A DNA stretch of 64,000 nucleotides, from assembly GCF_900302455.1 (NCBI RefSeq), contig NZ_ONZG01000007.1, positions 124,001-188,000 on the forward strand, in the 5' to 3' direction. The notes under the pieces are model-generated. The model was not told where the DNA came from. It did no database searches and worked only from the letters and a program-made list of their open reading frames with translations. Positions 1 to 64,000 of this stretch are shown in pieces. How positions within the stretch are numbered: position 1 is the first letter of the stretch; every line of letters begins with the position of its first letter. This DNA comes from Falsiruegeria mediterranea M17. GTDB taxonomy: Bacteria; Pseudomonadota; Alphaproteobacteria; Rhodobacterales; Rhodobacteraceae. A program made the translations under genes and the position numbers.

Positions 1-1
1 A

Positions 2-2866
2 ACCCTTGGACTACCGGTAGACGTTGACCTAACTCTCAAAACGGACGTAACCGGCGTGTTAGGACACCCTGATTTTCGCCTCCACTACGAGTGGCACAGG
101 CAAGGACAGCGGGAAATGCCACGACGAACTGGAGCATTTCTCGAAACCGCTCGTGGGATACGCAGGATCCCGCTCTGGATGAAGCGTGCACTGGACCTTG
201 CGGACGGATTTGATCCCAACCGTCCGCTTGAAGAGCATTGGTCGGCATTGGCAGAATTCCGGCGTGCGCTGGAGCCCGATGAGATCATTCCAGACAGTCT
301 GCCCGAAAACCAGCGGATGGCCGGGTTGGCCATGACGGCGTTTCTTCGCGGATTGCAGGTTCGCATTGCCAACCGGTTTTCAATTTCACCAGATCGCACT
401 TTAGGGCACTTTGACATTATCCCCTACTCATCCGACAGCCTTGAGAACAATGCCATTTCCGAAGACGATATCTCCGAAAGCGACGCCGAACTGGAAGGTG
501 AACCGCTCGCGGCATTTCAGTACAGAGTACAAGCCATCGGGGTTCGCCCAGCCTATCAACTCGGGAACAATTCCTACCTCGTAATTGACCGATCCAGCAC
601 CCCGGTCCTTGAGGAAATGGTACGCGTACAGAATTCTGATCGAAACGAACGCAAGGCGTTCATCGAGAATCCGCGTACGTTCATCACAGAGGCTGTCAGT
701 CGGCATCTAAAGGAAAACGGGGCTCTCGACGACCTCGACGAGGCCGAACAGCAGGAAGTGATTGAGGCAACTGCTGGCCCCGCGTTCATCGAAAGCGTTG
801 AATACTCAGAGCGTGTGACTGGCGTTGTCATTTATGAGAAACCAACAGGCGACCGAGAGGGTAGCGGCACAGCCTGGCTTCCCGAAGTATTCCCGGAACA
901 CATAGTTGACGCCATTGCCGAAATGCCCACTGCAGATCTCAAAACTCTGCGCGACCGAATGGCTGCAAGCCTCGAGACCAGCAACCAACCCATTGCTGCT
1001 ATTGCGGGCCAAGAGGTAGAGGTGACGGCGGCCAGGCTATCAGCCGTATCTGGCGAGCTAAATCGACGTGAGGCAGAGGATTCCGATCAAGAAATATCTT
1101 CTGATATTGAGGGTGAAGAGGACCTACATCCTGGTCCAATCATTCTCGATACACTGGACAATTTCGAAGAATTGTCGTGGCATGCCAAGCTGCATCCAAG
1201 GCATTCCGCCTTACCGATTTCTATCCCCGAAACCATCACGACTAAGCTTCGTCAGCACCAAATCGAGAGTTTCAACTGGGCAGCACAAGCTTGGTCAAGT
1301 GGACTACCCGGGATACTCAACGCAGATGAACAAGGGCTCGGCAAAACACTACAATCGATAGCTTTCCTGAACTGGCTTCAGGCTCACATGCAATCATCCG
1401 ACGCTGAAGATCGAGGCCCGATCCTGATCGTTGCCCCCACATCTCTACTCCGAAACTGGGAAGAAGAAGTGGAAAGGCACGTGGCACCTCGAAAGTTCGG
1501 CCACCTCGTTCGACTTTATGGCTCGTCTCTCTCCGGACACAAGCAGTCCGGGGCGCAAGGGACCGAAACCGGCAGTGGAATTCCCCTACTGGATTTCGAG
1601 TGGTTAACCGAAGCGATCGAGGAAGCGCGGGCTCACCGTTACTGGTTCCTAACCACCTATACTACGCTGGCAAACTATCAGCACTCTCTCGGTCGCATTC
1701 GCTTCTCAGCGCTTGTCATGGATGAGATCCAGAACATAAAGAATAAGGACACCATTGCCTCAAAAGCCGCTGAGGCAATGAACGCCGATTTTCGGATTGG
1801 TCTTACGGGTACCCCGATCGAAAACTCCGCGATGGACCTATGGACAATCATGGATCGCATTGCCCCCGGAGCGCTCGGTTCGGGGACGGATTTCAAATCA
1901 AGGTACAGAGATCCCGACGAAAGCAACATGGCCGAGTTGCACGACAGAGTTTTCAAGGGGCATGGTGGGCATCCCCCCTTGGGCCTTCGACGCCTGAAGG
2001 ATGAAGTTGCCCGTGATCTACCCGCTAAGCAACGACTGCTTCATCCCCGGATCATGCCCAAGGTCCAATCTCAGGTATATGACGAAGCACGAGAGAAGCT
2101 TGCTGAAGGGAGCCGTGGAGCAGCATTGAAAATGTTGCACCACATCCGCTCAGTGTCAGTCCACCCAGGGCTTGCCAAGACGGTTCACCCCGAAGACTTT
2201 GTGAAAATGAGCGCGCGCTTATCGGCAACTATGGATATCTTGAAAGGAATTGCCGGAAGAGGCGAAAAGGTACTGGTGTTCATTGAACATCGCGAGATGC
2301 AATTCCGCTTTGCTGAACTTGTACGGCACTTCTTCGGACTTGAACAAATAGACATCATTAACGGTGACACCCCAATCCCGAAACGCCAAGCAATTGTGAA
2401 CCGTTTCCAGAGCAACTTGGATCACGACACTGGCTTCGATCTTCTTGTCCTCGGACCGAAAGCTGCGGGAACAGGCCTTACGTTAACAGCGGCAACACAC
2501 GTCATTCATCTTTCTCGTTGGTGGAACCCGGCCGTGGAAGAACAGTGCAACGATCGAATCCATCGAATTGGTCAGACGCACCCTGTAGAAGTCCATGTAC
2601 CCTTGGCCATACACCCAGAATACGGCGAGCATTCATTTGACTGCCTGCTCCAAAGTCTCATGCAAAAAAAGCGAAAACTGGCTTCACAAGCACTATGGCC
2701 CATGGGCGACACAAGGGGCGACCTTTCCGGGCTCCAATCAGGATTGGAAGCATTACGAGACGCTCGAACCGGGAACGTTATCTCGACCAGCATGCAGGCA
2801 ATGTTTCAACGGGATGGTCTCTCGCAGCCTACTCAAAACGAACAAGGAGCCTACTTGATGTTGTGA
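2..2866 (+). CDS. SNF2-family helicase/ATPase, 5' end outside window
   Basis: This is an ATP-driven nucleic-acid translocase of the Swi2/Snf2 group. Seen: a Walker A motif GLGKT near 1334-1348, a DEIQ Walker B box at 1721-1732 in place of DEAH, the TGTPIEN motif near 1805-1826, and a C-terminal helicase lobe ending in RIHRIGQ near 2555-2575. About 400 residues before the helicase have no domain I recognise. The frame is open to the first bases of the window with no stop, so the GTG at 56 is probably not the real start and the gene runs in from the left. A 297-bp gap follows before the next gene. SNF2 proteins of this sort occur in several anti-phage systems (ZorD of Zorya, DISARM DrmD), but no partner gene of those systems is visible here. 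The family call is firm; the system is not assigned. Confidence 0.9.
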   Translation, partial: TLGLPVDVDLTLKTDVTGVLGHPDFRLHYEWHRQGQREMPRRTGAFLETARGIRRIPLWMKRALDLADGFDPNRPLEEHWSALAEFRRALEPDEIIPDSLPENQRMAGLAMTAFLRGLQVRIANRFSISPDRTLGHFDIIPYSSDSLENNAISEDDISESDAELEGEPLAAFQYRVQAIGVRPAYQLGNNSYLVIDRSSTPVLEEMVRVQNSDRNERKAFIENPRTFITEAVSRHLKENGALDDLDEAEQQEVIEATAGPAFIESVEYSERVTGVVIYEKPTGDREGSGTAWLPEVFPEHIVDAIAEMPTADLKTLRDRMAASLETSNQPIAAIAGQEVEVTAARLSAVSGELNRREAEDSDQEISSDIEGEEDLHPGPIILDTLDNFEELSWHAKLHPRHSALPISIPETITTKLRQHQIESFNWAAQAWSSGLPGILNADEQGLGKTLQSIAFLNWLQAHMQSSDAEDRGPILIVAPTSLLRNWEEEVERHVAPRKFGHLVRLYGSSLSGHKQSGAQGTETGSGIPLLDFEWLTEAIEEARAHRYWFLTTYTTLANYQHSLGRIRFSALVMDEIQNIKNKDTIASKAAEAMNADFRIGLTGTPIENSAMDLWTIMDRIAPGALGSGTDFKSRYRDPDESNMAELHDRVFKGHGGHPPLGLRRLKDEVARDLPAKQRLLHPRIMPKVQSQVYDEAREKLAEGSRGAALKMLHHIRSVSVHPGLAKTVHPEDFVKMSARLSATMDILKGIAGRGEKVLVFIEHREMQFRFAELVRHFFGLEQIDIINGDTPIPKRQAIVNRFQSNLDHDTGFDLLVLGPKAAGTGLTLTAATHVIHLSRWWNPAVEEQCNDRIHRIGQTHPVEVHVPLAIHPEYGEHSFDCLLQSLMQKKRKLASQALWPMGDTRGDLSGLQSGLEALRDARTGNVISTSMQAMFQRDGLSQPTQNEQGAYLML

Positions 2867-3163
2867 AGAATTCTGCCTGCCTTCCGAACAACCAGATGAA
2901 CGAAACTCTTGATAACACTCCCTACATAGATGGCTGGAAGCGGAAAGTTCGCTGTTGATAGAGCTGCCCAAGCCCTGTTGTTTCGCTCGTAATGTCGACT
3001 GTTAGAGACGAAAATATTTTCTTTGGATCTCCATTTCAGGTGAAACTGATCAAGGCAACCAAGGGACGCGCCGCAAACACCATGAATATCAAAGACTTTT
3101 CCTAAACTCCGTGACAACGTATCAAGGATGGAGCATTGTGCGACGAACTGACGATACCAGGCG
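2867..3163. other. Intergenic gap, no gene seen
   Basis: About 300 bases between the helicase gene and the next ORF. Only short ORFs without recognisable similarity or convincing ribosome binding sites are present. It probably holds the promoter of the following gene pair; I see no clear hairpin terminator. Confidence 0.4.
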
Positions 3164-3859
3164 ATGACAATTCAAACTGCTGAAACCCTGTTGTCCGAAC
3201 AAGAAATTCTGTCTTGGTGGTCCTCGGAACGTGGACGCGTAGACAGGGAATGTCGCGCGGCGGCAGAGCGTTTCATCAAGAAAGCCTGCGATCAGATAGA
3301 AGAGCTGACCCTCAAACAGGTGCTACTCCCGTCCGAGCAGAGGAAGCATATTGAGCGCGGACTTCAATCGGACATCAACATGTTCAACCGTCGCATGGAG
3401 CGCTCTTTGCAAGACGCCCTGTCGGATTCAATCGAGAAAATCGAAGGACTTGAACAGTTTTCGAGCAACTCCCTTCGGGATAACGCCACTTTGGCAGCAG
3501 GCGGCGCGGTCGGCTTTGGCGCCATTGCGATCGCGGCTGCGGCGCCTGTCATCGCTACGACGACAACGGCGACAACCTTTCTTGGTTTTTTTGCAACGGG
3601 CACGTTGGTGACCTTTTCGTGGCCTGTTTTCGCGATTGTCGGCGTTACCGCGGGAGCGGCGGCCCTAACTTCTCCGACACTGGTTTCAAAGGGGCGAAGG
3701 GGGATTCAGGCGCGTTTCAAGGCGCATATCAAGAAAACTGTGGAACAGAGCTTGATGTCTTCGGGTGGGAAAGAACCAACCGGAGGAACGCGGACGATCT
3801 TGTTCCACGAACTGGACAGGGCGAGAGATCTTCGCCTTGAACGCCTCATAACAAAATAG
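3164..3859 (+). CDS. Membrane protein with Ala/Gly-rich hydrophobic hairpin, unknown function
   Basis: A 231-residue protein I do not recognise. Residues 1-105 are charged and predicted helical, with a WW pair near residue 18 and many Arg/Lys. Residues about 109-170 form a long hydrophobic stretch rich in Ala, Gly and Thr, long enough for two membrane helices (an AAGGAVGFGAIAIAAAAP segment, then a second after FSWP). The last 60 residues are basic and polar. There is no signal peptide, so the soluble parts are expected in the cytoplasm. The next gene begins 7 bp after its stop, so the two are probably co-transcribed. The layout resembles membrane-active effectors or dynamin-associated partners, but no such family can be assigned. 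The reading frame is well supported by codon use and tight packing. Confidence 0.7.
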   Translation: MTIQTAETLLSEQEILSWWSSERGRVDRECRAAAERFIKKACDQIEELTLKQVLLPSEQRKHIERGLQSDINMFNRRMERSLQDALSDSIEKIEGLEQFSSNSLRDNATLAAGGAVGFGAIAIAAAAPVIATTTTATTFLGFFATGTLVTFSWPVFAIVGVTAGAAALTSPTLVSKGRRGIQARFKAHIKKTVEQSLMSSGGKEPTGGTRTILFHELDRARDLRLERLITK

Positions 3860-3866
3860 GTTCTTC

Positions 3867-4862
3867 ATGCAGCACATCCTCGCGCGCATCCCCCCAGAAT
3901 TGATCGAAAAAGTCGCCGAAGGCTCGGCAGAGCGCATCGGCATGGTGGTCAGGGACGCCACGACAAAGAAAATCATGGCGCATCTTCAGGAAACGAGCGC
4001 AACTCAATCGATCGTAAAGACGGTGATGGAACAAGCCGGCGGCGTATTGCAAAGCACGATCCCCGATCCACTGGCTGCCGCCTCGGGGTTGGTGACCGTA
4101 GTCCAGAACGAGCAGATCAAGGGCCGCATTGATGCGCTGCAAACGATGATGGGGGGTATGCAAGCCCTGCAAACCGCGACCATGGTGTCTTCGGTCGTCG
4201 GTCTCGGCGTGACCGCCGCCAGCACCGCGCTCATTCTGTCGCGTCTCAAGAAGATCAATCAAAAGCTCTCGCATATCGAAGACAAGATTGATGCCGCACG
4301 CGCACTTCACGAGGATTGGGATCTCCATCGGACGCTTAGATCGGTCGAGGTTCAATTGGAACGTTTGGCCGAGGCCGAATTGAGTGGCAAACCGAACGCG
4401 GTGCTGTCGACAACGGAACATGAACTGCACAAGGGGTTCGGTGAACTGCATCGCGGCACGATCCACATTCTGAACCGTGAGCAGGTAGACCCAGATTTCC
4501 TTACCTTGCTACTTTCGGCCCTTGCTCTTTCGGGTTCCGCGCAGTTCCAGGCCCTGTTGCGGCTGGACGAGCTTCCGCGGGCGCATACACGCGCAACCGT
4601 GCAGGCAAGTCATCTTCGAGAAATCGCTTTCGCCATGCCCCAGGACAAGCTTGCCGAAAAATTCGGACAACAAGCTGGCGCATCTGAAAATGTCGACGCC
4701 CTCGTCGGAGAAATACGCCTGCGTATAGCGTCACTACCGGGTTTGGCCGAAACACTGACGCTTCAGCGTATTCGCGGCCCGGAGTATCTCGAGGTCGCAC
4801 AAGACGAAGAGGTCGAACCGCTTTTGGTCCTTGCGGCCCCAGGCACGGGCGATAGCCGCTGA
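3867..4862 (+). CDS. Membrane/coiled-coil protein, unknown function
   Basis: A 331-residue protein paired with the gene 7 bp upstream. Residues 1-100 are amphipathic helix-like sequence. One hydrophobic segment (about 103-125, with VSSVVGLGVTAASTALIL) could cross the membrane once. It is followed at once by a coiled-coil-like stretch (about 126-170, with KKINQKLSHIEDKID) and a soluble helical C-terminal domain of about 150 residues. There are no catalytic motifs and no signal peptide. One-helix proteins with a following coiled coil often act as membrane-tethered oligomers, but that is inference. Its stop is followed within about 50 bp by a broken IS3-family end, so sequence downstream has been rearranged. 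Confidence 0.7.
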   Translation: MQHILARIPPELIEKVAEGSAERIGMVVRDATTKKIMAHLQETSATQSIVKTVMEQAGGVLQSTIPDPLAAASGLVTVVQNEQIKGRIDALQTMMGGMQALQTATMVSSVVGLGVTAASTALILSRLKKINQKLSHIEDKIDAARALHEDWDLHRTLRSVEVQLERLAEAELSGKPNAVLSTTEHELHKGFGELHRGTIHILNREQVDPDFLTLLLSALALSGSAQFQALLRLDELPRAHTRATVQASHLREIAFAMPQDKLAEKFGQQAGASENVDALVGEIRLRIASLPGLAETLTLQRIRGPEYLEVAQDEEVEPLLVLAAPGTGDSR

Positions 4863-4913
4863 TCCGGGCAACCCGTGCCAAGCATCCTCGGCGGATACTT
4901 GCGTTGGGCTGAG

Positions 4914-5014
4914 CCTGCCGCAACTTCGTGACAATCTCTTCGGGCTTCAGTCGCTTGTTTGCCATTCTTGGTCCTCCGTTTCCTAAACATAGCGGTGGAC
5001 CAGTTCAGTTGGGG
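4914..5014 (-). mobile_element. IS3-family remnant A: terminal inverted repeat and first codons of OrfA
   Basis: Read on the minus strand, an ATG at 4965 encodes MANKRLKPEEIVTKLRQ, the characteristic start of OrfA from IS3-family (IS407-like) elements. The similarity stops after about 17 residues (near 4914). Upstream of the ATG is AGGACC spacing and, at 4994-5014, an inverted-repeat-like end containing CTGAACTGGTCCACC on the minus strand. Only the 5' end of the element survives and the rest towards lower coordinates is gone. The long ORF continuing through 4501 in this frame is antisense to the preceding gene and not real. Its outer end faces the two-gene block at 5223-7626. Confidence 0.75.
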
Positions 5015-5222
5015 AGGCTCAAAGGAAGGAACGTAAGATCAAACCGTGGGATCGCACACCTACACGAGGTGTCAGATTTAGCTTTGAAGTCTCTTGCGGG
5101 CGGGGAGGCTATGGGTCGCACAGCCAAATACCAGCCGGACCCAATGAAAAGGGGCGGTCCAGACTTGCGCGACGACGCCTGATTGAATAGTGGTCAAACG
5201 AGGGGCAGCTGACGGGAATTTC

Positions 5223-5999
5223 ATGCAGCGTAGGCTTTCAATTGCCTTGGTGGTTACCCTTCTGCCTACGGCGTTCCTTTGGCTCTGGAAGTTGACCTAT
5301 GGCTTTTCCGACTGGGCCGCTATCTGGCTGCTCTTTATAGCAGCCATGATATTTCTGGGGAATTGGTCGATCACCATTGATCGTTGGAAGGCCGAACGCG
5401 GAATATTTCTAAGGTCTGGGTCGTGGCTTGCAGGGTGGCTCACCGGACGGACGGGAGCATTTCTCTCCTCAACGCTGTTGGTTTTTCTGCTCGTGCCGGC
5501 GTTGGCCTGGAATGCGTTGACGATGTCAGGAGCTGAGGTTGTCGTTTCTCTTGCCCTGGTTTTCGCATCGGCCTGGCTTTTCCTTTGGATGCAGAGTTTT
5601 CTGATCAGGCATTTCATCCCTCCCTTCGACAGGATTGTCGCAACCGGACCGAGCGCATGGATGGTTGGATTGCCTTTCTCGATCATCCTCTTTTTCGTCA
5701 CATGGTATGCCCAGAGCATTCCTGCAGAAATGCTCACTGCGGACTTTTCCGTTACGCTGCGGTCCAGGTTGGGCGAACTTCCGGAAAGACGCGGCTGGAT
5801 TTCTGAGATGCTTGCCTTTGGCTACGCCTTTGAAGCATCAAAAATGTGGCTGGTGGTGCAGATGAGGGACTATCCCCTTATCGCGATTTTGTTCAATCTG
5901 GACATGGCGTTGTTCGGCTTTTTTGCTGCAAGGGCAAGCGTGGTCATGACGCATTTTGTTGAAACACATTACCACGGAACGCCGAATGCCCCAGTCTGA
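5223..5999 (+). CDS. Polytopic membrane protein, unknown function
   Basis: A 258-residue protein with about five or six hydrophobic segments (near residues 5-25, 32-52, 75-97, 103-127, 141-160 and a weaker one near 225-245). I chose ATG 5223 because GGGAA lies just upstream; an in-frame GTG at 5190 would add 11 residues. There are no motifs that name a transporter or enzyme family. Its stop lies 14 bp inside the next gene, so the two are translationally coupled and probably form one functional unit. Both lie between two IS3-family ends, which marks the pair as acquired DNA. Confidence 0.7.
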   Translation: MQRRLSIALVVTLLPTAFLWLWKLTYGFSDWAAIWLLFIAAMIFLGNWSITIDRWKAERGIFLRSGSWLAGWLTGRTGAFLSSTLLVFLLVPALAWNALTMSGAEVVVSLALVFASAWLFLWMQSFLIRHFIPPFDRIVATGPSAWMVGLPFSIILFFVTWYAQSIPAEMLTADFSVTLRSRLGELPERRGWISEMLAFGYAFEASKMWLVVQMRDYPLIAILFNLDMALFGFFAARASVVMTHFVETHYHGTPNAPV

Positions 6000-7626
6000 A
6001 GAAGCCCCAAAAGACAACAGCAATACCGAAGGCCACAAAAGACCAAATCTGTCACGCTGGTTCTGGGGAACCATTGTTCTTTTGCTTGTGACTACGGTCA
6101 GCCTTGAGCTTTTTGCAGCCTGGCAAGCTGGTCGACAAGGCGTTGAAAATGGCAGTGGCAGCTCTGTCGATCAGACAGGGAAGAACGCTAAGCAGGTGGA
6201 ACAGTGGTTCAATACGGCGAATGAGGAAGCAAGAAAGGTCAGGGAGCAGATACCTGGCCTCTTGGAAGAGGCCTATGCGCCAGTCTATGCAGGCATCCCG
6301 AAGTATATGGATTTTCACTATTCTCTGACAGGCGAGTGGCTGGAATTGGGCGCGGCTGCGATAGGGAACCTGGGAGGCGGTCTGGAGGAACATCTCTTCG
6401 ACGGTTTTGATACGCGTTTAGGCGCTGTGTCAGAACACCTCGCGCTGGAATTTGACCAAATATTTCAGAAGGCGCTGGATGAGGCTATGGCCGCTGAGCC
6501 GGGCGGGGCAGAGGCATTCGGGCCTGTGGCAACCAGAGCCTTGCGAGATTCCCAAAATCGGATGAAGAAAACGACGGGAACCGTCGGCGTCGTCCTGGTG
6601 GGGGGGGCGACTTTGAAGGTATTCACCACAGCGTTCGCGAAGAAGCTTGCCATAAAGCTCGCAGCAAAGGTGGGAACAAAAACCGGAATGAAATGGGCTG
6701 CCACTGTCACTGGCGGCGCGGCTTCTTCTGCTGCCTGTTCATGGACAGGGCCGGGGGCTGTGGCCTGTGCCGTGGTCGGAGCTGCTATCACATGGGTTGT
6801 CACGGACGTGGCAATGATAAATCTGGATGAATATGTTACGCGCGACGATTTCGAGCGTGATTTGCGCGCGCTTATCGACGATCACAAAAAAGAGACCCAA
6901 CATGCGATGGAGCAAATGCTGGCCAGCAAGATCCTTGCTGTCGAAACTGAGCGCAAGGTCGTCGTCAGAGACATCTCCCTGTCTGAGTTGAAGGATGCGG
7001 ATCGATTGATGGTTTGCGAGGCGGCGGCCAGCATTCTTGGTCGCTACGTTGAAATTCGTGGCAATCTGCAAGCGCGCTCGTCGACGAATATCGCGTCCTT
7101 CCAAGCCGATTTGAGGGCGCAGGAGACCAGCTATCTTCTGGCCCCCTGGATTGACACGATGAAGGCCGCAATCACCGATCAGGACCTTCGCCCCTGGATC
7201 TTCGGTCCGGTAATCTTGAATGTCGATTTTCCAGACGAGTTGCATGAAGGGCGCAAGATATGGGGTGAACTTCGTCTCGCAGAAACGGTTATTGAATTCG
7301 TCAAAACGGAAAGCGATTCGGACGGAAAATACAGCCTGAGAGCGGACGTTGGAGAGAAAATCGTTCTTGAGGGAAAGCGGCGGCTTGAACTGGAACTGGT
7401 TCAGGATCGAGGCTGGACCTCATGGAACCGGGACTTTGAGGGCATTGCCTGGCTTGATGTCTCTGAAAATTTTTCCAAAGGCTCGGGCATTGCTCCGAAA
7501 GCGGCGATCTCGCTGACTATGGCCTCGGTGAATAAAGGGGGGCCGGCTCCACGGGTTGAGGTCGTGCTGATCCCGGGCGGGGCGATATTGCCCGGTCGTG
7601 AACTGCCGAAGTTTTGCACGCAATAG
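5986..7626 (+). CDS. Large membrane-anchored protein with internal Gly/Ala hydrophobic segments, unknown function
   Basis: A 546-residue protein counted from ATG 5986 (an in-frame TTG at 5956 gives 10 more). It has a polar Lys/Asp/Asn-rich N-terminus of about 25 residues and a transmembrane helix around residues 26-48. About 130 residues of acidic helical sequence follow, then a hydrophobic region (about 190-265) with GVVLVGGATLKVF and a GGAASSAACSWTGPGAVACAV segment that look like two or three membrane helices with glycine-zipper spacing. The soluble C-terminal domain has about 280 residues. No family recognised. The gene overlaps the preceding membrane protein by 14 bp. The glycine-rich transmembrane hairpin resembles pore-forming or oligomerising segments, but this is only a resemblance. 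Confidence 0.7.
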   Translation: MPQSEEAPKDNSNTEGHKRPNLSRWFWGTIVLLLVTTVSLELFAAWQAGRQGVENGSGSSVDQTGKNAKQVEQWFNTANEEARKVREQIPGLLEEAYAPVYAGIPKYMDFHYSLTGEWLELGAAAIGNLGGGLEEHLFDGFDTRLGAVSEHLALEFDQIFQKALDEAMAAEPGGAEAFGPVATRALRDSQNRMKKTTGTVGVVLVGGATLKVFTTAFAKKLAIKLAAKVGTKTGMKWAATVTGGAASSAACSWTGPGAVACAVVGAAITWVVTDVAMINLDEYVTRDDFERDLRALIDDHKKETQHAMEQMLASKILAVETERKVVVRDISLSELKDADRLMVCEAAASILGRYVEIRGNLQARSSTNIASFQADLRAQETSYLLAPWIDTMKAAITDQDLRPWIFGPVILNVDFPDELHEGRKIWGELRLAETVIEFVKTESDSDGKYSLRADVGEKIVLEGKRRLELELVQDRGWTSWNRDFEGIAWLDVSENFSKGSGIAPKAAISLTMASVNKGGPAPRVEVVLIPGGAILPGRELPKFCTQ

Positions 7627-7638
7627 TCTTTTGAGCAG

Positions 7639-7871
7639 CCCCATTTGAGTGGTCCAAATTGAAAGTTAGTGCATGGTTGGCCTGGGCTGCTACCCTTGTT
7701 CGGACCACCCGGCTGGAGATTTTCCGGGGTTTGTGCTCAGGGCGTTTGCTGCATCTCTGAGCCATTCATCAGCGTGATCGGTGGGTTGTTCCCGATTGCG
7801 CTGTGTGGACGAACTTCGTTGTAGTCTCTACGCCACTCCTCCATTTTTGATCGGGCGTCGTCAAGGCTCAT
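7639..7871 (-). mobile_element. IS3-family remnant B: OrfB C-terminus and terminal inverted repeat
   Basis: On the minus strand 7871-7737 encodes 44 residues that include KMEEWRRDYNEVRPHSAIG and PPITLMNGS, the classic C-terminal end of IS3-family OrfB (integrase core, IS407-like), ending at TGA 7737. The rest of the transposase is missing. At 7639-7656 CCCCATTTGAGTGGTCCA resembles the end found in remnant A (CCCCAACTGAACTGGTCCA on its strand), so it is read as the element's other terminal repeat. The upstream boundary coincides with the end of the GIY-YIG gene. Confidence 0.75.
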
Positions 7872-8302
7872 TGATCAGCCAGCGCAATCACTTCCTGCTC
7901 CAGGCGAGCAATGTCCAACGCGTCTGCCAAGGGCACCCAGACTGCCTTGCAATACTCGGCGACAAATTCATTACGCAGTTTCTTCGCGATATCACCGTCG
8001 GCCTTGGTCGCGGGGTCGTTCCGCTGTCGCCACATCCTGCCGGTTTTGTACATGCGCGAGAAGTAGTGGCTGGTTGTCTCGGAACCCGTGCGATGACGCT
8101 GGTGGATCCGCTTGTAGAAGGTTTCACTCTCTGACGTCGTGGACCCGATGTAGCGGAGGTCGCCGAAATGGTCGACGAGGCCATAGATCCCCCGACAATC
8201 CCTGGGCGCCATCGCGGTCGGCTGAGGCGTAGCCTCGAGAAGTTGCTCCAAGATTTCCTTTGCATCGGGCGTGTCCGATCCGCGGCTGAGGAAATTCATC
8301 AT
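7868..8302 (-). pseudogene. GIY-YIG nuclease-like gene, probably truncated at its 3' end
   Basis: A 144-residue ORF with a GIY motif (GIYGLVDHFGDLRYIGST) near residues 38-56, followed by a conserved-looking Tyr/Arg helix (FYKRIHQRHR) as in GIY-YIG endonuclease folds. The family cuts DNA through the GIY/YIG tyrosines, an Arg and a Glu. Here the region after the core (NEFVAEYCKAVWVPL, then a leucine/glutamate helix) ends abruptly exactly where the IS3 OrfB fragment begins, sharing bases with it. The native C-terminus has therefore probably been replaced. An in-frame TGA just before the start limits the N-terminus to 8302 or 8299, and no strong ribosome binding site is seen. It could be a relic of a homing or restriction-type nuclease. 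Confidence 0.6.
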
Positions 8303-8578
8303 GTTTCAAAACCCGTGCGTCCTGCCGCGACTTTCTTGTCGCGGGAAATTCCGGGCCAAGGGAAGCTTCAATCCAACGGAAGATCAACAGCCGAAAGTGT
8401 CCATGGCGATATATTCCAGCCCCATCCCTTTCAACCTTCTCAATTTGAACTGCGATGGCACAGTACCTGTTGCACGCGACTCCACATTATGGCACCGTCA
8501 GTGGCACACGTAGAGTCCACGATGATATCGGTCGAGATTTTTCGTTTGAAATCATAAGGTTTTACGGCGAGGATGATG
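8303..8578. other. Non-coding island edge, nothing recognised
   Basis: About 275 bases between the GIY-YIG remnant and the tRNA-Asn 3' fragment. Short ORFs exist but none has a plausible start context or a protein I recognise. If this is the end of an integrated element, this stretch would be its terminal DNA, where integrase arm sites might lie; I cannot identify such sites by eye. Confidence 0.35.
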
Positions 8579-8598
8579 TCCCTACCGCCGGAGCCATA
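8579..8598 (+). repeat. 20-bp copy of the tRNA-Asn 3' end, candidate attachment site
   Basis: TCCCTACCGCCGGAGCCATA on the plus strand is identical to the last part of the intact tRNA-Asn gene plus two bases beyond its CCA (8944-8925, minus strand). Sequence to the left does not fold into the rest of a tRNA, so this is only a 3' fragment. A strong terminator follows directly, as after a genuine tRNA gene. This is the arrangement left when an integrase inserts an element into the 3' end of a plus-strand tRNA-Asn gene. The element would lie to the left and the intact tRNA gene beyond the left window edge. The assignment is inference from the repeat and the change in gene content. Confidence 0.65.
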
Positions 8599-8634
8599 AA
8601 AAGCCCTCAAGTTGTAGTGACTTGAGGGCTTTTT
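8598..8634 (+). terminator. Rho-independent terminator after the tRNA-Asn fragment
   Basis: A perfect 15-bp stem, AAAAAGCCCTCAAGT paired with ACTTGAGGGCTTTTT, around a 7-base loop. The A and T runs on either side make it usable in both directions. It directly follows the tRNA-Asn 3' fragment and may be the original terminator of that tRNA gene. Confidence 0.9.
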
Positions 8635-8926
8635 TGCTGACTTGTCAACGGCCTCTTCAGTCAAGATCATGGCCAGCACAGAGATGACTACGCTTCTATC
8701 AGCGGCCCTGTTCTTTGCTTCTTCTTAGCGGGCTCCGCAGCGCAGCCACGCACGAAACACGCCCTTTTTTCAGACCAGAGGCCATACGGCGGAAAACTCC
8801 ACACTGCTCTTGATTCAGCCCGGACCGAAGGCGGTCGGGAAGTCCAGAGAATGAAGAAATGAGCCGAAAACCCACGCCCGTGCGCAACACGCGCAATACG
8901 TTGAAATATCGTGGTATTTTGGGATA

Positions 8927-9001
8927 TGGCTCCGGCGGTAGGGATCGAACCTACGACCAATTGATTAACAGTCAACTGCTCTACCGCTGAGCTACGCCGG
9001 A
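8927..9001 (-). tRNA. tRNA-Asn (anticodon GTT)
   Basis: On the minus strand the sequence starts TCCGGCG and ends CGCCGGA-G-CCA, giving a 7-bp acceptor stem and an encoded CCA. A D-arm (AGCTCAGCGGTAGAGC), an anticodon arm with CTGTTAA and anticodon GTT, and a T-arm GTAGG-TTCGATC-CCTAC are all present. Length is 75 bases. Its 3' end points at the accessory island, and a partial copy of that 3' end lies inverted at 8579-8598. Confidence 0.97.
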
Positions 9002-9516
9002 ACGGTGCACGCCGTATAGCAACCGCATTTGGGGACGTCCAGAGGCGAAAGAAAAAAATTTGCGAGTTGAAGGCCTGTCCAAGTGAACCGCGGAAATCGA
9101 TGTCCCAAGCCGCATAAATGAGCCCCTCCTCGAGCACACAGGAAACTCGAGATTACTCTCTTTTGACCGGGTTTATTTTGGCCAAGCCCACGGTCATCGA
9201 AATCCCGCGCCCGCTGCTCCAAGTACGGCGAGCCGAACCACTTCCGAACGGAGCTTTCGCATTCTGCCGGGGCAACTCTAAGTTCTTGGCGCGGGTGCGT
9301 TCAGCGACCAGCAACACGCCTGTCACCTACAATGGATGAAGAACGAGTTGCTGCAGCAATCTGTGTCTCATCGCAGCGCACTCGGCAATTTTCGCGTTTC
9401 TTCGGCGGCTGCCCATCTTCCGAGCTGACTTTGGCCGTGGAATTTGTGTTGACTAGGTGACCGACAACCTAAAGGGTCGATGTAAGTTTCATTTAATAAA
9501 TTCAGGAAATTCAATT
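9002..9516. other. Intergenic region upstream of the repeat protein
   Basis: About 500 bases with only short, unconvincing ORFs. It must hold the promoter of the tRNA-Asn gene (reading left) and that of the FG-GAP/RTX gene (reading right). An AT-rich stretch ATTTAATAAATTC lies just before the latter's ribosome binding site. No protein remnant identified. Confidence 0.4.
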
Positions 9517-11778
9517 ATGTTAGACAATTCCGTTTTCCAACTTTCCCATCTCAACGGCACCAACGGGTTTCGCCTCGATGGGATTGATGCGCTAGACTTC
9601 AGCGGTATCTCTGTTGCCTCTGCCGGCGATGTGAATGGGGACGGGTTTGATGATATCCTCATTGGTGCGGAGAATGGCGACCCAAACGGAGAAAGTAGCG
9701 CTGGGGAAAGTTATGTGGTGTTTGGCGCGGCAACTGGATTTGGCCCTTCGCTATCGCTGGCCGATCTGGATGGCACCAACGGCTTTCGCCTCGACGGGAT
9801 CGACGCAATTGACTGGAGCGGTAGTTCTGTTGCGTCTGCCGGGGATGTAAACGGTGACGGGTTCGATGACATAATCATCGGTGCACGACTTGCTGACCCA
9901 GGCGGACAAATTAACGCGGGAGAGAGCTATGTGGTCTTTGGTGCAGCCTCTGGTTTTTCTGCCTCGTTGTCCCTGTCGGATCTGGATGGCAGCAACGGCT
10001 TTCGTCTCGATGGGGTCGATTACGGTGATTTCAGTGGTAAATCTGTTGCGTCTGCCGGGGATGTGAATGGCGACGGCTTTGATGATGTTCTTGTCGGAGC
10101 AATTGGAGCCGATCCAAACGGACAAATTAACGCGGGAGAGAGCTATGTGGTTTTTGGCACGAACGCGGGCTTTGCGCCTTCCCTGTCGTTGAGCGATTTG
10201 GATGGCAGCAACGGCTTTCGCATTTCTGGAAAAGAGGTGAATGACCGCATCGGTGACTCCGTCTCCTCTGCCGGGGATGTGAACGGCGACGGGTTTGATG
10301 ATATCCTCATTGGTGCGCCCTATGCCGACCCAAGCGGAGAAAGTAGCGCTGGGGAAAGTTATGTGGTGTTTGGCGCGGCAACTGGATTTGGCCCTTCACT
10401 ATCGCTGGCCGATCTGGATGGCAACAACGGGTTTCGCCTAGACGGGATTGATCACAATGACTTCAGCGGCCTCACGGCTGCCTCTGCCGGGGATGTGAAC
10501 GGCGACGGGTTTGATGATATCCTCATTGGTGCGTCCCATGCCGACCCAAACGGAAAAGGTAGCGCTGGGGAAAGTTATGTGGTGTTTGGCGCGGCAACTG
10601 GATTTGGCCCTTCGCTATCGCTGGCCGATTTGGATGGCCGCAACGGGTTTCGCCTAGACGGGATTGATCACAATGACTTCAGCGGCCTCACGGCTGCCTC
10701 TGCCGGGGATGTGAACGGCGACGGGTTTGATGATATCCTCATTGGTGCGTCCCATGCCGACCCAAACGGAAAAGGTAGCGCTGGGGAAAGTTATGTGGTG
10801 TTTGGCGCGGCAACTGGATTTGGCCCTTCGCTATCGCTGGCCGATTTGGATGGCCGCAACGGGTTTCGCCTAGACGGGATTGATCCGGGTGACCGCAGCG
10901 GCCTCACGGCTGCCTCTGCAGGGGATGTGAACGGCGACGGGTTTGATGATATCCTCATTGGGGCACGCTATGCTGATCCAAATGGTCAAGATCAGGCCGG
11001 AGAAAGCTATGTCGTGTTTGGCTCCGCAAACGGCTTTGGTGGGGCGACCCCCGTTCTGGGCACCGCCGCCAATGACTGGCTGACCCTGCCCGCGGACTGG
11101 CGATTGGGTCTGCGCCAAATCGACGGCGGCGATGGCACCGACATGATGTCCTTTGCCGGACTTGATGCAGGCATCTATGCCAACACCACGACCGGTCAGG
11201 CCAACAGCGGTTTCGCCAGCGCGCCTTTCGATCTCATCATGACGTCCATCGAAAACGTCTCCGGCACCAGCCACGCGGACATCTTCAACGGCTCGGACCG
11301 GGCCGAGGTCTTTCGCGGGTTGGGCGGTCAGGACACCTTCTATGGCAGCCACGCCGGGGTCGACACCTATCAGGGCGGCGGCAGCAGCGACACGCTCACT
11401 TACATTCAGTCCGGCGAAGGCGTGTCCGCCTCTCTGTTTCGGGGCCGAGGCTGGAGCGGTGACGCCCAGGGCGACCTGATCTTAGAAATCGAGAATCTGA
11501 CCGGCACCAACCACGATGATTTCCTGTGGGGCGATCATGGCGACAACAAACTGACGGGCGGCCATGGCGATGACGAGATCGTGGGCGCAGGTGGCGATGA
11601 TTACATCCTTGCCGGCCACGGCACCGATACGATCATCTATTCGGGCAACAGATCGGACTACACCATCCTCCAGAACGGCATCCGCACCGAGGTGATCGAC
11701 ACATTGGGCCGCGACGGCCACGACGTGATCGGCCACGCCGAGGTGCTGCAATTCGCCGACGGGGATTTCATTCTGTAA
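9517..11778 (+). CDS. Secreted FG-GAP repeat protein with C-terminal RTX calcium-binding repeats
   Basis: A 753-residue protein, probably exported unfolded by a type I system and folding outside the cell with calcium. I chose ATG 9517 because AGGAA lies 8 bases upstream; an in-frame GTG at 9457 lacks such a site. The N-terminal two thirds are seven 72-residue repeats of integrin-alpha/FG-GAP type, each with a D-x-N-x-D-G-x-D-D calcium loop (DVNGDGFDD) and a SYVVFG strand, so a seven-bladed beta-propeller is likely. The C-terminal third has RTX-type GGxGxD nonapeptides (LTGGHGDDEIVGAGGDDY). There is no N-terminal signal peptide, as expected for type I substrates. No type I transporter genes are adjacent. 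Likely roles are adhesion, biofilm or surface binding (inference). Confidence 0.85.
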   Translation: MLDNSVFQLSHLNGTNGFRLDGIDALDFSGISVASAGDVNGDGFDDILIGAENGDPNGESSAGESYVVFGAATGFGPSLSLADLDGTNGFRLDGIDAIDWSGSSVASAGDVNGDGFDDIIIGARLADPGGQINAGESYVVFGAASGFSASLSLSDLDGSNGFRLDGVDYGDFSGKSVASAGDVNGDGFDDVLVGAIGADPNGQINAGESYVVFGTNAGFAPSLSLSDLDGSNGFRISGKEVNDRIGDSVSSAGDVNGDGFDDILIGAPYADPSGESSAGESYVVFGAATGFGPSLSLADLDGNNGFRLDGIDHNDFSGLTAASAGDVNGDGFDDILIGASHADPNGKGSAGESYVVFGAATGFGPSLSLADLDGRNGFRLDGIDHNDFSGLTAASAGDVNGDGFDDILIGASHADPNGKGSAGESYVVFGAATGFGPSLSLADLDGRNGFRLDGIDPGDRSGLTAASAGDVNGDGFDDILIGARYADPNGQDQAGESYVVFGSANGFGGATPVLGTAANDWLTLPADWRLGLRQIDGGDGTDMMSFAGLDAGIYANTTTGQANSGFASAPFDLIMTSIENVSGTSHADIFNGSDRAEVFRGLGGQDTFYGSHAGVDTYQGGGSSDTLTYIQSGEGVSASLFRGRGWSGDAQGDLILEIENLTGTNHDDFLWGDHGDNKLTGGHGDDEIVGAGGDDYILAGHGTDTIIYSGNRSDYTILQNGIRTEVIDTLGRDGHDVIGHAEVLQFADGDFIL
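9559..11041 (+). repeat. Seven tandem 216-bp repeats inside the FG-GAP gene
   Basis: Units begin at 9559, 9775, 9991, 10207, 10423, 10639 and 10855, an exact 216-bp period, each starting at an xNGFRLDG-type codon block; the last unit is shorter. Units 5 and 6 differ at essentially only their first codon, so they duplicated or were converted recently. Units 2 to 4 are more diverged. Confidence 0.95.
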
Positions 11779-11966
11779 GGCGCAGGTCCAATCACACCTG
11801 AACACGAGGCACTGCAGCGCTCTGTGTTTCGCCGTGCGACGTTCTGCGTCGCGCTAAACGCTGACTTATGACCTTTCTGAGCTTGCAATAGTTCTGTAAG
11901 AATCGCGAAATAGAACAGCCGTTCAATTCATATTCACTTGGATCGTCACTGGGGAGGAGGCACCAC

Positions 11967-13109
11967 ATGGATTTCGCGCTTACCGAGGAACAGACCGCCA
12001 TTTTCGACATGGCCCATCAGTTCGGACAAGAGCACATCGCACCTTTTGCCCGCCAGTGGGAGGCCGAGGGCACCATCCCGAAGGAGCTGTGGCCCCAAGT
12101 AGGCGAGCTGGGGTTTGGCGGGCTCTATGTCTCGGAAGAGGCCGGCGGCTCGGGCCTGACCCGGCTGGACGCGACCCTGGTGTTCGAGGCGCTCAGCATG
12201 GCCTGCCCCTCGGTCGCGGCCTTCCTGTCGATCCACAACATGTGCGCCAAGATGCTCGACAGCTTTGGCGATGAGGCGCTGAAGGCACGGATCATGCCGG
12301 ATGTGCTGAGCCTGAACACGGTGCTCAGCTATTGCTTGACCGAACCCGGCTCGGGCTCGGACGCCGCCGCGCTCAAAACCCGCGCGGAACGCACCAATGA
12401 AGGCTATACGCTCAACGGGACAAAGGCATTCATCTCGGGTGGCGGCTATTCCGACGCCTATGTTTGCATGGTGCGCACGGGTGAAGATGGGCCAAAAGGC
12501 GTTTCGACCGTTTATGTCGAGGATGGCACCGCAGGCCTGAGTTTTGGTGGGCTCGAGGACAAGATGGGCTGGAAAAGCCAGCCAACCGCGCAGGTGCAAT
12601 TCGATGACTGCAAGGTGCCTGCGGGCAACCTGGTTGGGACCGAGGGCGACGGGTTCAAATACGCGATGATGGGTCTGGATGGTGGGCGTCTGAACATCGC
12701 GTCGTGTTCGTTGGGGGCGGCGCAAACCGCGATGAACCTGACGCTGCAATACATGTCCGAGCGCAAGGCATTCGGCAAATCCATCGACCAGTTCCAGGGC
12801 CTGCAATTCCGTCTCGCGGATATGGAGATCGAGCTGCAAGCCGCCCGTGTCTTCCTGCGCCAAGCGGCGTGGAAGCTGGACCAAGGCGCGCCGGATGCGT
12901 CCAAACACTGCGCCATGGCAAAGAAATTCGTAACCGAGGCCGGATCAAAGATCGTCGATCAATGCCTGCAACTGCATGGCGGCTATGGCTATCTGGCCGA
13001 CTATGGCATCGAAAAGCTGGTGCGCGATCTGCGGGTGCATCAGATCCTGGAAGGCACCAACGAGATCATGCGCGTGATCACCGCCCGCCACCTGCTGGCC
13101 AACCGCTGA
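11967..13109 (+). CDS. Acyl-CoA dehydrogenase, probably isobutyryl-CoA dehydrogenase
   Basis: A 380-residue FAD flavoprotein of normal family length. It oxidises a short or branched acyl-CoA to the enoyl-CoA, passing electrons to electron-transfer flavoprotein. Seen: the N-terminal helical domain, YCLTEPGSGSDAAALKT (the first acyl-CoA dehydrogenase signature) near residue 120, and the C-terminal QLHGGYGYLADYGIEKLVRDLR signature region with EGTNEI at 364-369. The next ORF, 10 bp downstream, encodes 3-hydroxyisobutyryl-CoA hydrolase and 3-hydroxyisobutyrate dehydrogenase, so the natural substrate is probably isobutyryl-CoA from valine. The start ATG follows GGGGAGGAGGCACCAC. Substrate assignment rests on context. 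Confidence 0.9.
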   Translation: MDFALTEEQTAIFDMAHQFGQEHIAPFARQWEAEGTIPKELWPQVGELGFGGLYVSEEAGGSGLTRLDATLVFEALSMACPSVAAFLSIHNMCAKMLDSFGDEALKARIMPDVLSLNTVLSYCLTEPGSGSDAAALKTRAERTNEGYTLNGTKAFISGGGYSDAYVCMVRTGEDGPKGVSTVYVEDGTAGLSFGGLEDKMGWKSQPTAQVQFDDCKVPAGNLVGTEGDGFKYAMMGLDGGRLNIASCSLGAAQTAMNLTLQYMSERKAFGKSIDQFQGLQFRLADMEIELQAARVFLRQAAWKLDQGAPDASKHCAMAKKFVTEAGSKIVDQCLQLHGGYGYLADYGIEKLVRDLRVHQILEGTNEIMRVITARHLLANR

Positions 13110-13119
13110 AAGAGCTGAC

Positions 13120-15039
13120 ATGAGCGACATCGACATCCGCGTCACCGGCCGTGCGGGCCGCATCACTCTGACCCGGCCTCAGGCCCTGAATGCCATGAGC
13201 TATGACATGTGCATGGCCATTGATGCCGCCCTGCGCAATTGGCGCGAGGATGACGCGGTTGATCTGGTGATCTTTGACGCCGAGGGCGACAAGGCGTTCT
13301 GTGCCGGCGGCGACATTGCCGAGCTTTATGACACCGGCACCAAGGGCAATTTCGAGTATGGCCGCACCTTCTGGCGCGACGAATACCGGATGAACGCGCT
13401 GCTGTTCGAATACCCCAAACCCGTGATCAGTTTTTTGCAGGGCTTCACCATGGGCGGCGGGGTTGGCATCGGCTGCCATGGCTCGCACAGGGTGGTCTGC
13501 GAAAGCTCCAAGATTGCCATGCCGGAAAATGGCATCGGTCTGGTCCCGGACGTGGGCGGCACCTTGATGCTGGCCCTGGCACCGGGTCGGTTGGGCGAAT
13601 ACCTCGGGCTCACGGCAGGGCGCATGGGCCCCGGCGATGCGATTTTTACCGGGTTCGCCGATCACTTTATCCCGCGTGACAGCTGGGGCGATCTGATCGC
13701 CATGCTCGAGGCGTCGGGCGACGCGTCGCACGTGGAAACCCACGCGCAGCCCGCCCCCGAGAGCGTGCTAGAGGCGCAGATGCCCCAGATTGACGAGGCG
13801 TTTGGCGGCGAGAGCCTGGGTGACATCCTGAACACGCTGCGCACGCTGGATAGCGATTTCGCCGCCGACACGCTCAAGACGATGTCGCGCATTTCGCCCC
13901 TGTCGATGGCCTGCACCATCGAGATGCTGCGCCGCCTGCGTGGCCCGTCGTTGACCATTCGCAAGGCGTTGGAGCTGGAGTACCGCTTTACATATCGTGC
14001 GATGGAGCATGGCGATTTCCTGGAAGGCATCCGCGCACAAATCATCGACAAAGACCGCAACCCGGCCTGGCAGTTTGCCGACCAAAACGTGCCCGTTGCA
14101 GCGGTGTCGAAAATGCTGCAGCCATTAGGCAAAGACGCATTGTCATTCGAGGAGGAGAAACAGGGTATGAAGATCGGGTTCATTGGACTTGGAAACATGG
14201 GCGGCCCCATGGCCGCCAACCTGGCCAAGGCCGGCCACGAGGTCACCGGCTTTGACATGGCAGACGTCGCCATCGACGGCGTGAGCATGGCCGATAGCGC
14301 CGCTGCAGCGGCGGCGGGCGCGGATGTTGTCATCACCATGCTGCCCAACGGTCAGATCCTGCGCGCAGTGGCCGCAGATGTGATCCCGGCGATGGCGGCG
14401 GGCGCGGCCCTGGTCGATTGCTCGACCGTGGACGTCGACAGCGCCCGTGCGGTGGATGCCGATGCGGCGGCGGCTGGCCTTTTGTTCGTCGATGCACCGG
14501 TATCGGGCGGCATTGGCGGCGCTGCTGGCGGCACGCTCACCTTCATGGCGGGCGGCAGTGCGGATGCCTTCGCCAAGGCCGAGCCTCTGTTCGATATCAT
14601 GGGCCAGAAGGCCGTGCATTGCGGTGACGCAGGGGCCGGTCAGGCCGCCAAGATCTGCAACAACATGATCCTTGGCGTCACCATGATCGCCACGTGTGAG
14701 GCCTTTGCTCTGGCCGACAAGCTGGGTCTGGATCGGCAAAAGATGTTCGATGTGGTGTCGACCTCGTCGGGCTACAGCTGGACCATGAACGCCTATTGCC
14801 CGGCACCCGGCGTTGGCCCGCAAAGCCCGGCCGACAATGACTATGCCCCTGGGTTTGCCGCCGACCTGATGCTCAAGGACCTGCGCTTGTCACAGCAAGC
14901 GGCGGAAAGCGCCGATGCAGACACGCCGATGGGTCAGCTGGCACAGGCGCTTTATGCGCAGTTTGTCGAGGGCGAGGATGGCGCAGGCAAAGATTTCAGC
15001 GCCATGCTGCCCCGGTTCGAAAAGCGCGGGCGCGAATAA
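13120..15039 (+). CDS. 3-hydroxyisobutyryl-CoA hydrolase fused in frame to 3-hydroxyisobutyrate dehydrogenase
   Basis: One ORF of 639 residues. Residues 1-343 are an enoyl-CoA hydratase/isomerase-fold protein of the 3-hydroxyisobutyryl-CoA hydrolase type (GGGVGIG oxyanion region near 109, long C-terminal domain). Residues 350-639 are a complete 3-hydroxyisobutyrate dehydrogenase (MmsB). The hydrolase releases free 3-hydroxyisobutyrate, which the dehydrogenase oxidises to methylmalonate semialdehyde, so the two halves catalyse consecutive steps of valine breakdown. The junction is suspicious. TTC-GAG-GAG-GAG at 14146-14157 would become TTC-TAG-GAG-GAG, a normal stop next to a ribosome binding site, by one base change at 14149. 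The ATG at 14167 is preceded by that GAGGAG sequence. It is either a recent stop-loss fusion or a sequencing error. Confidence 0.85.
   Translation: MSDIDIRVTGRAGRITLTRPQALNAMSYDMCMAIDAALRNWREDDAVDLVIFDAEGDKAFCAGGDIAELYDTGTKGNFEYGRTFWRDEYRMNALLFEYPKPVISFLQGFTMGGGVGIGCHGSHRVVCESSKIAMPENGIGLVPDVGGTLMLALAPGRLGEYLGLTAGRMGPGDAIFTGFADHFIPRDSWGDLIAMLEASGDASHVETHAQPAPESVLEAQMPQIDEAFGGESLGDILNTLRTLDSDFAADTLKTMSRISPLSMACTIEMLRRLRGPSLTIRKALELEYRFTYRAMEHGDFLEGIRAQIIDKDRNPAWQFADQNVPVAAVSKMLQPLGKDALSFEEEKQGMKIGFIGLGNMGGPMAANLAKAGHEVTGFDMADVAIDGVSMADSAAAAAAGADVVITMLPNGQILRAVAADVIPAMAAGAALVDCSTVDVDSARAVDADAAAAGLLFVDAPVSGGIGGAAGGTLTFMAGGSADAFAKAEPLFDIMGQKAVHCGDAGAGQAAKICNNMILGVTMIATCEAFALADKLGLDRQKMFDVVSTSSGYSWTMNAYCPAPGVGPQSPADNDYAPGFAADLMLKDLRLSQQAAESADADTPMGQLAQALYAQFVEGEDGAGKDFSAMLPRFEKRGRE
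14167..15039 (+). CDS. mmsB: 3-hydroxyisobutyrate dehydrogenase, likely also made from an internal start
   Basis: A 290-residue unit, the normal length for this NAD-dependent enzyme. Seen: the N-terminal Rossmann motif GFIGLGNMGGPMAANL, the substrate motif VDAPVSGGIGGAAGGTLTFMAGG near residue 115, and the catalytic Lys region GAGQAAKICNNMILG. Its own ATG follows GAGGAG at a workable distance, so free enzyme can be translated even though the upstream frame runs into it. It completes the valine step after the hydrolase. The next gene in the pathway, methylmalonate-semialdehyde dehydrogenase, is not in the window. Confidence 0.9.
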   Translation: MKIGFIGLGNMGGPMAANLAKAGHEVTGFDMADVAIDGVSMADSAAAAAAGADVVITMLPNGQILRAVAADVIPAMAAGAALVDCSTVDVDSARAVDADAAAAGLLFVDAPVSGGIGGAAGGTLTFMAGGSADAFAKAEPLFDIMGQKAVHCGDAGAGQAAKICNNMILGVTMIATCEAFALADKLGLDRQKMFDVVSTSSGYSWTMNAYCPAPGVGPQSPADNDYAPGFAADLMLKDLRLSQQAAESADADTPMGQLAQALYAQFVEGEDGAGKDFSAMLPRFEKRGRE

Positions 15040-15053
15040 CACGCGCCTGCGAT

Positions 15054-15080
15054 GGTGCGCGCCGACCCTTGGCGCGCACC
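15054..15080 (+). terminator. Hairpin after the valine cluster
   Basis: GGTGCGCGCC and GGCGCGCACC form a perfect 10-bp stem around GACCCTT, 15 bp after the mmsB stop. The U-tract is weak (CAAACAACTTT), so termination may be partial. Confidence 0.6.
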
Positions 15081-15158
15081 AAACAACTTTCTGTCGCAAA
15101 CAGACAACGCATCTGCTGGCGCCGCCTCTAGGCTCGGGTCAAACGACCGGAGTTCCAG

Positions 15159-16502
15159 ATGCCCACATTCGACCGTTTCACCGCTGACCTGACCTGTGCC
15201 GACCTGCCTGAACCGGTCTTGAAGGTCCTGCGTCGCAGCTTTCTCGACACCATGGGCGTCGCGGCGGTCGGGTCCACCACACAGCTTGCCGACATCGCCC
15301 GCAAAGGCGCCGCCGCGCTCTTTGGCGTGACCGAAGCAGGCCCGGCCCGGATGATGATGAACGGAACCGCAGTCAGCCCCGCAGGTGCAGCCATGGCCGG
15401 GGCCCTTACCATCGACAGCATCGACGCGCACGACGGCACCTCGCCCTGCAAAGGCCATGCCGGATCGGCGATCTTCCCTGCCCTCATGGCCGTCGCAGAC
15501 GCGCAGGAGCAACCCGCTACGGGGGCCGAGTTGGCCACCCTCCTCGCGATCGCTTATGAGGTCAGCTATCGCGCGGGATTGGCGCAGCACGCCACCTGCG
15601 CCGACTACCACACCTCGGGCGCCTGGACGGCTGTCGGGGTCGCCGCCGCCGTGGCCCGTCAATTGGGCGGCGATGCCAATGTCATCCGTCACGCGGCGGG
15701 CATCGGCGAATACCACGGCCCCCGCAGCCAGATGATGCGTTGCATCGACCACCCCACCATGGTCCGCGACGGTGTGGGTTGGGGCGCGCCGTCGGGTGTG
15801 ACAGCCGCCTATCTGGCGACCATGGGGTTCACCGGGGCCCCTGCCCTGACCTGCGAAGGTGACGATGCCGCCGAATTCTGGACCGACTTGGGGGATGGTT
15901 GGAGGTTGGTCGAAGACACCCACTACAAACCCTACCCCTGTTGCCGATGGGCGCACCCGGCGCTGGACGCCGTGGCCGAATTGATGTCTGGTTACAATCT
16001 GACCCACAACCAGGTGGCCGAGGTCGAAATCCGCACTTTTCACAACGCCACCCGATTGGCGGGTCACGAACCGGCCACGCCGGACGAGTTTGCCTATTCC
16101 ATCGCTTTCCCGGTCGCGACGCAGATCGTGCGCGGTCAGGTCGGCGTGCCGGAACTGGCCCCGGAAACCCTGACCGACCCAGACATTCTGCGCCTGAGCC
16201 GGGCAACAACGCTGATCGATGATCCCCACTTCACCAAAATCAGCGTCGGCAAACGGTGGGCGCAAGTGACGCTTGTTCTACAGGATGGCACACGGTTGAC
16301 GTCCGAGCCCCGCACGCCGCGTGGCGACACCGACCTACCGCTCAGCGATCAGGAGATCTCGGACAAGTTCCACCTGTTTGCCGATCCGGTTCTGGGCCGG
16401 ACCCGCGCAGATGAGATCGAAGATCTGAGCACGCGTTTCGACAGCCTTTCTGCGCAAGAGGTCTCGCGCCTGTTCGACCTGTGTCTAAACGCCCCCGGTT
16501 AA
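15159..16502 (+). CDS. MmgE/PrpD family protein
   Basis: A 447-residue protein of the 2-methylcitrate dehydratase (MmgE/PrpD) family, which dehydrates tricarboxylic acids or related substrates. Seen: the N-terminal all-helical domain with the SFLDTMGVAAVG-type opening, the DSIDAHDGTSPCKGHAGSA segment with conserved His/Asp, and the C-terminal lid domain with the KPYPCCRWAHPALDA motif. Length is normal. No prpC or methylcitrate genes lie beside it, so the substrate is unknown and a role in propionate metabolism cannot be assumed, although valine breakdown next door ends in propionyl-CoA. The ATG follows GGAG. It overlaps the convergent regulator gene by 18 bp at the 3' end. Confidence 0.88.
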   Translation: MPTFDRFTADLTCADLPEPVLKVLRRSFLDTMGVAAVGSTTQLADIARKGAAALFGVTEAGPARMMMNGTAVSPAGAAMAGALTIDSIDAHDGTSPCKGHAGSAIFPALMAVADAQEQPATGAELATLLAIAYEVSYRAGLAQHATCADYHTSGAWTAVGVAAAVARQLGGDANVIRHAAGIGEYHGPRSQMMRCIDHPTMVRDGVGWGAPSGVTAAYLATMGFTGAPALTCEGDDAAEFWTDLGDGWRLVEDTHYKPYPCCRWAHPALDAVAELMSGYNLTHNQVAEVEIRTFHNATRLAGHEPATPDEFAYSIAFPVATQIVRGQVGVPELAPETLTDPDILRLSRATTLIDDPHFTKISVGKRWAQVTLVLQDGTRLTSEPRTPRGDTDLPLSDQEISDKFHLFADPVLGRTRADEIEDLSTRFDSLSAQEVSRLFDLCLNAPG

Positions 16503-17234
16503 CGCCAAACGCGTCGCGTCATCCGCTGGGAACATCAGCTCCACCTTCAACTCGGACATCGCCAGATCGCCGGTTGTACCAAACTGCGCGATGGTCGAAA
16601 AGAACGATAAAACTTGATCCCCAAGCCGATAGCGCGCCGGGATGACAGCAGGCAGAACCGCATCATCCCTGGACACTCGCGCCTGCAACGCCTCGACCGC
16701 CCGTTCAATCGCCGGATCACGGCCAAAATGCGTAAGTTCCGTTCTGAGCCGTGCCAGCGTATGCCGCTCAACCTCTTCCAGATTGTCCAAAGCGCCCCGC
16801 AAAGCTTCATTGCTCACCAAAGCCTCGATCAGACTGTCCCCAAGCTGCAAACCCGACGCGCTCAACATCATCGCCGCCGGGCCATTCATCGCCTCCAGCT
16901 GCCAATGTCGGTTCAACGCCATCGCCGGGTATGGCGCATGGTTGTCCAGCATCCATGCCACCGCTTCTTTCAACGGTTTCAGATCCTCGGCGTCGGAGGC
17001 GCGAGAGGCATAGGCCGGGGCCATACCCGCCGCTGTCAGCAGTTGGTTGCGACCCGCATTGGGCACGCTCAACTCATCACACAGCCGCAACACCATACCC
17101 CGGCTGGGCCGCGCGCGCCCGGTTTCCAGAAACGACAAATGCCGTGCAGACACGCCTGCCGACAGGGCAAGGTCCATCTGGCTCATCCGCCGCGTTGTCC
17201 GCCATTCTTTCAGCGCAGGACCAAAATCAGCCAT
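16485..17234 (-). CDS. XRE-family transcriptional regulator with MmyB-like ligand-binding domain
   Basis: A 249-residue protein with an N-terminal helix-turn-helix (residues 7-60, with SQMDLALSAGVSARHLSFLETGRARPSRGMVLRLCDEL), typical of the XRE/lambda-repressor group. The C-terminal domain (about 100-245) is of the MmyB type and in related proteins binds fatty acids or other hydrophobic ligands. It is divergent from the membrane protein at 17353, and the gap holds a palindrome at 17281-17295. It probably controls that gene and itself. The target and ligand are unknown. Confidence 0.87.
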   Translation of the reverse strand: MADFGPALKEWRTTRRMSQMDLALSAGVSARHLSFLETGRARPSRGMVLRLCDELSVPNAGRNQLLTAAGMAPAYASRASDAEDLKPLKEAVAWMLDNHAPYPAMALNRHWQLEAMNGPAAMMLSASGLQLGDSLIEALVSNEALRGALDNLEEVERHTLARLRTELTHFGRDPAIERAVEALQARVSRDDAVLPAVIPARYRLGDQVLSFFSTIAQFGTTGDLAMSELKVELMFPADDATRLALTGGV

Positions 17235-17280
17235 AAAACACCTCCGTGGGTCAGTCTACCGGGACCGCGCCGAAATGCAC

Positions 17281-17295
17281 TTACCTCAGAGGTAA
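17281..17295. promoter_or_regulatory. Palindromic operator candidate between divergent genes
   Basis: TTACCTCAGAGGTAA is a perfect 6-bp inverted repeat with a 3-base spacer, midway between the XRE regulator and the membrane protein. A further half-site TTACCT follows at 17301. This is a typical size and place for autoregulation by an XRE-type dimer. Confidence 0.5.
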
Positions 17296-17352
17296 TTGTT
17301 TTACCTATGTGATACCAGCAAGGGTTGAGGGGACCAAACAGGAGACCCTGAC

Positions 17353-17799
17353 ATGACCGACACCAAAACTGCCCACAACACCACCCAGTGGCTCAAATCC
17401 ACAGCCGTGTTCTGCATCGCGATCGGTTTGGCCATGGCGATGGCCCCGTTCACCTTTCTTGCCCCCGCTCTGAGCTTCTTTGTGGACCTGGCCCATCTGC
17501 CGCTTGACGGCGCACAACAGATCAATACCGACACAGAGGCGCTGCTGAGCGCCATCAGTGGTGGATTGCTGTGTGGATTGGGTGCGGCCGTCTGGCTGAT
17601 CACCGACCAGCTTTATGCGCGCGATTCCGCCTTGGCGCGGCGCATGATCACTCTCACTCTGCTGGCGTGGTACGTTCCCGACAGCCTGGGCTCACTCGCG
17701 GCTGGGGCCTGGTTCAATGTGGTGATGAATTCGGGATTTTTGGCGCTTTTCCTTGTGCCGATCCTGATGACACGCACAAGCCAAGAGGCGGTCGCTTGA
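17353..17799 (+). CDS. Small four-helix membrane protein, unknown function
   Basis: A 148-residue protein with four hydrophobic segments (about 15-38, 62-84, 95-115 and 118-138) and short polar ends. It is probably an inner-membrane protein. No family recognised. It lies divergent to an XRE/MmyB-like regulator and is the obvious target of it. Confidence 0.75.
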   Translation: MTDTKTAHNTTQWLKSTAVFCIAIGLAMAMAPFTFLAPALSFFVDLAHLPLDGAQQINTDTEALLSAISGGLLCGLGAAVWLITDQLYARDSALARRMITLTLLAWYVPDSLGSLAAGAWFNVVMNSGFLALFLVPILMTRTSQEAVA

Positions 17800-17834
17800 A
17801 CCGCCCCTTCGTTTTTTCAGAAATGCCAGGGAAA

Positions 17835-17851
17835 GAGGGGCTAAGCCCCTC
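17835..17851 (-). terminator. Short GC hairpin at the end of uvrA
   Basis: GAGGGGC-TAA-GCCCCTC sits just past the uvrA stop and between convergent genes. There is no clear T-run on the uvrA side, so it may terminate weakly or only protect the mRNA end. On the plus strand it lies shortly after the membrane protein gene. Confidence 0.4.
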
Positions 17852-17857
17852 ATCCAA

Positions 17858-20716
17858 TCATTCCGCCGCGACCCGTTCCGGATTCAGCATCGGTTTCAGG
17901 TAGTGCCCGGTGTGGCTGCCTTCACATTCCGCAACCTCCTCGGGCGTGCCTTTGGCCACGATCCGACCACCGCCATCACCGCCCTCGGGGCCGATGTCGA
18001 TGATGTGGTCAGCGGTTTTCACCACGTCCAGATTGTGTTCGATCACCACCACCGTGTTGCCCTGGTCGACCAATTCATGCAGCACTTCCAAAAGCTTGCG
18101 AACGTCTTCGAAATGCAGACCTGTTGTTGGTTCGTCCAGTATGTAAAGCGTGCGCCCAGTTGAGCGTTTCGACAACTCCTTGGACAGCTTCACCCGCTGC
18201 GCCTCGCCACCTGACAGGGTCGTAGCCTGCTGGCCCACCTTGATATAGCCAAGCCCCACACGGGCCAATGCATCCATCTTGTCCCTGATCGAGGGCACCG
18301 CCTTGAAGAAGTCTTGCGCGTCTTCGACCGTCATATCCAATACGTCGGCAATGGACTTGCCCTTGAACTTGATCTCAAGCGTTTCACGGTTGTAGCGCGC
18401 GCCCTTGCAGGTCTCGCAGGTGACGTAGACGTCTGGCAGAAAGTGCATCTCGATCTTGATGACACCGTCACCCTGACACGCCTCACACCGGCCGCCCTTG
18501 ACGTTAAAGCTGAAGCGGCCGGGTTTGTAGCCGCGCGCCTTGGCTTCGGGCAATCCCGCAAACCAGTCGCGGATCGGGGTGAAGGCTCCGGTGTAAGTCG
18601 CTGGATTTGAACGTGGTGTTCGCCCGATGGGACGCTGATCGATGTCGATCACCTTGTCCAAATGCTCCAGTCCCTTGATCGTCTCGCAGGGCGCCGGTGT
18701 CTGCCGCGCGCCGTTCAGGCGCATCGAGGCGGTCTTGAACAGCGTTTCGATCGTCAGCGTGGACTTGCCACCACCCGACACGCCCGTCACGCAGACAAAT
18801 TTGCCCAGCGGGAAATCCGCCGTGACCTTTTTCAGGTTGTTGCCAGTGGCTTTGACCACCGTAAGTGTCTTGCCATTGCCAGACCGTCGCTCAATCGGGA
18901 CCGAAATTTCGCGCACGCCAGACAGGTACTGCCCGGTGATCGAAGCTGCGTCATTTGTTATGTCTGCCGGTGTCCCGTGGCTGACCACTTGCCCGCCATG
19001 GACACCCGCCCCCGGGCCGATATCAAAAACATAGTCGGCCTCGCGAATGGCCTCTTCGTCGTGTTCGACGACGATCACCGTGTTGCCCTGATCGCGCAGG
19101 TTCTTGAGCGTGCCAAGCAGCCGGTCATTGTCGCGCTGGTGCAGGCCAATGGACGGCTCGTCCAGCACGTACAGAACCCCGGTCAAACCCGAACCGATCT
19201 GGCTGGCCAGACGGATGCGCTGGCTTTCACCACCCGACAGCGTACCACTTGAACGTGACAGCGTAAGGTATTCCAAACCAACGTTATTCAGAAACCCAAG
19301 ACGTTCGCGGATTTCTTTCAGAATAGCGCGGGCAATCTCGTTTTTCTGCTGACTCATATGCTCGGGCGCGCTTTCGACCCAGGCCAGAGCCTCGCGGATC
19401 GACATCTGAACCACCTGCCCCACATGCAGGCCCGCGATCTTGACCGCCAGGGCCTCGGGCCGCAGACGAAACCCTTCGCAGGTGCCGCAGGGACGGTTGT
19501 TCTGGTAGCGTTCGAACTCCTCGCGGATCCAGTTTGAATCCGTCTCGCGATAGCGGCGTTCCATGTTGGGAATGACACCTTCGAATACGCGCGTCACCTG
19601 ATAGACACGGCCGCCTTCATCATAGCGGAACTCGATCTCTTCCTCACCGGACCCATAGAGAAACACCTGCTGCACTTTCTTGGGCAGATCTTTCCACGGC
19701 GTGTTCTTGTCAAACTCGAAATGCTTGGCGATGGCCTCGATGGTCTGCAGGAAGTACGGCGACTTTCCTTTGCGCCAGGGCGCCAAAGCCCCGTCGTAGA
19801 CCTTCAACGTCTGATCCGGCACCACGAGCCGTTCGTCAAAAAACAGCTCAACCCCCAAGCCATCGCAGCTGGGGCACGCCCCAAAGGGTGCGTTGAACGA
19901 GAACAGGCGCGGCTCGATCTCGGGGATGGTGAACCCGCTGACAGGACAGGCAAAATTCTCGGAGAACGTGATCCGCTCGGGGTCACCTTCTTTCGGCGCG
20001 GTCTCAAGGATCGCGATGCCATCGGCAAGATCAAGTGCGGTACGCAAGCTGTCGGCCAGACGGGTTTCCATCCCCTCACGCACAACCAGACGGTCGACTA
20101 CAACGTCGATGTCATGGCGGAATTTCTTGTCCAGCGTGGGCGGTTCATCGAGTTCATAGAACTCACCGTCGACCTTCACCCGCTGAAACCCCTGTTTGCG
20201 CAGTTCCAGGAATTCCTTTTTGTACTCGCCCTTGCGGTCGCGCACGATGGGGGCCAGCAGATAGCCGCGCGTGCCATCCTCCATGCTGATGATCCGGTCG
20301 ACCATATCCTGCACCTGCTGCGCCTCGATGGGCTTGCCGGTGGCCGGGCTGTACGGCGTACCCGCGCGCGCAAACAGCAAGCGCATGTAGTCGTAGATTT
20401 CGGTCACGGTACCGACGGTCGAGCGGGGGTTTTTCGACGTCGTTTTCTGCTCGATCGAGATCGCAGGGCTCAACCCGCTGATGTGATCCACATCGGGTTT
20501 TTCCATCATATCAAGGAACTGGCGCGCATAGGCCGACAGGCTTTCGACATAGCGCCGCTGCCCTTCGGCATAGATCGTATCAAACGCCAACGAGGACTTG
20601 CCAGACCCCGACAGACCGGTGATCACCACCAGCTGATCCCGAGGGATATCAACGTCAATGCCTTTGAGGTTGTGTTCACGCGCGCCGCGCACCTCGATGT
20701 TCTTCAGCTCAGCCAT
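17858..20716 (-). CDS. uvrA: Excinuclease ABC subunit A
   Basis: A 952-residue DNA damage sensor of nucleotide excision repair that loads UvrB at lesions. Seen: two ABC ATPase modules with Walker A GLSGSGKS near residue 30 and GVSGGGKST near 650. Each module has an LSGGE signature, and zinc-finger cysteine pairs are visible ([31 protein letters not shown]). Length matches the family. I chose ATG 20716 ([17 protein letters not shown]), which has a G-rich site just upstream; a GTG 15 bp earlier is possible. No LexA-type box was recognised upstream by eye. Confidence 0.98.
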
Positions 20717-20824
20717 TCGGGCCCCCTGCACTCAAGTGGTTAAGAGATAGTTGAGCGCAGCCGAGTCTCCAACCGAAAAGTTAGAACAAAGTGAGAACTT
20801 GCATTTTTTCGCCGCACAGAGGGG

Positions 20825-21385
20825 TCAGATTTTTTGCGCCATCGCCCACGAGCAGATGGGCATGTTGGGATCATTTTCCAGCGAATCCGTTTCAGGATCA
20901 TATTGTGGGGGCCAACGATCTTCGAGATTGCGCAAGGCAGCCTGTTTGTTCCCCCATTGCTCGGCCCGGATGGCATCAGGCGCAAAACCGCATTCGACCA
21001 GAAAATTTTTGAGACCCCGAGCCGACCACCGGCTGCAATCCATGGGCGCCGCGTGGAAGGGAACAAAGAAAGGCACCGCCAGCCAGAAGTACCCGCCCGG
21101 GCGCAACATCTCATGCACGTTGAGCGTGGCCTCATACGGTCGATCCAAGTGTTCCCACACCTGATTGGCCAGGATGAGGTCAAATTGCCGGATCTTGCCC
21201 TCATTATCCAGAAAGGGCGCGGCGCATACATCATACTCAGGGTAATTGAACTGTTCATAGCTGCCAAAGTCGAACATCTTGCCCCACCATCCGGAAATCT
21301 CGGCCACCTTCAGTTTCGGTGGATCAAGCTCTCGGATCATGGCGCGGCTGGATCGAGCCATGACAATGCGATTTAGACTGGGCAT
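20825..21385 (-). CDS. Class I SAM-dependent methyltransferase
   Basis: A 186-residue protein. The central part (QFDLILANQVWEHLDRPYEATLNVHEMLRPGGYFWLAVPF, about residues 67-106) is the post-motif I to motif III region of Methyltransf_11-type enzymes. The usual N-terminal SAM-binding GxGxG is not clear; the N-terminus instead has ISGWWGKMFDFG. This could be a shortened or divergent enzyme of polysaccharide or lipid modification loci. AAGGA precedes the ATG. The substrate is unknown. Confidence 0.75.
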   Translation of the reverse strand: MPSLNRIVMARSSRAMIRELDPPKLKVAEISGWWGKMFDFGSYEQFNYPEYDVCAAPFLDNEGKIRQFDLILANQVWEHLDRPYEATLNVHEMLRPGGYFWLAVPFFVPFHAAPMDCSRWSARGLKNFLVECGFAPDAIRAEQWGNKQAALRNLEDRWPPQYDPETDSLENDPNMPICSWAMAQKI

Positions 21386-21715
21386 GACGTGTCCTTTTCT
21401 GGGTCACCTGCCCGTTATACAACCTGGCATTGACGGGTCTAGGCACCTTTCATCGCAATGCGACGGTCGTCAGAAATTTTCAAGCATACCCCCTAAGAAC
21501 CCAAGAATACCGCGCCAAATGTTGCCAGGATGCCGGGTACACCGCTTCGAGTACAGAAAAACCAGGACCATCCGTTTCTCATTGACGGTCTCCAATTTTT
21601 GGCGCCTCTCGCGGCCCGGCACTTTTCCCTTCGATTTTTTGAAAACGCCGGTAAACTGTCCCGACAGATCATTTTTGACATTGGCATTTTAATATCAAGA
21701 CGTTTGGAGGTATGC

Positions 21716-23644
21716 ATGCGCTTGCCCTTTTTGATCACCTGTATGTTGGCTGTGGGAGCAACACCTCTGCTCGCCCAAGAGCGCCAATCAGCCATTCTCG
21801 TTCTGGATGGATCGGGCTCCATGTGGGGGCAGATCGACGGCACCGCAAAGATCACGATCGCCCAGGACGTTGTGCAGGAATTGCTGACCACTTTGCCCGG
21901 TGAACAAGCCTTGGGGCTGACTGTCTATGGCCATCGACGCAAGGGGGATTGCTCGGACATCGAAACGCTGGTGACGCCGGGGGCCGGCACCCGTGATCAG
22001 ATCGCAGGCGCAGTGCGCGGCATCAAACCCAAGGGAAAGACGCCAATGGCCGATGCGGTGGTGGCCGCCGCCCAGGCCCTGCGCCACACCGAAGAAGCCG
22101 CAACAGTCATTCTTGTTTCAGACGGGATCGAAACCTGCGTCCCCGATGTCTGCGCCGTGGCCCGAACGCTCGAAGAAACTGGGGTGAACTTCACTGCGCA
22201 TGTGGTTGGTTTTGATGTAAAAGACCCCGAAGCCTTGGCGCAGATGCAATGCCTGGCGGATGAGACCGGCGGCACATTTCGCAGCGCAGCCAATGCGTCG
22301 GAATTGGCCGCGGCCCTGACCACTGTTGCCGCTGCCCCGCCTGAACCTGAACCTGAACCCGAACCTGTACCAATCCCGACCACGTTCCGCGCGGTTGAAG
22401 GGGACGCGAGCACAGCCTTTGACGACCCGGTTCTGTGGTCCCTCAACGGCAATGGATCAGCCGTGTTCGACGCGGTGCAGGGCAATCCTGTTACGCAGGA
22501 TTTGACCGAAGGTTCCTATACCGCCACAGCCTATCGCTTGATTACGGAAACCGAGGTCAGCCGACAGTTTGTGGCTGTCGGCGCAGGCCCGATCGAAGTG
22601 GTGCTTACCTTTCCGCAAGCCCTGCCCAAAGCACGGATCATCGCCCCCGACAGTGCCATCGCGGGGTCGACATTGTCTGTGGGATGGGACGGCCCGAACG
22701 AGGCTGGCGATAACATTCAAATCGGCCTGGTGGGTGATACCAGCTACCTGAGCTACACCTACACCAAGGACGGCAACCCGCTGACCCTGATCCTGCCGCC
22801 TCACCCCGGCAGCTATGAACTGCGCTATGTGCTGAACGACCGCGAGACCATCGCGACCTACCCGATTGCCCTGACCGAGCCAGAGCTGGCGCTATCCCAC
22901 CCGGATACGGTCGAAGCCGGGTCAAGCTTTCAGGTCACATGGGCTGGACCCAACCAAGGGGGCGACAACATCCAGATCGGTCCACGCGGATCAGACAGCT
23001 ACACGGGGTATCAATACACCAACAAGGGTAATCCGGTCACTCTGATCGCGCCTGCCGAGCCTGGTGACTATGAAATCCGATACAGCTTCCGCGACCGCGA
23101 AAACATCCTGCGGCTGCCCATCACGGTGACGGCCATGACTGTGACCCTGGAGTTTCCGGCAACTGTCGAAGGGGGTCAGGTCATTCCGGTGACCTGGATC
23201 GGTCCGAACCAGGGCGGCGACAATATTCAAATCGGTCCGGCGGGATCGGACACATACACCCACTATGTCTATACGCGCGAGGGCAGCACCGTGAACCTGG
23301 TGGCCCCCATCCAACCCGGCAACTACGAAGTCCGCTACAGTTTTCGCGACCGCGAAAACATTCTGCGGATGCCACTGACCGTGACGGCTCCGGAAATCTC
23401 TCTGATCGCGCCGGAAAGCGTCGCGGCGGGCAGTCAGTTTCAGGTCGGATGGAAAGGCCCTGATCAGGGGGGAGACAACATCCAGATCGGGCCGGTCGAT
23501 TCTGACAGCTACACCAACTATGCCTATACGCGCGGCAAGAACCCGGTGACGCTGACGGCCCCCGATACCCCCGGCACCTACGAGTTGCGCTACAAATTCC
23601 GAGACCGCGAAACGGCAATGCGGCAGACCATCGAAGTGAAATAA
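21716..23644 (+). CDS. Exported von Willebrand A domain protein with four Ig-like repeats
   Basis: A 642-residue protein. The ATG at 21716 follows TTTGGAGGT at ideal spacing; the ORF is open upstream but that part is not coding-like. A signal peptide (MRLPFLITCMLAVGATPLLAQ) suggests a periplasmic or secreted product. The VWA domain (about residues 25-200) carries the metal site DGSGSM and a late Asp in LVSDGIETC. A Pro-Glu linker (PEPEPEPEP) follows. The C-terminus holds four repeats of about 85 residues, each with GPNQGGDNIQIGP and YELRYxFRDRE cores, at about 22628, 22880, 23135 and 23390. Likely a protein-protein binding scaffold; the partner is unknown. Confidence 0.87.
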   Translation: MRLPFLITCMLAVGATPLLAQERQSAILVLDGSGSMWGQIDGTAKITIAQDVVQELLTTLPGEQALGLTVYGHRRKGDCSDIETLVTPGAGTRDQIAGAVRGIKPKGKTPMADAVVAAAQALRHTEEAATVILVSDGIETCVPDVCAVARTLEETGVNFTAHVVGFDVKDPEALAQMQCLADETGGTFRSAANASELAAALTTVAAAPPEPEPEPEPVPIPTTFRAVEGDASTAFDDPVLWSLNGNGSAVFDAVQGNPVTQDLTEGSYTATAYRLITETEVSRQFVAVGAGPIEVVLTFPQALPKARIIAPDSAIAGSTLSVGWDGPNEAGDNIQIGLVGDTSYLSYTYTKDGNPLTLILPPHPGSYELRYVLNDRETIATYPIALTEPELALSHPDTVEAGSSFQVTWAGPNQGGDNIQIGPRGSDSYTGYQYTNKGNPVTLIAPAEPGDYEIRYSFRDRENILRLPITVTAMTVTLEFPATVEGGQVIPVTWIGPNQGGDNIQIGPAGSDTYTHYVYTREGSTVNLVAPIQPGNYEVRYSFRDRENILRMPLTVTAPEISLIAPESVAAGSQFQVGWKGPDQGGDNIQIGPVDSDSYTNYAYTRGKNPVTLTAPDTPGTYELRYKFRDRETAMRQTIEVK

Positions 23645-23675
23645 AAAAGGGGGCCGCACAGGCCCCCTTTTTTTT
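23644..23675. terminator. Bidirectional terminator between VWA gene and lpd
   Basis: GGGGGCC-GCACA-GGCCCCC flanked by an A-run on the left and a T-run on the right. It serves both convergent genes. Confidence 0.9.
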
Positions 23676-23692
23676 CATCTCAGTTCACGGGA

Positions 23693-25087
23693 TCACATGT
23701 GAATGACACGGTCATAGGCGTCCAGGACGCTTTCGTGCATCATCTCGGACAGGGTCGGGTGCGGGAAGACCGTGTTCATCAGGTCCTCTTCGGTGGTCTC
23801 CAACTGGCGGCCAACGACATAGCCCTGGATCATCTCGGTCACCTCGGCGCCGACCATATGGGCGCCCAAAAGCTCGCCGGTCTTGGCATCGAAGATAGTC
23901 TTGACCATGCCTTCGGCCTCGCCCAGTGCAATCGCCTTACCGTTGCCAATAAAGGGGAAGCGGCCGATCTTGATATCATAGCCCAGTTCCTTGGCCTTGG
24001 CCTCGGTATAGCCGACCGATGCGACCTGCGGGTGGCAATAGGTGCAGCCCGCGATGCTTTCGGGTTTCACCGGATGCGCATGTTTGCCCGCGATCAGATC
24101 GGCAACCATGACGCCCTCGTGCGAGGCCTTGTGCGCCAGCCAGGGCGCGCCCGCGATATCGCCAATGGCATAGAGACCATCAACGCCGGTGCGGCAGAAC
24201 TCGTCCGTCACGACGTGGGTGCGGTCGATCTTGACGCCAAGCGCCTCAAGCCCCAGCCCCTCGACATTGCCGACGATCCCCACGGCAGAAATCACCGTGT
24301 CAAAGTCGTGCTTCTCGATCTTGCCGCTCACTTCGATATGCGCGGTAACCTTGCCCTTGCCACGGTCCAGCTGCTTGACCATGGCCTTTTCCATGATCGT
24401 CATGCCCTGTTTGGTGAACGCCTTCTTGGCGAAGGCGCTGATCTCGGCATCTTCGACCGGCAGCACGCGATCCATCACCTCGACCACTGTCGTGTCAGCA
24501 CCCAACGTATTGTAGAAGCTAGCAAATTCGATGCCGATGGCACCCGAGCCGATGACCAGAAGTTTCTTGGGCATCCGGACCGGATCAAGCGCGTGCTTGT
24601 AGGTCCAGACCAGATCACCGTCCGCCTCAAGCCCCGGAAGTTCGCGTGCCCGAGCGCCGGTGGCCAGGATGATGTTCTTGGCTGTCAGCTCTTCGGTGCC
24701 CTTGTCCGTCTTGACCGACACTTTGCCCTTGGCAGGGATCGTCGCCTCGCCCATCACCACGGTGACCTTGTTCTTTTTCAGCAGGTGGCCGATGCCGCCC
24801 GACAGTTGCGCCGCAACCCCGCGCGAGCGTTTGACGACCGCGCTCAGGTCATAGCCGATGTTTTCCGCCTTGAGGCCAAAGTCCTTGGCACGCTCCATCA
24901 GGTGGAACACCTCGGACGAGCGCAGCAGCGCCTTGGTTGGGATGCAACCCCAGTTCAAACAGATGCCGCCCAGGTGTTCGCGTTCAACCACAGCCACCTT
25001 CAGGCCCAGTTGCGCACCACGAATAGCCGCAACATAGCCGCCGGGACCGGCACCAATAACAATCAGATCAAAGGATTTCGCAGCCAT
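23693..25087 (-). CDS. lpd: Dihydrolipoyl dehydrogenase (E3)
   Basis: A 464-residue flavoenzyme that reoxidises lipoyl groups of 2-oxoacid dehydrogenase complexes with NAD+. Seen: the FAD motif GAGPGGYVAA near residue 10, the redox-active disulfide GGICLNWGCIPTKAL near 40, the NAD-binding GSGAIGIEFASFY, and the C-terminal HPHPTLSEMMHE with the catalytic His-Glu pair. ATG 25087 follows GAGGAG; a GTG two codons earlier is possible. It stands alone, far from pdhABC at 45.6-49.6 kb, but shares their upstream palindrome, which indicates that it is the E3 of pyruvate dehydrogenase. Confidence 0.97.
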   Translation of the reverse strand: MAAKSFDLIVIGAGPGGYVAAIRGAQLGLKVAVVEREHLGGICLNWGCIPTKALLRSSEVFHLMERAKDFGLKAENIGYDLSAVVKRSRGVAAQLSGGIGHLLKKNKVTVVMGEATIPAKGKVSVKTDKGTEELTAKNIILATGARARELPGLEADGDLVWTYKHALDPVRMPKKLLVIGSGAIGIEFASFYNTLGADTTVVEVMDRVLPVEDAEISAFAKKAFTKQGMTIMEKAMVKQLDRGKGKVTAHIEVSGKIEKHDFDTVISAVGIVGNVEGLGLEALGVKIDRTHVVTDEFCRTGVDGLYAIGDIAGAPWLAHKASHEGVMVADLIAGKHAHPVKPESIAGCTYCHPQVASVGYTEAKAKELGYDIKIGRFPFIGNGKAIALGEAEGMVKTIFDAKTGELLGAHMVGAEVTEMIQGYVVGRQLETTEEDLMNTVFPHPTLSEMMHESVLDAYDRVIHM

Positions 25088-25118
25088 GGTCACTCCTCGC
25101 CGCAGGCGTTTTCGAAAA

Positions 25119-25138
25119 CTAGTTTACCGTTAAACTAT
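25119..25138. promoter_or_regulatory. Palindromic operator upstream of lpd
   Basis: On the minus strand ATAGTTTAACGGTAAACTAG, an 18-bp dyad (TAGTTTA/TAAACTA arms) starting 32 bases before the lpd start codon. It matches the palindrome in front of pdhA at 18 of 20 positions. It is probably the binding site of one dimeric regulator. Confidence 0.75.
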
Positions 25139-25313
25139 TTTTTCACACACATCAATCCCTGCCCCCTGCGACATGTGTGACGCAGGGGAAGATGACAAAT
25201 GTATGCGCTGGAATCAGCCTATACCCCTCACTTGCAAAACGCTAGAAATGCTCCAACGGCGCCGTTTTGCAGGCGTTAAAGATTTGTTTTTGAATTCAAA
25301 CATTGGATGCATC

Positions 25314-25739
25314 ATGGCCAAAACCCTCAAGGACCTCGCCCTCGCCCTGCTCAACGCCACACTGATCCTGCTGGCGCTGTGCCTATTTCTGGCCTGGAAG
25401 GTGGTTGCAACCGCCGACGGGCTGACAGCCACATTTTCAGAGAACCTGATCAAAGTGACCCCGCTACGCGACGAGGTGGCCGGGTTGCGCAGCGATCTGT
25501 CGGGCATTCGCGACGACCTGGCGTCGCTCAAGGCACAAACGGGCACCTTCAGCACTGCGACGCTGAACAGCTTGCAGCAAAAGGTTCAAACCTTGGAGGC
25601 GAATGTACAGGGGGTTCAGACCCGGGTGCGCCAATTGGTCGACACGCCTGAGATGCTGATCGATCATTCGATCGAAACGGCTGCGGATGCCCTCACCCGC
25701 AGCATATCGGATGTCAAAGGATGCGTTCCCGCATCCTGA
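25314..25739 (+). CDS. Membrane-anchored coiled-coil protein, unknown function
   Basis: A 141-residue protein from ATG 25314 (the frame is open further upstream but the earlier part looks non-coding). One transmembrane helix (about residues 8-30) is followed by a coiled-coil-like stretch with regular leucines and aspartates (LRDEVAGLRSDLSGIRDDLASL, continuing to about 110). Probably anchored in the inner membrane with the coil outside. No family recognised. Confidence 0.65.
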   Translation: MAKTLKDLALALLNATLILLALCLFLAWKVVATADGLTATFSENLIKVTPLRDEVAGLRSDLSGIRDDLASLKAQTGTFSTATLNSLQQKVQTLEANVQGVQTRVRQLVDTPEMLIDHSIETAADALTRSISDVKGCVPAS

Positions 25740-25748
25740 GGCAGGTCG

Positions 25749-26327
25749 CTAGCCCGCAGCCTGCATCTGACGCACAGTCTGACCGTATCCACCATCCGAG
25801 ACATATACAGCCTCTTGCGCGGTTGGTGTCCGGTGCAGCGCATCATTGCGATACGGGAACCGTCCGAACTGGCGGATCACTTCGCGATGCGCGCGGGCGT
25901 GCAGCATGTTGCTGGCGCCACTTTCTGGCATGCGTTCGCACAGCAGACGCACACAGCGCTCCTGATCACACAGGTTCTCTGAATGCATCATCGGCAGATA
26001 AAAGAACTGCCGCGCCGGTTCATCGATGCGTATGTCCCACTTCTTATCGACCGCGCATTTGGCTGCCGCCAGAGCCGCCTTGTCGGTCTTGAAAGCACGG
26101 GCATCGCCGCGGAACATGTTTCTGGGAAACTGATCCGTCAGGATGATGTAAGCCAAAGCACCACTTGGATAGGTCAACCACATCGAGAAGCGACCCTCAC
26201 AGGCGGCCTCCCACGTCGATTTGAACTTTTCGGTGATTTGGGCATCAAGCGCGTCGTCTTGTAAATACCACCCAGCCGGACCAACTTCATCCAGCCAGAA
26301 ACTCAGAATATCTTCGGGACCAACCAT
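25749..26327 (-). CDS. DUF924 family protein
   Basis: A 192-residue protein of the DUF924 family, TPR-like helical proteins of unknown function. Seen: the family hallmarks ILSFWLDEVGP near the N-terminus, YIILTDQFPRNMFRG near residue 62, FFYLPMMHSENL near 113, and GRFPYRND near 158. Length is normal. ATG 26327 is chosen; a GTG three codons earlier is also possible. It is downstream of the MFS gene on the same strand with a 110-bp AT-rich gap that may hold its own promoter. Confidence 0.9.
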   Translation of the reverse strand: MVGPEDILSFWLDEVGPAGWYLQDDALDAQITEKFKSTWEAACEGRFSMWLTYPSGALAYIILTDQFPRNMFRGDARAFKTDKAALAAAKCAVDKKWDIRIDEPARQFFYLPMMHSENLCDQERCVRLLCERMPESGASNMLHARAHREVIRQFGRFPYRNDALHRTPTAQEAVYVSDGGYGQTVRQMQAAG

Positions 26328-26443
26328 TGGCCTCACCCCACTTCTAATTTCCCCCAGGGAACATAGGTATTAAAAAATGTTTTACACAATTGTTACAGTA
26401 ACATATTGCAACATCCGCGACATATTTTGAAGCAAAAAGCGAC

Positions 26444-27706
26444 TTATTGCGCTTCTTGCTCCTCCAATTCGGCCTCGATGGCGACTTCTTGCGCAAATTC
26501 AACGGCTACCGGGGTCGAAGTCGGCGTCATGACGGTAAAGGAGCCTGTTTCCTCGACCGGGATCGCGGCGCGCTGTGTGGTGCGGTAAAGCGCATAGACG
26601 GCCATCGCTGCCAGCAAAGCGGCCATAAAGGCGAAAAAGCCCGGCGGACCAAGCAGGGCGTCGCCCATCAGCCAACCTGTGATCATCGGGCCAGCAATGG
26701 CACCCAGACCGTTGATGAACACCAGCCCGCCCGAGGCTGCGGCCATGTCATCGTGTTCCAGATAGTCGTTGGTATAAGCGATGAGCAGCGAATAGAGCGG
26801 GTTCGACATGCCGCCAATCAGGAAGGCAGACACCAACAGCATCGAGAACTGGTCGCCAAACATCATGCCCACAACTGCCGCAACACCTCCGACGGCAGCG
26901 ACAAGCATGATCAAGACGCGGCGATCCATTCTGTCACTGACCCAGCCCAACGGGTACTGCAGGAACAACGCGCCAATATAGAAGGTCGCAATAAACAGCG
27001 ACAGGTTGGTCAGGGACAGCCCAATTGTGGCACCATAGACGGCGCTCATGCCGAATTGTGCCGAAAAGATACCGCCCAACAGAAACATGCCGACACAGCC
27101 TAAGGGCGAGATCTTCATGATCTCGCGCAGGGTCATCGGCTTGGTGGTGTCAAATGCAGGTGTGGGCGAGATCGACAGCAAAATAGGACCAAAAGAGATC
27201 GAAACCAGGATCGAGGCGATGATGAAAGCGTCATACCCGGCGGGGTCACCCACCTGGATCAAACCCTGGGCCGAGATGATCCCGATCATCTGCACGATCA
27301 TGTAAAGCGACAGCGCCTTGCCCCGGTTCGAGTTGTCGGCAGCATTGTTCAGCCAGCTTTCGGCCGTCACGTACACGCCAGAAAAGCAGAAACCGATGAT
27401 GACACGACCCAGAATCCAAACCCACATGTTCGGCAGAAAGGGATACAGGATCATCACCGCCGAAATGAACGACGCCAGCGCCGCAAAGACCCGCACGTGA
27501 CCCACACGACGGATCATGTTGGGGGCCATCCGGGAACCGCCGAGGAAGCCGATGAAATAGGCCGACATGACGATCGACATCTCAAAGGTCGAAAACCCCT
27601 CGATGTCGCCGCGCACACCCAGCATGGTGCCTTGAAGCCCGTTGCCAACGAGCAACAGACAAATACCCAGAAGCAGCGCCCATGCGCTGGAAAGAACCTG
27701 AAGCAT
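26444..27706 (-). CDS. Major facilitator superfamily transporter
   Basis: A 420-residue inner-membrane protein with about 12 hydrophobic helices. Seen: the MFS loop 2-3 motif is a variant (GGSRMAPNMIRRVGHVRV) and the loop 8-9 copy is GWVSDRMDRR. The overall sequence resembles the YcaD-like branch, whose substrates are poorly known. The C-terminal 35 residues are acidic and cytoplasmic. GAGGA precedes the ATG. The substrate cannot be told from the sequence. Confidence 0.9.
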   Translation of the reverse strand: MLQVLSSAWALLLGICLLLVGNGLQGTMLGVRGDIEGFSTFEMSIVMSAYFIGFLGGSRMAPNMIRRVGHVRVFAALASFISAVMILYPFLPNMWVWILGRVIIGFCFSGVYVTAESWLNNAADNSNRGKALSLYMIVQMIGIISAQGLIQVGDPAGYDAFIIASILVSISFGPILLSISPTPAFDTTKPMTLREIMKISPLGCVGMFLLGGIFSAQFGMSAVYGATIGLSLTNLSLFIATFYIGALFLQYPLGWVSDRMDRRVLIMLVAAVGGVAAVVGMMFGDQFSMLLVSAFLIGGMSNPLYSLLIAYTNDYLEHDDMAAASGGLVFINGLGAIAGPMITGWLMGDALLGPPGFFAFMAALLAAMAVYALYRTTQRAAIPVEETGSFTVMTPTSTPVAVEFAQEVAIEAELEEQEAQ

Positions 27707-27813
27707 CGGGCGTCCTCGCTCGTATCCGACTGAATTGGCTTCGGTATCTCATCAGACACCAGCACAGGGCCGCTTGTCTACGACATTTGCCGAGTCGGGT
27801 TTGGCGTTTTCGC

Positions 27814-28863
27814 CTAAGCCGGGATCAAAAGCGACGCGTCGCCGTAAGAGAAGAAGCGGTATTCGGATTTCACCGCATGCTCGTACACTTGCGCCATCCG
27901 CTCCTGCCCCATCAACGCTGACACCAGCATGAGCAGGGTGGACTTGGGCAGGTGAAAGTTGGTCATCAGCGCGTCAGTGACGTGGAAATCGAACCCGGGG
28001 TAGATGAAGATGTCCGTGTCACCGTCCCAGGGTTTCAGCCTGCCGGTTTGGGCGGCACTTTCGATCAGACGAAGCGCCGTGGTGCCCACCGGGATCACAC
28101 GGCCACCTGCGGCCTTTGTCGCCTCGATCTCGGCCACGGCCTGTTCGCTGACGCGGCCCCACTCAGAATGCATCTTGTGGGTTGTCACATCATCGACCTT
28201 GACGGGCAGGAAGGTTCCCGCGCCCACATGAAGCGTGACATAGGTGAACCCCACGCCCATATCCCGCAGCGCCTGCAACAGGTCGTCGTCAAAATGCAGT
28301 GAGGCCGTTGGCGCGGCTACAGCCCCCGCGTTTTTGGCCCAGACAGTTTGATAGTCGGTCTTGTCCTGCTCGTCCGCGGGTCGTTTGGCCGCGATGTACG
28401 GCGGCAGCGGCATGGCACCGGCCTGCGCCAGCGCCGCGTCAAAGTCATCACCCGACAGGTTGAACTGCAGCCGCCCCTGCCCGTCCTCGACACCGGTCAG
28501 CTCGGCCGACAGGTCATCCGAGAAAACGATGGTCTCGCCCGGCTTCACCTTCTTGAGCGGTTTGATCAGCGCCGACCAGCTACCGTCCGCCGCCGGGTCA
28601 AGCAATGTGACCTCGATCTTGGCCGACACCGGCCCTTGGGCGCTGTCGCGATGGCGGCGTCCGCTCAGGCGCGCGGGAATCACACGGGTGTCGTTCAGCA
28701 CCAGCCGGTCGCCGGGGCGCAGCCAATCCGTCAGGTCGCGCACCACCGCGTCGGTGATGACCTCACCTTCGGCCACCAGCATGCGAGCCGAGGTGCGGGG
28801 TTGCGCCGGGCGGGTGGCGATCAGCGTCTCTGGCAGGTCGAAATCAAAATCACTCAGTTTCAT
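27814..28863 (-). CDS. queA: S-adenosylmethionine:tRNA ribosyltransferase-isomerase
   Basis: A 349-residue enzyme that transfers and isomerises the ribosyl part of SAM onto 7-aminomethyl-deazaguanine in tRNA, the penultimate step of queuosine synthesis. Seen: the N-terminal [23 protein letters not shown], the [10 protein letters not shown] motif near residue 60, and the C-terminal [17 protein letters not shown] and [10 protein letters not shown] motifs. The ATG at 28863 is chosen because the family starts there; the 62-residue upstream extension is spurious. No tgt gene is in the window. It lies 41 bp after the YhdP-like gene and may share its transcript. Confidence 0.97.
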
Positions 28864-28904
28864 GCCCGCGCTATACGTCGCCCGCGCGCGCTTGGCCACA
28901 CCCC

Positions 28905-31900
28905 TCAGCGGTCTCCGGCACCACTGTCCTGGGTTGGATCCTTTTGCACCTGGGGTGGTTGCCCCCGTGTCGCAGGCGCTTGTGGTGCAGGCTCGCGCAG
29001 AAAGTCGCGCAGAAACCCGGGCGCCAGTCCCGACAACGGGTTCACCCAAACCTGCGGCGAAGTCATCGCCCCAGTGAGCGTATAGTTGAACCCCACCAAC
29101 CCTTCCCCGCGGCGGGTGGACAGCACGCTGCCGATCACGTTGAGCAGATAGACCGGAGAGATCACGCCGCGCAGGTTCAACAACCGCCGCTCGGTGTCGA
29201 CGGTGCCATCCACCGACAACCCCATCGACGGGCCAACGGCGCTGCCCTCATAGACGGTCACCTGTTCGGGATCCAATCGGAACCGGCCGTCGATGGCCGA
29301 GAATTGAATCCCCGCACCGGCCATTTCATCCAAAAGGCCCACAACACTGATCGCATTGAGCAACGCGGCCATCGCGGGCGCATCCTTGATCCGTGTATTG
29401 CGCACCTTGAGAGATCCGTCATACGAACCCGGCCCATCGATTGGCGAGAGCGAGAGCTGAAATGACCCGCCGCGTGCCTGGTTGAGCAGCTGCGCTGAGC
29501 GGAACACACCTCCCGCGTCATTGGATTGCACAAAGAACCCGCTGCGCCCGCCCTTGGGCAGCACCTGACCGTTCACAGGCGTTTGGCCGTTGATCCGTCC
29601 TGCAAAGTTGCCCGACATTCCCCCTGCCTGCGCGAACTTGCCCTGAAACCCCGTCAGCGCAATGCTGTCAGTGATCTGAAGCCTGTCGAGGGTCGCGGTC
29701 ACGCTTTGCCCCGAATCCGCGCCCGAGGCCCCTGCCGCCGCGCTGCCGCCGCCGAGGTTTGCGCCACGCATGTCGACTGTACCGCCCCGAATGATCATGT
29801 CCGGTGCCTGACTGCCACGGCCGATCATGTCCATCTGCACGTTCAGCCAATTGCCAACACGCAAGGTATCAAACCGGGCATTTTCCATCGTGCCGGTTGT
29901 GTTGAACCTCATGCTGCCAACCGCTGTCAGCCCGGCCACCTGCAGGCTAAAGTCTTCGATCGCGTCGCTCTCGCCGAACTCGGCCGCCAGTGACAGCTCT
30001 CCGGTTGCGGACGGTGGTTTGCTCCATCCCAGCTCGGCCACGCTCAACCCCACGTCTGCCAGATCCGATCGCGCCGTCAGGCGGGGCGGCTGCCCCTGTT
30101 GCAGATCCAGCGTGTATTCCGCTTGCCCCTTGCCGCTGAGCGCGCGGATGGCAAAGGCAGAGTCGAATTCTTGCATCAAGGCCTTGGACAGTTCGATGGT
30201 GCCCACAACCTGACTGTCTTTTGCCGTATCCTTGTCGCCGATGGGTTGGGTCCAGGTTGCCGTCATCGGAACCTGCCCCAGAAAGCCGTTCCCCGACAGG
30301 ACGATCTGCGTCTGATCCCCCACCGCCGTCAGGCGCGGCGCTCTCAGCTCCAGCCCCGGGACCAGAACGGTGCTGTGAACATCCGCCACTTCTCCGGTCA
30401 GGTGGAACTCCATATCGTGGATCTTGACCTTGTCCTTGAGTGGTAGGGACAGTGTGCCCTGCACCGAAACCAGGCCCTCTGCCAGTTCGATGGGCAGTTT
30501 CGATTTTGACATCAGGTTCAAAGGTGGCCGATCCAACAGAGACAGCACCGCCGGAACGCTTCCCGTTCCGATGATGCGCGCGATGCCGGGGGCGGCCTTT
30601 TTGATCGAGATGTCGGGGATGATAAACGACGTGCCTGCAGCGTCGATGATGTCGCCATGGTCGGTCACAACCTGACCTGCATGAGCCAGCACCGCAAAGC
30701 GTTGGCCGGTCAGGCTGGCCTGTCCTCGGGCATCCGTCGCGGGCGGCAGGGTTTTGGCAAATCGGATCGTGGTCCGGTCGAAATCAAAATCGGCATAAAG
30801 ATCGGGCCGCTGTCCCGGTTTCAGCCGCACCGCAAAGTCACCATTGGTGAAATTGCCCTGCGTCAGGTTCTCTTCAACCCATTTTCGCGGTTTGGGTGCC
30901 ACAGCGCGGGGCCAATAGCCCAGCAACTCGCCGGGCGTCATCCGGTCCAAGGCACCATCGAGCGATACGCGCCAGCCCTGGGGGTCAGCGGCCAGCCGTC
31001 CCCAGGCGTTCAGCAATTTGTCGTCATCCGACACCGTCAGGCGACCCACCTGCACGCGAAACGGATTCAATTCCAGCTTCAGATCGATCTCGGCGCTGTC
31101 CAGGACAACGGGCTGCGTCATCACCTGAGCGGGGTTGAGCGACATGGCGGTGAACCGCAACTGCCCCACCAAGCTCTCCAGCACACCAGTTTCTACGCCG
31201 TTGACCACCGCCTGCCCCTCGGCGGTGACCGAACCCCAAGAGCTGTTTACTGAAAACTCGTTGAAATCCAGCAACTGCTCGGTCGGGTCATATGTGAAAT
31301 AGGTCCGGGCGCCGGTGAACCGAATGGGGCGCGTTTCGGCGTTCGGCTGCACCGCCCCCTCTCCGATCTGCAGCGTGGCCGAGATCTGGCTGGGCGCGCC
31401 TTGGGCATCAATGCCACCGCGCACCGCACCCGAGATTGGCGCCTCAAGCACCTCGAGCCATGAGACGGCGGCGTTCTGCAAGGCGATGTCTTCGGCTGCG
31501 ATATCGCTGACGGAAATGCCGAACTTGGCCTCGGGCGAGCCAAGCGTACTGGTGTAGTTCGCCTCGATCGAACTGGCATAGTCGCGGCCCGAAAGCAGCG
31601 AGAACCCGGTGGCGATGCGCATGTCCTGATCATGGCGCGTGAGTTGGATATGCCCCCCATCCAATGTCCAGACGCGCCCTTTGCCCAAATCCTCAAGGCT
31701 CAGGGTGATGCCTTGAACTTCGACCGCGGCCAGAGCCGACAGCTGATCCGACAGGAACACCTTGTCCGCAGCTTCGATCATCTGCGGCAGGCTGGCCGCC
31801 TGTCTCACGGGGGCCGCCCCCTCGCCCAGCGACACCGACAGATTGCCCAGCGCGTCGCGTTGCATTGTGACAAAAGCCCCACTGAGCACGATCCGCTTGG

Positions 31901-32318
31901 GTTTGACCTGCCCCTGCAACAAGGGCCGCATCGCCAGGCTGGCCTCGGCATCGGCCAGCTGTGCGATCATCTGCCCTTCTGTGTCCCTGAGCGCCACGTT
32001 TTGCAGGCTGATCCGCGGGCGCCAGCCGTCGAGAATGATGAATTTCAGCTGCCCGAACTCAAGCTGCAGGCCATTCAGGTTCCGCTCGATCCGGTCGGCG
32101 ACTCGATCGCGCAGCCAATCGGGTGCGCTGAACGTCTGACCAATGGCCATGACGGCGGTGACCGAGGCAAGGCAGACCAGGATCAGAACACCACGAAACG
32201 TCCAACGCCCCACCTTGGCCCGTCGACGCGGTGCCGTGGCCTTGGTGATCTTTTGATCCTTGGTCACGTCAGATCCCTGGGAATTTCCGTCTGTGCCTTT
32301 CAACTTCTTTCTCGACAC
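28905..32318 (-). CDS. YhdP/AsmA-like protein (DUF3971), inner-membrane anchored
   Basis: A 1137-residue protein starting at GTG 32318. A basic cytoplasmic tail and one transmembrane helix (about residues 42-62) lead into a very long periplasmic region of repeated beta-strand groups. The AsmA-like C-terminal part (near 950-1090, with [30 protein letters not shown]) is characteristic of YhdP-type proteins. In other bacteria such proteins bridge the envelope and move phospholipid to the outer membrane; by family, this one may do the same. It is upstream of queA on the same strand. Confidence 0.87.
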
Positions 32319-32364
32319 CTATTATCCAAGCGAACACTTTTGAAACCCTTACCGGAGTTGCCTG

Positions 32365-32826
32365 ATGCCCGAAGTTTCCGATACCGCACCTGATTTCACC
32401 TTGCCCCGGGATGGTGGTGGTACGGTCAGCCTGTCTGATTTGCGGGGCGATCTTGTTGTCCTGTTCTTCTATCCCCGCGATGATACCCCGGGGTGCACCA
32501 AGGAATCCATTGGCTTTTCTGAACAGTTGCAAGCCTTTGCCGACGCGGGTGCTCAAGTTTTCGGCATTTCCAAGGACAGCGTGGCAAAACACGACAAGTT
32601 TGTTGCCAAGCATGAGCTGACGACGCCGCTCTTGTCCGATGAGCACGGCACCATGTGCGAGGACTACGGCGTGTGGAAGGAAAAGAGCATGTACGGCAAG
32701 AAATTCCTTGGCATTGAGCGGTCCACCTTTGTCGTGGATCGCGAGGGCAAGATCGCGCACGTCTGGCGCAAGGTCAAAGTGCCCGGTCACGTGGATGAGG
32801 TTCTGGAGGCCGTCCAAGCGCTTTGA
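32365..32826 (+). CDS. bcp: Peroxiredoxin, BCP type
   Basis: A 153-residue thiol peroxidase that reduces hydrogen and alkyl peroxides using thioredoxin. Seen: the peroxidatic cysteine in DDTPGCTKESIGFSEQL near residue 46. The resolving cysteine usually found five residues later is absent here (Ile/Gly in that place), so this is the one-cysteine-like variant; another Cys occurs in HGTMCEDYG near residue 95. Length is normal. It is divergent from the YhdP-like gene with only 46 bp between starts. Confidence 0.93.
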   Translation: MPEVSDTAPDFTLPRDGGGTVSLSDLRGDLVVLFFYPRDDTPGCTKESIGFSEQLQAFADAGAQVFGISKDSVAKHDKFVAKHELTTPLLSDEHGTMCEDYGVWKEKSMYGKKFLGIERSTFVVDREGKIAHVWRKVKVPGHVDEVLEAVQAL

Positions 32827-33186
32827 CCGTTTCCGGACGACTGACAGGGCGCGGTTCAAAAACAAACCTCTTACCAGAAGTGTTGCAAGGCCAATAACAA
32901 CGCACGGCGCAACAGGCTCTTACGATAGTACACCGTCGCAGATCTCTGCGGGGTTCTGTAGTGTGGAACGACGGCTATGCGGACAAAGCCGCCTGATGCT
33001 GATGCAGAGAAATTCCACTCAAAGTGTCGGCCAATTTACTGAACATGTCACGGCAGTGCTGCACACTTCCCCGAACCAGACATTAAGAACGATCAAATGG
33101 GTCGCGCCTCAAATCGACCTCTCGGAGTCTCACTTTCGGGCTCGGTTGCTGTTGCTTTTCATCCAATTCGCTAGCTGCGACTCAAT
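32827..33186. other. Intergenic region, no gene recognised
   Basis: About 360 bases of lower GC content than its left neighbours. Short plus-strand ORFs exist but without recognisable similarity. This marks the start of a 2.7-kb stretch with different base use (to about 35.6 kb). No transposase remnant or repeat was seen. Confidence 0.35.
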
Positions 33187-34236
33187 CTATTCATCCAGCA
33201 AGAACTCGGAGACCCAATCGCCTGTCTTTCTCACGGCAACTCTTGACTCAGGCGATTCCGGCAATGCCGCCATAAAGACGTGCGGCATCCCCTCATAAAG
33301 ATCGAGTTTCACTGTCTGCCCGGCCTGATCCAATGCCTGATAGAGCCTTACAAAATTGCTGAGGAAAATCTCTTTGATGCCTCCTTGGATGAGAGTTGGC
33401 GGGAAGCCCTTTGTAAAGTCGCCGTAAACCGGAGAGACGTAAGGGTGCCGGTGGTCCGTTTCATCGGCATAAGCCAGAGCCGAAGGACCGAGGACGTCCT
33501 GGTACGTGAAGAACGGCTCGGCATCCTGGAGCGTCACATAGCTATCCCCAGTCTCAGAGATATCGGTCCAAGGCGACCAGAGAACCAATGCTGCGGGCAT
33601 TTCCATGCCCTGATCACGCATCTTCAAGGTACTGCCGGCCGAGAGGCCACCGCCTGCAGAGTCACCGTAGAGCACGATATCTGAAGCCGCGAAGTCTTGC
33701 TCACCAAGAGCGGCGAAGACGGATAGGACCTCATCTGTGGTTTCTTGCCACTTGGCATGTGGCGCCAGAGTGTAGTCGACGGCCATGACAGTAAGACCCG
33801 TTTCATCTGCAAGTAGGATCGCCGAGGTAATCGCACCTCTGGCGGAGTTGAAGACATAGGCACCGCCATGTAGGTAAACTGCTATTTTGTCATCACGTGC
33901 CAGTTTGTCAGGCATGACTTCGACCACTGGGACGCCGCCAAGCGTGATATCCCGAAACGTACCGTTGAACGCCTCAACGAACGGTGCCGCTGCTTTGATC
34001 TTAGCAGTGCTGTCGGCGTCCTGCAGTGCTTGCCACGCTTGCACATCATCCGGGGAAGGAACCGCTGCGTCCCGCCCTTGGCCGAGTGCGGAAAGCACTG
34101 CGCTCCATTCAGACGAGATTGTCTCCGGCGCGTGCGCCCAAAGCGGTTCGGCACCTTGCGCTGGAGCTTGGGTTGCGATTTGTGCAACGGCGACGACACT
34201 TGCTATAAGCCAGATCGGACGGTTGCGATGCTTCAT
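33187..34236 (-). CDS. Exported alpha/beta hydrolase, HSL-type esterase/lipase
   Basis: A 349-residue protein. The first 28 residues are a signal peptide (hydrophobic IWLIASVVAVAQIATQ, AQGA cleavage region), so the enzyme acts outside the cytoplasm. Seen: the oxyanion motif HGGAYVF near residue 142 and the nucleophile motif GDSAGGGLSAG near 193, both typical of the hormone-sensitive lipase group. A late Asp and His (GMPHVF near 323) complete the triad. It probably hydrolyses short-chain esters. Neighbours do not suggest a pathway. Base use is lower in GC than the flanking core, so it may be acquired. Confidence 0.88.
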   Translation of the reverse strand: MKHRNRPIWLIASVVAVAQIATQAPAQGAEPLWAHAPETISSEWSAVLSALGQGRDAAVPSPDDVQAWQALQDADSTAKIKAAAPFVEAFNGTFRDITLGGVPVVEVMPDKLARDDKIAVYLHGGAYVFNSARGAITSAILLADETGLTVMAVDYTLAPHAKWQETTDEVLSVFAALGEQDFAASDIVLYGDSAGGGLSAGSTLKMRDQGMEMPAALVLWSPWTDISETGDSYVTLQDAEPFFTYQDVLGPSALAYADETDHRHPYVSPVYGDFTKGFPPTLIQGGIKEIFLSNFVRLYQALDQAGQTVKLDLYEGMPHVFMAALPESPESRVAVRKTGDWVSEFLLDE

Positions 34237-34482
34237 AGCGGATACACTCCTGAGCTGCCGTAGTTCTGTGCGATGATAACTGATTTTCTCAAGTTTAAAT
34301 TGACTCAGGTCATCTTGCGCTTTGCCGGTCGTGCATTGAATTTCTCACTTGGGCTCTGGCCCACATTATAACCTATCCCTCCCGGAAACGCTGTCGCGCC
34401 ATTTCGTCAACCAAATTTTGCCACAGTCCAAGCTTGATCTGAGTCATTGAAAGACCATAGCTATCACCGTAGCGTGTACGTT

Positions 34483-35586
34483 ATGCTCTATGTACGTTTT
34501 TTCTCAAGCTTGGCGGCAGCAATACTGATGGTGGCGTGTTCGCCGCCTCCGGAACTCATCGGAATAGACAACCCCAAGACACCTGTTGCTTCCGTTGAAT
34601 CAGCAGTGAAGCAAAAAGTTTTTCTTATGACAACGCGCCAACCAACAGAAACCGTTGGCGCACTCTACTCCGACCAGCGGGCTCCAGAACTGGGCTTGGC
34701 GTCTGTGCAGGTTTCAATACCACCAACGCACGTCGTGGGCGAGTTGGAGCGCCCTAAAAGGTTGCCGCCTGATCCAAGAACTGAGTTTGCCGTTGTCGAG
34801 CCGACAATCTACGCAAATGAGGAAGCCTTTATTGCTTCTGTGAACCGAGAGCTGCACAACATCCCTCCGGGTAAAAGGGATATTCTCTTCTTTGTTCATG
34901 GCTACAACAATACTACCAGCGACGCAGTGTTAAGGTTGGCGCAATTTGTTGAGGACAGCGGATTTCAGGGTGTGCCCGTACTATTTGATTGGGCGTCAGC
35001 CGCACGTCTTACACGCTACGTCTACGACTTGAACAGTGCCCTAATAGCAAGGCCAAGACTTCCGGAAATAAGTGAAATTGTAGCCCGAACAAATGCGGAT
35101 GGAATCGACATCTTCGCGCACTCCATGGGCGCGTTCCTCACCATGGAAGCCATGAAGGATGCGGTCCAGACAGGTAGGTTCAATGCCACCGGAAAACTTC
35201 AAACCATCATCCTGGCCGCACCCGATATCGATATGGACTTATTCCGCTCCCAACTCGAGCAAATTGACACAAAATTCGACCGGTTTTTCGTTCTGTTATC
35301 TGGAGATGACAGCGCCTTGAGCGTTTCTCGAAAAATAGCTGGGGGAGTGCCACGAGTCGGTGCGTCCGATATCGACGAACTTGCCACGCTTGGGGTTATC
35401 GCCATTGATCTAACAAAGGTCAGTAACTCCAGTTCCGGCAGTCATTCAAAGTTTGCTGGCTCTCCCGAAGTAGTCAAGCTGATCGGAAATGGACTGAATG
35501 ACAACAGTCGGTTTGATCGCAGCCAACGAGCGACACGACTTGACGAAGTCATTGGCGGTATCCCAATCACAATAGCATTTGAATGA
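34483..35586 (+). CDS. Lipoprotein alpha/beta hydrolase of the DUF900 type
   Basis: A 367-residue protein from ATG 34483; a TTG 12 codons earlier is open but has no better site. A short signal peptide ends in the lipobox LMVAC-S, so Cys19 is probably lipid-modified. The hydrolase core shows FFVHGYNN (residues near 138) and the nucleophile elbow AHSMGAFL near 213, typical of DUF900/YcfP-like esterases. The substrate is unknown. It lies beside another secreted hydrolase read from the opposite strand, in the same lower-GC stretch. Confidence 0.82.
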   Translation: MLYVRFFSSLAAAILMVACSPPPELIGIDNPKTPVASVESAVKQKVFLMTTRQPTETVGALYSDQRAPELGLASVQVSIPPTHVVGELERPKRLPPDPRTEFAVVEPTIYANEEAFIASVNRELHNIPPGKRDILFFVHGYNNTTSDAVLRLAQFVEDSGFQGVPVLFDWASAARLTRYVYDLNSALIARPRLPEISEIVARTNADGIDIFAHSMGAFLTMEAMKDAVQTGRFNATGKLQTIILAAPDIDMDLFRSQLEQIDTKFDRFFVLLSGDDSALSVSRKIAGGVPRVGASDIDELATLGVIAIDLTKVSNSSSGSHSKFAGSPEVVKLIGNGLNDNSRFDRSQRATRLDEVIGGIPITIAFE

Positions 35587-36008
35587 ATAACAATACTTCG
35601 GATCTGCGTCGACGTTGACCTTCATTTTTCACTGAACCGGCCGTTCGAACCAATCATCAGAAACAACCGATCCGTCCTGCAACTCGGACGCCTGGCACCC
35701 TAAACTCGCGGCAGTTCAACCGAACGTCGGTTTTTCTTGTTGCATCGCAGCCCAAAGCTTCAGCTAAATCATCGCTGCGACTGCGAGATTAAAGGACAGA
35801 GCACTTCCGGTTTGGGCTCGATCCGGACATTAACGTGCCGCCGATCGCGCCCCCGCTCGCACATGATCAGCAACACTTCTGGTAAGAGGCTTGGTTCAAA
35901 GACCCCCCCTTTTTCATGTCTGCTCCGCCGGGCACAGAGCCTGTGCATTAACAGAGATAGGATAGGCCCCTCTCCAGTCCCACCTTCTGTGGCGAAAGGA
36001 GCGAGATC
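35587..36008. other. Intergenic region before the hemerythrin gene
   Basis: About 420 bases with no ORF I would accept. It ends with GAAAGGAGCGAGATC, the ribosome binding site of the hemerythrin gene, so it presumably includes that promoter. GC content rises again towards the right. Confidence 0.4.
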
Positions 36009-36578
36009 ATGACCCAAACCACTTTTGACATCAGAACCCACAACATGCCGGACGAGATGCGTGTCTTGCTCGACACCTATCCGCGCGACAGTTGGGATGC
36101 TCACCCCGGCTTCCACGAGAAGACCCGCCATTGGTTGGGGGCCCATCAGATGTTCCGCCGCTTGGCCGAGCTGCTGCGCACGGATGCCCAGACCTATCTG
36201 GGCAAGGACATGTCGGACGAAGATTACGCCGGGCGGCTGTCCTACTATGGAAACGCCCTCGTCGGGAACCTGCACGGTCATCACGGGTGGGAGGACCACA
36301 GCTATTTCCCTGAGCTGTCTGAAGCCGATCCGCGCTTTGATCAGGGGCTGGAGGTGTTGGAACAGGACCATGCCGATCTGGACAAGGTACTGGACAGCTA
36401 CACCAAAACGGCAAATCGTGTGATCAAACTGATGCAGCTTGATCCCGGTCAGGTCCGCGACGAAGTGGGCGCCCTGCATCGCACCTCGGAAACAATCGAG
36501 GCGTTCCTGCAGCGTCACCTGAGCGATGAAGAGGAACTGGCAGTTCCAATCATCCTGCATCACCGGCTGAGAGGATAA
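36009..36578 (+). CDS. Hemerythrin HHE-domain protein
   Basis: A 189-residue protein of the hemerythrin cation-binding family, which holds a di-iron site that binds oxygen or nitric oxide. Seen: the HxxxE-type ligands in NLHGHHGWEDHSYFPEL near residue 90, a HADLDKVLD segment near 120, and the HLSDEEELAVPIILHH region near 170. AGGAG precedes the start. The glutathione transferase gene follows after 4 bp, so the two are co-transcribed and may both serve stress response. Confidence 0.87.
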   Translation: MTQTTFDIRTHNMPDEMRVLLDTYPRDSWDAHPGFHEKTRHWLGAHQMFRRLAELLRTDAQTYLGKDMSDEDYAGRLSYYGNALVGNLHGHHGWEDHSYFPELSEADPRFDQGLEVLEQDHADLDKVLDSYTKTANRVIKLMQLDPGQVRDEVGALHRTSETIEAFLQRHLSDEEELAVPIILHHRLRG

Positions 36579-36582
36579 GCCC

Positions 36583-37599
36583 ATGGGCGATCGTTCTACC
36601 CAAGAAGACCAGACCGGTGCCACAACGCGCCGCGCACAAGGTGAATTTGTGCGCGGCGTCAGCGGGTTCCGCCATGCCATTGGCGATCCCGAGTTTCCAG
36701 TAGAACCCGGGCGCTATCATCTGTTTGTGGCGTTGAACTGCCCCTGGTGCCACCGCGTGACCCTAGCCCGCAATGTGCTGGGGCTACAGGACAGCATCAC
36801 CCTGAACGTGGCCTTTCCCAATCGGACGGATGAGAATGACACAGACGGCCCCAACAACTGGCAGTTCGCGCCGGATATGGTGGCCACTCTCACAGGGGCT
36901 CCTCTATCGGAATGCACCCTTGAAACCGGCACCGGGCAAGGGTTTCGCCTGGTCAAACAGATCTATGAGGCCGAAGGGGCTTCCGAGCGCTCTGTCCCTA
37001 TCCTCTACGACAAACTGCAAAAGCGCATCGTGAACAACGAAAGCGCCGAGATCATTCGGATGTTGGGGGAACATGCGCAGGCCCTTGGCGGCGACGGCGG
37101 CATTGACCTTTACCCGGTGGACGCGCGCGCCGAGGTCGACGCGTTGAACGAGCAAATCTATGTCACCATCAACAACGGGGCCTACAAAGCAGGGTTTTCT
37201 TCAGACCAGTCGGTCTATGCCAGCGCTTATGCCGCCTACTTCCATACCCTCGACGAATTGGAGCACCGCCTGAGCGATGACCGTCCCTACCTCACGGGCG
37301 ACCGCTTTACCGAGGCTGACCTGCGCCTCTTCCCCACGCTCTATCGTCATGATCCGGTCTATTACCTGCGCATGAAACTGAACGGGGCCAAGATCCTGGA
37401 CTATCCGCGTCTGTGGCAATGGCTGTGCCGGGTGTCGCGGACAGTTGCTCTCTGGAGCATTGCCGTCAGGGATACTTCGGGCGCAGTTGGAATGGTGTTG
37501 TCCCCTTGGGGCCAGACAAGCCACTGCCCTACCCCCAAGCCTATGACCATCCAGAGCTGGCGCGCGATCCATAGCGGTTGGATCAGCGGTGAAACCTGA
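36583..37599 (+). CDS. Glutathione transferase, glutathionyl-hydroquinone reductase-like, frameshifted near its end
   Basis: A 338-residue ORF of the Omega/Xi-type transferase family (YqjG/ECM4-like). Seen: the catalytic site NCPWCHRVTLAR near residue 51 and the C-terminal helical domain (YAAYFHTLDELEHRL, TEADLRLFPTLYRHDPVYY). After LWQWLCR (about 37430) the frame stops looking like the family. In the frame one base earlier, the sequence reads on as EHCRQGYFGR and later PLPYPQAYDHPELARDP with TAG at 37572, a typical ending for this family. The gene therefore carries an indel near 37421-37435, real or from sequencing. The catalytic core is intact, so activity may survive. Confidence 0.85.
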   Translation: MGDRSTQEDQTGATTRRAQGEFVRGVSGFRHAIGDPEFPVEPGRYHLFVALNCPWCHRVTLARNVLGLQDSITLNVAFPNRTDENDTDGPNNWQFAPDMVATLTGAPLSECTLETGTGQGFRLVKQIYEAEGASERSVPILYDKLQKRIVNNESAEIIRMLGEHAQALGGDGGIDLYPVDARAEVDALNEQIYVTINNGAYKAGFSSDQSVYASAYAAYFHTLDELEHRLSDDRPYLTGDRFTEADLRLFPTLYRHDPVYYLRMKLNGAKILDYPRLWQWLCRVSRTVALWSIAVRDTSGAVGMVLSPWGQTSHCPTPKPMTIQSWRAIHSGWISGET

Positions 37600-37638
37600 T
37601 ATGCAGCGCGTGAAACCAGAGACACAACAGGCAAGCCG

Positions 37639-38487
37639 ATGGATCAAAGCACATCACAAACCCCCAAGACCCTGGCCGCCATGGCCGTCGATGTGCTGAC
37701 CACCGCAGATGGCCGCGCCAAAACCGCCAAATCTCGCGCCTATGCCGCACGGTGGAAGGCCGCGCGCGCAGCCGGTGAGGCCATCGAGATTGGTGAAGCC
37801 ACGCCGCCCGAGCATCCAGCCCGTCCCGAGAAGCCCGATCTGCTCAGCCCCCGTGACGTGCCAAAGCGCAAACCCGGATCGCCTGCGGGCCGTATCGCTC
37901 TGCTGCATGCGGTGGCCCATATCGAGCTGAACGCGGTGGACCTGCACTGGGACATCATCGCGCGGTTTACCGATGTGCCGATGCCCATGGGGTTCTATGA
38001 TGACTGGGTGCAGGCCGCGGATGAGGAATCGAACCATTTCAACATGATGTGCGCTTGCCTTGAGGCGATGGACAGCCATTATGGCGCGCTGCCCGCGCAT
38101 GCAGGTATGTGGCGTGCAGCTATCGACACCGCCGGGGATCTGCTGGGACGGTTGGCGATTGTTCCCATGGTCCTCGAAGCGCGTGGTCTGGATGTGACCC
38201 CCGGCATGATCGACATCTTCAAGAAAGCAGGCGAGGCACAAGCCGTTGGATGCCTTGAAACGATCTATGCCGAAGAGGTGAGCCATGTGGCCTATGGCTC
38301 GAAATGGTTCAATTTCCTGTGCGGGCGCGACAACATCGACCCCAAGGAAGAGTTTCACAAACTGGTGCGTCATTACTTCAAAGGCGGGCTAAAGCCCCCT
38401 TTCAACGAAGAGAAGCGCGCAGCTGCGGGCCTGCCACCTGATTTCTACTGGCCCCTGGCGGATCAGTATCCGGCGCATGTTCGGTGA
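37639..38487 (+). CDS. DUF455 family ferritin-like protein
   Basis: A 282-residue protein of the DUF455 family, predicted ferritin-like four-helix bundles that may bind two metals. Seen: HAVAHIELNAVDLHWD near residue 95 and ADEESNHFNMMCACLEAM near 128, with the Glu/His ligands expected for a di-metal site, and a late EEVSHVAYG near 213. The reaction is not known. It follows the transferase gene by about 40 bp on the same strand and may belong to its operon. Confidence 0.88.
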   Translation: MDQSTSQTPKTLAAMAVDVLTTADGRAKTAKSRAYAARWKAARAAGEAIEIGEATPPEHPARPEKPDLLSPRDVPKRKPGSPAGRIALLHAVAHIELNAVDLHWDIIARFTDVPMPMGFYDDWVQAADEESNHFNMMCACLEAMDSHYGALPAHAGMWRAAIDTAGDLLGRLAIVPMVLEARGLDVTPGMIDIFKKAGEAQAVGCLETIYAEEVSHVAYGSKWFNFLCGRDNIDPKEEFHKLVRHYFKGGLKPPFNEEKRAAAGLPPDFYWPLADQYPAHVR

Positions 38488-38724
38488 TATGCCCCTGTGC
38501 GTGCTGACGGTTTTCTGATGCGGATCAGGGACAACCCCCTGAACGTCCGCATAAAAAACCGCGCCATCGGCAGAAATCCGCTCACGTTCGGCACGAAACC
38601 CCGTCAGTTTCGACCAACAGGTTAACAAACTTGCCCAAACGGCCCTGTCTGGTTATTCAATCGCCCCAAGGCTGACGGTCACTCACCGAAAACGCCGTCA
38701 GAGGGGTAAGACAAGGAAAGACGC

Positions 38725-40053
38725 GTGCGAACACGTCTGGCAATCAAGATACACGCGTTTCTGGAAAGTGTCTTTCCCGAACGCCGCCTGTTTCTCAAAT
38801 CCGACACCGACACCAGGTTCATCCGGCTTAGGCCGGAAACACAGCTGATCGCCTATGCCGGCGTTACCGTAGTTGTGGCCTGGGCCATTGTGGCCACCGC
38901 GATCCTGCTGATGGACAGCATTGGGTCGGGCAACTTTCGCGAGCAGGCGAAACGCGATCAGATGACCTATCAGGACCGTCTCAACGCCCTTTCGGATGAA
39001 CGCGACGCCCGCGCTGTAGAGGCCATCGCAGCCCAGGAGCGGTTCAATGCAGCCCTGGCACAGATCTCGGTCATGCAGTCTGAACTGCTTGAGTCCGAAA
39101 CGCGCCGTCGCGAGCTGGAGACCGGCATCGACGTGATCCAAAGCACGCTGCGCAACACGATGAAAGACCGCGAAGCGGCCCGTGACGCGCTGGCACAGCT
39201 TGAGGCGCAGAACGAGGACGAGACAACGGTCCACCACGTGGCAGCCACTGCCCCTGTTCAGATGACCTTTATGGCAGATGCACTGGAACGCACGGCACAG
39301 CAGCGCGATCAGGTCATCACCGACGCTCAGGACGCTCTGGATCAGCGCGATGAGTTGGAATTGGAAATCCGCCTGATGCGGGAACAGAACGACCAGATCT
39401 TCCGTCAGTTGGAAGAGGCAATGACCATCTCGGTCGAGCCGCTGGACAAGATGTTCCGCAGTGCAGGCATGCCCACCGACCGCATCATCGAGCAGGTCCG
39501 GCGGGGTTACAGCGGTCAGGGCGGTCCGCTGACCCCTTTATCCCTGAGTACGCGCGGTGAAGAGCCCTCGGCTGACGAGGCCCGCGCGAACCAACTGCTA
39601 CAGCAGATGGATCAGTTGAACCTCTATCGCATTGCGGCCGAAAAGGCGCCCTTTGCCAGCCCGGTGCGCACCGCCGTGCGCTATACCAGCGGCTTTGGCT
39701 TCCGCCGAGACCCCAAGACCGGCGGTCGGCGCATGCACAACGGCTCGGACTTTGCCGGCCCCCACGGCACCGACATCTTTGCCACCGCCGATGGCGTGGT
39801 GACACACGCCGGGTGGCAGTCGGGGTTCGGACGGATGATCAAAATCCAACATGCCTTTGGAATTGAGACACTTTATGCCCACAACACGCGGATTCGCGTG
39901 AAGAAGGGTCAAAGGGTCTCGCGCGGGGATCATATTGCTGATATGGGTAGCACCGGACGGTCGACTGGAACCCACCTGCATTATGAGGTACGCGTGAACG
40001 GGAGACCCGTAAACCCCATGATCTACATCAAGGCTGCACGAAATGTTTTCTAA
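38725..40053 (+). CDS. M23-family murein endopeptidase with coiled coil
   Basis: A 442-residue protein starting at GTG 38725 with AAGGAAAG upstream. One transmembrane helix (about 43-68) anchors it in the inner membrane. A long coiled coil (about 75-235) follows, and the LytM/M23 peptidase domain sits at about 325-430. The zinc ligands are visible: HNGSD in the first motif and HLHYEV in the last. It cuts peptidoglycan cross-links. It overlaps the bactofilin gene by 11 bp. This M23-bactofilin pair is common in proteobacteria and links wall cutting to a cytoskeletal scaffold (established for the pair in other species). Confidence 0.95.
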   Translation: MRTRLAIKIHAFLESVFPERRLFLKSDTDTRFIRLRPETQLIAYAGVTVVVAWAIVATAILLMDSIGSGNFREQAKRDQMTYQDRLNALSDERDARAVEAIAAQERFNAALAQISVMQSELLESETRRRELETGIDVIQSTLRNTMKDREAARDALAQLEAQNEDETTVHHVAATAPVQMTFMADALERTAQQRDQVITDAQDALDQRDELELEIRLMREQNDQIFRQLEEAMTISVEPLDKMFRSAGMPTDRIIEQVRRGYSGQGGPLTPLSLSTRGEEPSADEARANQLLQQMDQLNLYRIAAEKAPFASPVRTAVRYTSGFGFRRDPKTGGRRMHNGSDFAGPHGTDIFATADGVVTHAGWQSGFGRMIKIQHAFGIETLYAHNTRIRVKKGQRVSRGDHIADMGSTGRSTGTHLHYEVRVNGRPVNPMIYIKAARNVF

Positions 40054-40564
40054 GAGCAAAATCAACGAGCCGGGTGCCAAGGCCCCCGAAGCCGCCGCCA
40101 AGCCGGCGGCCCCGACGTCTGCGCCCACAGCGCCTGCCCAAAGCGATTTCAAAGCCAGTGCCCCCAAAGCCAAGCCGCCCGCATCGGTGCTCTCGTCGGA
40201 CCTGCACATCACCGGCAACCTGAAGACAACCGGTGACATCCAGGTCGAAGGTACCGTCGAAGGCGATATCCGCGCTCATCTGCTGACCATCGGCGAAAGC
40301 GCAACAATCAAAGGCGAAGTGACCGCTGATGACGTGGTGATCAATGGCCGCATCGTGGGCCGCGTGCGTGGCCTCAAGGTGCGCCTGACCTCGACCGCGC
40401 GTGTCGAAGGCGACATCATCCACAAGACCATCGCGATCGAAAGCGGCGCCCACTTCGAAGGTTCCGTACAGCGTCAGGACGACCCGCTGAACCCCGGCCG
40501 CTCTGCCAAGCCCGCTGCCAACCCGGCAGCAGCGCCTGCAGCGGCCCCGGCTGAAGGCAAGTAA
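40043..40564 (+). CDS. Bactofilin (polymer-forming cytoskeletal protein)
   Basis: A 173-residue protein. The central bactofilin domain (about 45-145) shows the repeated strands DLHITGNLKTTGDIQVEGTV and VVINGRIVGRVRGLKVRLT of a right-handed beta-helix. The N- and C-terminal tails are Ala/Pro-rich and disordered. These proteins polymerise without nucleotide and position wall enzymes. The start lies inside the end of the M23 peptidase gene, so translation is coupled. Confidence 0.95.
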   Translation: MFSKSKINEPGAKAPEAAAKPAAPTSAPTAPAQSDFKASAPKAKPPASVLSSDLHITGNLKTTGDIQVEGTVEGDIRAHLLTIGESATIKGEVTADDVVINGRIVGRVRGLKVRLTSTARVEGDIIHKTIAIESGAHFEGSVQRQDDPLNPGRSAKPAANPAAAPAAAPAEGK

Positions 40565-40596
40565 TCTCGCGACAATTTCGCAGACGAAACAGAACG

Positions 40597-40629
40597 CGCC
40601 GATACGGGGACTCCGTGTCGGCGATTTTT
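40597..40629 (+). terminator. Terminator after bactofilin
   Basis: CGCCGATACGG-GGACT-CCGTGTCGGCG, an 11-bp stem with one wobble, followed by ATTTTTG. It closes the M23-bactofilin unit. Confidence 0.85.
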
Positions 40630-40758
40630 GTGCCTGGCGTCCCAGATTCGCGGAAGTTGAACGTAACCCCTTCCCTCTTCGGCGGAATTCCGCACAATAG
40701 CGATCATGCAGCCCCTGCAAATCGCATGAGTTGCAGCATTCACATGTAGGGGATCATC

Positions 40759-41085
40759 ATGAAACGCATTCTGCTTGGGGCAACATTGGCCGCACTCACC
40801 TTTGGTTCGGCGGCTGTAGCCGAAGATCTGGAGTTCTTTTTGATCAATGAGTCCAGCGCGGACCTGATCGGCTTCAACGTCAGCGCGGCCACCTCTGATG
40901 CTTGGGAAGGCAACCTGCTCGAAGGCGGCTACCTCGCTCCGGGCTATGAGATCGGCGTCGTGATTGCTGATGGTCTGAGCACCTGCGTCTATGACATCCG
41001 CGGCCAATTTTCGGACGGGGCCGAGTTCGAGGACTATGGCCTCGATCTGTGTGACCTGGGGTCCTACACCTTCACTGACGGCTAA
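40759..41085 (+). CDS. Small exported protein, unknown function
   Basis: A 108-residue protein with a clear signal peptide (MKRILLGATLAALTFGSAAVA) and a mature part of about 87 residues with two cysteines that could form a disulfide (STCVYDIRG, LDLCDLG). AGGGGA precedes the ATG. I do not recognise the family. Its stop is 5 bp from the stop of the convergent gene. Confidence 0.75.
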   Translation: MKRILLGATLAALTFGSAAVAEDLEFFLINESSADLIGFNVSAATSDAWEGNLLEGGYLAPGYEIGVVIADGLSTCVYDIRGQFSDGAEFEDYGLDLCDLGSYTFTDG

Positions 41086-41090
41086 GCCGT

Positions 41091-41471
41091 TCAGAAGCAG
41101 GCGTACCGCTCGAGATCAACAGTCTGGCCGGACAGCGGGCAAGAGGCCCGGTTCGGCCAGTCGTTCGACAGGGTGCAGCTTTGTCGCTCGCCCAATGGGT
41201 CAATGCGGAAGCGTCCGTTCTGACCGATCGTCATGCGAAACCGGAACGGCTCTGGCGCAGGGGCTGCAAAAGCCGGGATCTCGCTCAGCGGTAGATCGTG
41301 TTCACCACAGACGGTTTCAACGGCCTCGACACCAGTGGCCTTGTAGAGCTGAGCGCTGCGCTCATACTGCATCGCGTTTTCCACCCAATCGTTGGTTTCC
41401 GTAACTTGCATCGGCAACTCTCCGTCCGCGGACAGGGTCAGGGCCAGCAAGGCAATTTTCAGCATGTTCAT
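41091..41471 (-). CDS. Small hypothetical protein, unknown function
   Basis: A 126-residue protein with a short hydrophobic N-terminus (MNMLKIALLALTLS) that may be a signal peptide and four cysteines in the mature part (VCGEHD, SCTLSND, SCPLSG, ACF at the end). That suggests a disulfide-bonded periplasmic protein. No family recognised. It is convergent with the preceding small secreted protein. Confidence 0.65.
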   Translation of the reverse strand: MNMLKIALLALTLSADGELPMQVTETNDWVENAMQYERSAQLYKATGVEAVETVCGEHDLPLSEIPAFAAPAPEPFRFRMTIGQNGRFRIDPLGERQSCTLSNDWPNRASCPLSGQTVDLERYACF

Positions 41472-41581
41472 TCGCCATCAAACAGGGGCAGGAGTGCGCC
41501 GTGCGCGTCCTTGATTGCTAGCTGACGAAAAGCTGGGTGTTTGGTGCCGCGGTTAGTGCATTCCGGGGTCGATGGCGAGGG

Positions 41582-42541
41582 CTACTTCAACATCCACTGA
41601 CCATTGGGCCAGAACGCATGATAGGCAAAGGCAAACATGACGTCGTGGGGCAGATCACGCCCCTGCCCGTCTGTCACGCGAATGCTGCCCACGTCCTTGC
41701 CCCGCGCAATGCGACCCGTGTCCAGCGCCGAAGCCTGACCGGCAGTCCAGGACAGTACAACTCCGGCCTCGCGCAGTTCGGGGGTATCGCGCAACCTGGA
41801 CACCGGCCAAGCACGATCGCCCACCCGCACCACCCGCGCCAGCGGTGGAATGCCATGGGGCGGCAGCTCGCCGTTGTACAGGAACGGTTTGCTCAGGCTG
41901 TCGTAGCCCTCGTAAGGGTTGCGGCCATAGGACCGGTTGTAGCTGGGTTGCGCCATGACAAGGCCTTGGGGATTGCGGGCCTTATACTCAGCCCAGCTTT
42001 CCATCCAGGTCGGCAGCGCCCTCAATTGGGTTCCATTCAGCTCTCCGACAATAGCGGTGCCAATGGCCTGCTGCCACCAGCTTTGGGTTTCGCGATCATA
42101 CATCACCATGTCAGAGTTACGCAGCTTGCCCGAAACGCCAAAAGTCAGCACTTGTCCCCTGACCCGCCTGTCAAACGTGATCCCGGAATTGCACAGCGGG
42201 CAGAAGGTCACCGCCACCGGGACGCCGCCCACGCTGTCGTTCACGATCTCATGCCACATGAGGTAGCGGATCGGATAGGCGCGCGGCTCGGCCCCGTCGA
42301 CTTCCACCGTGATCACCGGCTCGCGGCCCTTGATCCGGCGTTCATCGCCCACGCGCAGGAAGCTGGGGTCGCTCAAGGCCGGAATGCCATCCTTGGGCGG
42401 GCCGCCTGATAGGATCTCTCCCCAGTTCTTGACGCTGCTGCGGGAAAAGTCGGTATCCGGCCATTCGCTGCGCCAGAACTCGGGGCTGGCAAGAACGGTG
42501 GTGGCGATCAGAGAAAAGAGTAAGAAAAGCAGTCCGCGCAT
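41582..42541 (-). CDS. DUF3179 domain protein, exported
   Basis: A 319-residue protein with a signal peptide (MRGLLFLLFSLIATTVLAS). The DUF3179 domain fills most of the rest. Seen: LPALSDPSFL-like entry (here IPALSDPSFLRVGD), VTFCPLCNSGITFDR near residue 132 with two cysteines, and a MYDRETQSWWQQAIG segment. The function of the family is unknown. There is no operon partner. Confidence 0.88.
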   Translation of the reverse strand: MRGLLFLLFSLIATTVLASPEFWRSEWPDTDFSRSSVKNWGEILSGGPPKDGIPALSDPSFLRVGDERRIKGREPVITVEVDGAEPRAYPIRYLMWHEIVNDSVGGVPVAVTFCPLCNSGITFDRRVRGQVLTFGVSGKLRNSDMVMYDRETQSWWQQAIGTAIVGELNGTQLRALPTWMESWAEYKARNPQGLVMAQPSYNRSYGRNPYEGYDSLSKPFLYNGELPPHGIPPLARVVRVGDRAWPVSRLRDTPELREAGVVLSWTAGQASALDTGRIARGKDVGSIRVTDGQGRDLPHDVMFAFAYHAFWPNGQWMLK

Positions 42542-42631
42542 GGGTCACACCTGTTCAGTGATACGACGCGCAAAGTCTGCGGGCACAAGGCACTGCTGAA
42601 CAGCCCCCAACACGCAGATTTGACCAAAGGT

Positions 42632-42659
42632 GCGGTGCCCCAATTGCTTGGGACACCGC
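42632..42659 (-). terminator. Terminator after the cyclophilin pair
   Basis: On the minus strand GCGGTGTCCCAA-GCAA-TTGGGGCACCGC, a 12-bp stem with one G-U pair, followed by ACCTTT, just past the stop of the second cyclophilin gene. Confidence 0.7.
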
Positions 42660-42667
42660 CAAAAGCA

Positions 42668-43216
42668 TCACTCGGTCACGGTGACCTTTTTCATTACGTC
42701 CGGCTGACCGACGACGGAGCCGTTTTGGCCTTTGCCGCGCTTGATCTGGTCGACAACGTCCATGCCGCCGGTGACCTTGCCCACTACGGTGTATTGACCG
42801 TTCAGGAAATGGCCTGGGTCGAACATGATGAAGAACTGAGAGTTGGCGCTGTTGGGGTTTTGCGCGCGCGCCATTCCCACGACACCACGATCAAACGGGA
42901 TGTCCGAGAATTCGGCCGGCAGGTCCGGGCGGCTGGAGCCGCCGCGACCAGCAGCTGCCATGTTGCCCCCAAGCTTGCCGAACTCGACATCGCCCGTCTG
43001 CGCCATGAAACCGTCGATCACGCGGTGAAACACCACGCCGTCATACTGACCCTCAGCCGCCAGAGCTGCGATCTGTTCCACGTGCTTGGGTGCCACGTCT
43101 TCCAGCAGGTCGACAGTGATCGTGCCATTGGCGCCTTCGCCTTCGACCTCGATCTGCAAACCAGTGGCCAGCGCAGGGCTGGCCATCAGCGCAAAGGCAG
43201 CGGCCAGCTTACGCAT
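42668..43216 (-). CDS. Peptidyl-prolyl isomerase, cyclophilin type, exported
   Basis: A 182-residue enzyme that speeds proline cis-trans isomerisation during folding. The start at 43216 (MRKLAAAFALMASPALA) gives a signal peptide, so it works in the periplasm. Seen: the cyclophilin core VVFHRVIDGFMAQTGD, NSANSQFFIMF and FLNGQYTVVGKV. Its ATG overlaps the stop of the cytoplasmic cyclophilin gene in the eight bases ATGCGTAA, so the two are coupled. Confidence 0.93.
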   Translation of the reverse strand: MRKLAAAFALMASPALATGLQIEVEGEGANGTITVDLLEDVAPKHVEQIAALAAEGQYDGVVFHRVIDGFMAQTGDVEFGKLGGNMAAAGRGGSSRPDLPAEFSDIPFDRGVVGMARAQNPNSANSQFFIMFDPGHFLNGQYTVVGKVTGGMDVVDQIKRGKGQNGSVVGQPDVMKKVTVTE

Positions 43217-43715
43217 CTGCGGCCACCTTGACACTGATCATGCGGTCGGGGCTTGCAGGCGGCTCGCCACGCACGATTGCGTCGACATGTTCCATGCCTT
43301 CGATGACGCGGCCGTAAACGGTGTATTGGCCGTTCAGAAAGTGGTTGTCCTTGAAGTTGATGAAGAACTGCGAGTTGGCGCTGTCGGGGTTCGCGGAACG
43401 CGCCGCGCCCAGGGTGCCACGGTCATGCGGCAGTTTCGAGAACTCGGCCGGAACGTTGGGCAGCGATGACCCACCGGTGCCCGCCATGCGAAGGTTGAAC
43501 CCGTCTTCCATGTCGCCGTGCTGTACGTCGCCGGTTTGCGCCATGAAGCCGTCGATCACACGGTGAAAGGCCACGTTGTCATATTCGCCCGCGCGTGCCA
43601 GCTCTTTCATGCGTTCGGCATGTTTGGGTGCCACATCCGGCAGCAGCTCGATGACGACATTGCCGCCCTTCAGCTCGACGATGACGGTGTTTTCTGGATC
43701 CTTGATCTCGGCCAT
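43209..43715 (-). CDS. Peptidyl-prolyl isomerase, cyclophilin type, cytoplasmic
   Basis: A 168-residue protein from ATG 43715 with AGGAGG six bases upstream. The much longer ORF continuing to 44702 in this frame is antisense to pgk and spurious. Seen: VAFHRVIDGFMAQTGD near residue 48, DSANSQFFINF near 111 and FLNGQYTVYGRV. There is no signal peptide. It is a tandem duplicate of the exported enzyme that follows, so the pair provides one isomerase inside and one outside the cytoplasm. Confidence 0.95.
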   Translation of the reverse strand: MAEIKDPENTVIVELKGGNVVIELLPDVAPKHAERMKELARAGEYDNVAFHRVIDGFMAQTGDVQHGDMEDGFNLRMAGTGGSSLPNVPAEFSKLPHDRGTLGAARSANPDSANSQFFINFKDNHFLNGQYTVYGRVIEGMEHVDAIVRGEPPASPDRMISVKVAADA

Positions 43716-43847
43716 TGGGCCCTCCTGTAGCAAGTTGTTGGGCGAATACCTAAGCGCCCCCCGACCGAATGCCAAGTCGCGCATTGACCTGAGAGCGGAT
43801 TCCGGGGAAAGAGCACGCAGATTTGTTGATTTTACGCGGAGCACATG

Positions 43848-45044
43848 ATGGCCTGGAAAACACTCGACGACATGGATCTGAACGGCAAGCGCGTTTTGGT
43901 GCGCGTGGACATCAACGTGCCGATCGTGGATGGCGTCGTGACCGACTCGACCCGCATCCGCCGCATCGCCCCCACCGTGCGCGATATCCTGGCCGCCGGG
44001 GGCCGTCCGATCCTGCTGGCGCACTTTGGTCGTCCGGGTGGTGAACGCCGCGAGAACCTGTCGCTGAACCAACTGGTGCCAACGCTCGAGCGCGCGTTTG
44101 AAACCAAAGTGCTGTTTGCCGCCGATTGTGTGGGCACCGAGGCCGAGCTGGCCGCCGAATTGCTTCAGCCCGGCGAAGTTCTGCTGTTGGAAAATACCCG
44201 TTTTCACGCATTGGAAACCAAAAACGACCCCGACCTGGCTGCTGGCATGGCGCGCCTGGGTGATGTGTATTGCAACGACGCCTTTTCGGCAGCGCACCGC
44301 GCGCATTCCTCGACCGAGGCGCTTGCCCGCCTGTTGCCCGCTTGCGCCGGCCGACTGATGCAGGCCGAGCTTGAGGCTCTGGAAAGCGCGCTTGGTCAGC
44401 CCGAGCGCCCGGTGACAGCCGTTGTGGGCGGGGCCAAGGTCTCGACCAAGCTGGAACTGCTGAGCAACCTGATCGAAAAGGTGGATTACCTGGTGATCGG
44501 TGGCGGCATGGCCAACACTTTTCTGGTCGCCAAAGGCATGGGTGTCGGCAAATCGCTGGCCGAGCGCATCATGAAGGACACCGCCGCCGAGATCATCAAG
44601 AAAGCCGAAGGTCTGGGTTGCCAGATCATCCTGCCAACCGACATCGTCGTCGCCGAGACCTTTAAAAGCCACGCCCCGCATCAGGTGCTGCCCGCCGATC
44701 AATGCCCCGAAGAGGGCATGATCCTGGACGCGGGTCCCGACAGCGTTGCGCGCATCACCGAAATCTTCGGTCAGAGCAAGACCGTGATCTGGAACGGCCC
44801 CCTGGGCGCGTTCGAGTTGGAGCCCTTTGACGCGGCGACCAATGCAGCTGCCCTCAAGGCGGCCGCAATGACCCGCGCCGGGCAGCTGACATCGGTCGCG
44901 GGTGGTGGCGACACAGTGGCAGCCCTGAATGCCTCGGGTGCGGCCGGCGACTTCTCGTATATTTCAACCGCAGGCGGCGCTTTCCTGGAATGGATGGAAG
45001 GCAAGACTCTGCCAGGTGTTGCCGCTTTGGATCAAGCAGGCTGA
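43848..45044 (+). CDS. pgk: Phosphoglycerate kinase
   Basis: A 398-residue glycolytic enzyme transferring phosphate between 1,3-bisphosphoglycerate and ADP. Seen: the signature [13 protein letters not shown] near residue 15, HFGRPGG near 60, VGGAKVSTK near 195, and the nucleotide-binding GGGDTVAAL near 358. ATG 43848 is six bases after GGAG; another ATG lies one codon earlier. It is divergent from the cyclophilin pair. No gap gene is next to it. Confidence 0.97.
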
Positions 45045-45073
45045 GCCACACAACCTTAACGGCTGAAATCATT

Positions 45074-45101
45074 GTGAATTCCCTGCATTTTGGGGATTCA
45101 C
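45074..45101 (+). other. Hairpin between pgk and the FtsB-like gene
   Basis: GTGAATTCCC-TGCATTTT-GGGGATTCAC, a 10-bp stem with one wobble pair and no T-run after it. It may be a weak pgk terminator or an mRNA-end stabiliser. Confidence 0.4.
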
Positions 45102-45183
45102 AAGGTGATTCGCCTGTGCCATACTGCACAACAGACGCCCGCAAAGGGTGCGAGCAGAATAAATCCAGAGGCAGGACAACGGC

Positions 45184-45483
45184 GTGCCCCGTTCCAACAG
45201 ACCCAGTTTTGGTGCATTGATCTTTTTCGCAGTGGCGTTTGCCCTGGGCACCTATTTCACCTTTGCCGCCGTGCAGGGGGATTTCGGGCTGTTCCGTCGG
45301 GCCGAGATTGCAGCCGAGGCCGACGCCTTGTCGCGCGATCTGGATCGGCTGAATGCCGAGATTGATCAGATGAGCAACCTGACCCTGCGCCTGTCGGACA
45401 GCTATTTGGATCTTGATCTTCTCGACCAACAGGCTCGCTCGGTTCTGGGCCTGCTTCGGGCCGACGAGATCGTCATTCGCTAG
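45184..45483 (+). CDS. FtsB/DivIC-like septum formation initiator
   Basis: A 99-residue protein starting at GTG 45184. One membrane helix (about 9-29) is followed by a short coiled coil (about 38-72, with EADALSRDLDRLNAEIDQM) and a conserved-looking DLLDQQARSVLGL end. That is the layout of FtsB/DivIC, which joins FtsL and FtsQ in the division complex. The position just before pdhA is common in alphaproteobacteria. Confidence 0.87.
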   Translation: MPRSNRPSFGALIFFAVAFALGTYFTFAAVQGDFGLFRRAEIAAEADALSRDLDRLNAEIDQMSNLTLRLSDSYLDLDLLDQQARSVLGLLRADEIVIR

Positions 45484-45571
45484 AGCTTTCGCACATCTCC
45501 CAAGCAGATATCAGCGCGACTTTCCCCCGCGTCACAATTTCGCTCGCCTTGTCGTGGGAAATACTCTATTA

Positions 45572-45593
45572 GATAGTTTAACGCTAAACTATC
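45572..45593. promoter_or_regulatory. Palindromic operator upstream of pdhA
   Basis: A perfect 22-bp dyad with 9-bp arms GATAGTTTA and TAAACTATC around ACGC, ending 25 bases before the pdhA start and next to its ribosome binding site GGAAGGGGGAG. It matches the site before lpd. A repressor bound here would block transcription of pdhABC. Confidence 0.8.
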
Positions 45594-45618
45594 TTGCCGG
45601 AAGGGGGAGATCGCCACG

Positions 45619-46608
45619 ATGGCCGCGCGAAAAAGTACAAAGAAACCAAACGTTTCTGCTGAAGAGCTTTTGAATTATTACAAAGAGATGTTGCTGATCC
45701 GCCGATTCGAAGAAAAGGCCGGTCAACTTTATGGCATGGGCCTGATCGGTGGGTTCTGCCACCTCTACATCGGACAAGAAGCCGTTGTTGTCGGCCTTGA
45801 GGCTGCTGCCGAAGAAGGCGACAAACGCATCACATCTTACCGCGATCACGGCCACATGCTGGCCTGTGGCATGGACCCGGGCGGCGTCATGGCCGAGCTG
45901 ACAGGCCGCGAAGGTGGACTGTCCAAAGGCAAGGGCGGCTCGATGCACATGTTCTCGAAAGAGAAGCATTTCTACGGTGGTCACGGTATCGTGGGCGCGC
46001 AGGTACCCCTGGGCGCCGGTTTGGCGTTCGCTGACAAGTACAAGGGCAATGGGCGCGTGACCTTCACCTATTTCGGTGATGGAGCCGCAAACCAGGGCCA
46101 GGTGTACGAGGCGTTCAACATGGCCGCCCTCTGGGATCTGCCGGTGGTCTTCGTGATTGAGAACAACCAATACGCCATGGGTACGGCGCAAGCGCGTTCG
46201 ACCTCGACACCCGACATCTACACCCGTGGCGAGGCGTTCGGCATCCCCGGCGAGGCGGTCGACGGCATGAACGTGCTGGCAGTCAAGGAAGCTGGCGAAA
46301 AGGCGGTGGCGCACTGCCGCTCGGGCAAGGGCCCTTACATCCTGGAAATCAAGACCTACCGCTACCGCGGCCACTCGATGTCGGACCCGGCCAAATACCG
46401 GACCCGCGAAGAGGTGCAGCGCATGCGCGAAGAGCGTGATCCCATTGAACAGGTCCGCTCGATGCTGCTCACCGGTAAGCACGCCAGCGAAGATGACCTC
46501 AAGGCCATCGACAAGGAAATCAAGGACGTGGTGAACGCGGCCGCCGATTTCGCCAAGGAAAGCCCCGAGCCCGCTGTTGAAGAGCTCTGGACAGACATTT
46601 ACGCCTGA
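45619..46608 (+). CDS. pdhA: Pyruvate dehydrogenase E1 component, alpha subunit
   Basis: A 329-residue thiamine-diphosphate enzyme subunit that decarboxylates pyruvate with PdhB. Seen: the TPP-binding motif [31 protein letters not shown] near residue 154 (GDG ... NN) and the phosphorylation-loop-like region [16 protein letters not shown] Lys-rich N-terminus ([11 protein letters not shown]) is unusual but short. The start follows GGAAGGGGGAGA. First gene of pdhA-pdhB-orf-pdhC. Confidence 0.98.
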
Positions 46609-46622
46609 GGGGAAAGATTGAC

Positions 46623-48005
46623 ATGGCAACCGAAATTCTCATGCCCGCCCTGTCGCCGACCATGGAGGAAGGCACGCTGGCCAAATGGCTGGTCAAAGAG
46701 GGCGATACCGTATCCTCGGGCGATATCATGGCCGAGATCGAAACCGACAAGGCCACGATGGAGTTCGAGGCTGTTGACGAAGGGACCATCGGCAAGATCC
46801 TGGTGGCCGAGGGCACCGAAGGGGTCAAGGTGAACACTCCCATCGCGGTGCTGCTCGAAGAAGGCGAAAGCGCCGATGCCATCGTCAGCGCGCCAACAGC
46901 CGCCGCCGCGGGCAACGAGGCGGCCCCCGCAGGAGGCTCCGAGGCGCCCGCCCCTGCCCCTGCCGCAGCGGCCCCCGCCGCTCCGCAGGTTGATCTGACA
47001 CCGGATTGGCCTGAAGGCACCGAAATGAAGCAGCAAACGGTCCGCGAAGCCCTGCGCGACGCCATGGCCGAAGAAATGCGCCGCGACGAAGACGTCTACC
47101 TGATGGGAGAAGAAGTCGCCGAATACCAAGGCGCCTACAAAGTCTCACAAGGGATGCTGGACGAGTTCGGATCCAAGCGCGTCATCGACACACCGATCAC
47201 CGAGCACGGCTTTGCCGGCATTGCCACGGGTTCGGCCATGGCCGGTCTGCGCCCGATCGTCGAATTCATGACATTCAACTTCGCCATGCAGGCGATCGAC
47301 CACATTCTCAACTCGGCCGCCAAGACGCTTTATATGTCCGGTGGTCAGATGGGCGCGCCCATGGTTTTCCGCGGTCCCAACGGCGCCGCCGCCCGTGTTG
47401 GTGCGCAGCACAGCCAGGACTACGCCGCCTGGTACATGCAGATCCCCGGTTTGAAGGTGGTCATGCCCTATTCGGCCTCGGACGCCAAGGGCCTGATGAA
47501 AACCGCCATCCGCGACAACAACCCGGTGGTCTTCCTGGAAAACGAGATCCTCTATGGTCGCTCGTTTGACGTGCCGGTGATGGATGATTTCACCGTGCCG
47601 TTTGGCAAGGCCCGCATCTGGCGCGAAGGTACGGATGTTACCATCGTCTCCTTCGGCATCGGTATGCAATATGCTCTGGAAGCAGCCGACAAACTGGCCG
47701 AAGAGGGCATTTCAGCCGAGGTCATCGACTTGCGCACGCTGCGTCCGATGGACACCGGCTCGATCATCAAATCGGTGATGAAAACCAACCGCTTGGTGAC
47801 AGTTGAAGAAGGCTGGCCGCAAGGCTCCGTTGGCAGCTACATCAGCTCGGTCGTGATGCAGGAAGCCTTCGATTACCTCGACGCGCCCGTCATCAACCTG
47901 ACCGGCAAGGATGTCCCGATGCCCTACGCCGCCAACCTGGAAAAACTGGCGCTGGTGACCACGGACGAGGTGATCGCCGCGGTCAAGCAAGTGACCTACC
48001 GCTGA
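46623..48005 (+). CDS. pdhB: Pyruvate dehydrogenase E1 component, beta subunit with lipoyl domain
   Basis: A 460-residue protein. Residues 1-80 are a lipoyl domain with the lipoylated lysine in ETDKATMEF; an Ala/Pro linker follows (about 88-125), then the E1-beta body with the pyrimidine and C-terminal transketolase domains. A lipoyl domain on E1-beta is a hallmark of alphaproteobacterial PDH. The first 80 residues are nearly the same as those of PdhC. It starts 14 bp after pdhA. Confidence 0.98.
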
Positions 48006-48009
48006 TCGG

Positions 48010-48270
48010 ATGGAGGTTCGGGGTCGTGATCCAGGAACCGAATGTTACCGTGTCACCCATGATGTGGATGGGCACACTGTGACAGCTCTGGTTCCTGAAC
48101 GACTGGCCGCCGACCTTCGCCTTTTCGGCTCCAGGCCCTCACATCAGATGGCATACGTCTGGATGACCGAGAACAAAGACAAGATCGAAGCCGCAATCGC
48201 CAAACTGGCGCGCGGCAAGGGGGCTCCCCGGCCCCCATTTGACCAAATCACATTGATTGAGGAGCGCTGA
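48010..48270 (+). CDS. Small protein encoded inside the pdh operon, unknown function
   Basis: An 86-residue protein between pdhB (4 bp upstream) and pdhC (start 1 bp after its stop), so it is certainly in the operon. It has no signal or membrane segment. The N-terminal part ([28 protein letters not shown]) looks like a small beta domain, and the rest is helical with a basic centre. I do not recognise a family. Its tight fit suggests a regulator or assembly factor of the complex (inference). Confidence 0.75.
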
Positions 48271-48271
48271 C

Positions 48272-49579
48272 ATGCCCACCGAAATCCTGATGCCTGCCCT
48301 CTCCCCCACGATGGAGGAAGGCACCCTGGCCAAATGGCTCGTCAAGGAAGGCGACACCGTTGCCTCGGGCGACCTGCTGGCCGAGATTGAAACCGACAAG
48401 GCCACGATGGAGTTCGAAGCCGTCGACGAAGGCACCGTCGGCAAAATCCTGGTCGCCGAAGGCACCGAAGGCGTCAAGGTCAACACCCTTATCGCTATCC
48501 TGCTCGAAGACGGCGAAAGTTCTGACGACATCGGCGCCTCGCCAGCGGCTGCCCCCGCAGCCGCCGCGGGCAACGAGGCGGCCCCCACAGGGGGCTCCGA
48601 GGCGCCCGCCCCTGTGGCCAGTCCGGCCCCGGCCGCTCCGGTCAAAGCTGACGGTGGCCGCATCTTCGCCTCACCGCTTGCCCGCCGCATCGCAGGTCAA
48701 AAGGGCCTCGATCTGACACAGATCACCGGCTCCGGCCCGCATGGTCGCATCGTCAAGGCAGACGTCGAAGGCGCCACCGCAACGGCTCCCGCCCCGACGC
48801 CAGCCGCTGCTGCGCCTTCGGCCGCTCCAGCCGCAGCTCCTGCAACAGGCCCCTCGGCCGATATGGTCGCCCGGATGTACGAAGGTCGGGAGTACGAAGA
48901 AATCTCGCTCGACGGCATGCGCAAGACCATTGCAGCGCGCCTGTCCGAAGCCAAGCAGACCATCCCGCATTTCTACCTGCGCCGCGACATTCAGCTGGAT
49001 GCACTGCTCAAATTCCGCAGCCAGCTCAACAAGCAGCTCGAAGGGCGCGGCGTCAAACTGAGCGTCAACGACTTCATCATCAAGGCCGTGGCCAACGCTT
49101 TGCAGCAGGTCCCCGAATGCAATGCCGTTTGGGCTGGTGACCGCGTGTTGCAACTGAAGCCCTCTGACGTGGCAGTTGCCGTTGCGATCGAAGGCGGCCT
49201 CTTTACCCCAGTCCTGCAAGATGCCGATACCAAATCCTTGTCAGCACTTTCGACCGAGATGAAAGACCTGGCAGGACGCGCCCGCGACCGCAAATTGGCG
49301 CCGCATGAATACCAAGGCGGCACATTTGCGATCTCGAACCTGGGCATGTTCGGCATCGACAATTTCGATGCCATCGTGAACCCGCCACACGCCGGTATCC
49401 TGGCCGTCGGCACCGGCGTCAAAAAGCCGGTTGTCGGCGCGGATGGCGAGCTGACCGTCGCAACAGTCATGTCGGTCACCATGTCAGTTGACCACCGCGT
49501 CATCGACGGCGCGCTTGGGGCAAACCTGCTCAAAGCCATCGTCGAAAACCTGGAAAACCCGATGATGATGCTGGCCTGA
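48272..49579 (+). CDS. pdhC: Pyruvate dehydrogenase E2, dihydrolipoyl acetyltransferase
   Basis: A 435-residue protein. An N-terminal lipoyl domain (lysine in ETDKATMEF) is followed by an Ala/Pro linker, a peripheral-subunit-binding domain (near 130-165, [29 protein letters not shown]), a second linker and the catalytic acyltransferase domain. The catalytic [13 protein letters not shown] motif is near residue 405. It forms the core of the complex and moves acetyl to CoA. ATG 48272 follows GAGGAGCGCTGAC. Confidence 0.98.
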
Positions 49580-49601
49580 ACTGCATTCGCGTCCCCGTCT
49601 C

Positions 49602-49634
49602 AAAGGCGGTCTGAATCCACAGGCCGCCTTTATT
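49602..49634 (+). terminator. Terminator after pdhC
   Basis: AAAGGCGGTCT-GAATCCAC-AGGCCGCCTTT followed by ATT: an 11-bp stem with one wobble, about 20 bp past the pdhC stop. Confidence 0.8.
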
Positions 49635-49973
49635 CGTGCCGGAACACACAGCGGCATCCAGGAAACGCCAAAAAGAACAAAAGCGGGGGTGCGCTCCCGC
49701 GCCCGAGCCGACCTGACTGCGTCAGCTCGACTATGGCCTTGGGCCGAGCGCCGTGCCTATGGCTCGGCGCGGGCGCTTGGGATCCATGTCGCGCATCGTC
49801 TTGAGCTGATAGGCTTCCATTGTCTTTGCCGCGCTGACCAGATGGACCTGATCGCCAGCGGCCGACCGCAGCGATGCATTACCCAACGGGGTGGCGGTTT
49901 TTCATCAGAAAAGACAACGACGCCGGGAGCATTCCCTTGACGGGTCATACCCAAATAGAACCTACCGGAAGTT
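49635..49973. other. Intergenic region after pdhC, possible tiny minus-strand ORF
   Basis: About 340 bases. On the minus strand a short frame ending at TAG 49731 reads MEAYQLKTMRDMDPKRPRR and onward to a basic C-terminus; it is only about 29 codons from ATG 49820 and about 55 if an upstream TTG is used. The sequence looks protein-like, but there is no good ribosome binding site, so I do not call a gene. Confidence 0.3.
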
Positions 49974-50786
49974 TCAGCCAGCAACAGGTCCCAACATGTG
50001 GTCCATGCTCACGGACGGTTGTTCACAACCCGCTTCGCCCACGATCTTGGCTGGAATGCCCGCCACGGTCTTGCAGGGCGGCACTTCGGAAAGCACCACC
50101 GAACCGGCGGCAATGCGGCTGCAATGCCCCACGCGGATGTTACCCAGAACCTTGGCTCCGGCCCCGATCAACACGCCGTCCTCGATCTTGGGATGACGGT
50201 CTTCTTCTTCCTTGCCGGTCCCGCCAAGCGTCACCGAATGCAACATCGAGACATTGTCGCCCACCACCGCCGTTTCACCGATGACGATGGAATGGGCATG
50301 GTCGATCATGATCCCTCGCCCGATGCGTGCGCCCGGGTGAATGTCGATGCCGAAAATCTCGGAAATCCGCATCTGGAAGAAGTAGGCCAAATCTCGTTTG
50401 CCCTGGCTCCACAGCCAATGACCAACGCGATACCCCTGCATCGCCTGGTACCCTTTGAAGTACAGAATTGGCTGCAACAGACGATAGCAGGCCGGATCGC
50501 GTTCATAGACCGCCACCAGGTCCGCGCGCGCCGCTTCGACCAGATCAGGGTTCTCTTGATACGCTGTATCCGCAATTTCGCGCAGGACAACCATCGACAT
50601 CTCGTTCGAGGCCAGCTTGGCCGCAATACGATACGACAGTGCCTTTTCCAGCGATTTGTGATGGAGGATACAAGCATGGACCAACCCGCCCATCAGGGGC
50701 TCGGAACGAACTGCTTCCTGAGCTTCGGTGGTAATCTGATCCCAAACCGGATCAACCGTCGAAATCTTAGCGCGTGTTTCTACCAT
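49974..50786 (-). CDS. cysE: Serine O-acetyltransferase
   Basis: A 270-residue enzyme that acetylates serine as the first step of cysteine synthesis. Seen: the N-terminal helical domain and the C-terminal hexapeptide-repeat beta-helix (IHPGARIGRGIMIDHAHSIVIGETAVVGDNVSML, GGTGKEEEDRHPKI, VLGNIRVGHCSRIAAGSVVL). The His in MIDHAHSIVIG and the Asp in the DRHP loop are catalytic. ATG 50786 is chosen; the longer upstream frame lacks support. Activity in this family is normally inhibited by cysteine. It lies downstream of the GTA cluster on the same strand but behind a terminator. Confidence 0.96.
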   Translation of the reverse strand: MVETRAKISTVDPVWDQITTEAQEAVRSEPLMGGLVHACILHHKSLEKALSYRIAAKLASNEMSMVVLREIADTAYQENPDLVEAARADLVAVYERDPACYRLLQPILYFKGYQAMQGYRVGHWLWSQGKRDLAYFFQMRISEIFGIDIHPGARIGRGIMIDHAHSIVIGETAVVGDNVSMLHSVTLGGTGKEEEDRHPKIEDGVLIGAGAKVLGNIRVGHCSRIAAGSVVLSEVPPCKTVAGIPAKIVGEAGCEQPSVSMDHMLGPVAG

Positions 50787-50913
50787 GGCTCGATGTCCTA
50801 GAGTTGTGCGAGATACCTTATGTAACGCACAATACCATCCCCGCAAAGGGATGGGTCATGAAATAAATTGACCCAAGCGATCACAGTTTGAAAAGGTTTC
50901 CGAAAATCAACAG

Positions 50914-50943
50914 GGCGGGCGCCAAGCGAAAAAGGCGCCCGCC
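50914..50943 (-). terminator. Hairpin closing the GTA cluster
   Basis: GGCGGGCGCC and GGCGCCCGCC form a perfect 10-bp stem with a 10-base loop, just past the stop of GTA gene 15. On the minus strand it is followed by CTGTTGATTTTC, a modest T-run. Confidence 0.7.
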
Positions 50944-50960
50944 TTGGATTTGCGCCAGCT

Positions 50961-53900
50961 CTATGCAGGCAAGTCGACCCGGGTTATCGGCCCAGCCCCA
51001 TAGCGCGACGAAACCTGCGCCACCTCAATGGCCAGCGGCGCGCCAGAAGCATCCGAGGCTTGCTGCGCCGCGGTATAGGTCCACTCTGATGAGCCGACCG
51101 TGGTTTCGCGCACCACCGTGGCGCCCTCCATCACACGCACCAGATAGCTTTCGCTTTCCTCACCCAACGGAACATCCAGCCCCGACCAGTCGTCCCCTTC
51201 GATCCGGGTGCGGCGAATCCAACTGACGCCAATACCGCCCGAGCTGTCCTTGACCGCGCGCAGGTGCGTTGGTGCATAGGGCCGCAATCCGTTGCCGTCA
51301 AAGGCCTCGATCCGATGCAGATAGGACGGGTCGTCATAACCGCGCCGGGCCGGACCAATGCGATAGTGCCGCGCGATACGCCGCTGTGCACTTTTCAACG
51401 GGATCTGGTCCACGCGCCCATCAAGCAGTACGAATACCGATCCTTCCGGCCACACATCAGGCATCAGGGCATCTGTGCCCGCCTGCCCCCGCAACCTATC
51501 TTTCAGGACATAGGTCTTGGGTCCGACCAGTTCAGCGGTTTGGAACTGAAACAATTCCCAATTGTCACTCGAACCATCACCGATGGCACAAAGGTTGGCA
51601 CCACCCAGAACAGCCTCGAGCGTTTTGCTTTCCAGATCACCCGAGATAAGTTTCACCTGCAACCCGTCGCCCTGATCCCAAAGCCCTGGGGCGGCTTTGC
51701 GTAAAGCCGTCTGGGTCGTGCCGACCACGGCCCGCGCCGCAACAACCTCGTCCAGCACATAATCCGCATCGCTGCCTGACGAATAAATTGCCGCCGTCCC
51801 CGGCCACGGATCTGCCGTGACTGCGATATGCGGGGTGTGAGGTTCCTCATCGCCGCTGAGCAGGGGCAAATCCAGGAAGTACGGCAAAACCGGCAACGGC
51901 GGCACAAACTCACGCAAGGTGGGTTGATCGTCGGCCATTTCGAACGGCTCATAAAGCTTGGACTCGGTGCGCACCGCATCGATCAACTGGCTGTCCGACT
52001 GCTCGACCCGATCAATCCGGTACAGACCAGGTTCGACAACCTGTGTGCCATCCAACTCGACGACATCGCCCGCGCCCAAATCCAGCTTCGACAATGGCAA
52101 GGCAAAGCGTACCTTGTCGCGCGATACCCGCGCTTCGGCCAGCCAACGCTCAACAGTCTGACGCCCGTCGGCGCGCGACATGGCCAGGGGAAACTCGCTG
52201 GTCGACACAGCGTGTGTCGCGTCGTCGGCCAAGACCGCCTCTTCCGAGACCACATCGTGATCCGCCCCGGCCTGCACAAAGCGCAAACGCACGCGACCAC
52301 TCATTTCGGCCTCTGCATCCCGGCTGTGTTCGACCGAAGCCGAGAGATCACCTGAGACGGCAAAGTCATCGTCTGCGATCTTGACTGATTGGCGCAAGCC
52401 ACGCGGCACGAATTGCAATTTGCCGTCCCGGTCAATCGCATCAAAGCCGTATTTCAGCATAAGAGGTTGCAGCGCCGACCGCGCATCCCCCACCGCGTCC
52501 AGGGTATAGCCTATGACGATGCCGTGCAGCTCGCTGACGTCAAAGGCTGTCAGCCCGGATCGGCGACAAATCTCGGACACAACCGAGGCCAAAGTCCGGC
52601 TGCCGCTGCGTCCGTTGAGCCAATGCCCACGCGAGTAGTTTTCCCCATCGCTCCAAAGTTTGGCATTGTTTGGAAACGCCGGATAGGGTCGCGCGTCCCA
52701 AGACCAAACAAAGGCATTGCTCATGTCGATCATCGAACCATCGTATGCGCTGGACGACGGATTGTTGGCAGCGTCGGACCAATACCTCAGCATGACCCGC
52801 AGATATTGATGTTGGATCAGATCGTCGCGGAAGCCGTTCGAGAAGTGCGGCAAGCTCGATTCAGACGACTTCGGATCAAGGAACTTGTTGGGCTGGTTGG
52901 TGCCCTTGTCCACAGCCGCGCATCCCAACTCTGTGAACCAGATCGGTTTTGATTGCGGCACCCAATCGGTCGCTTGGGCCTGACGCACCCCGTCTATACG
53001 CTCGTGGTGGGTATTCGACCACCAACCGCGCAAGTCCTTGTAACGCCAGATCCAGGGCTCCTGATGGGCCTGATCTTCGATCGTGGTGCGGATCTGGGCC
53101 GCACGTGCCTCGGGCGAGTGATAGTACCAATCGAACCCCTCGCCGCCTTCGATGTTGGCGGCCAGATAGCCCTCGTCATAGATGCTTTTCCAACCTGCTT
53201 GAGCATCGCGATGATCCTCATCATCGCGCCAATCCGACAGCGGCATGTAGTTGTCGATGCCGATGAAATCGATGTTGTCATCGGCCCACAGCGGGTCCAG
53301 GTTGAAGTATCGGCTGCCCGGCTCTGAAGCGGGCTGATAGCCGAAGTATTCGGACCAATCCGCTGCGTATCCGATTTTGGTCTCAGCCCCCAGCAAGGCA
53401 CGGGCCTGCGCGGCCAGGTTCTTCAACGCCGCAACCATTGGAAAGCCACTCGCGCCCCGGATCTGGGTCAGTCCACGCAGCTCGGAACCGATGCAAAAGG
53501 ACGCAACGCCGCCTGCCGCCGCGCAGAGTGCGGCATAATGAAGGATGAACCGGCTAAAGGTCCACTCGTTCGGCCCGACATAGTTCACAACGCCATCGCC
53601 AACGGTGAAATCGGCCGCCGAGGCCGTGCCCACAAAGGCGGCGACCTGCGCATCAGCATCAGCGGTCTTGTCGGGGCTGCCGTCTTGTCCCGGAGCCTTG
53701 CTCAGGGTGATCCGGCCGCGCCAGGGCAATTTCGCTTGGTTGTCCGCCGTGCTCCAGGGATCGGGCAGACCGTTGTCTTCCAATTGATCCATCAGGATGA
53801 ACGGGTAGAACATCACCCGCTTGCCACCGTCGTTGAGGTGACGGATCGCCTCGACCACCGAGGCATCCGCAGGCGTCGCACCATAGACCGGGCGGTCGTC

Positions 53901-54893
53901 GACCCGCGCGACTTCCTTGGCGTTCCCTCGCGCCAGGCCGGCGACCGTCCAGGGCATGTTGATCCCTTCGATGGTCTTCTTCCCAACCTTGGGTTCCAGC
54001 TCACAAGACCCGCACCGCAGGTCGCCCCCGAACCAGGACACGACCAGAGAGGCCGCCTGACATCCCGGCAGTTCATCCGACAGCGCATCCATCGAGGTCA
54101 CAAAATCGCTTTTACCCGAGGGGGAGTTCACATTGGCCGCCCAAGTGCTGCCAGGACCGTCAGAATAATTCACCTGCGAGGTCGCCAACGCATATTCACC
54201 CGTGCCCGGAATGATCGCAACGCCCTGCACTGCTCGCGCAACCCCATCTGCAAACGCCAGATCATCCCGCTGCTCTTGCCGGACCACCTCGAAGGAAAAC
54301 TGAGGCACTCGGTTGCCAAACTGATCAAGCGGCAAATCTTCGAGGACCACATAAGCCGTGCCGCGATAAGCCGGAACCTGCCCCTCGCCCTCGACGGCCT
54401 CGATCACAGGGTCTGGCAGTTGATCCATCGAACCGGGATAGACCCGCATGTTCAGATCGTCGACGGCCACCTCTTCACCATCCGCCCAGACCCGACCAAT
54501 CGACGCGATCTCGCCTTCGCAGATGGCAACCGCCAGCGAAACGCTATAGCTGAAGGTGGTCGTCTTTGGTTGCGGGCGCGAGCCTTTGCCCCCGCCACCG
54601 GTTGTGGTCGAAGTCTCTTTGAAATCCGAGGCCCAGATCACTTGACCACCGGCGCGCACGCGCCCAAAAACCCGCGCGACCGAGGCCCCCTCGCCGGTTT
54701 GCGTCAGGCGAAAACGATCGACGCGACCGGTTTCAACAGCCGCGCCGCCGCTCCCCAGCAAACGCTGATCGATCACACGGCCAACCGTCGCACCAACGGC
54801 GCGCCCGACAATGCCGGTGGCAATGCCCGCGACCGTGCCGCCAACCGAACCGCCAAGTGCGGCCCCTGCCGCAGAAAGAAGAATGGTCGCCAT
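50961..54893 (-). CDS. GTA host-specificity/tail fibre protein (gp15, megatron)
   Basis: A 1310-residue protein, the last and largest gene of RcGTA-type clusters. Seen: an N-terminal Gly/Ala-rich hydrophobic stretch (ILLSAAGAALGGSVGGTVAGI), then the GTA TIM-barrel-like domain (about 420-720, with CIGSELRGLTQI, IDFIGIDNYMPLSDW and IWFTELGCAAVDKG). The phage-tail hub region and a C-terminal receptor-binding part follow. It forms the central baseplate and touches the recipient cell (established for RcGTA). Its start overlaps the gp14 stop by one base (TGATG). Confidence 0.95.
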   Translation of the reverse strand: MATILLSAAGAALGGSVGGTVAGIATGIVGRAVGATVGRVIDQRLLGSGGAAVETGRVDRFRLTQTGEGASVARVFGRVRAGGQVIWASDFKETSTTTGGGGKGSRPQPKTTTFSYSVSLAVAICEGEIASIGRVWADGEEVAVDDLNMRVYPGSMDQLPDPVIEAVEGEGQVPAYRGTAYVVLEDLPLDQFGNRVPQFSFEVVRQEQRDDLAFADGVARAVQGVAIIPGTGEYALATSQVNYSDGPGSTWAANVNSPSGKSDFVTSMDALSDELPGCQAASLVVSWFGGDLRCGSCELEPKVGKKTIEGINMPWTVAGLARGNAKEVARVDDRPVYGATPADASVVEAIRHLNDGGKRVMFYPFILMDQLEDNGLPDPWSTADNQAKLPWRGRITLSKAPGQDGSPDKTADADAQVAAFVGTASAADFTVGDGVVNYVGPNEWTFSRFILHYAALCAAAGGVASFCIGSELRGLTQIRGASGFPMVAALKNLAAQARALLGAETKIGYAADWSEYFGYQPASEPGSRYFNLDPLWADDNIDFIGIDNYMPLSDWRDDEDHRDAQAGWKSIYDEGYLAANIEGGEGFDWYYHSPEARAAQIRTTIEDQAHQEPWIWRYKDLRGWWSNTHHERIDGVRQAQATDWVPQSKPIWFTELGCAAVDKGTNQPNKFLDPKSSESSLPHFSNGFRDDLIQHQYLRVMLRYWSDAANNPSSSAYDGSMIDMSNAFVWSWDARPYPAFPNNAKLWSDGENYSRGHWLNGRSGSRTLASVVSEICRRSGLTAFDVSELHGIVIGYTLDAVGDARSALQPLMLKYGFDAIDRDGKLQFVPRGLRQSVKIADDDFAVSGDLSASVEHSRDAEAEMSGRVRLRFVQAGADHDVVSEEAVLADDATHAVSTSEFPLAMSRADGRQTVERWLAEARVSRDKVRFALPLSKLDLGAGDVVELDGTQVVEPGLYRIDRVEQSDSQLIDAVRTESKLYEPFEMADDQPTLREFVPPLPVLPYFLDLPLLSGDEEPHTPHIAVTADPWPGTAAIYSSGSDADYVLDEVVAARAVVGTTQTALRKAAPGLWDQGDGLQVKLISGDLESKTLEAVLGGANLCAIGDGSSDNWELFQFQTAELVGPKTYVLKDRLRGQAGTDALMPDVWPEGSVFVLLDGRVDQIPLKSAQRRIARHYRIGPARRGYDDPSYLHRIEAFDGNGLRPYAPTHLRAVKDSSGGIGVSWIRRTRIEGDDWSGLDVPLGEESESYLVRVMEGATVVRETTVGSSEWTYTAAQQASDASGAPLAIEVAQVSSRYGAGPITRVDLPA

Positions 54894-55336
54894 CAGTTAC
54901 CCTCCAGTGGAAATTTGAAACGCGTGACCAGCCGCTTGGACCACGGCAGGCTCAAGCGGCTTTCGACCACGCCGTGGCCGGAATAGGCATGCACAAATCG
55001 GGCGTTCTCGGCCTCGGTGACGATGCCCACATGTTTGGCAACCGATCCCTGTCGCATGCGAAAAAGCAGGACATCGCCCGCCTCGATCCCACCCGTGCGA
55101 ACCTCGGTCAAATGCTTACAGGCCGCGGCCCACATCAGTTCCTCGCCCTGTGGCTCGGACCAGTCCATCGAATAGGCCGGAACCTGCTCGGGCTCTTGCC
55201 CGAACAGTTCCCGCCAAACCCCGCGCACCAACCCCAGGCAATCGCTGCCGGCCCCCTTGGTCGAGGCCTGGTGCACATACGGCGTGCCGATCCAGGATCT
55301 GGCGACCGAGACGATCTTGTTTTGCTCAGGTGTCAC
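54893..55336 (-). CDS. GTA NlpC/P60 cell-wall peptidase (gp14)
   Basis: A 147-residue tail-tip peptidase that opens recipient peptidoglycan during DNA delivery. I take GTG 55336, which shares the bases GTGA with the stop of gp13; the longer frame to 55453 is unlikely. Seen: WIGTPYVHQASTKGAGSDCLGLVRG with the catalytic Cys, and KHVGIVTE with the catalytic His, as in NlpC/P60 enzymes. Confidence 0.92.
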   Translation of the reverse strand: MTPEQNKIVSVARSWIGTPYVHQASTKGAGSDCLGLVRGVWRELFGQEPEQVPAYSMDWSEPQGEELMWAAACKHLTEVRTGGIEAGDVLLFRMRQGSVAKHVGIVTEAENARFVHAYSGHGVVESRLSLPWSKRLVTRFKFPLEGN

Positions 55337-56223
55337 CGCAGGCTCCCCCCGGTGTTGCGACCGGTTTGCTTGGGAACAGCCATCACCCAGTCTTCGGTCG
55401 GGATATCGGGAAAGCCCTGAAAGTTCAGCAAGTTGTTGAATTTCAACCGGCAAGTTTCCATCCGCTTGTCGCAGCCTGCTAAAAGTTTGACGCTATCGCC
55501 CGCTTGCAAGCCACCACGCATCGGCTCCCACAGGTGAATGACACGGGTTGCCCCATCTGTCACATCGCGTTTTATTAGACCCCATAGCCCCTTGGCCGAG
55601 CCCGACAGAACACTCAATCGGCCGCGCTCGAACCAGCAAGGCTCGAACCCAGGCAGTTCATTCCAGCGTAGAACCAAACCATTTTCGATGACCTCAACCT
55701 CACGTTCGACCGTGTAACCGGGTGCGCTGGTATCAAACTGGCAAGACCCATCGCCCAAAACCGCAGTACAGGGTTTCTGAAAGATCCGACCCGTTGGCTG
55801 GTTCAAGGCCTCAGTCAAGCCACGCAACTCGGCCTGAAATGCATTGCCCGACCGCCGCAACTCGCCAATCGTGCCGCGAAACTGCAGCCAGCGCATATCC
55901 GTGTCGTCCCAGTTGACCAACCAGGCCTTGACCTCGGCCCCGTCGAAACGCCCCGCCTCGATATCCTCGGCCTTGACCGAGATATCACTGATCGCGCCCA
56001 AGGCTTCGGTATTGTCCACCGACAAGCCGGTGCTTTGCTCGACCGCCAGAGCGGTCAGGCCCGTATCAGCCTTGAAATCCAAACCGTCAAAACTCAATGT
56101 CCGGTCGTGATCTGTGAACCCGTATTCCTGCCCATCCGTCCGACGAATGGCCCAGCATCGCGCCAGAGTCGTCAACCCGGTCTGCAGATGTGATTTGAAA
56201 CGTTCATCCATTGGTCTGCTCAC
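55333..56223 (-). CDS. GTA baseplate hub protein, DUF2163 (gp13)
   Basis: A 296-residue protein of the DUF2163/phage_BR0599 family. Seen: LARCWAIRRTDGQEYGFTDHD at the start and the C-terminal Cys-containing CDKRMETCRLKFNNLLNFQGFP, typical of the BR0599 domain, which binds an iron-sulfur cluster in related hubs. It joins the tail tube to the baseplate. It overlaps gp12 and gp14 by 4 bp each. Confidence 0.93.
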   Translation of the reverse strand: MSRPMDERFKSHLQTGLTTLARCWAIRRTDGQEYGFTDHDRTLSFDGLDFKADTGLTALAVEQSTGLSVDNTEALGAISDISVKAEDIEAGRFDGAEVKAWLVNWDDTDMRWLQFRGTIGELRRSGNAFQAELRGLTEALNQPTGRIFQKPCTAVLGDGSCQFDTSAPGYTVEREVEVIENGLVLRWNELPGFEPCWFERGRLSVLSGSAKGLWGLIKRDVTDGATRVIHLWEPMRGGLQAGDSVKLLAGCDKRMETCRLKFNNLLNFQGFPDIPTEDWVMAVPKQTGRNTGGSLR

Positions 56224-56852
56224 ACCCTTACTTCGACGACGGGCACATTCGGCACATCACCGGCTTGAAAGCTCGCAACGCTCGTCTGGATACGGTCGGT
56301 GTCAAACCGCACGGGCACGTCAAATTCAAAGCCCGCCACGATCGGCAGTTCCTCGGCCGGCGGGTGGACAAAGATCACCTCACCCGTGTTCAGATCCAGG
56401 GTGTAATCCACAGCCTCTTTCAACTCATCCTGTTCGACGCCCACCTTCACGGAACCCAGAACCGGTTTGGCAATCGGCCGCTGATAGATGTATTCGCCCG
56501 ACCGATAGCTCTTGATCAGCTGAAAGCGTGTGGTCTCACCGTCGCCTGTGGCAATCACTTGATCGTCAAACGCCACCTCACTTGTCGCCCGCGAGGTCTT
56601 GTAGTCGGACCAATCCTTCCAACGGAACCCGAACATCTGCCCCTGACGCGCCTCATAGAAGGCAATCAGCGTCTCGATATCATCCAATGACCGCATTCCC
56701 AGGCCCGCGTCATAACGGCGTCGCGAATGCGCCCAAGGTGTGTTTCGCTCTTCGAACCCGTTGGCCAGGGTCACGACCTCGGTTCGACGCTCCGGCCCAC
56801 CAACCGACCCAAAGCTCAGGTTGGCGGGAAATCTCACCTCATGAAAGTTCAT
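56220..56852 (-). CDS. GTA distal tail protein, DUF2460 (gp12)
   Basis: A 210-residue protein of the DUF2460 family. Seen: MNFHEVRFPANLSFGSVGGPER at the start, RRYDAGLGMRSLDDIETLIAFYEARQGQMFGFRWKDWSDYK in the middle. It forms the distal tail ring where baseplate proteins attach. ATGA overlap with gp13. Confidence 0.93.
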   Translation of the reverse strand: MNFHEVRFPANLSFGSVGGPERRTEVVTLANGFEERNTPWAHSRRRYDAGLGMRSLDDIETLIAFYEARQGQMFGFRWKDWSDYKTSRATSEVAFDDQVIATGDGETTRFQLIKSYRSGEYIYQRPIAKPVLGSVKVGVEQDELKEAVDYTLDLNTGEVIFVHPPAEELPIVAGFEFDVPVRFDTDRIQTSVASFQAGDVPNVPVVEVRV

Positions 56853-56867
56853 GTCTCTCTCCCCGAT

Positions 56868-57530
56868 TTAGCGGTTGCGGTTGCCGCGGTTCAGCGCGCG
56901 CGTCATCTGCGCGGCGATCTGCCCCTGCGAGCGCTGAAAGCTCTGCGCGTCCGGTGTCGAAATGTTCATGACCACGCTCACAGGCCGCCCCCCGCCCGCG
57001 CTGCGCACGCCCAGCTTGCCGTCGGCACCTCGGGTTAGTGGCATGATCGCTTCCGGCCCAGCTTCTCCCATCAGGCCAGTACCGCCGCGCATGGGAAAGG
57101 TCACTGGCCCATTGACGACGCCACCGTTGGTAAACGGCATGACCCGACCCTGAGAAAAGCTGCCACCCTTGGCAAACCCAAACAGCCCGCCAACAAAGTC
57201 GCCAATGCCGCTGGAAATCGAGCCCGAGATGCCATCAATGACCGGGTTCACCGCCGCATTGTAAGTCGAGCGCACAACAGAATTGGCTGCATCCTTCAGC
57301 ACATCCGACAGCTTGCCGCCCTCGAACACCAAATCCTCAAACGCGCCTTTAAGACCCGACCGCATGCCGCGCTCGAGCCCGGACATGTCCTTGACCAAAC
57401 CGGCCAGCGCCTTGTCGGTCGTCTCGGATGCGCGACCCAGTTCGGCCAAGCTCATATTGGTGCCACGCACCGCCTGGGATGCGCTCTCGCTGGCTTCTTC
57501 CAGCTCGATAAAGCTCTCACTCTCCGCCAT
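56868..57530 (-). CDS. GTA tail tape-measure protein (gp11)
   Basis: A 220-residue protein from ATG 57530 after GGAGAATGTG; it overlaps the preceding gene by 14 bp. Seen: a helical N-terminus, LVFEGGKLSDVLKDAANSVV, then Gly-rich SFSQGRVMPFTNGGVV and a GEAGPEAIMPLTRG motif characteristic of phage tape-measure ends. The short length is normal for GTA tails. Confidence 0.9.
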   Translation of the reverse strand: MAESESFIELEEASESASQAVRGTNMSLAELGRASETTDKALAGLVKDMSGLERGMRSGLKGAFEDLVFEGGKLSDVLKDAANSVVRSTYNAAVNPVIDGISGSISSGIGDFVGGLFGFAKGGSFSQGRVMPFTNGGVVNGPVTFPMRGGTGLMGEAGPEAIMPLTRGADGKLGVRSAGGGRPVSVVMNISTPDAQSFQRSQGQIAAQMTRALNRGNRNR

Positions 57531-57738
57531 CACATTCTCCATCTCTCTGGCCGTTCTTCTGGTCGGGATAGGCCTCAAGCAGCGCATCCAGACCGGCCCG
57601 GTTCAGCGGGGCGTTCGCCCCGTCCTGGCCCAGCATCAACCGCAGTTCAGCAGGTGTCAGACGCCAGAATTGCTCTGGCGTCAGTTTCAATCCGTACAGC
57701 CCGGCCCGCATAAGGGCGGGCCAATCGAACTTGCTCAT
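57517..57738 (-). CDS. GTA tail assembly chaperone (gp10.1)
   Basis: A 73-residue protein of the phage tail assembly chaperone type (DUF2376-like). Seen: GLYGLKLTPEQFWRLTPAELRLML. It lies between gp10 and the tape measure, where phages place chaperones; often missed because it is short. ATGA overlap with gp10. Confidence 0.85.
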   Translation of the reverse strand: MSKFDWPALMRAGLYGLKLTPEQFWRLTPAELRLMLGQDGANAPLNRAGLDALLEAYPDQKNGQRDGECDGGE

Positions 57739-58055
57739 GCCTTGTCCGGCAAAACAAAAGACCGCGCCAACAGCGTTCCCGCGGCACGCGCGGCAGCCAT
57801 CGGCCCACCTTCGATCTCGGCCTGCAGCAGGTCGGCGCGCTCAAGATCAGCGCCGCCGCCCCGCAATCCCGCCAGGATCAACGCCAGCACATCGCGGCTT
57901 GAAAACTCTGCCTCTTCAAACCGCTGCACCAACTCGATGAGCGAGCCGCACTCCAGGCTGTCTTCCAATTCGGCCAATGCGCCCAGCGTCAGCTTGAGCA
58001 CCCGCCGCTCTCCATCGATGGTCAAAGCCACCTCTCCCGTCCACGGATTGGCCAT
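57735..58055 (-). CDS. GTA tail-region protein (gp10)
   Basis: A 106-residue GTA family protein. Seen: MANPWTGEVALTIDGERRVLKLTLGALAELE, the typical opening of the GTA gp10/tail tube-terminator-like family, and LALILAGLRGGG. It is probably a tail assembly chaperone partner. It starts 4 bp after the gp9 stop. Confidence 0.87.
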   Translation of the reverse strand: MANPWTGEVALTIDGERRVLKLTLGALAELEDSLECGSLIELVQRFEEAEFSSRDVLALILAGLRGGGADLERADLLQAEIEGGPMAAARAAGTLLARSFVLPDKA

Positions 58056-58059
58056 CGGA

Positions 58060-58473
58060 TCAAAGCGCCGTAAAGTTCAGCGCGCCTGCGCTTGCCAGGC
58101 TCAGTTCATACGTCGCCTCGCCATTGTGCGAACCGGCGTATTCGATCGCAGTCACCTGGAACGGCCCCTCCACGGTGCCAAAGTCCGGGATGATCACCTG
58201 AAAGGCCGGTGTCACACCGTCAAAGAACAGCTGACGCGTGCGTTCATCGGTACTTTCATCCTTGAACACCCCCGAGCCCGAGATCGAGGCCGACTTCACT
58301 CCCGCGCCAGAAAGAAGCTCGCGCCAACCACCCTGGCTCTCCAGGCTGGTCACATCCACGCTTTCCGCATTGAAGCTCACCCGCGTGGCCCGCAGACCGG
58401 CAACTGTCTCGAACTGGCCTGCGCCGTTCATGTCCACCTTGATCAGCAGGTCTTTTCCGTTTTGAGCACCCAT
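58060..58473 (-). CDS. GTA major tail tube protein (gp9)
   Basis: A 137-residue protein of the phage major tail protein family (TP901-1-like). Seen: MGAQNGKDLLIKVD at the start and the SGSGVFKDESTDE loop, with NGEATYELSLASAGAL at the end. It polymerises into the tail tube. GGAG precedes the ATG. Confidence 0.92.
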   Translation of the reverse strand: MGAQNGKDLLIKVDMNGAGQFETVAGLRATRVSFNAESVDVTSLESQGGWRELLSGAGVKSASISGSGVFKDESTDERTRQLFFDGVTPAFQVIIPDFGTVEGPFQVTAIEYAGSHNGEATYELSLASAGALNFTAL

Positions 58474-58497
58474 ATCGTTTCTCCAATGATAGGTTGA

Positions 58498-58911
58498 TTA
58501 GTTGTCTTCCACGCGGGCGTGGAACCTCAGGTCGATCTGGCGAAACTGACCGGTCGAACCGGTTTTCTTGGCCGTGGCCCGCTCGAACCACAGGCCAACC
58601 ACACGGCCCCTCGTCAACGTCAGCGAGGCGTTGCGCAGCGCATCCCCGATCGCCACCGCCAACTGCTTGGCGGACGCAAAGCCGGATGCCTCGGACATCA
58701 CCGTGACGGTAAACCGATGCCGCGCACCTTGCCCGGTCTGATCAGAGGCATCGCGCACATCCTCCGGCCCCAGCAGCACATAGGTTTGCGGCAAGGTTCC
58801 CGCAGGAAGCGCGTCATAGATCGCGTCCCCAACCAGGGCTTCAATTGCCGTATCGGCCTGTAAAAGGTCATAAACCGCGCTTTGCAGCGCTGCCGCCGCT
58901 CCATAGCTCAT
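58498..58911 (-). CDS. GTA tail terminator, DUF3168 (gp8)
   Basis: A 137-residue protein of the DUF3168 family. Seen: ALQSAVYDLLQADTAIEALVGDAIYDALP and QTGQGARHRFTVTVMSEASGF. DUF3168 proteins cap the tail tube and join it to the head. ATGA overlap with gp7. Confidence 0.92.
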   Translation of the reverse strand: MSYGAAAALQSAVYDLLQADTAIEALVGDAIYDALPAGTLPQTYVLLGPEDVRDASDQTGQGARHRFTVTVMSEASGFASAKQLAVAIGDALRNASLTLTRGRVVGLWFERATAKKTGSTGQFRQIDLRFHARVEDN

Positions 58912-59246
58912 ACCGCCACCTCTTCATCTGCAAAACACGTCAGGTACATCCGCGCGGGATCACGCTCTGCTACTGCGCGGATGACAAACACTCGGTCGCC
59001 TTCCCGAAACCGCTGATCAGGCGACGGCCGACTGTCGGCCCCCATCGGCGTGTTGCGCACGACGATCTTGAACCGCATCTGCGAGCGGGCAGCACCGCCA
59101 ACACGGCGCTCGGACCCTGTTCGGGCCGAGACTTCCGCCCAAAGCTGACCGGCCGCAGTCCAGGTCTCGTTGAACCCTCCAGCGCCATCGGCCACACGCT
59201 CGGGGCGCTCCAACGTCAAACGACGGTTCAGATGCGGCCGCTTCAT
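58908..59246 (-). CDS. GTA head-tail adaptor (gp7)
   Basis: A 112-residue protein from ATG 59246 (MKRPHLNRRLTLERPE), which gives the usual length and an ATGA overlap with gp6. Seen: GGFNETWTAAGQLWAEVSARTG and FKIVVRNTP, as in the phage head-tail adaptor family (SPP1 gp16-like). Confidence 0.92.
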   Translation of the reverse strand: MKRPHLNRRLTLERPERVADGAGGFNETWTAAGQLWAEVSARTGSERRVGGAARSQMRFKIVVRNTPMGADSRPSPDQRFREGDRVFVIRAVAERDPARMYLTCFADEEVAV

Positions 59247-59842
59247 TGCGCTGCTCCCAAGCCAAAGCGCACCGTGCGATATCGCTGTATCAAGCTGGTC
59301 ACGCCAAAGGGCATGCATCCGTCGCTCAACGCGGTCTCATCACGGTATTCGTAGTAGTGCGCCGCAAGCAGCAGCACCGCGTGGCCCAGATCCGCAGGTA
59401 ACCCGCCCCAATCCGAAGCCATCCCGGCGCTGAATGTGATCTTGGCCGAACCACCCGTCGCAATCACAGACAACAAGGCTCCAGCCGGGCGCAAGCGCGG
59501 GTGTTGGCTGTCTTTCTCCAAGCGATAGTCCTCGGGGGCAACAACCGCCTCCACTCCCGCCGCATTTGACACCAACAAGGCCGATATTTCGCGCACTGGT
59601 GACACCGGTAGCACTTCGCCCGCACGGTCGCGCCAGCTGTTCACACTCCAGGAAAAATCCCGCGTGATCAGCACCTTGCCTATGCGGGCCTCGATGGCGG
59701 CAATCGCGGCCACCAGAAACCCACGCAGCGCGGCATCCTGAACCGTGTCATCGGCAAAGCCGCTGCCCAACCGCATATGCGCCTTGAATTGTTCCACCGG
59801 CAACGCCGCCACCGGGATCGTGGTTTCTTCGATCAACATCAT
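59243..59842 (-). CDS. GTA head-tail connector (gp6)
   Basis: A 199-residue protein from ATG 59842 (MMLIEETTIPVAALP); the upstream extension to 59950 is not supported. Seen: FKAHMRLGSGFADDTVQDAALRGFLVAAIAAIEARIGK, the helical part of the phage QLRG/gp6-like connector family. It links the portal to the tail. Confidence 0.92.
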   Translation of the reverse strand: MMLIEETTIPVAALPVEQFKAHMRLGSGFADDTVQDAALRGFLVAAIAAIEARIGKVLITRDFSWSVNSWRDRAGEVLPVSPVREISALLVSNAAGVEAVVAPEDYRLEKDSQHPRLRPAGALLSVIATGGSAKITFSAGMASDWGGLPADLGHAVLLLAAHYYEYRDETALSDGCMPFGVTSLIQRYRTVRFGLGAAQ

Positions 59843-59976
59843 CGCGTCTCTCCGCAAGCTCGGGGCCCAAACGGGCCAAATCCTTTGGCTATCTGCGGGC
59901 ACACGCCACCTCACGTTGCTCGGACGGAGGGGAGCAGCTAGACAACGCAAGGACCCATTCCCGGCGCATGCCCGCC

Positions 59977-60000
59977 CCGGGACCGGCGAACCGGCCCCGG
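59977..60000 (-). other. Very stable hairpin after the GTA capsid gene
   Basis: On the minus strand CCGGGGCCGG-TTCG-CCGGTCCCGG, ten-base arms with one mismatch and a UUCG loop, 12 bases after the capsid gene stop. There is no T-run. It could protect the capsid mRNA 3' end or attenuate transcription into the tail genes. Confidence 0.6.
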
Positions 60001-60012
60001 TATCAGCACTGC

Positions 60013-61191
60013 TTAGGCAGTGCCGAATTTCAGCAGCTTGATCGCAGCAAAGTCGCTCACGTCGCCGCCCACGCGCTTGGTGGCATAGAACAGGACATGC
60101 GGCTTGGCGCTAAACGGATCACGCAGCACACGCAGATCCGGACGCTCGGCGACGGTGTAACCCGCAGCAAAATCACCAAAGGCAATGGAATAACTGTCAG
60201 TCGCCGCATCTGGCATATCCTCGGCGATGACCACCGGATAGCCCATCAGACGTGCAGGCTCACCCGCCGCCAGACCATCCGACCACAGGAAACGACCGTC
60301 AGCGTCCTTCAGCTTGCGGATCAAACCGGCAGTCTTCGAGTTCATCACAAAGGCACCGTTGGCGCGGTATTGCGCACCCAGGGCATAGACCAGGTCAACG
60401 ATGTCATCGGCATCCACGCCACCGGCAACGCCCGAGGCGACATAGCCGATATTGCCCCAGCTCCAGGTGTCGTTTTCAACTGTGGTGTGGTTCAGGAAGC
60501 CGCGCGGTTTGTCTGCGCCGTCACCATTAATAAATGCATCCGCCTCGGCCCGAGCGAACTTGTCCGCGATGCGACCGGCCAGCCAGCCTTCGATGTCGAA
60601 TGCGCTGTCATCCAGCAGTCGCTGCGATGCCTTGGGCAACGCCGACAGCTCGTGCAGCGGGATCGAGATGCGGTCGATCGACGGCGTGCCAGTCTCAACA
60701 GTCGCAGTCGCCTCATCAGCCCAGCCTGCGCCCACATCGGTGTGGTCGATCAGAACGTCGAAAGAGTTCGCCTCGACGTTCACGACATTGGCGATAGAAC
60801 GGATCGACGCGGTCGATTTCAGAACCGATTTGACGGTGTCCGCGGTTTGCGGATCAACCAGATAGCCACCATCGCTGTTGACGGCAGTCGACAGCGACTT
60901 GCCTTCCATGTCCAGGCCGCGCAGGGCGTCATCGTCACCCGAACGCACATAGGCGTTGAACGCTTTTTGATGGGGCGCACCTTCGTCGATCGAGGCGGCA
61001 AGATGCGGACGTGCCGCGAATTGAGATTTACGATCCAGCATGGTAAGTCGCTCTTCTGTCTGTTTCAGTTTGGTTTGAACTTCGTCTTGAAAGCCCCTGA
61101 ATTCACTTACGAAGCCGGTCACTGCCTGCTTCACATCATGAACCAGGGGCGCACCCTCTCCGGCCAAGGCCGCGATATCGGTCTTGCTCAT
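60013..61191 (-). CDS. GTA major capsid protein, HK97 fold (gp5)
   Basis: A 392-residue HK97-type capsid protein. Seen: an N-terminal helical/coiled delta domain (about 1-100, VQTKLKQTEERLTML) that is cut off by the protease, then GGYLVDPQTADTVKSVLKSTASIRSIANVV and the late FGDFAAGYTVAERPDLRVLRDPF. ATG 61191 follows AAGGA; a GTG two codons earlier is possible. Confidence 0.96.
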   Translation of the reverse strand: MSKTDIAALAGEGAPLVHDVKQAVTGFVSEFRGFQDEVQTKLKQTEERLTMLDRKSQFAARPHLAASIDEGAPHQKAFNAYVRSGDDDALRGLDMEGKSLSTAVNSDGGYLVDPQTADTVKSVLKSTASIRSIANVVNVEANSFDVLIDHTDVGAGWADEATATVETGTPSIDRISIPLHELSALPKASQRLLDDSAFDIEGWLAGRIADKFARAEADAFINGDGADKPRGFLNHTTVENDTWSWGNIGYVASGVAGGVDADDIVDLVYALGAQYRANGAFVMNSKTAGLIRKLKDADGRFLWSDGLAAGEPARLMGYPVVIAEDMPDAATDSYSIAFGDFAAGYTVAERPDLRVLRDPFSAKPHVLFYATKRVGGDVSDFAAIKLLKFGTA

Positions 61192-61227
61192 CAGCACGTC
61201 CTTTTGTTGGGTGGGATTGCGGCGCCG

Positions 61228-61785
61228 TTACCTGCGCGCCATTTCCTGCCGGGCGCTGTCAAACACCTCGGCAATGCTGCGCCAGGCGTCTTCGGCATCC
61301 AGGGTTGTCCCCTTTGCCGCTACCCGCGCACTGGGAAGCATCGGGAACGTCACCAATGACACTTCCCACAGCTCCAGTTCCGTCAAGAGCCGCTGGCCCT
61401 TGTCATTCTTGCTGGCCCGCTTGGTGCGATAGCCAATCGACAGCCCATCAATCGCACCCGCCTGGATCAACGCCGCCGCCTCACGCCCCTTTTGCGTAGT
61501 CTCCAGCAGCCGCCCCTTGACCCACAGACCCTTGTCATCCTCGCGCACCTCGTCCCAGACCCCGATGGGTTGTGCCGGATCATGCTGCCACAGCATCTTG
61601 ACCCGTTGTCCTGTCTCGAACAGCGCCTTGAGAGAGGCGCGATAAGCGCCCTTTTGCACGTTGTCGCCGCCCTGGTCGGTCTGCCCAAAGAGGCTCGCAT
61701 AGCCTTCGATCACAGCATCATCCGTGACGGTCAACCCGTCGCCGAACCGCGCGAATTTGTGCTCAAGTCCAGTATCAATTTCCAT
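61228..61785 (-). CDS. GTA prohead protease, HK97 family (gp4)
   Basis: A 185-residue protease that trims the capsid precursor. ATG 61785 follows GAGGAGTACCTC. Seen: IEGYASLFGQTDQGGDNVQKGAY, the catalytic His region LWQHDPAQPIGVWDEVREDDKGL, and GLSIGYRTKRA with the catalytic Ser, all as in peptidase family S78 proteins. Confidence 0.94.
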   Translation of the reverse strand: MEIDTGLEHKFARFGDGLTVTDDAVIEGYASLFGQTDQGGDNVQKGAYRASLKALFETGQRVKMLWQHDPAQPIGVWDEVREDDKGLWVKGRLLETTQKGREAAALIQAGAIDGLSIGYRTKRASKNDKGQRLLTELELWEVSLVTFPMLPSARVAAKGTTLDAEDAWRSIAEVFDSARQEMARR

Positions 61786-61813
61786 GAGGTACTCCTCGTA
61801 ACCCATTGATGTT

Positions 61814-62035
61814 TCAGTTCGCCGCAGCAGTAAGAACCGATTGAAAGGCCTGCGCCAGGATCACCGCGACAACGCCGTAAACCGTCAACCAAAGCCGCTT
61901 TTCCAACCGCTCCATCATCTCTTCCAACTGATCCAAACGACGGTTGATGTGCTCAAGCTGGATCGTCACCACCCGCTCATGCGCCGCCAGCTTCAGCCCC
62001 GGCGCACATTCAAACGGTGGATGCCCATCAGCCAT
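61814..62035 (-). CDS. GTA small membrane-associated protein (gp3.5)
   Basis: A 73-residue protein overlapping the end of the portal gene. A coiled coil (INRRLDQLEEMMERLEKRL) is followed by one hydrophobic helix near the C-terminus (LWLTVYGVVAVILAQAF). Small ORFs of this kind sit between portal and protease in RcGTA-like clusters; function unknown. ATG 62035 is chosen; GTG 62044 is possible. Confidence 0.8.
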   Translation of the reverse strand: MADGHPPFECAPGLKLAAHERVVTIQLEHINRRLDQLEEMMERLEKRLWLTVYGVVAVILAQAFQSVLTAAAN

Positions 62036-63212
62036 CCGTGTCACCGGTCACCGCTGGCAACCCCAACAGGGCTCGCTTTTCGGCATTCGTCAGGAAATCC
62101 GCACCGGTCACCCGCGCCCATTGCGCGTCGCGCTCGGAGGCCAGGGCTGGCACTTGATCCAGATCCGGTTTCAACATCAGATCCTCGCCATTGAACCCTG
62201 AAAGCCACTCGGCCAGCGCCGCCGCCACCCGCGTCACCAGAGGCAGAACGGTCAGGCGATAGAACGCTCTATTGGCCTCCTGATAGTTCGAATAGGTCGC
62301 GTCACCCTGGATGCCCAGCAACATAGGCGGCACCCCAAAGGCCAGCGCGATCTCGCGGGCGGCGGCTTCCTTGGTCTTCTGAAACTCCATGTCGGAGGGC
62401 GAAAAGCCCATCGGCTTCCAATCCAGGCCACCCTCCAGCACCATCGGACGTCCCGCATTGCGCGCGCCCTGATAGTTGGCCTCAATCTCATCGCTCAAAC
62501 GACGGAACTGATCCTCGGCCATGACACCCTGCCCGTCGCCACCGTTCCAAACCAACGCACCAGACGGCCGCGCAGCATTGTCCAGCAGCGACTTGGACCA
62601 GCGCGAGGCGCTGTTGTGCACATCCACCGCCATCGCCGCCGCCTGCATTGGCGCAAAGCCGTAATGATCATCTTGCGGATGGAACGACTTGATGTGGCAA
62701 ATGGCCTGCGCATCAAACCGGTGCTTCTTGGCACCGACGGTGTAGTCAAATGCCACCGGCCATCCATCGGCCCCCGGCACAACCGCCATCCGGTCCGAAC
62801 GCAGCACATGCAGCTCCAGCGGCAGACCATCCTCGGCCTGTACCGCCTCGACATAGGCATTGCCCGAGAGCAGCAACTGCCCAAACAGCGCCTCCATCAG
62901 TTCGGCCCGTCCCTGTGCCCCGTTGGGCCGCTTGATCAGCGACAACATCGGATGCACGTCATAACGCTGTTCGCGATCCTGCAACACCAACGGCAGCGCC
63001 GCCGCCGCCTCGGCGATCAGCTTGACCGACCGGAACCCAACCGGGTTGCCCGAAAAGCCGGTCCGCGTCAGCGAAGCCGTGTCCCGCGGGCTCCACGCCA
63101 CGCGGCCACCGGTCTGCCAGGCCACAATCGGACCCGCCGCGCTTGCCTTGCTCTCAGGCGCTTTGCCCCCGGCCCCATTCCCGGCACCACGTCGCAAGAA
63201 ATCGAAAACCAT
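62028..63212 (-). CDS. GTA portal protein (gp3)
   Basis: A 394-residue phage portal protein of the HK97 family, the ring through which DNA enters and leaves the capsid. Seen: AWSPRDTASLTRTGFSGNPVGFRSVKLIAEAAA, MEALFGQLLLSGNAYVEAVQ, and FGVPPMLLGIQGDATYSNYQEANRAFYRLTVLP, the family's most conserved region. Confidence 0.95.
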   Translation of the reverse strand: MVFDFLRRGAGNGAGGKAPESKASAAGPIVAWQTGGRVAWSPRDTASLTRTGFSGNPVGFRSVKLIAEAAAALPLVLQDREQRYDVHPMLSLIKRPNGAQGRAELMEALFGQLLLSGNAYVEAVQAEDGLPLELHVLRSDRMAVVPGADGWPVAFDYTVGAKKHRFDAQAICHIKSFHPQDDHYGFAPMQAAAMAVDVHNSASRWSKSLLDNAARPSGALVWNGGDGQGVMAEDQFRRLSDEIEANYQGARNAGRPMVLEGGLDWKPMGFSPSDMEFQKTKEAAAREIALAFGVPPMLLGIQGDATYSNYQEANRAFYRLTVLPLVTRVAAALAEWLSGFNGEDLMLKPDLDQVPALASERDAQWARVTGADFLTNAEKRALLGLPAVTGDTDG

Positions 63213-63452
63213 ATCTGATGCTCCTATCTGCTCACCGCTGCGCCGGACGCGCCGCTCGGCCTGTTGAGGAGAGTTATCGCTGAAGATTGTTGAAGGCTTG
63301 GAAACAGTGCGAACGCTGCTGCCGCAACACGCTAGATTTCGATGTCAGCAGGGAAACAAAGGGCTGTCATACCCGACGGTCAACCTTAGTTTCCAAACGT
63401 GTTGGTGCGCGACACAGCCTAAGCAAACAGCCACCGCGCAAACCTCAACCGC
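63213..63452. other. Gap between GTA terminase and portal genes
   Basis: About 240 bases without an acceptable gene on the minus strand. Short plus-strand ORFs here are antisense to the direction of the cluster and have no known product. A small break of this kind may carry a secondary promoter. Confidence 0.4.
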
Positions 63453-64000
63453 TCACAACACCCGCACACGTGGCCGCCGAAACTGCGCCGCCGGTGCAAT
63501 CATCAGCTCATGCATCGCCCACACCAACGCATCCACGCGGTCCGGCGATCCTTGTCCCTCAAACCCATGCGCTGTCATCTGGCACATCTGTTCCTCCAAT
63601 TCGGACAGATCCCCCACATGCCGCACCTTGCCCTGCTCGTACAAAGCCGCCACCGGCTCTGCCCGTGCCACCTTGCCGCGTGACGCATGAACTGCCTTGA
63701 ACGGCACCAAAGGATCGATCTGGCGAACAACTTCCTCGACCAATTGCCCGCCCTGGTTAACCTCGGCCACCAACCGCTCAGCCCCGAACTCATCCATCGC
63801 CGCAATCGCCGCCGCGGCCCACCCTGACGGCCCCTTGCCGCGCACTGTTCGGTCTGCCAGCACATAACCGCGCCAATCCTGCGGTGGCCCCTTCATCTGC
63901 ACGCCAGCCACCACGATCCCGCACTCATCCGCTTGCGCGCCGGACGTCACAGACGGGTCAATCGCCACCACAACCCGATCCAACGTCGGCGCTTCAGCCT
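63453..64000 (-). CDS. GTA large terminase subunit (gp2), C-terminal nuclease part, cut by window edge
   Basis: The visible 182 codons run without a stop to the right window edge, so the ATPase half and the start lie outside. Seen: RVVVAIDPSVTSG, the first acidic motif of the RNase H-like terminase nuclease, RLVAEVNQGGQLVEEVVR with the second acid, and GSPDRVDALVWAMHEL with the third, the standard order for large terminases. It packages host DNA in headfuls in GTAs. Confidence 0.93.
   Translation of the reverse strand, partial: AEAPTLDRVVVAIDPSVTSGAQADECGIVVAGVQMKGPPQDWRGYVLADRTVRGKGPSGWAAAAIAAMDEFGAERLVAEVNQGGQLVEEVVRQIDPLVPFKAVHASRGKVARAEPVAALYEQGKVRHVGDLSELEEQMCQMTAHGFEGQGSPDRVDALVWAMHELMIAPAAQFRRPRVRVL

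Follow-up and report, generated by a model that had tools for sequence, protein, structure and literature searches.

A 49.7-kb genomic island at the 3' end of a tRNA-Asn gene of Falsiruegeria mediterranea M17 with a long, putative tyrosine integrase and mainly predicted anti-phage cargo

Genomic islands that use tRNA genes share a common plan. In the islands described in excerpts of the Islander report (PMC4383910), a restored tRNA gene lies at one end, a displaced fragment of that gene at the other end, and a tyrosine integrase is encoded within. In Klebsiella pneumoniae, the asn-tDNA is a hot spot for islands such as GIE492, for which excision has been reported (excerpts of PMC4891358), and in Escherichia coli, hot spots harbor integrase-only defence islands, Zorya being named in the legend of the figure depicting them (excerpts of PMC10121019). 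The island described here follows the Islander plan, differing in an integrase that is not seen by the Pfam integrase model and in a recognisable cargo that is mainly predicted defence. With the GIE492-type islands, as far as the excerpted account goes, it has in common the tRNA-Asn hot spot, the direct repeats, the integrase at one end and the occurrence of composite islands, but the cargo is different, and while excision is reported there, the present island is known from its sequence alone. The E. coli islands combine, like ours, an integrase and defence systems with no other known mobility genes, whereas host group and target gene differ. As the standard plan, the tRNA-Asn hot spots and integrase-only defence islands are all described, this kind of island is already known and the one presented here is a further example. 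The mechanism is ordinary, and what is new is a well-delimited island.

The window, i.e. the whole stretch of 64,000 nucleotides that was analysed, corresponds to positions 124001-188000 of its own contig (C19) in the genome G000; positions on the contig carry the prefix C19 (Table 1). An earlier note, made from the letters of the window, had identified positions 8579-8598 as a tRNA-Asn 3' end on the strand opposite to a nearby intact tRNA-Asn, and had regarded it as the right end of an integrated element. The tRNA identity is borne out by a 20-mer search and by ARAGORN: with up to three mismatches, the 20-mer has only two matches in the window, one on the plus strand (8579-8598) and one on the minus strand (8925-8944), where 100 shuffles give a chance expectation of 0.00, and the minus-strand copy is the 3' end of the sole tRNA that ARAGORN finds within the window. 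Left of 8579, tRNA identity drops to background and nothing tRNA-like is found, just as the earlier note had claimed that no further tRNA parts precede the fragment. An 18-bp core occurs with zero mismatches at three sites of the genome, all on C19 (Table 1), and a fourth match, on contig C25, has two mismatches. The two plus-strand copies are 49,701 bp apart in the same orientation, have 18 bp in common (TCCCTACCGCCGGAGCCA), and diverge beyond. The left copy completes an intact tRNA-Asn gene at C19:82821-82895 (ARAGORN), and no tRNA is called at the right copy. The supposed sharing of 20 bases holds for the minus-strand copy, but only 18 bp match the plus-strand parent in its present form; the final TA belongs to the native flank, and TA also follows the minus-strand copy and the tRNA-Asn of two relatives of the same genus (G003, G001). 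Judged by these matches, the right-hand core stems from a second tRNA-Asn gene, on the plus strand, whose last 18 bp were displaced.

Table 1. Positions of the island's features; positions without prefix refer to the window.
Feature	Position	Strand	Remark
Core copy 1	C19:82878-82895	+	end of intact plus-strand tRNA-Asn
Right-hand 8.6 kb of the 49.7-kb island	1..8578	.	remainder C19:82896-124000, left of the window
ZorD, preceded by ZorA, ZorB, ZorC	1..2866, start C19:123729	+	scanned from window position 56 on
Island gene	3164..3859	+	weak PADLOC LeoBC match (E 2.9e-5)
Island gene	3867..4862	+	weak PADLOC JukB match (E 1e-9)
Putative membrane protein (by eye)	5190..5999	+	no family found
Putative membrane protein (by eye)	5956..7626	+	marginal PADLOC LeoBC match (E 0.0009)
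Last sizeable minus-strand island ORF before attR	7868..8302	-	GIY-YIG-like motif by eye; no library match
Putative right-arm integrase repeats	TGGCAC 8456-8461, 8490-8495, 8502-8507; TTGCAC 8470-8475	+	GGCAC 5-mer from attL arm
Core copy 2 (attR core, displaced 18-bp tRNA-Asn 3' end)	C19:132579-132596 = window 8579-8596	+	
Native terminator-like hairpin of the original plus-strand tRNA-Asn, now severed from the tRNA	8598..8634	+	fold; equivalents in G003/G001
Core copy 3	C19:132927-132944	-	intact tRNA-Asn of the window
Intact tRNA-Asn beyond the island, second gene of the older convergent pair	8927..9001	-	ARAGORN; G002/G003

We regard this locus, with a probability of about 0.96, as a 49.7-kb integrative genomic island that entered the plus-strand tRNA-Asn gene by recombination at its 3' end. 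The earlier note had proposed such an insertion at the 3' end of a second tRNA-Asn gene on the plus strand, and on the same contig the complete gene was indeed found, 49.7 kb further left, with a tyrosine-recombinase-like gene adjoining. What is seen in the sequence is a direct repeat of 18 bp at each end, the left copy completing the restored tRNA and the right copy being its displaced fragment in direct orientation, a tyrosine-recombinase-like gene beside the tRNA, and an uninserted site in G003. The GC content of the island is 55.2%, as compared to 60.2% on the left and 59.3% on the right. It could be argued that the fragment arose by chance or as a duplicated piece of the nearby minus-strand tRNA-Asn, without any island, as the 20-mer is identical to that copy as well, but the complete plus-strand tRNA-Asn, the integrase, the uninserted relative and the chance expectation given above leave practically no room for this. 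A chance match or tRNA relic was rejected on the basis of the 20-mer statistics, the second core and the tRNA-Asn called by ARAGORN.

When the flanks are joined at the core, the resulting order is tRNA-Asn, hairpin, 330 bp, convergent tRNA-Asn. In G003, two convergent tRNA-Asn genes lie 340 bp apart, with a hairpin directly after the first one. The left flank of this genome is 83% identical over 8.1 kb and the match stops at the same base, while the right-side match covers just the surroundings of the tRNA and one short stretch beyond. In G002, the left flank is 91% identical over 8.1 kb, exactly to the CCA end, and the right flank about 90% identical over 6.2 kb; the two tRNAs are separated by 857 bp, at whose beginning the first 96 bp of the element are matched at 79%; we infer that this spacer is what is left of a related element after loss of most of it. 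In G001, the left flank, the tRNA-Asn and the hairpin are present, and the contig ends less than 1 kb after the tRNA. The integrase profile has no match at E 0.001 in G003 and G001, and G002 has a weak 66-position match on a different contig. It follows from the flanking arrangement in G003 and G002 that the convergent tRNA-Asn pair is older than the island, and that the plus-strand tRNA originally had the hairpin behind the displaced fragment as its terminator. The intact tRNA-Asn of the window is thus a separate copy, as had been suggested, and can be further specified as the partner in a convergent pair that also exists in G002 and G003, which is why it was rejected as an island boundary. 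The comparison with relatives that the earlier note had recommended gave genomes of the same genus that keep the flanks and lack the island, G003 being uninserted and G002 almost emptied. Of the two outcomes that were to speak against the proposal, a conserved left flank next to the same fragment in relatives or the lack of a tRNA-Asn or integrase within reach on the left, neither was found: tRNA-Asn and integrase lie 49.7 kb to the left, and relatives have the flanks without the island. A separate, smaller variable spot exists on the right side, where about 2.5 kb (window 9365-11835) are missing from the otherwise matching flank of G002; ORF 9457-11778 within it encodes a 773-aa repeat protein with FG-GAP-like repeats by eye.

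A strong terminator had been claimed to follow the fragment at once. The hairpin folds strongly (window 8597-8640: -23.4 kcal/mol, z -6.7, none of 200 shuffles equally good), but a consensus terminator scan lists none after the right-hand core copy, and none at the left end of the element either. The scan probably misses the native hairpin because its T run is taken up into the A/T-extended stem. Equivalent hairpins are present directly 3' of the tRNA-Asn in G003 and G001, with 34 of 40 bases identical in G003 (read by eye). The element has its own hairpin after the restored tRNA-Asn (-23.9 kcal/mol, z -4.9).

A tyrosine recombinase gene was expected beside the plus-strand tRNA-Asn, and an uninterrupted ORF for a protein of 796 aa (C19:83016-85406) starts 120 bp after the left core. 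In searches against Pfam, NCBIfam and PADLOC, this protein has no integrase match, and a PF00589 search of the genome omits it; it has a sub-threshold match to DUF6538 (E 0.0064), and its relative in G187 matches PF00589 with E 0.0014, under the cut-off. The residues R608, K640, H712, R715, H738 and Y748 are invariant in 27 aligned integrase sequences, in an alignment that omits four of 29 loci (L061 truncated, L066 near-duplicate, L075 with in-frame stop, L084 a fragment). R, K, HxxR, H and Y are the catalytic residues of tyrosine recombinases. Among PDB sequences, a profile search gave weak matches, with the Tn1549 integrase (E 0.01) and XerH (E 0.015) as the best ones. The AlphaFold2 model has a mean pLDDT of 74, with 170 of 796 residues below 50 and most ten-residue blocks of region 361-770 at 85-96. 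With this model, Foldseek found the Tn1549 integrase as best match (E 2.4e-4), followed by Cre, XerH and lambda integrase at E 0.001-0.005; the best 50 of 101 fold matches are all tyrosine recombinases or integrases, one of them with E < 0.001. A PHROGs integrase family is matched with E 3.6e-7. On the strength of residues and predicted fold, we take the 796-aa protein as a tyrosine integrase, an assignment that treats these two features as defining and the PF00589 cut-off, which the protein does not reach, as not so. In the open-licence papers searched, nothing was found on DUF6538 in connection with an integrase.

The PHROGs match might also be seen in the light of a defective prophage or satellite in tRNA-Asn, as Rhodobacteraceae prophages use tRNA genes, tRNA-Asn included (excerpts of PMC8224337). 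However, the integrase alone matched PHROGs among ten island proteins, and phage structural domains are absent from the 30 island ORFs scanned with Pfam, which cover the small ORFs in part. A phage origin is therefore very improbable.

The integrase is part of a larger group. A search of 394 genomes of the family gave relatives at E <= 1e-10 in 54, counting the island's own genome; the weaker of these relatives are matched over part of the protein only and may belong to other subfamilies. The tRNA-Asn 3' core is present at 28 of the 29 other integrase loci (27 by exact 11-mer, L088 by a variant) and absent at L084, which is a gene fragment; a complete tRNA-Asn is found at 20 of the 29. A distance from the core to the mechanically chosen ORF start downstream of it, 11-248 bp, was computable at 26 of the 29 loci; the ORF choice failed for L075, L083 and L084, the first two of which still have the core. 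Eight loci have a core without a complete tRNA. In four of these (G208, G211, G153, G248), a same-strand core lies 9-11 kb upstream, a pattern as in tandem accretion, and another one, L082, begins at the contig end. In Aliiroseovarius lamellibrachiae, which is the sole relative from a contig scan that has the integrase, the protein is 55% identical and its gene lies 119 bp after the tRNA-Asn. A pattern search in 32 genomes revealed 13 further elements in which the core recurs past the integrase, on the same contig and strand, at 8-50 kb (in kb: G187 18.9; G448 50.2; G166 32.9; G248 19.9; G379 9.2; G208 31.1; G074 33.9; G028 24.4; G153 10.3; G387 8.2; G165 17.3; G390 36.4; G417 25.7). G016, which has spaced core copies, was left out of this number, as its integrase piece is a fragment. 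In 12 of the 13 elements, the two ends disagree at the first base of the 18-mer and thus share 17 bp. In G166, G074 and G028, the far core is followed by an apparent further left end, and their sizes therefore refer to one unit each of a tandem array. Among the matches listed, 11 genomes of the family have, in addition to a longer match, separate pieces of a tRNA-Asn 3' end of about 45-50 bp, suggesting other integrases with longer cores at the same site. The open-licence papers searched yielded nothing on tRNA-Asn islands in Rhodobacteraceae.

Mechanistically, such an integrase would bind short repeats on both arms of the element. In the attL arm, between core and integrase gene, there are four GGCAC words 10-12 bp apart, and in the attR arm GGCAC occurs three times, as compared to 0.15 expected. 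Many relatives have similar small arrays of other words, for example GTGCAC (by eye), and TGTGCCC is found among the diversified repeats. When the commonest attL-arm 5-mers of 14 elements were counted in the respective 180-bp attR arms, with overlapping words being counted repeatedly and with both arms having been inspected before the test, 34 occurrences were observed versus 6.6 expected under a first-order Markov model (maximum of 18 in 1000 runs). Taken individually, 8 of the 14 elements have p < 0.1, and in four of 14 (G166, G248, G074, G028) the attL word is missing from the attR arm. The short repeats on both arms are probable arm-type integrase sites. In the proposed mechanism, the 796-aa integrase would bind GGCAC-type repeats on both element arms, strand exchange would take place inside the core, and the element's own tRNA 3' end and own terminator would replace the displaced ones, so that the tRNA would stay functional.

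By its similarities, the recognisable cargo of the island is mainly anti-phage defence. A contiguous type I Zorya operon (C19:119245-126866) encodes, in this order, ZorA (E 3e-247), ZorB (8e-116), ZorC (3e-157) and ZorD (0), which is the ZorA-ZorB-ZorC-ZorD order of type I Zorya with no notable difference seen, and is predicted to protect from phages. The unknown membrane genes, IS remnants and SNF2 helicase that the earlier note had described left of the fragment can now be refined: the SNF2 helicase is the ZorD of this operon, and the membrane genes largely remain without identity, with weak LeoBC and JukB matches. ORF 4501-4965 on the minus strand has a start that resembles an IS3-type transposase OrfA (by eye) and has no Pfam match; it probably is an IS remnant of the kind meant in that description. 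In the region C19:87231-97816 (L090), genes for a DndH-like protein of 1839 aa (8e-59), a 501-aa protein without match and an SspF-like protein of 690 aa (2.7e-6) face the gene of a C5-cytosine methyltransferase, and the island also encodes, besides this methyltransferase, an HhH protein of the PADLOC REase_II type. A search for dndC (TIGR03183) had no match anywhere in the genome; it reached its cut-off in none of 14 control genomes, which thus do not demonstrate its sensitivity. This region may possibly be a Dnd/Ssp-type restriction module that uses a methylation mark instead of phosphorothioate. The block C19:110262-119122 comprises a WYL regulator, SbcD-like and SbcC-like proteins, a 1135-aa RNase H-helicase and a 221-aa protein, and may be a defence system that is partly known to PADLOC 2023 (MkoA-like match). 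The element of G379 has four genes of this block in common with the island (49-56% identity). In six comparator elements, chosen for fitting in 20 kb, 10 large proteins of many ORFs were scanned; all six elements have at least one PADLOC match at E <= 1e-10, and nine of the 10 proteins match, PADLOC models for methyltransferases and helicases being broad. The matches are type III methyltransferases, an MkoA-like helicase, an adenine-type methyltransferase (our reading of MTase_II), a type IV restriction enzyme with a DrmD-like helicase, and type I restriction-modification.

In the middle of the island, C19:103180-107444 encodes a 701-aa tyrosine recombinase (Pfam E 4e-13), an overlapping 466-aa gene that is recombinase-like by eye only, with no Pfam or NCBIfam match, and then a 210-aa gene. 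This set is reminiscent of the GInts multi-integrase elements, as described in excerpts of PMC5385486. An IS66 is also present in the island. It is therefore conceivable that a smaller, integrase-bearing island and one or more separately acquired defence blocks came to lie between the same two cores, with this recombinase set and the IS66 driving a nested insertion. Such a composite history is compatible with the main reading and differs from it in history only. It agrees with the fact that modules recur singly elsewhere, namely the 701/466-aa pair in G187 (39-41% identity, with the 210-aa gene at 30%) and the four WYL/SbcD/helicase genes in G379. However, there is no third core copy inside the island, and the recombinase set, which a second element in this site also has, may belong to the ordinary cargo; on balance, we rate a composite history at slightly less than an even chance. 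Two tandem islands with the 18-bp core were rejected, as they would require a third core inside.

Regardless of whether the island of 49.7 kb was acquired in one or more steps, its mobility, i.e. excision and transfer, is a prediction. A Pfam scan of 30 island ORFs revealed neither conjugation genes, relaxase and type IV secretion genes included, nor phage structural genes, and no excisionase is recognised. Because of the lack of recognised transfer genes, the island would depend on a helper or on transduction to pass from cell to cell. We lean slightly towards the view that tRNA-Asn-addressed islands with long (about 630-830 aa) integrases that Pfam misses or barely reaches, with co-diversifying arm repeats and exchangeable anti-phage modules, and with no recognised transfer genes, form a coherent class across the family, for which we know of no name.

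What began as a guess from raw sequence is now a presumably mobile island delimited by both ends, integrase, uninserted site and cargo. The naturally diverged pairs of integrases and arm sites offer a set for studying site recognition, and the 3' end of tRNA-Asn is one site to watch for the exchange of defence genes in Rhodobacteraceae.
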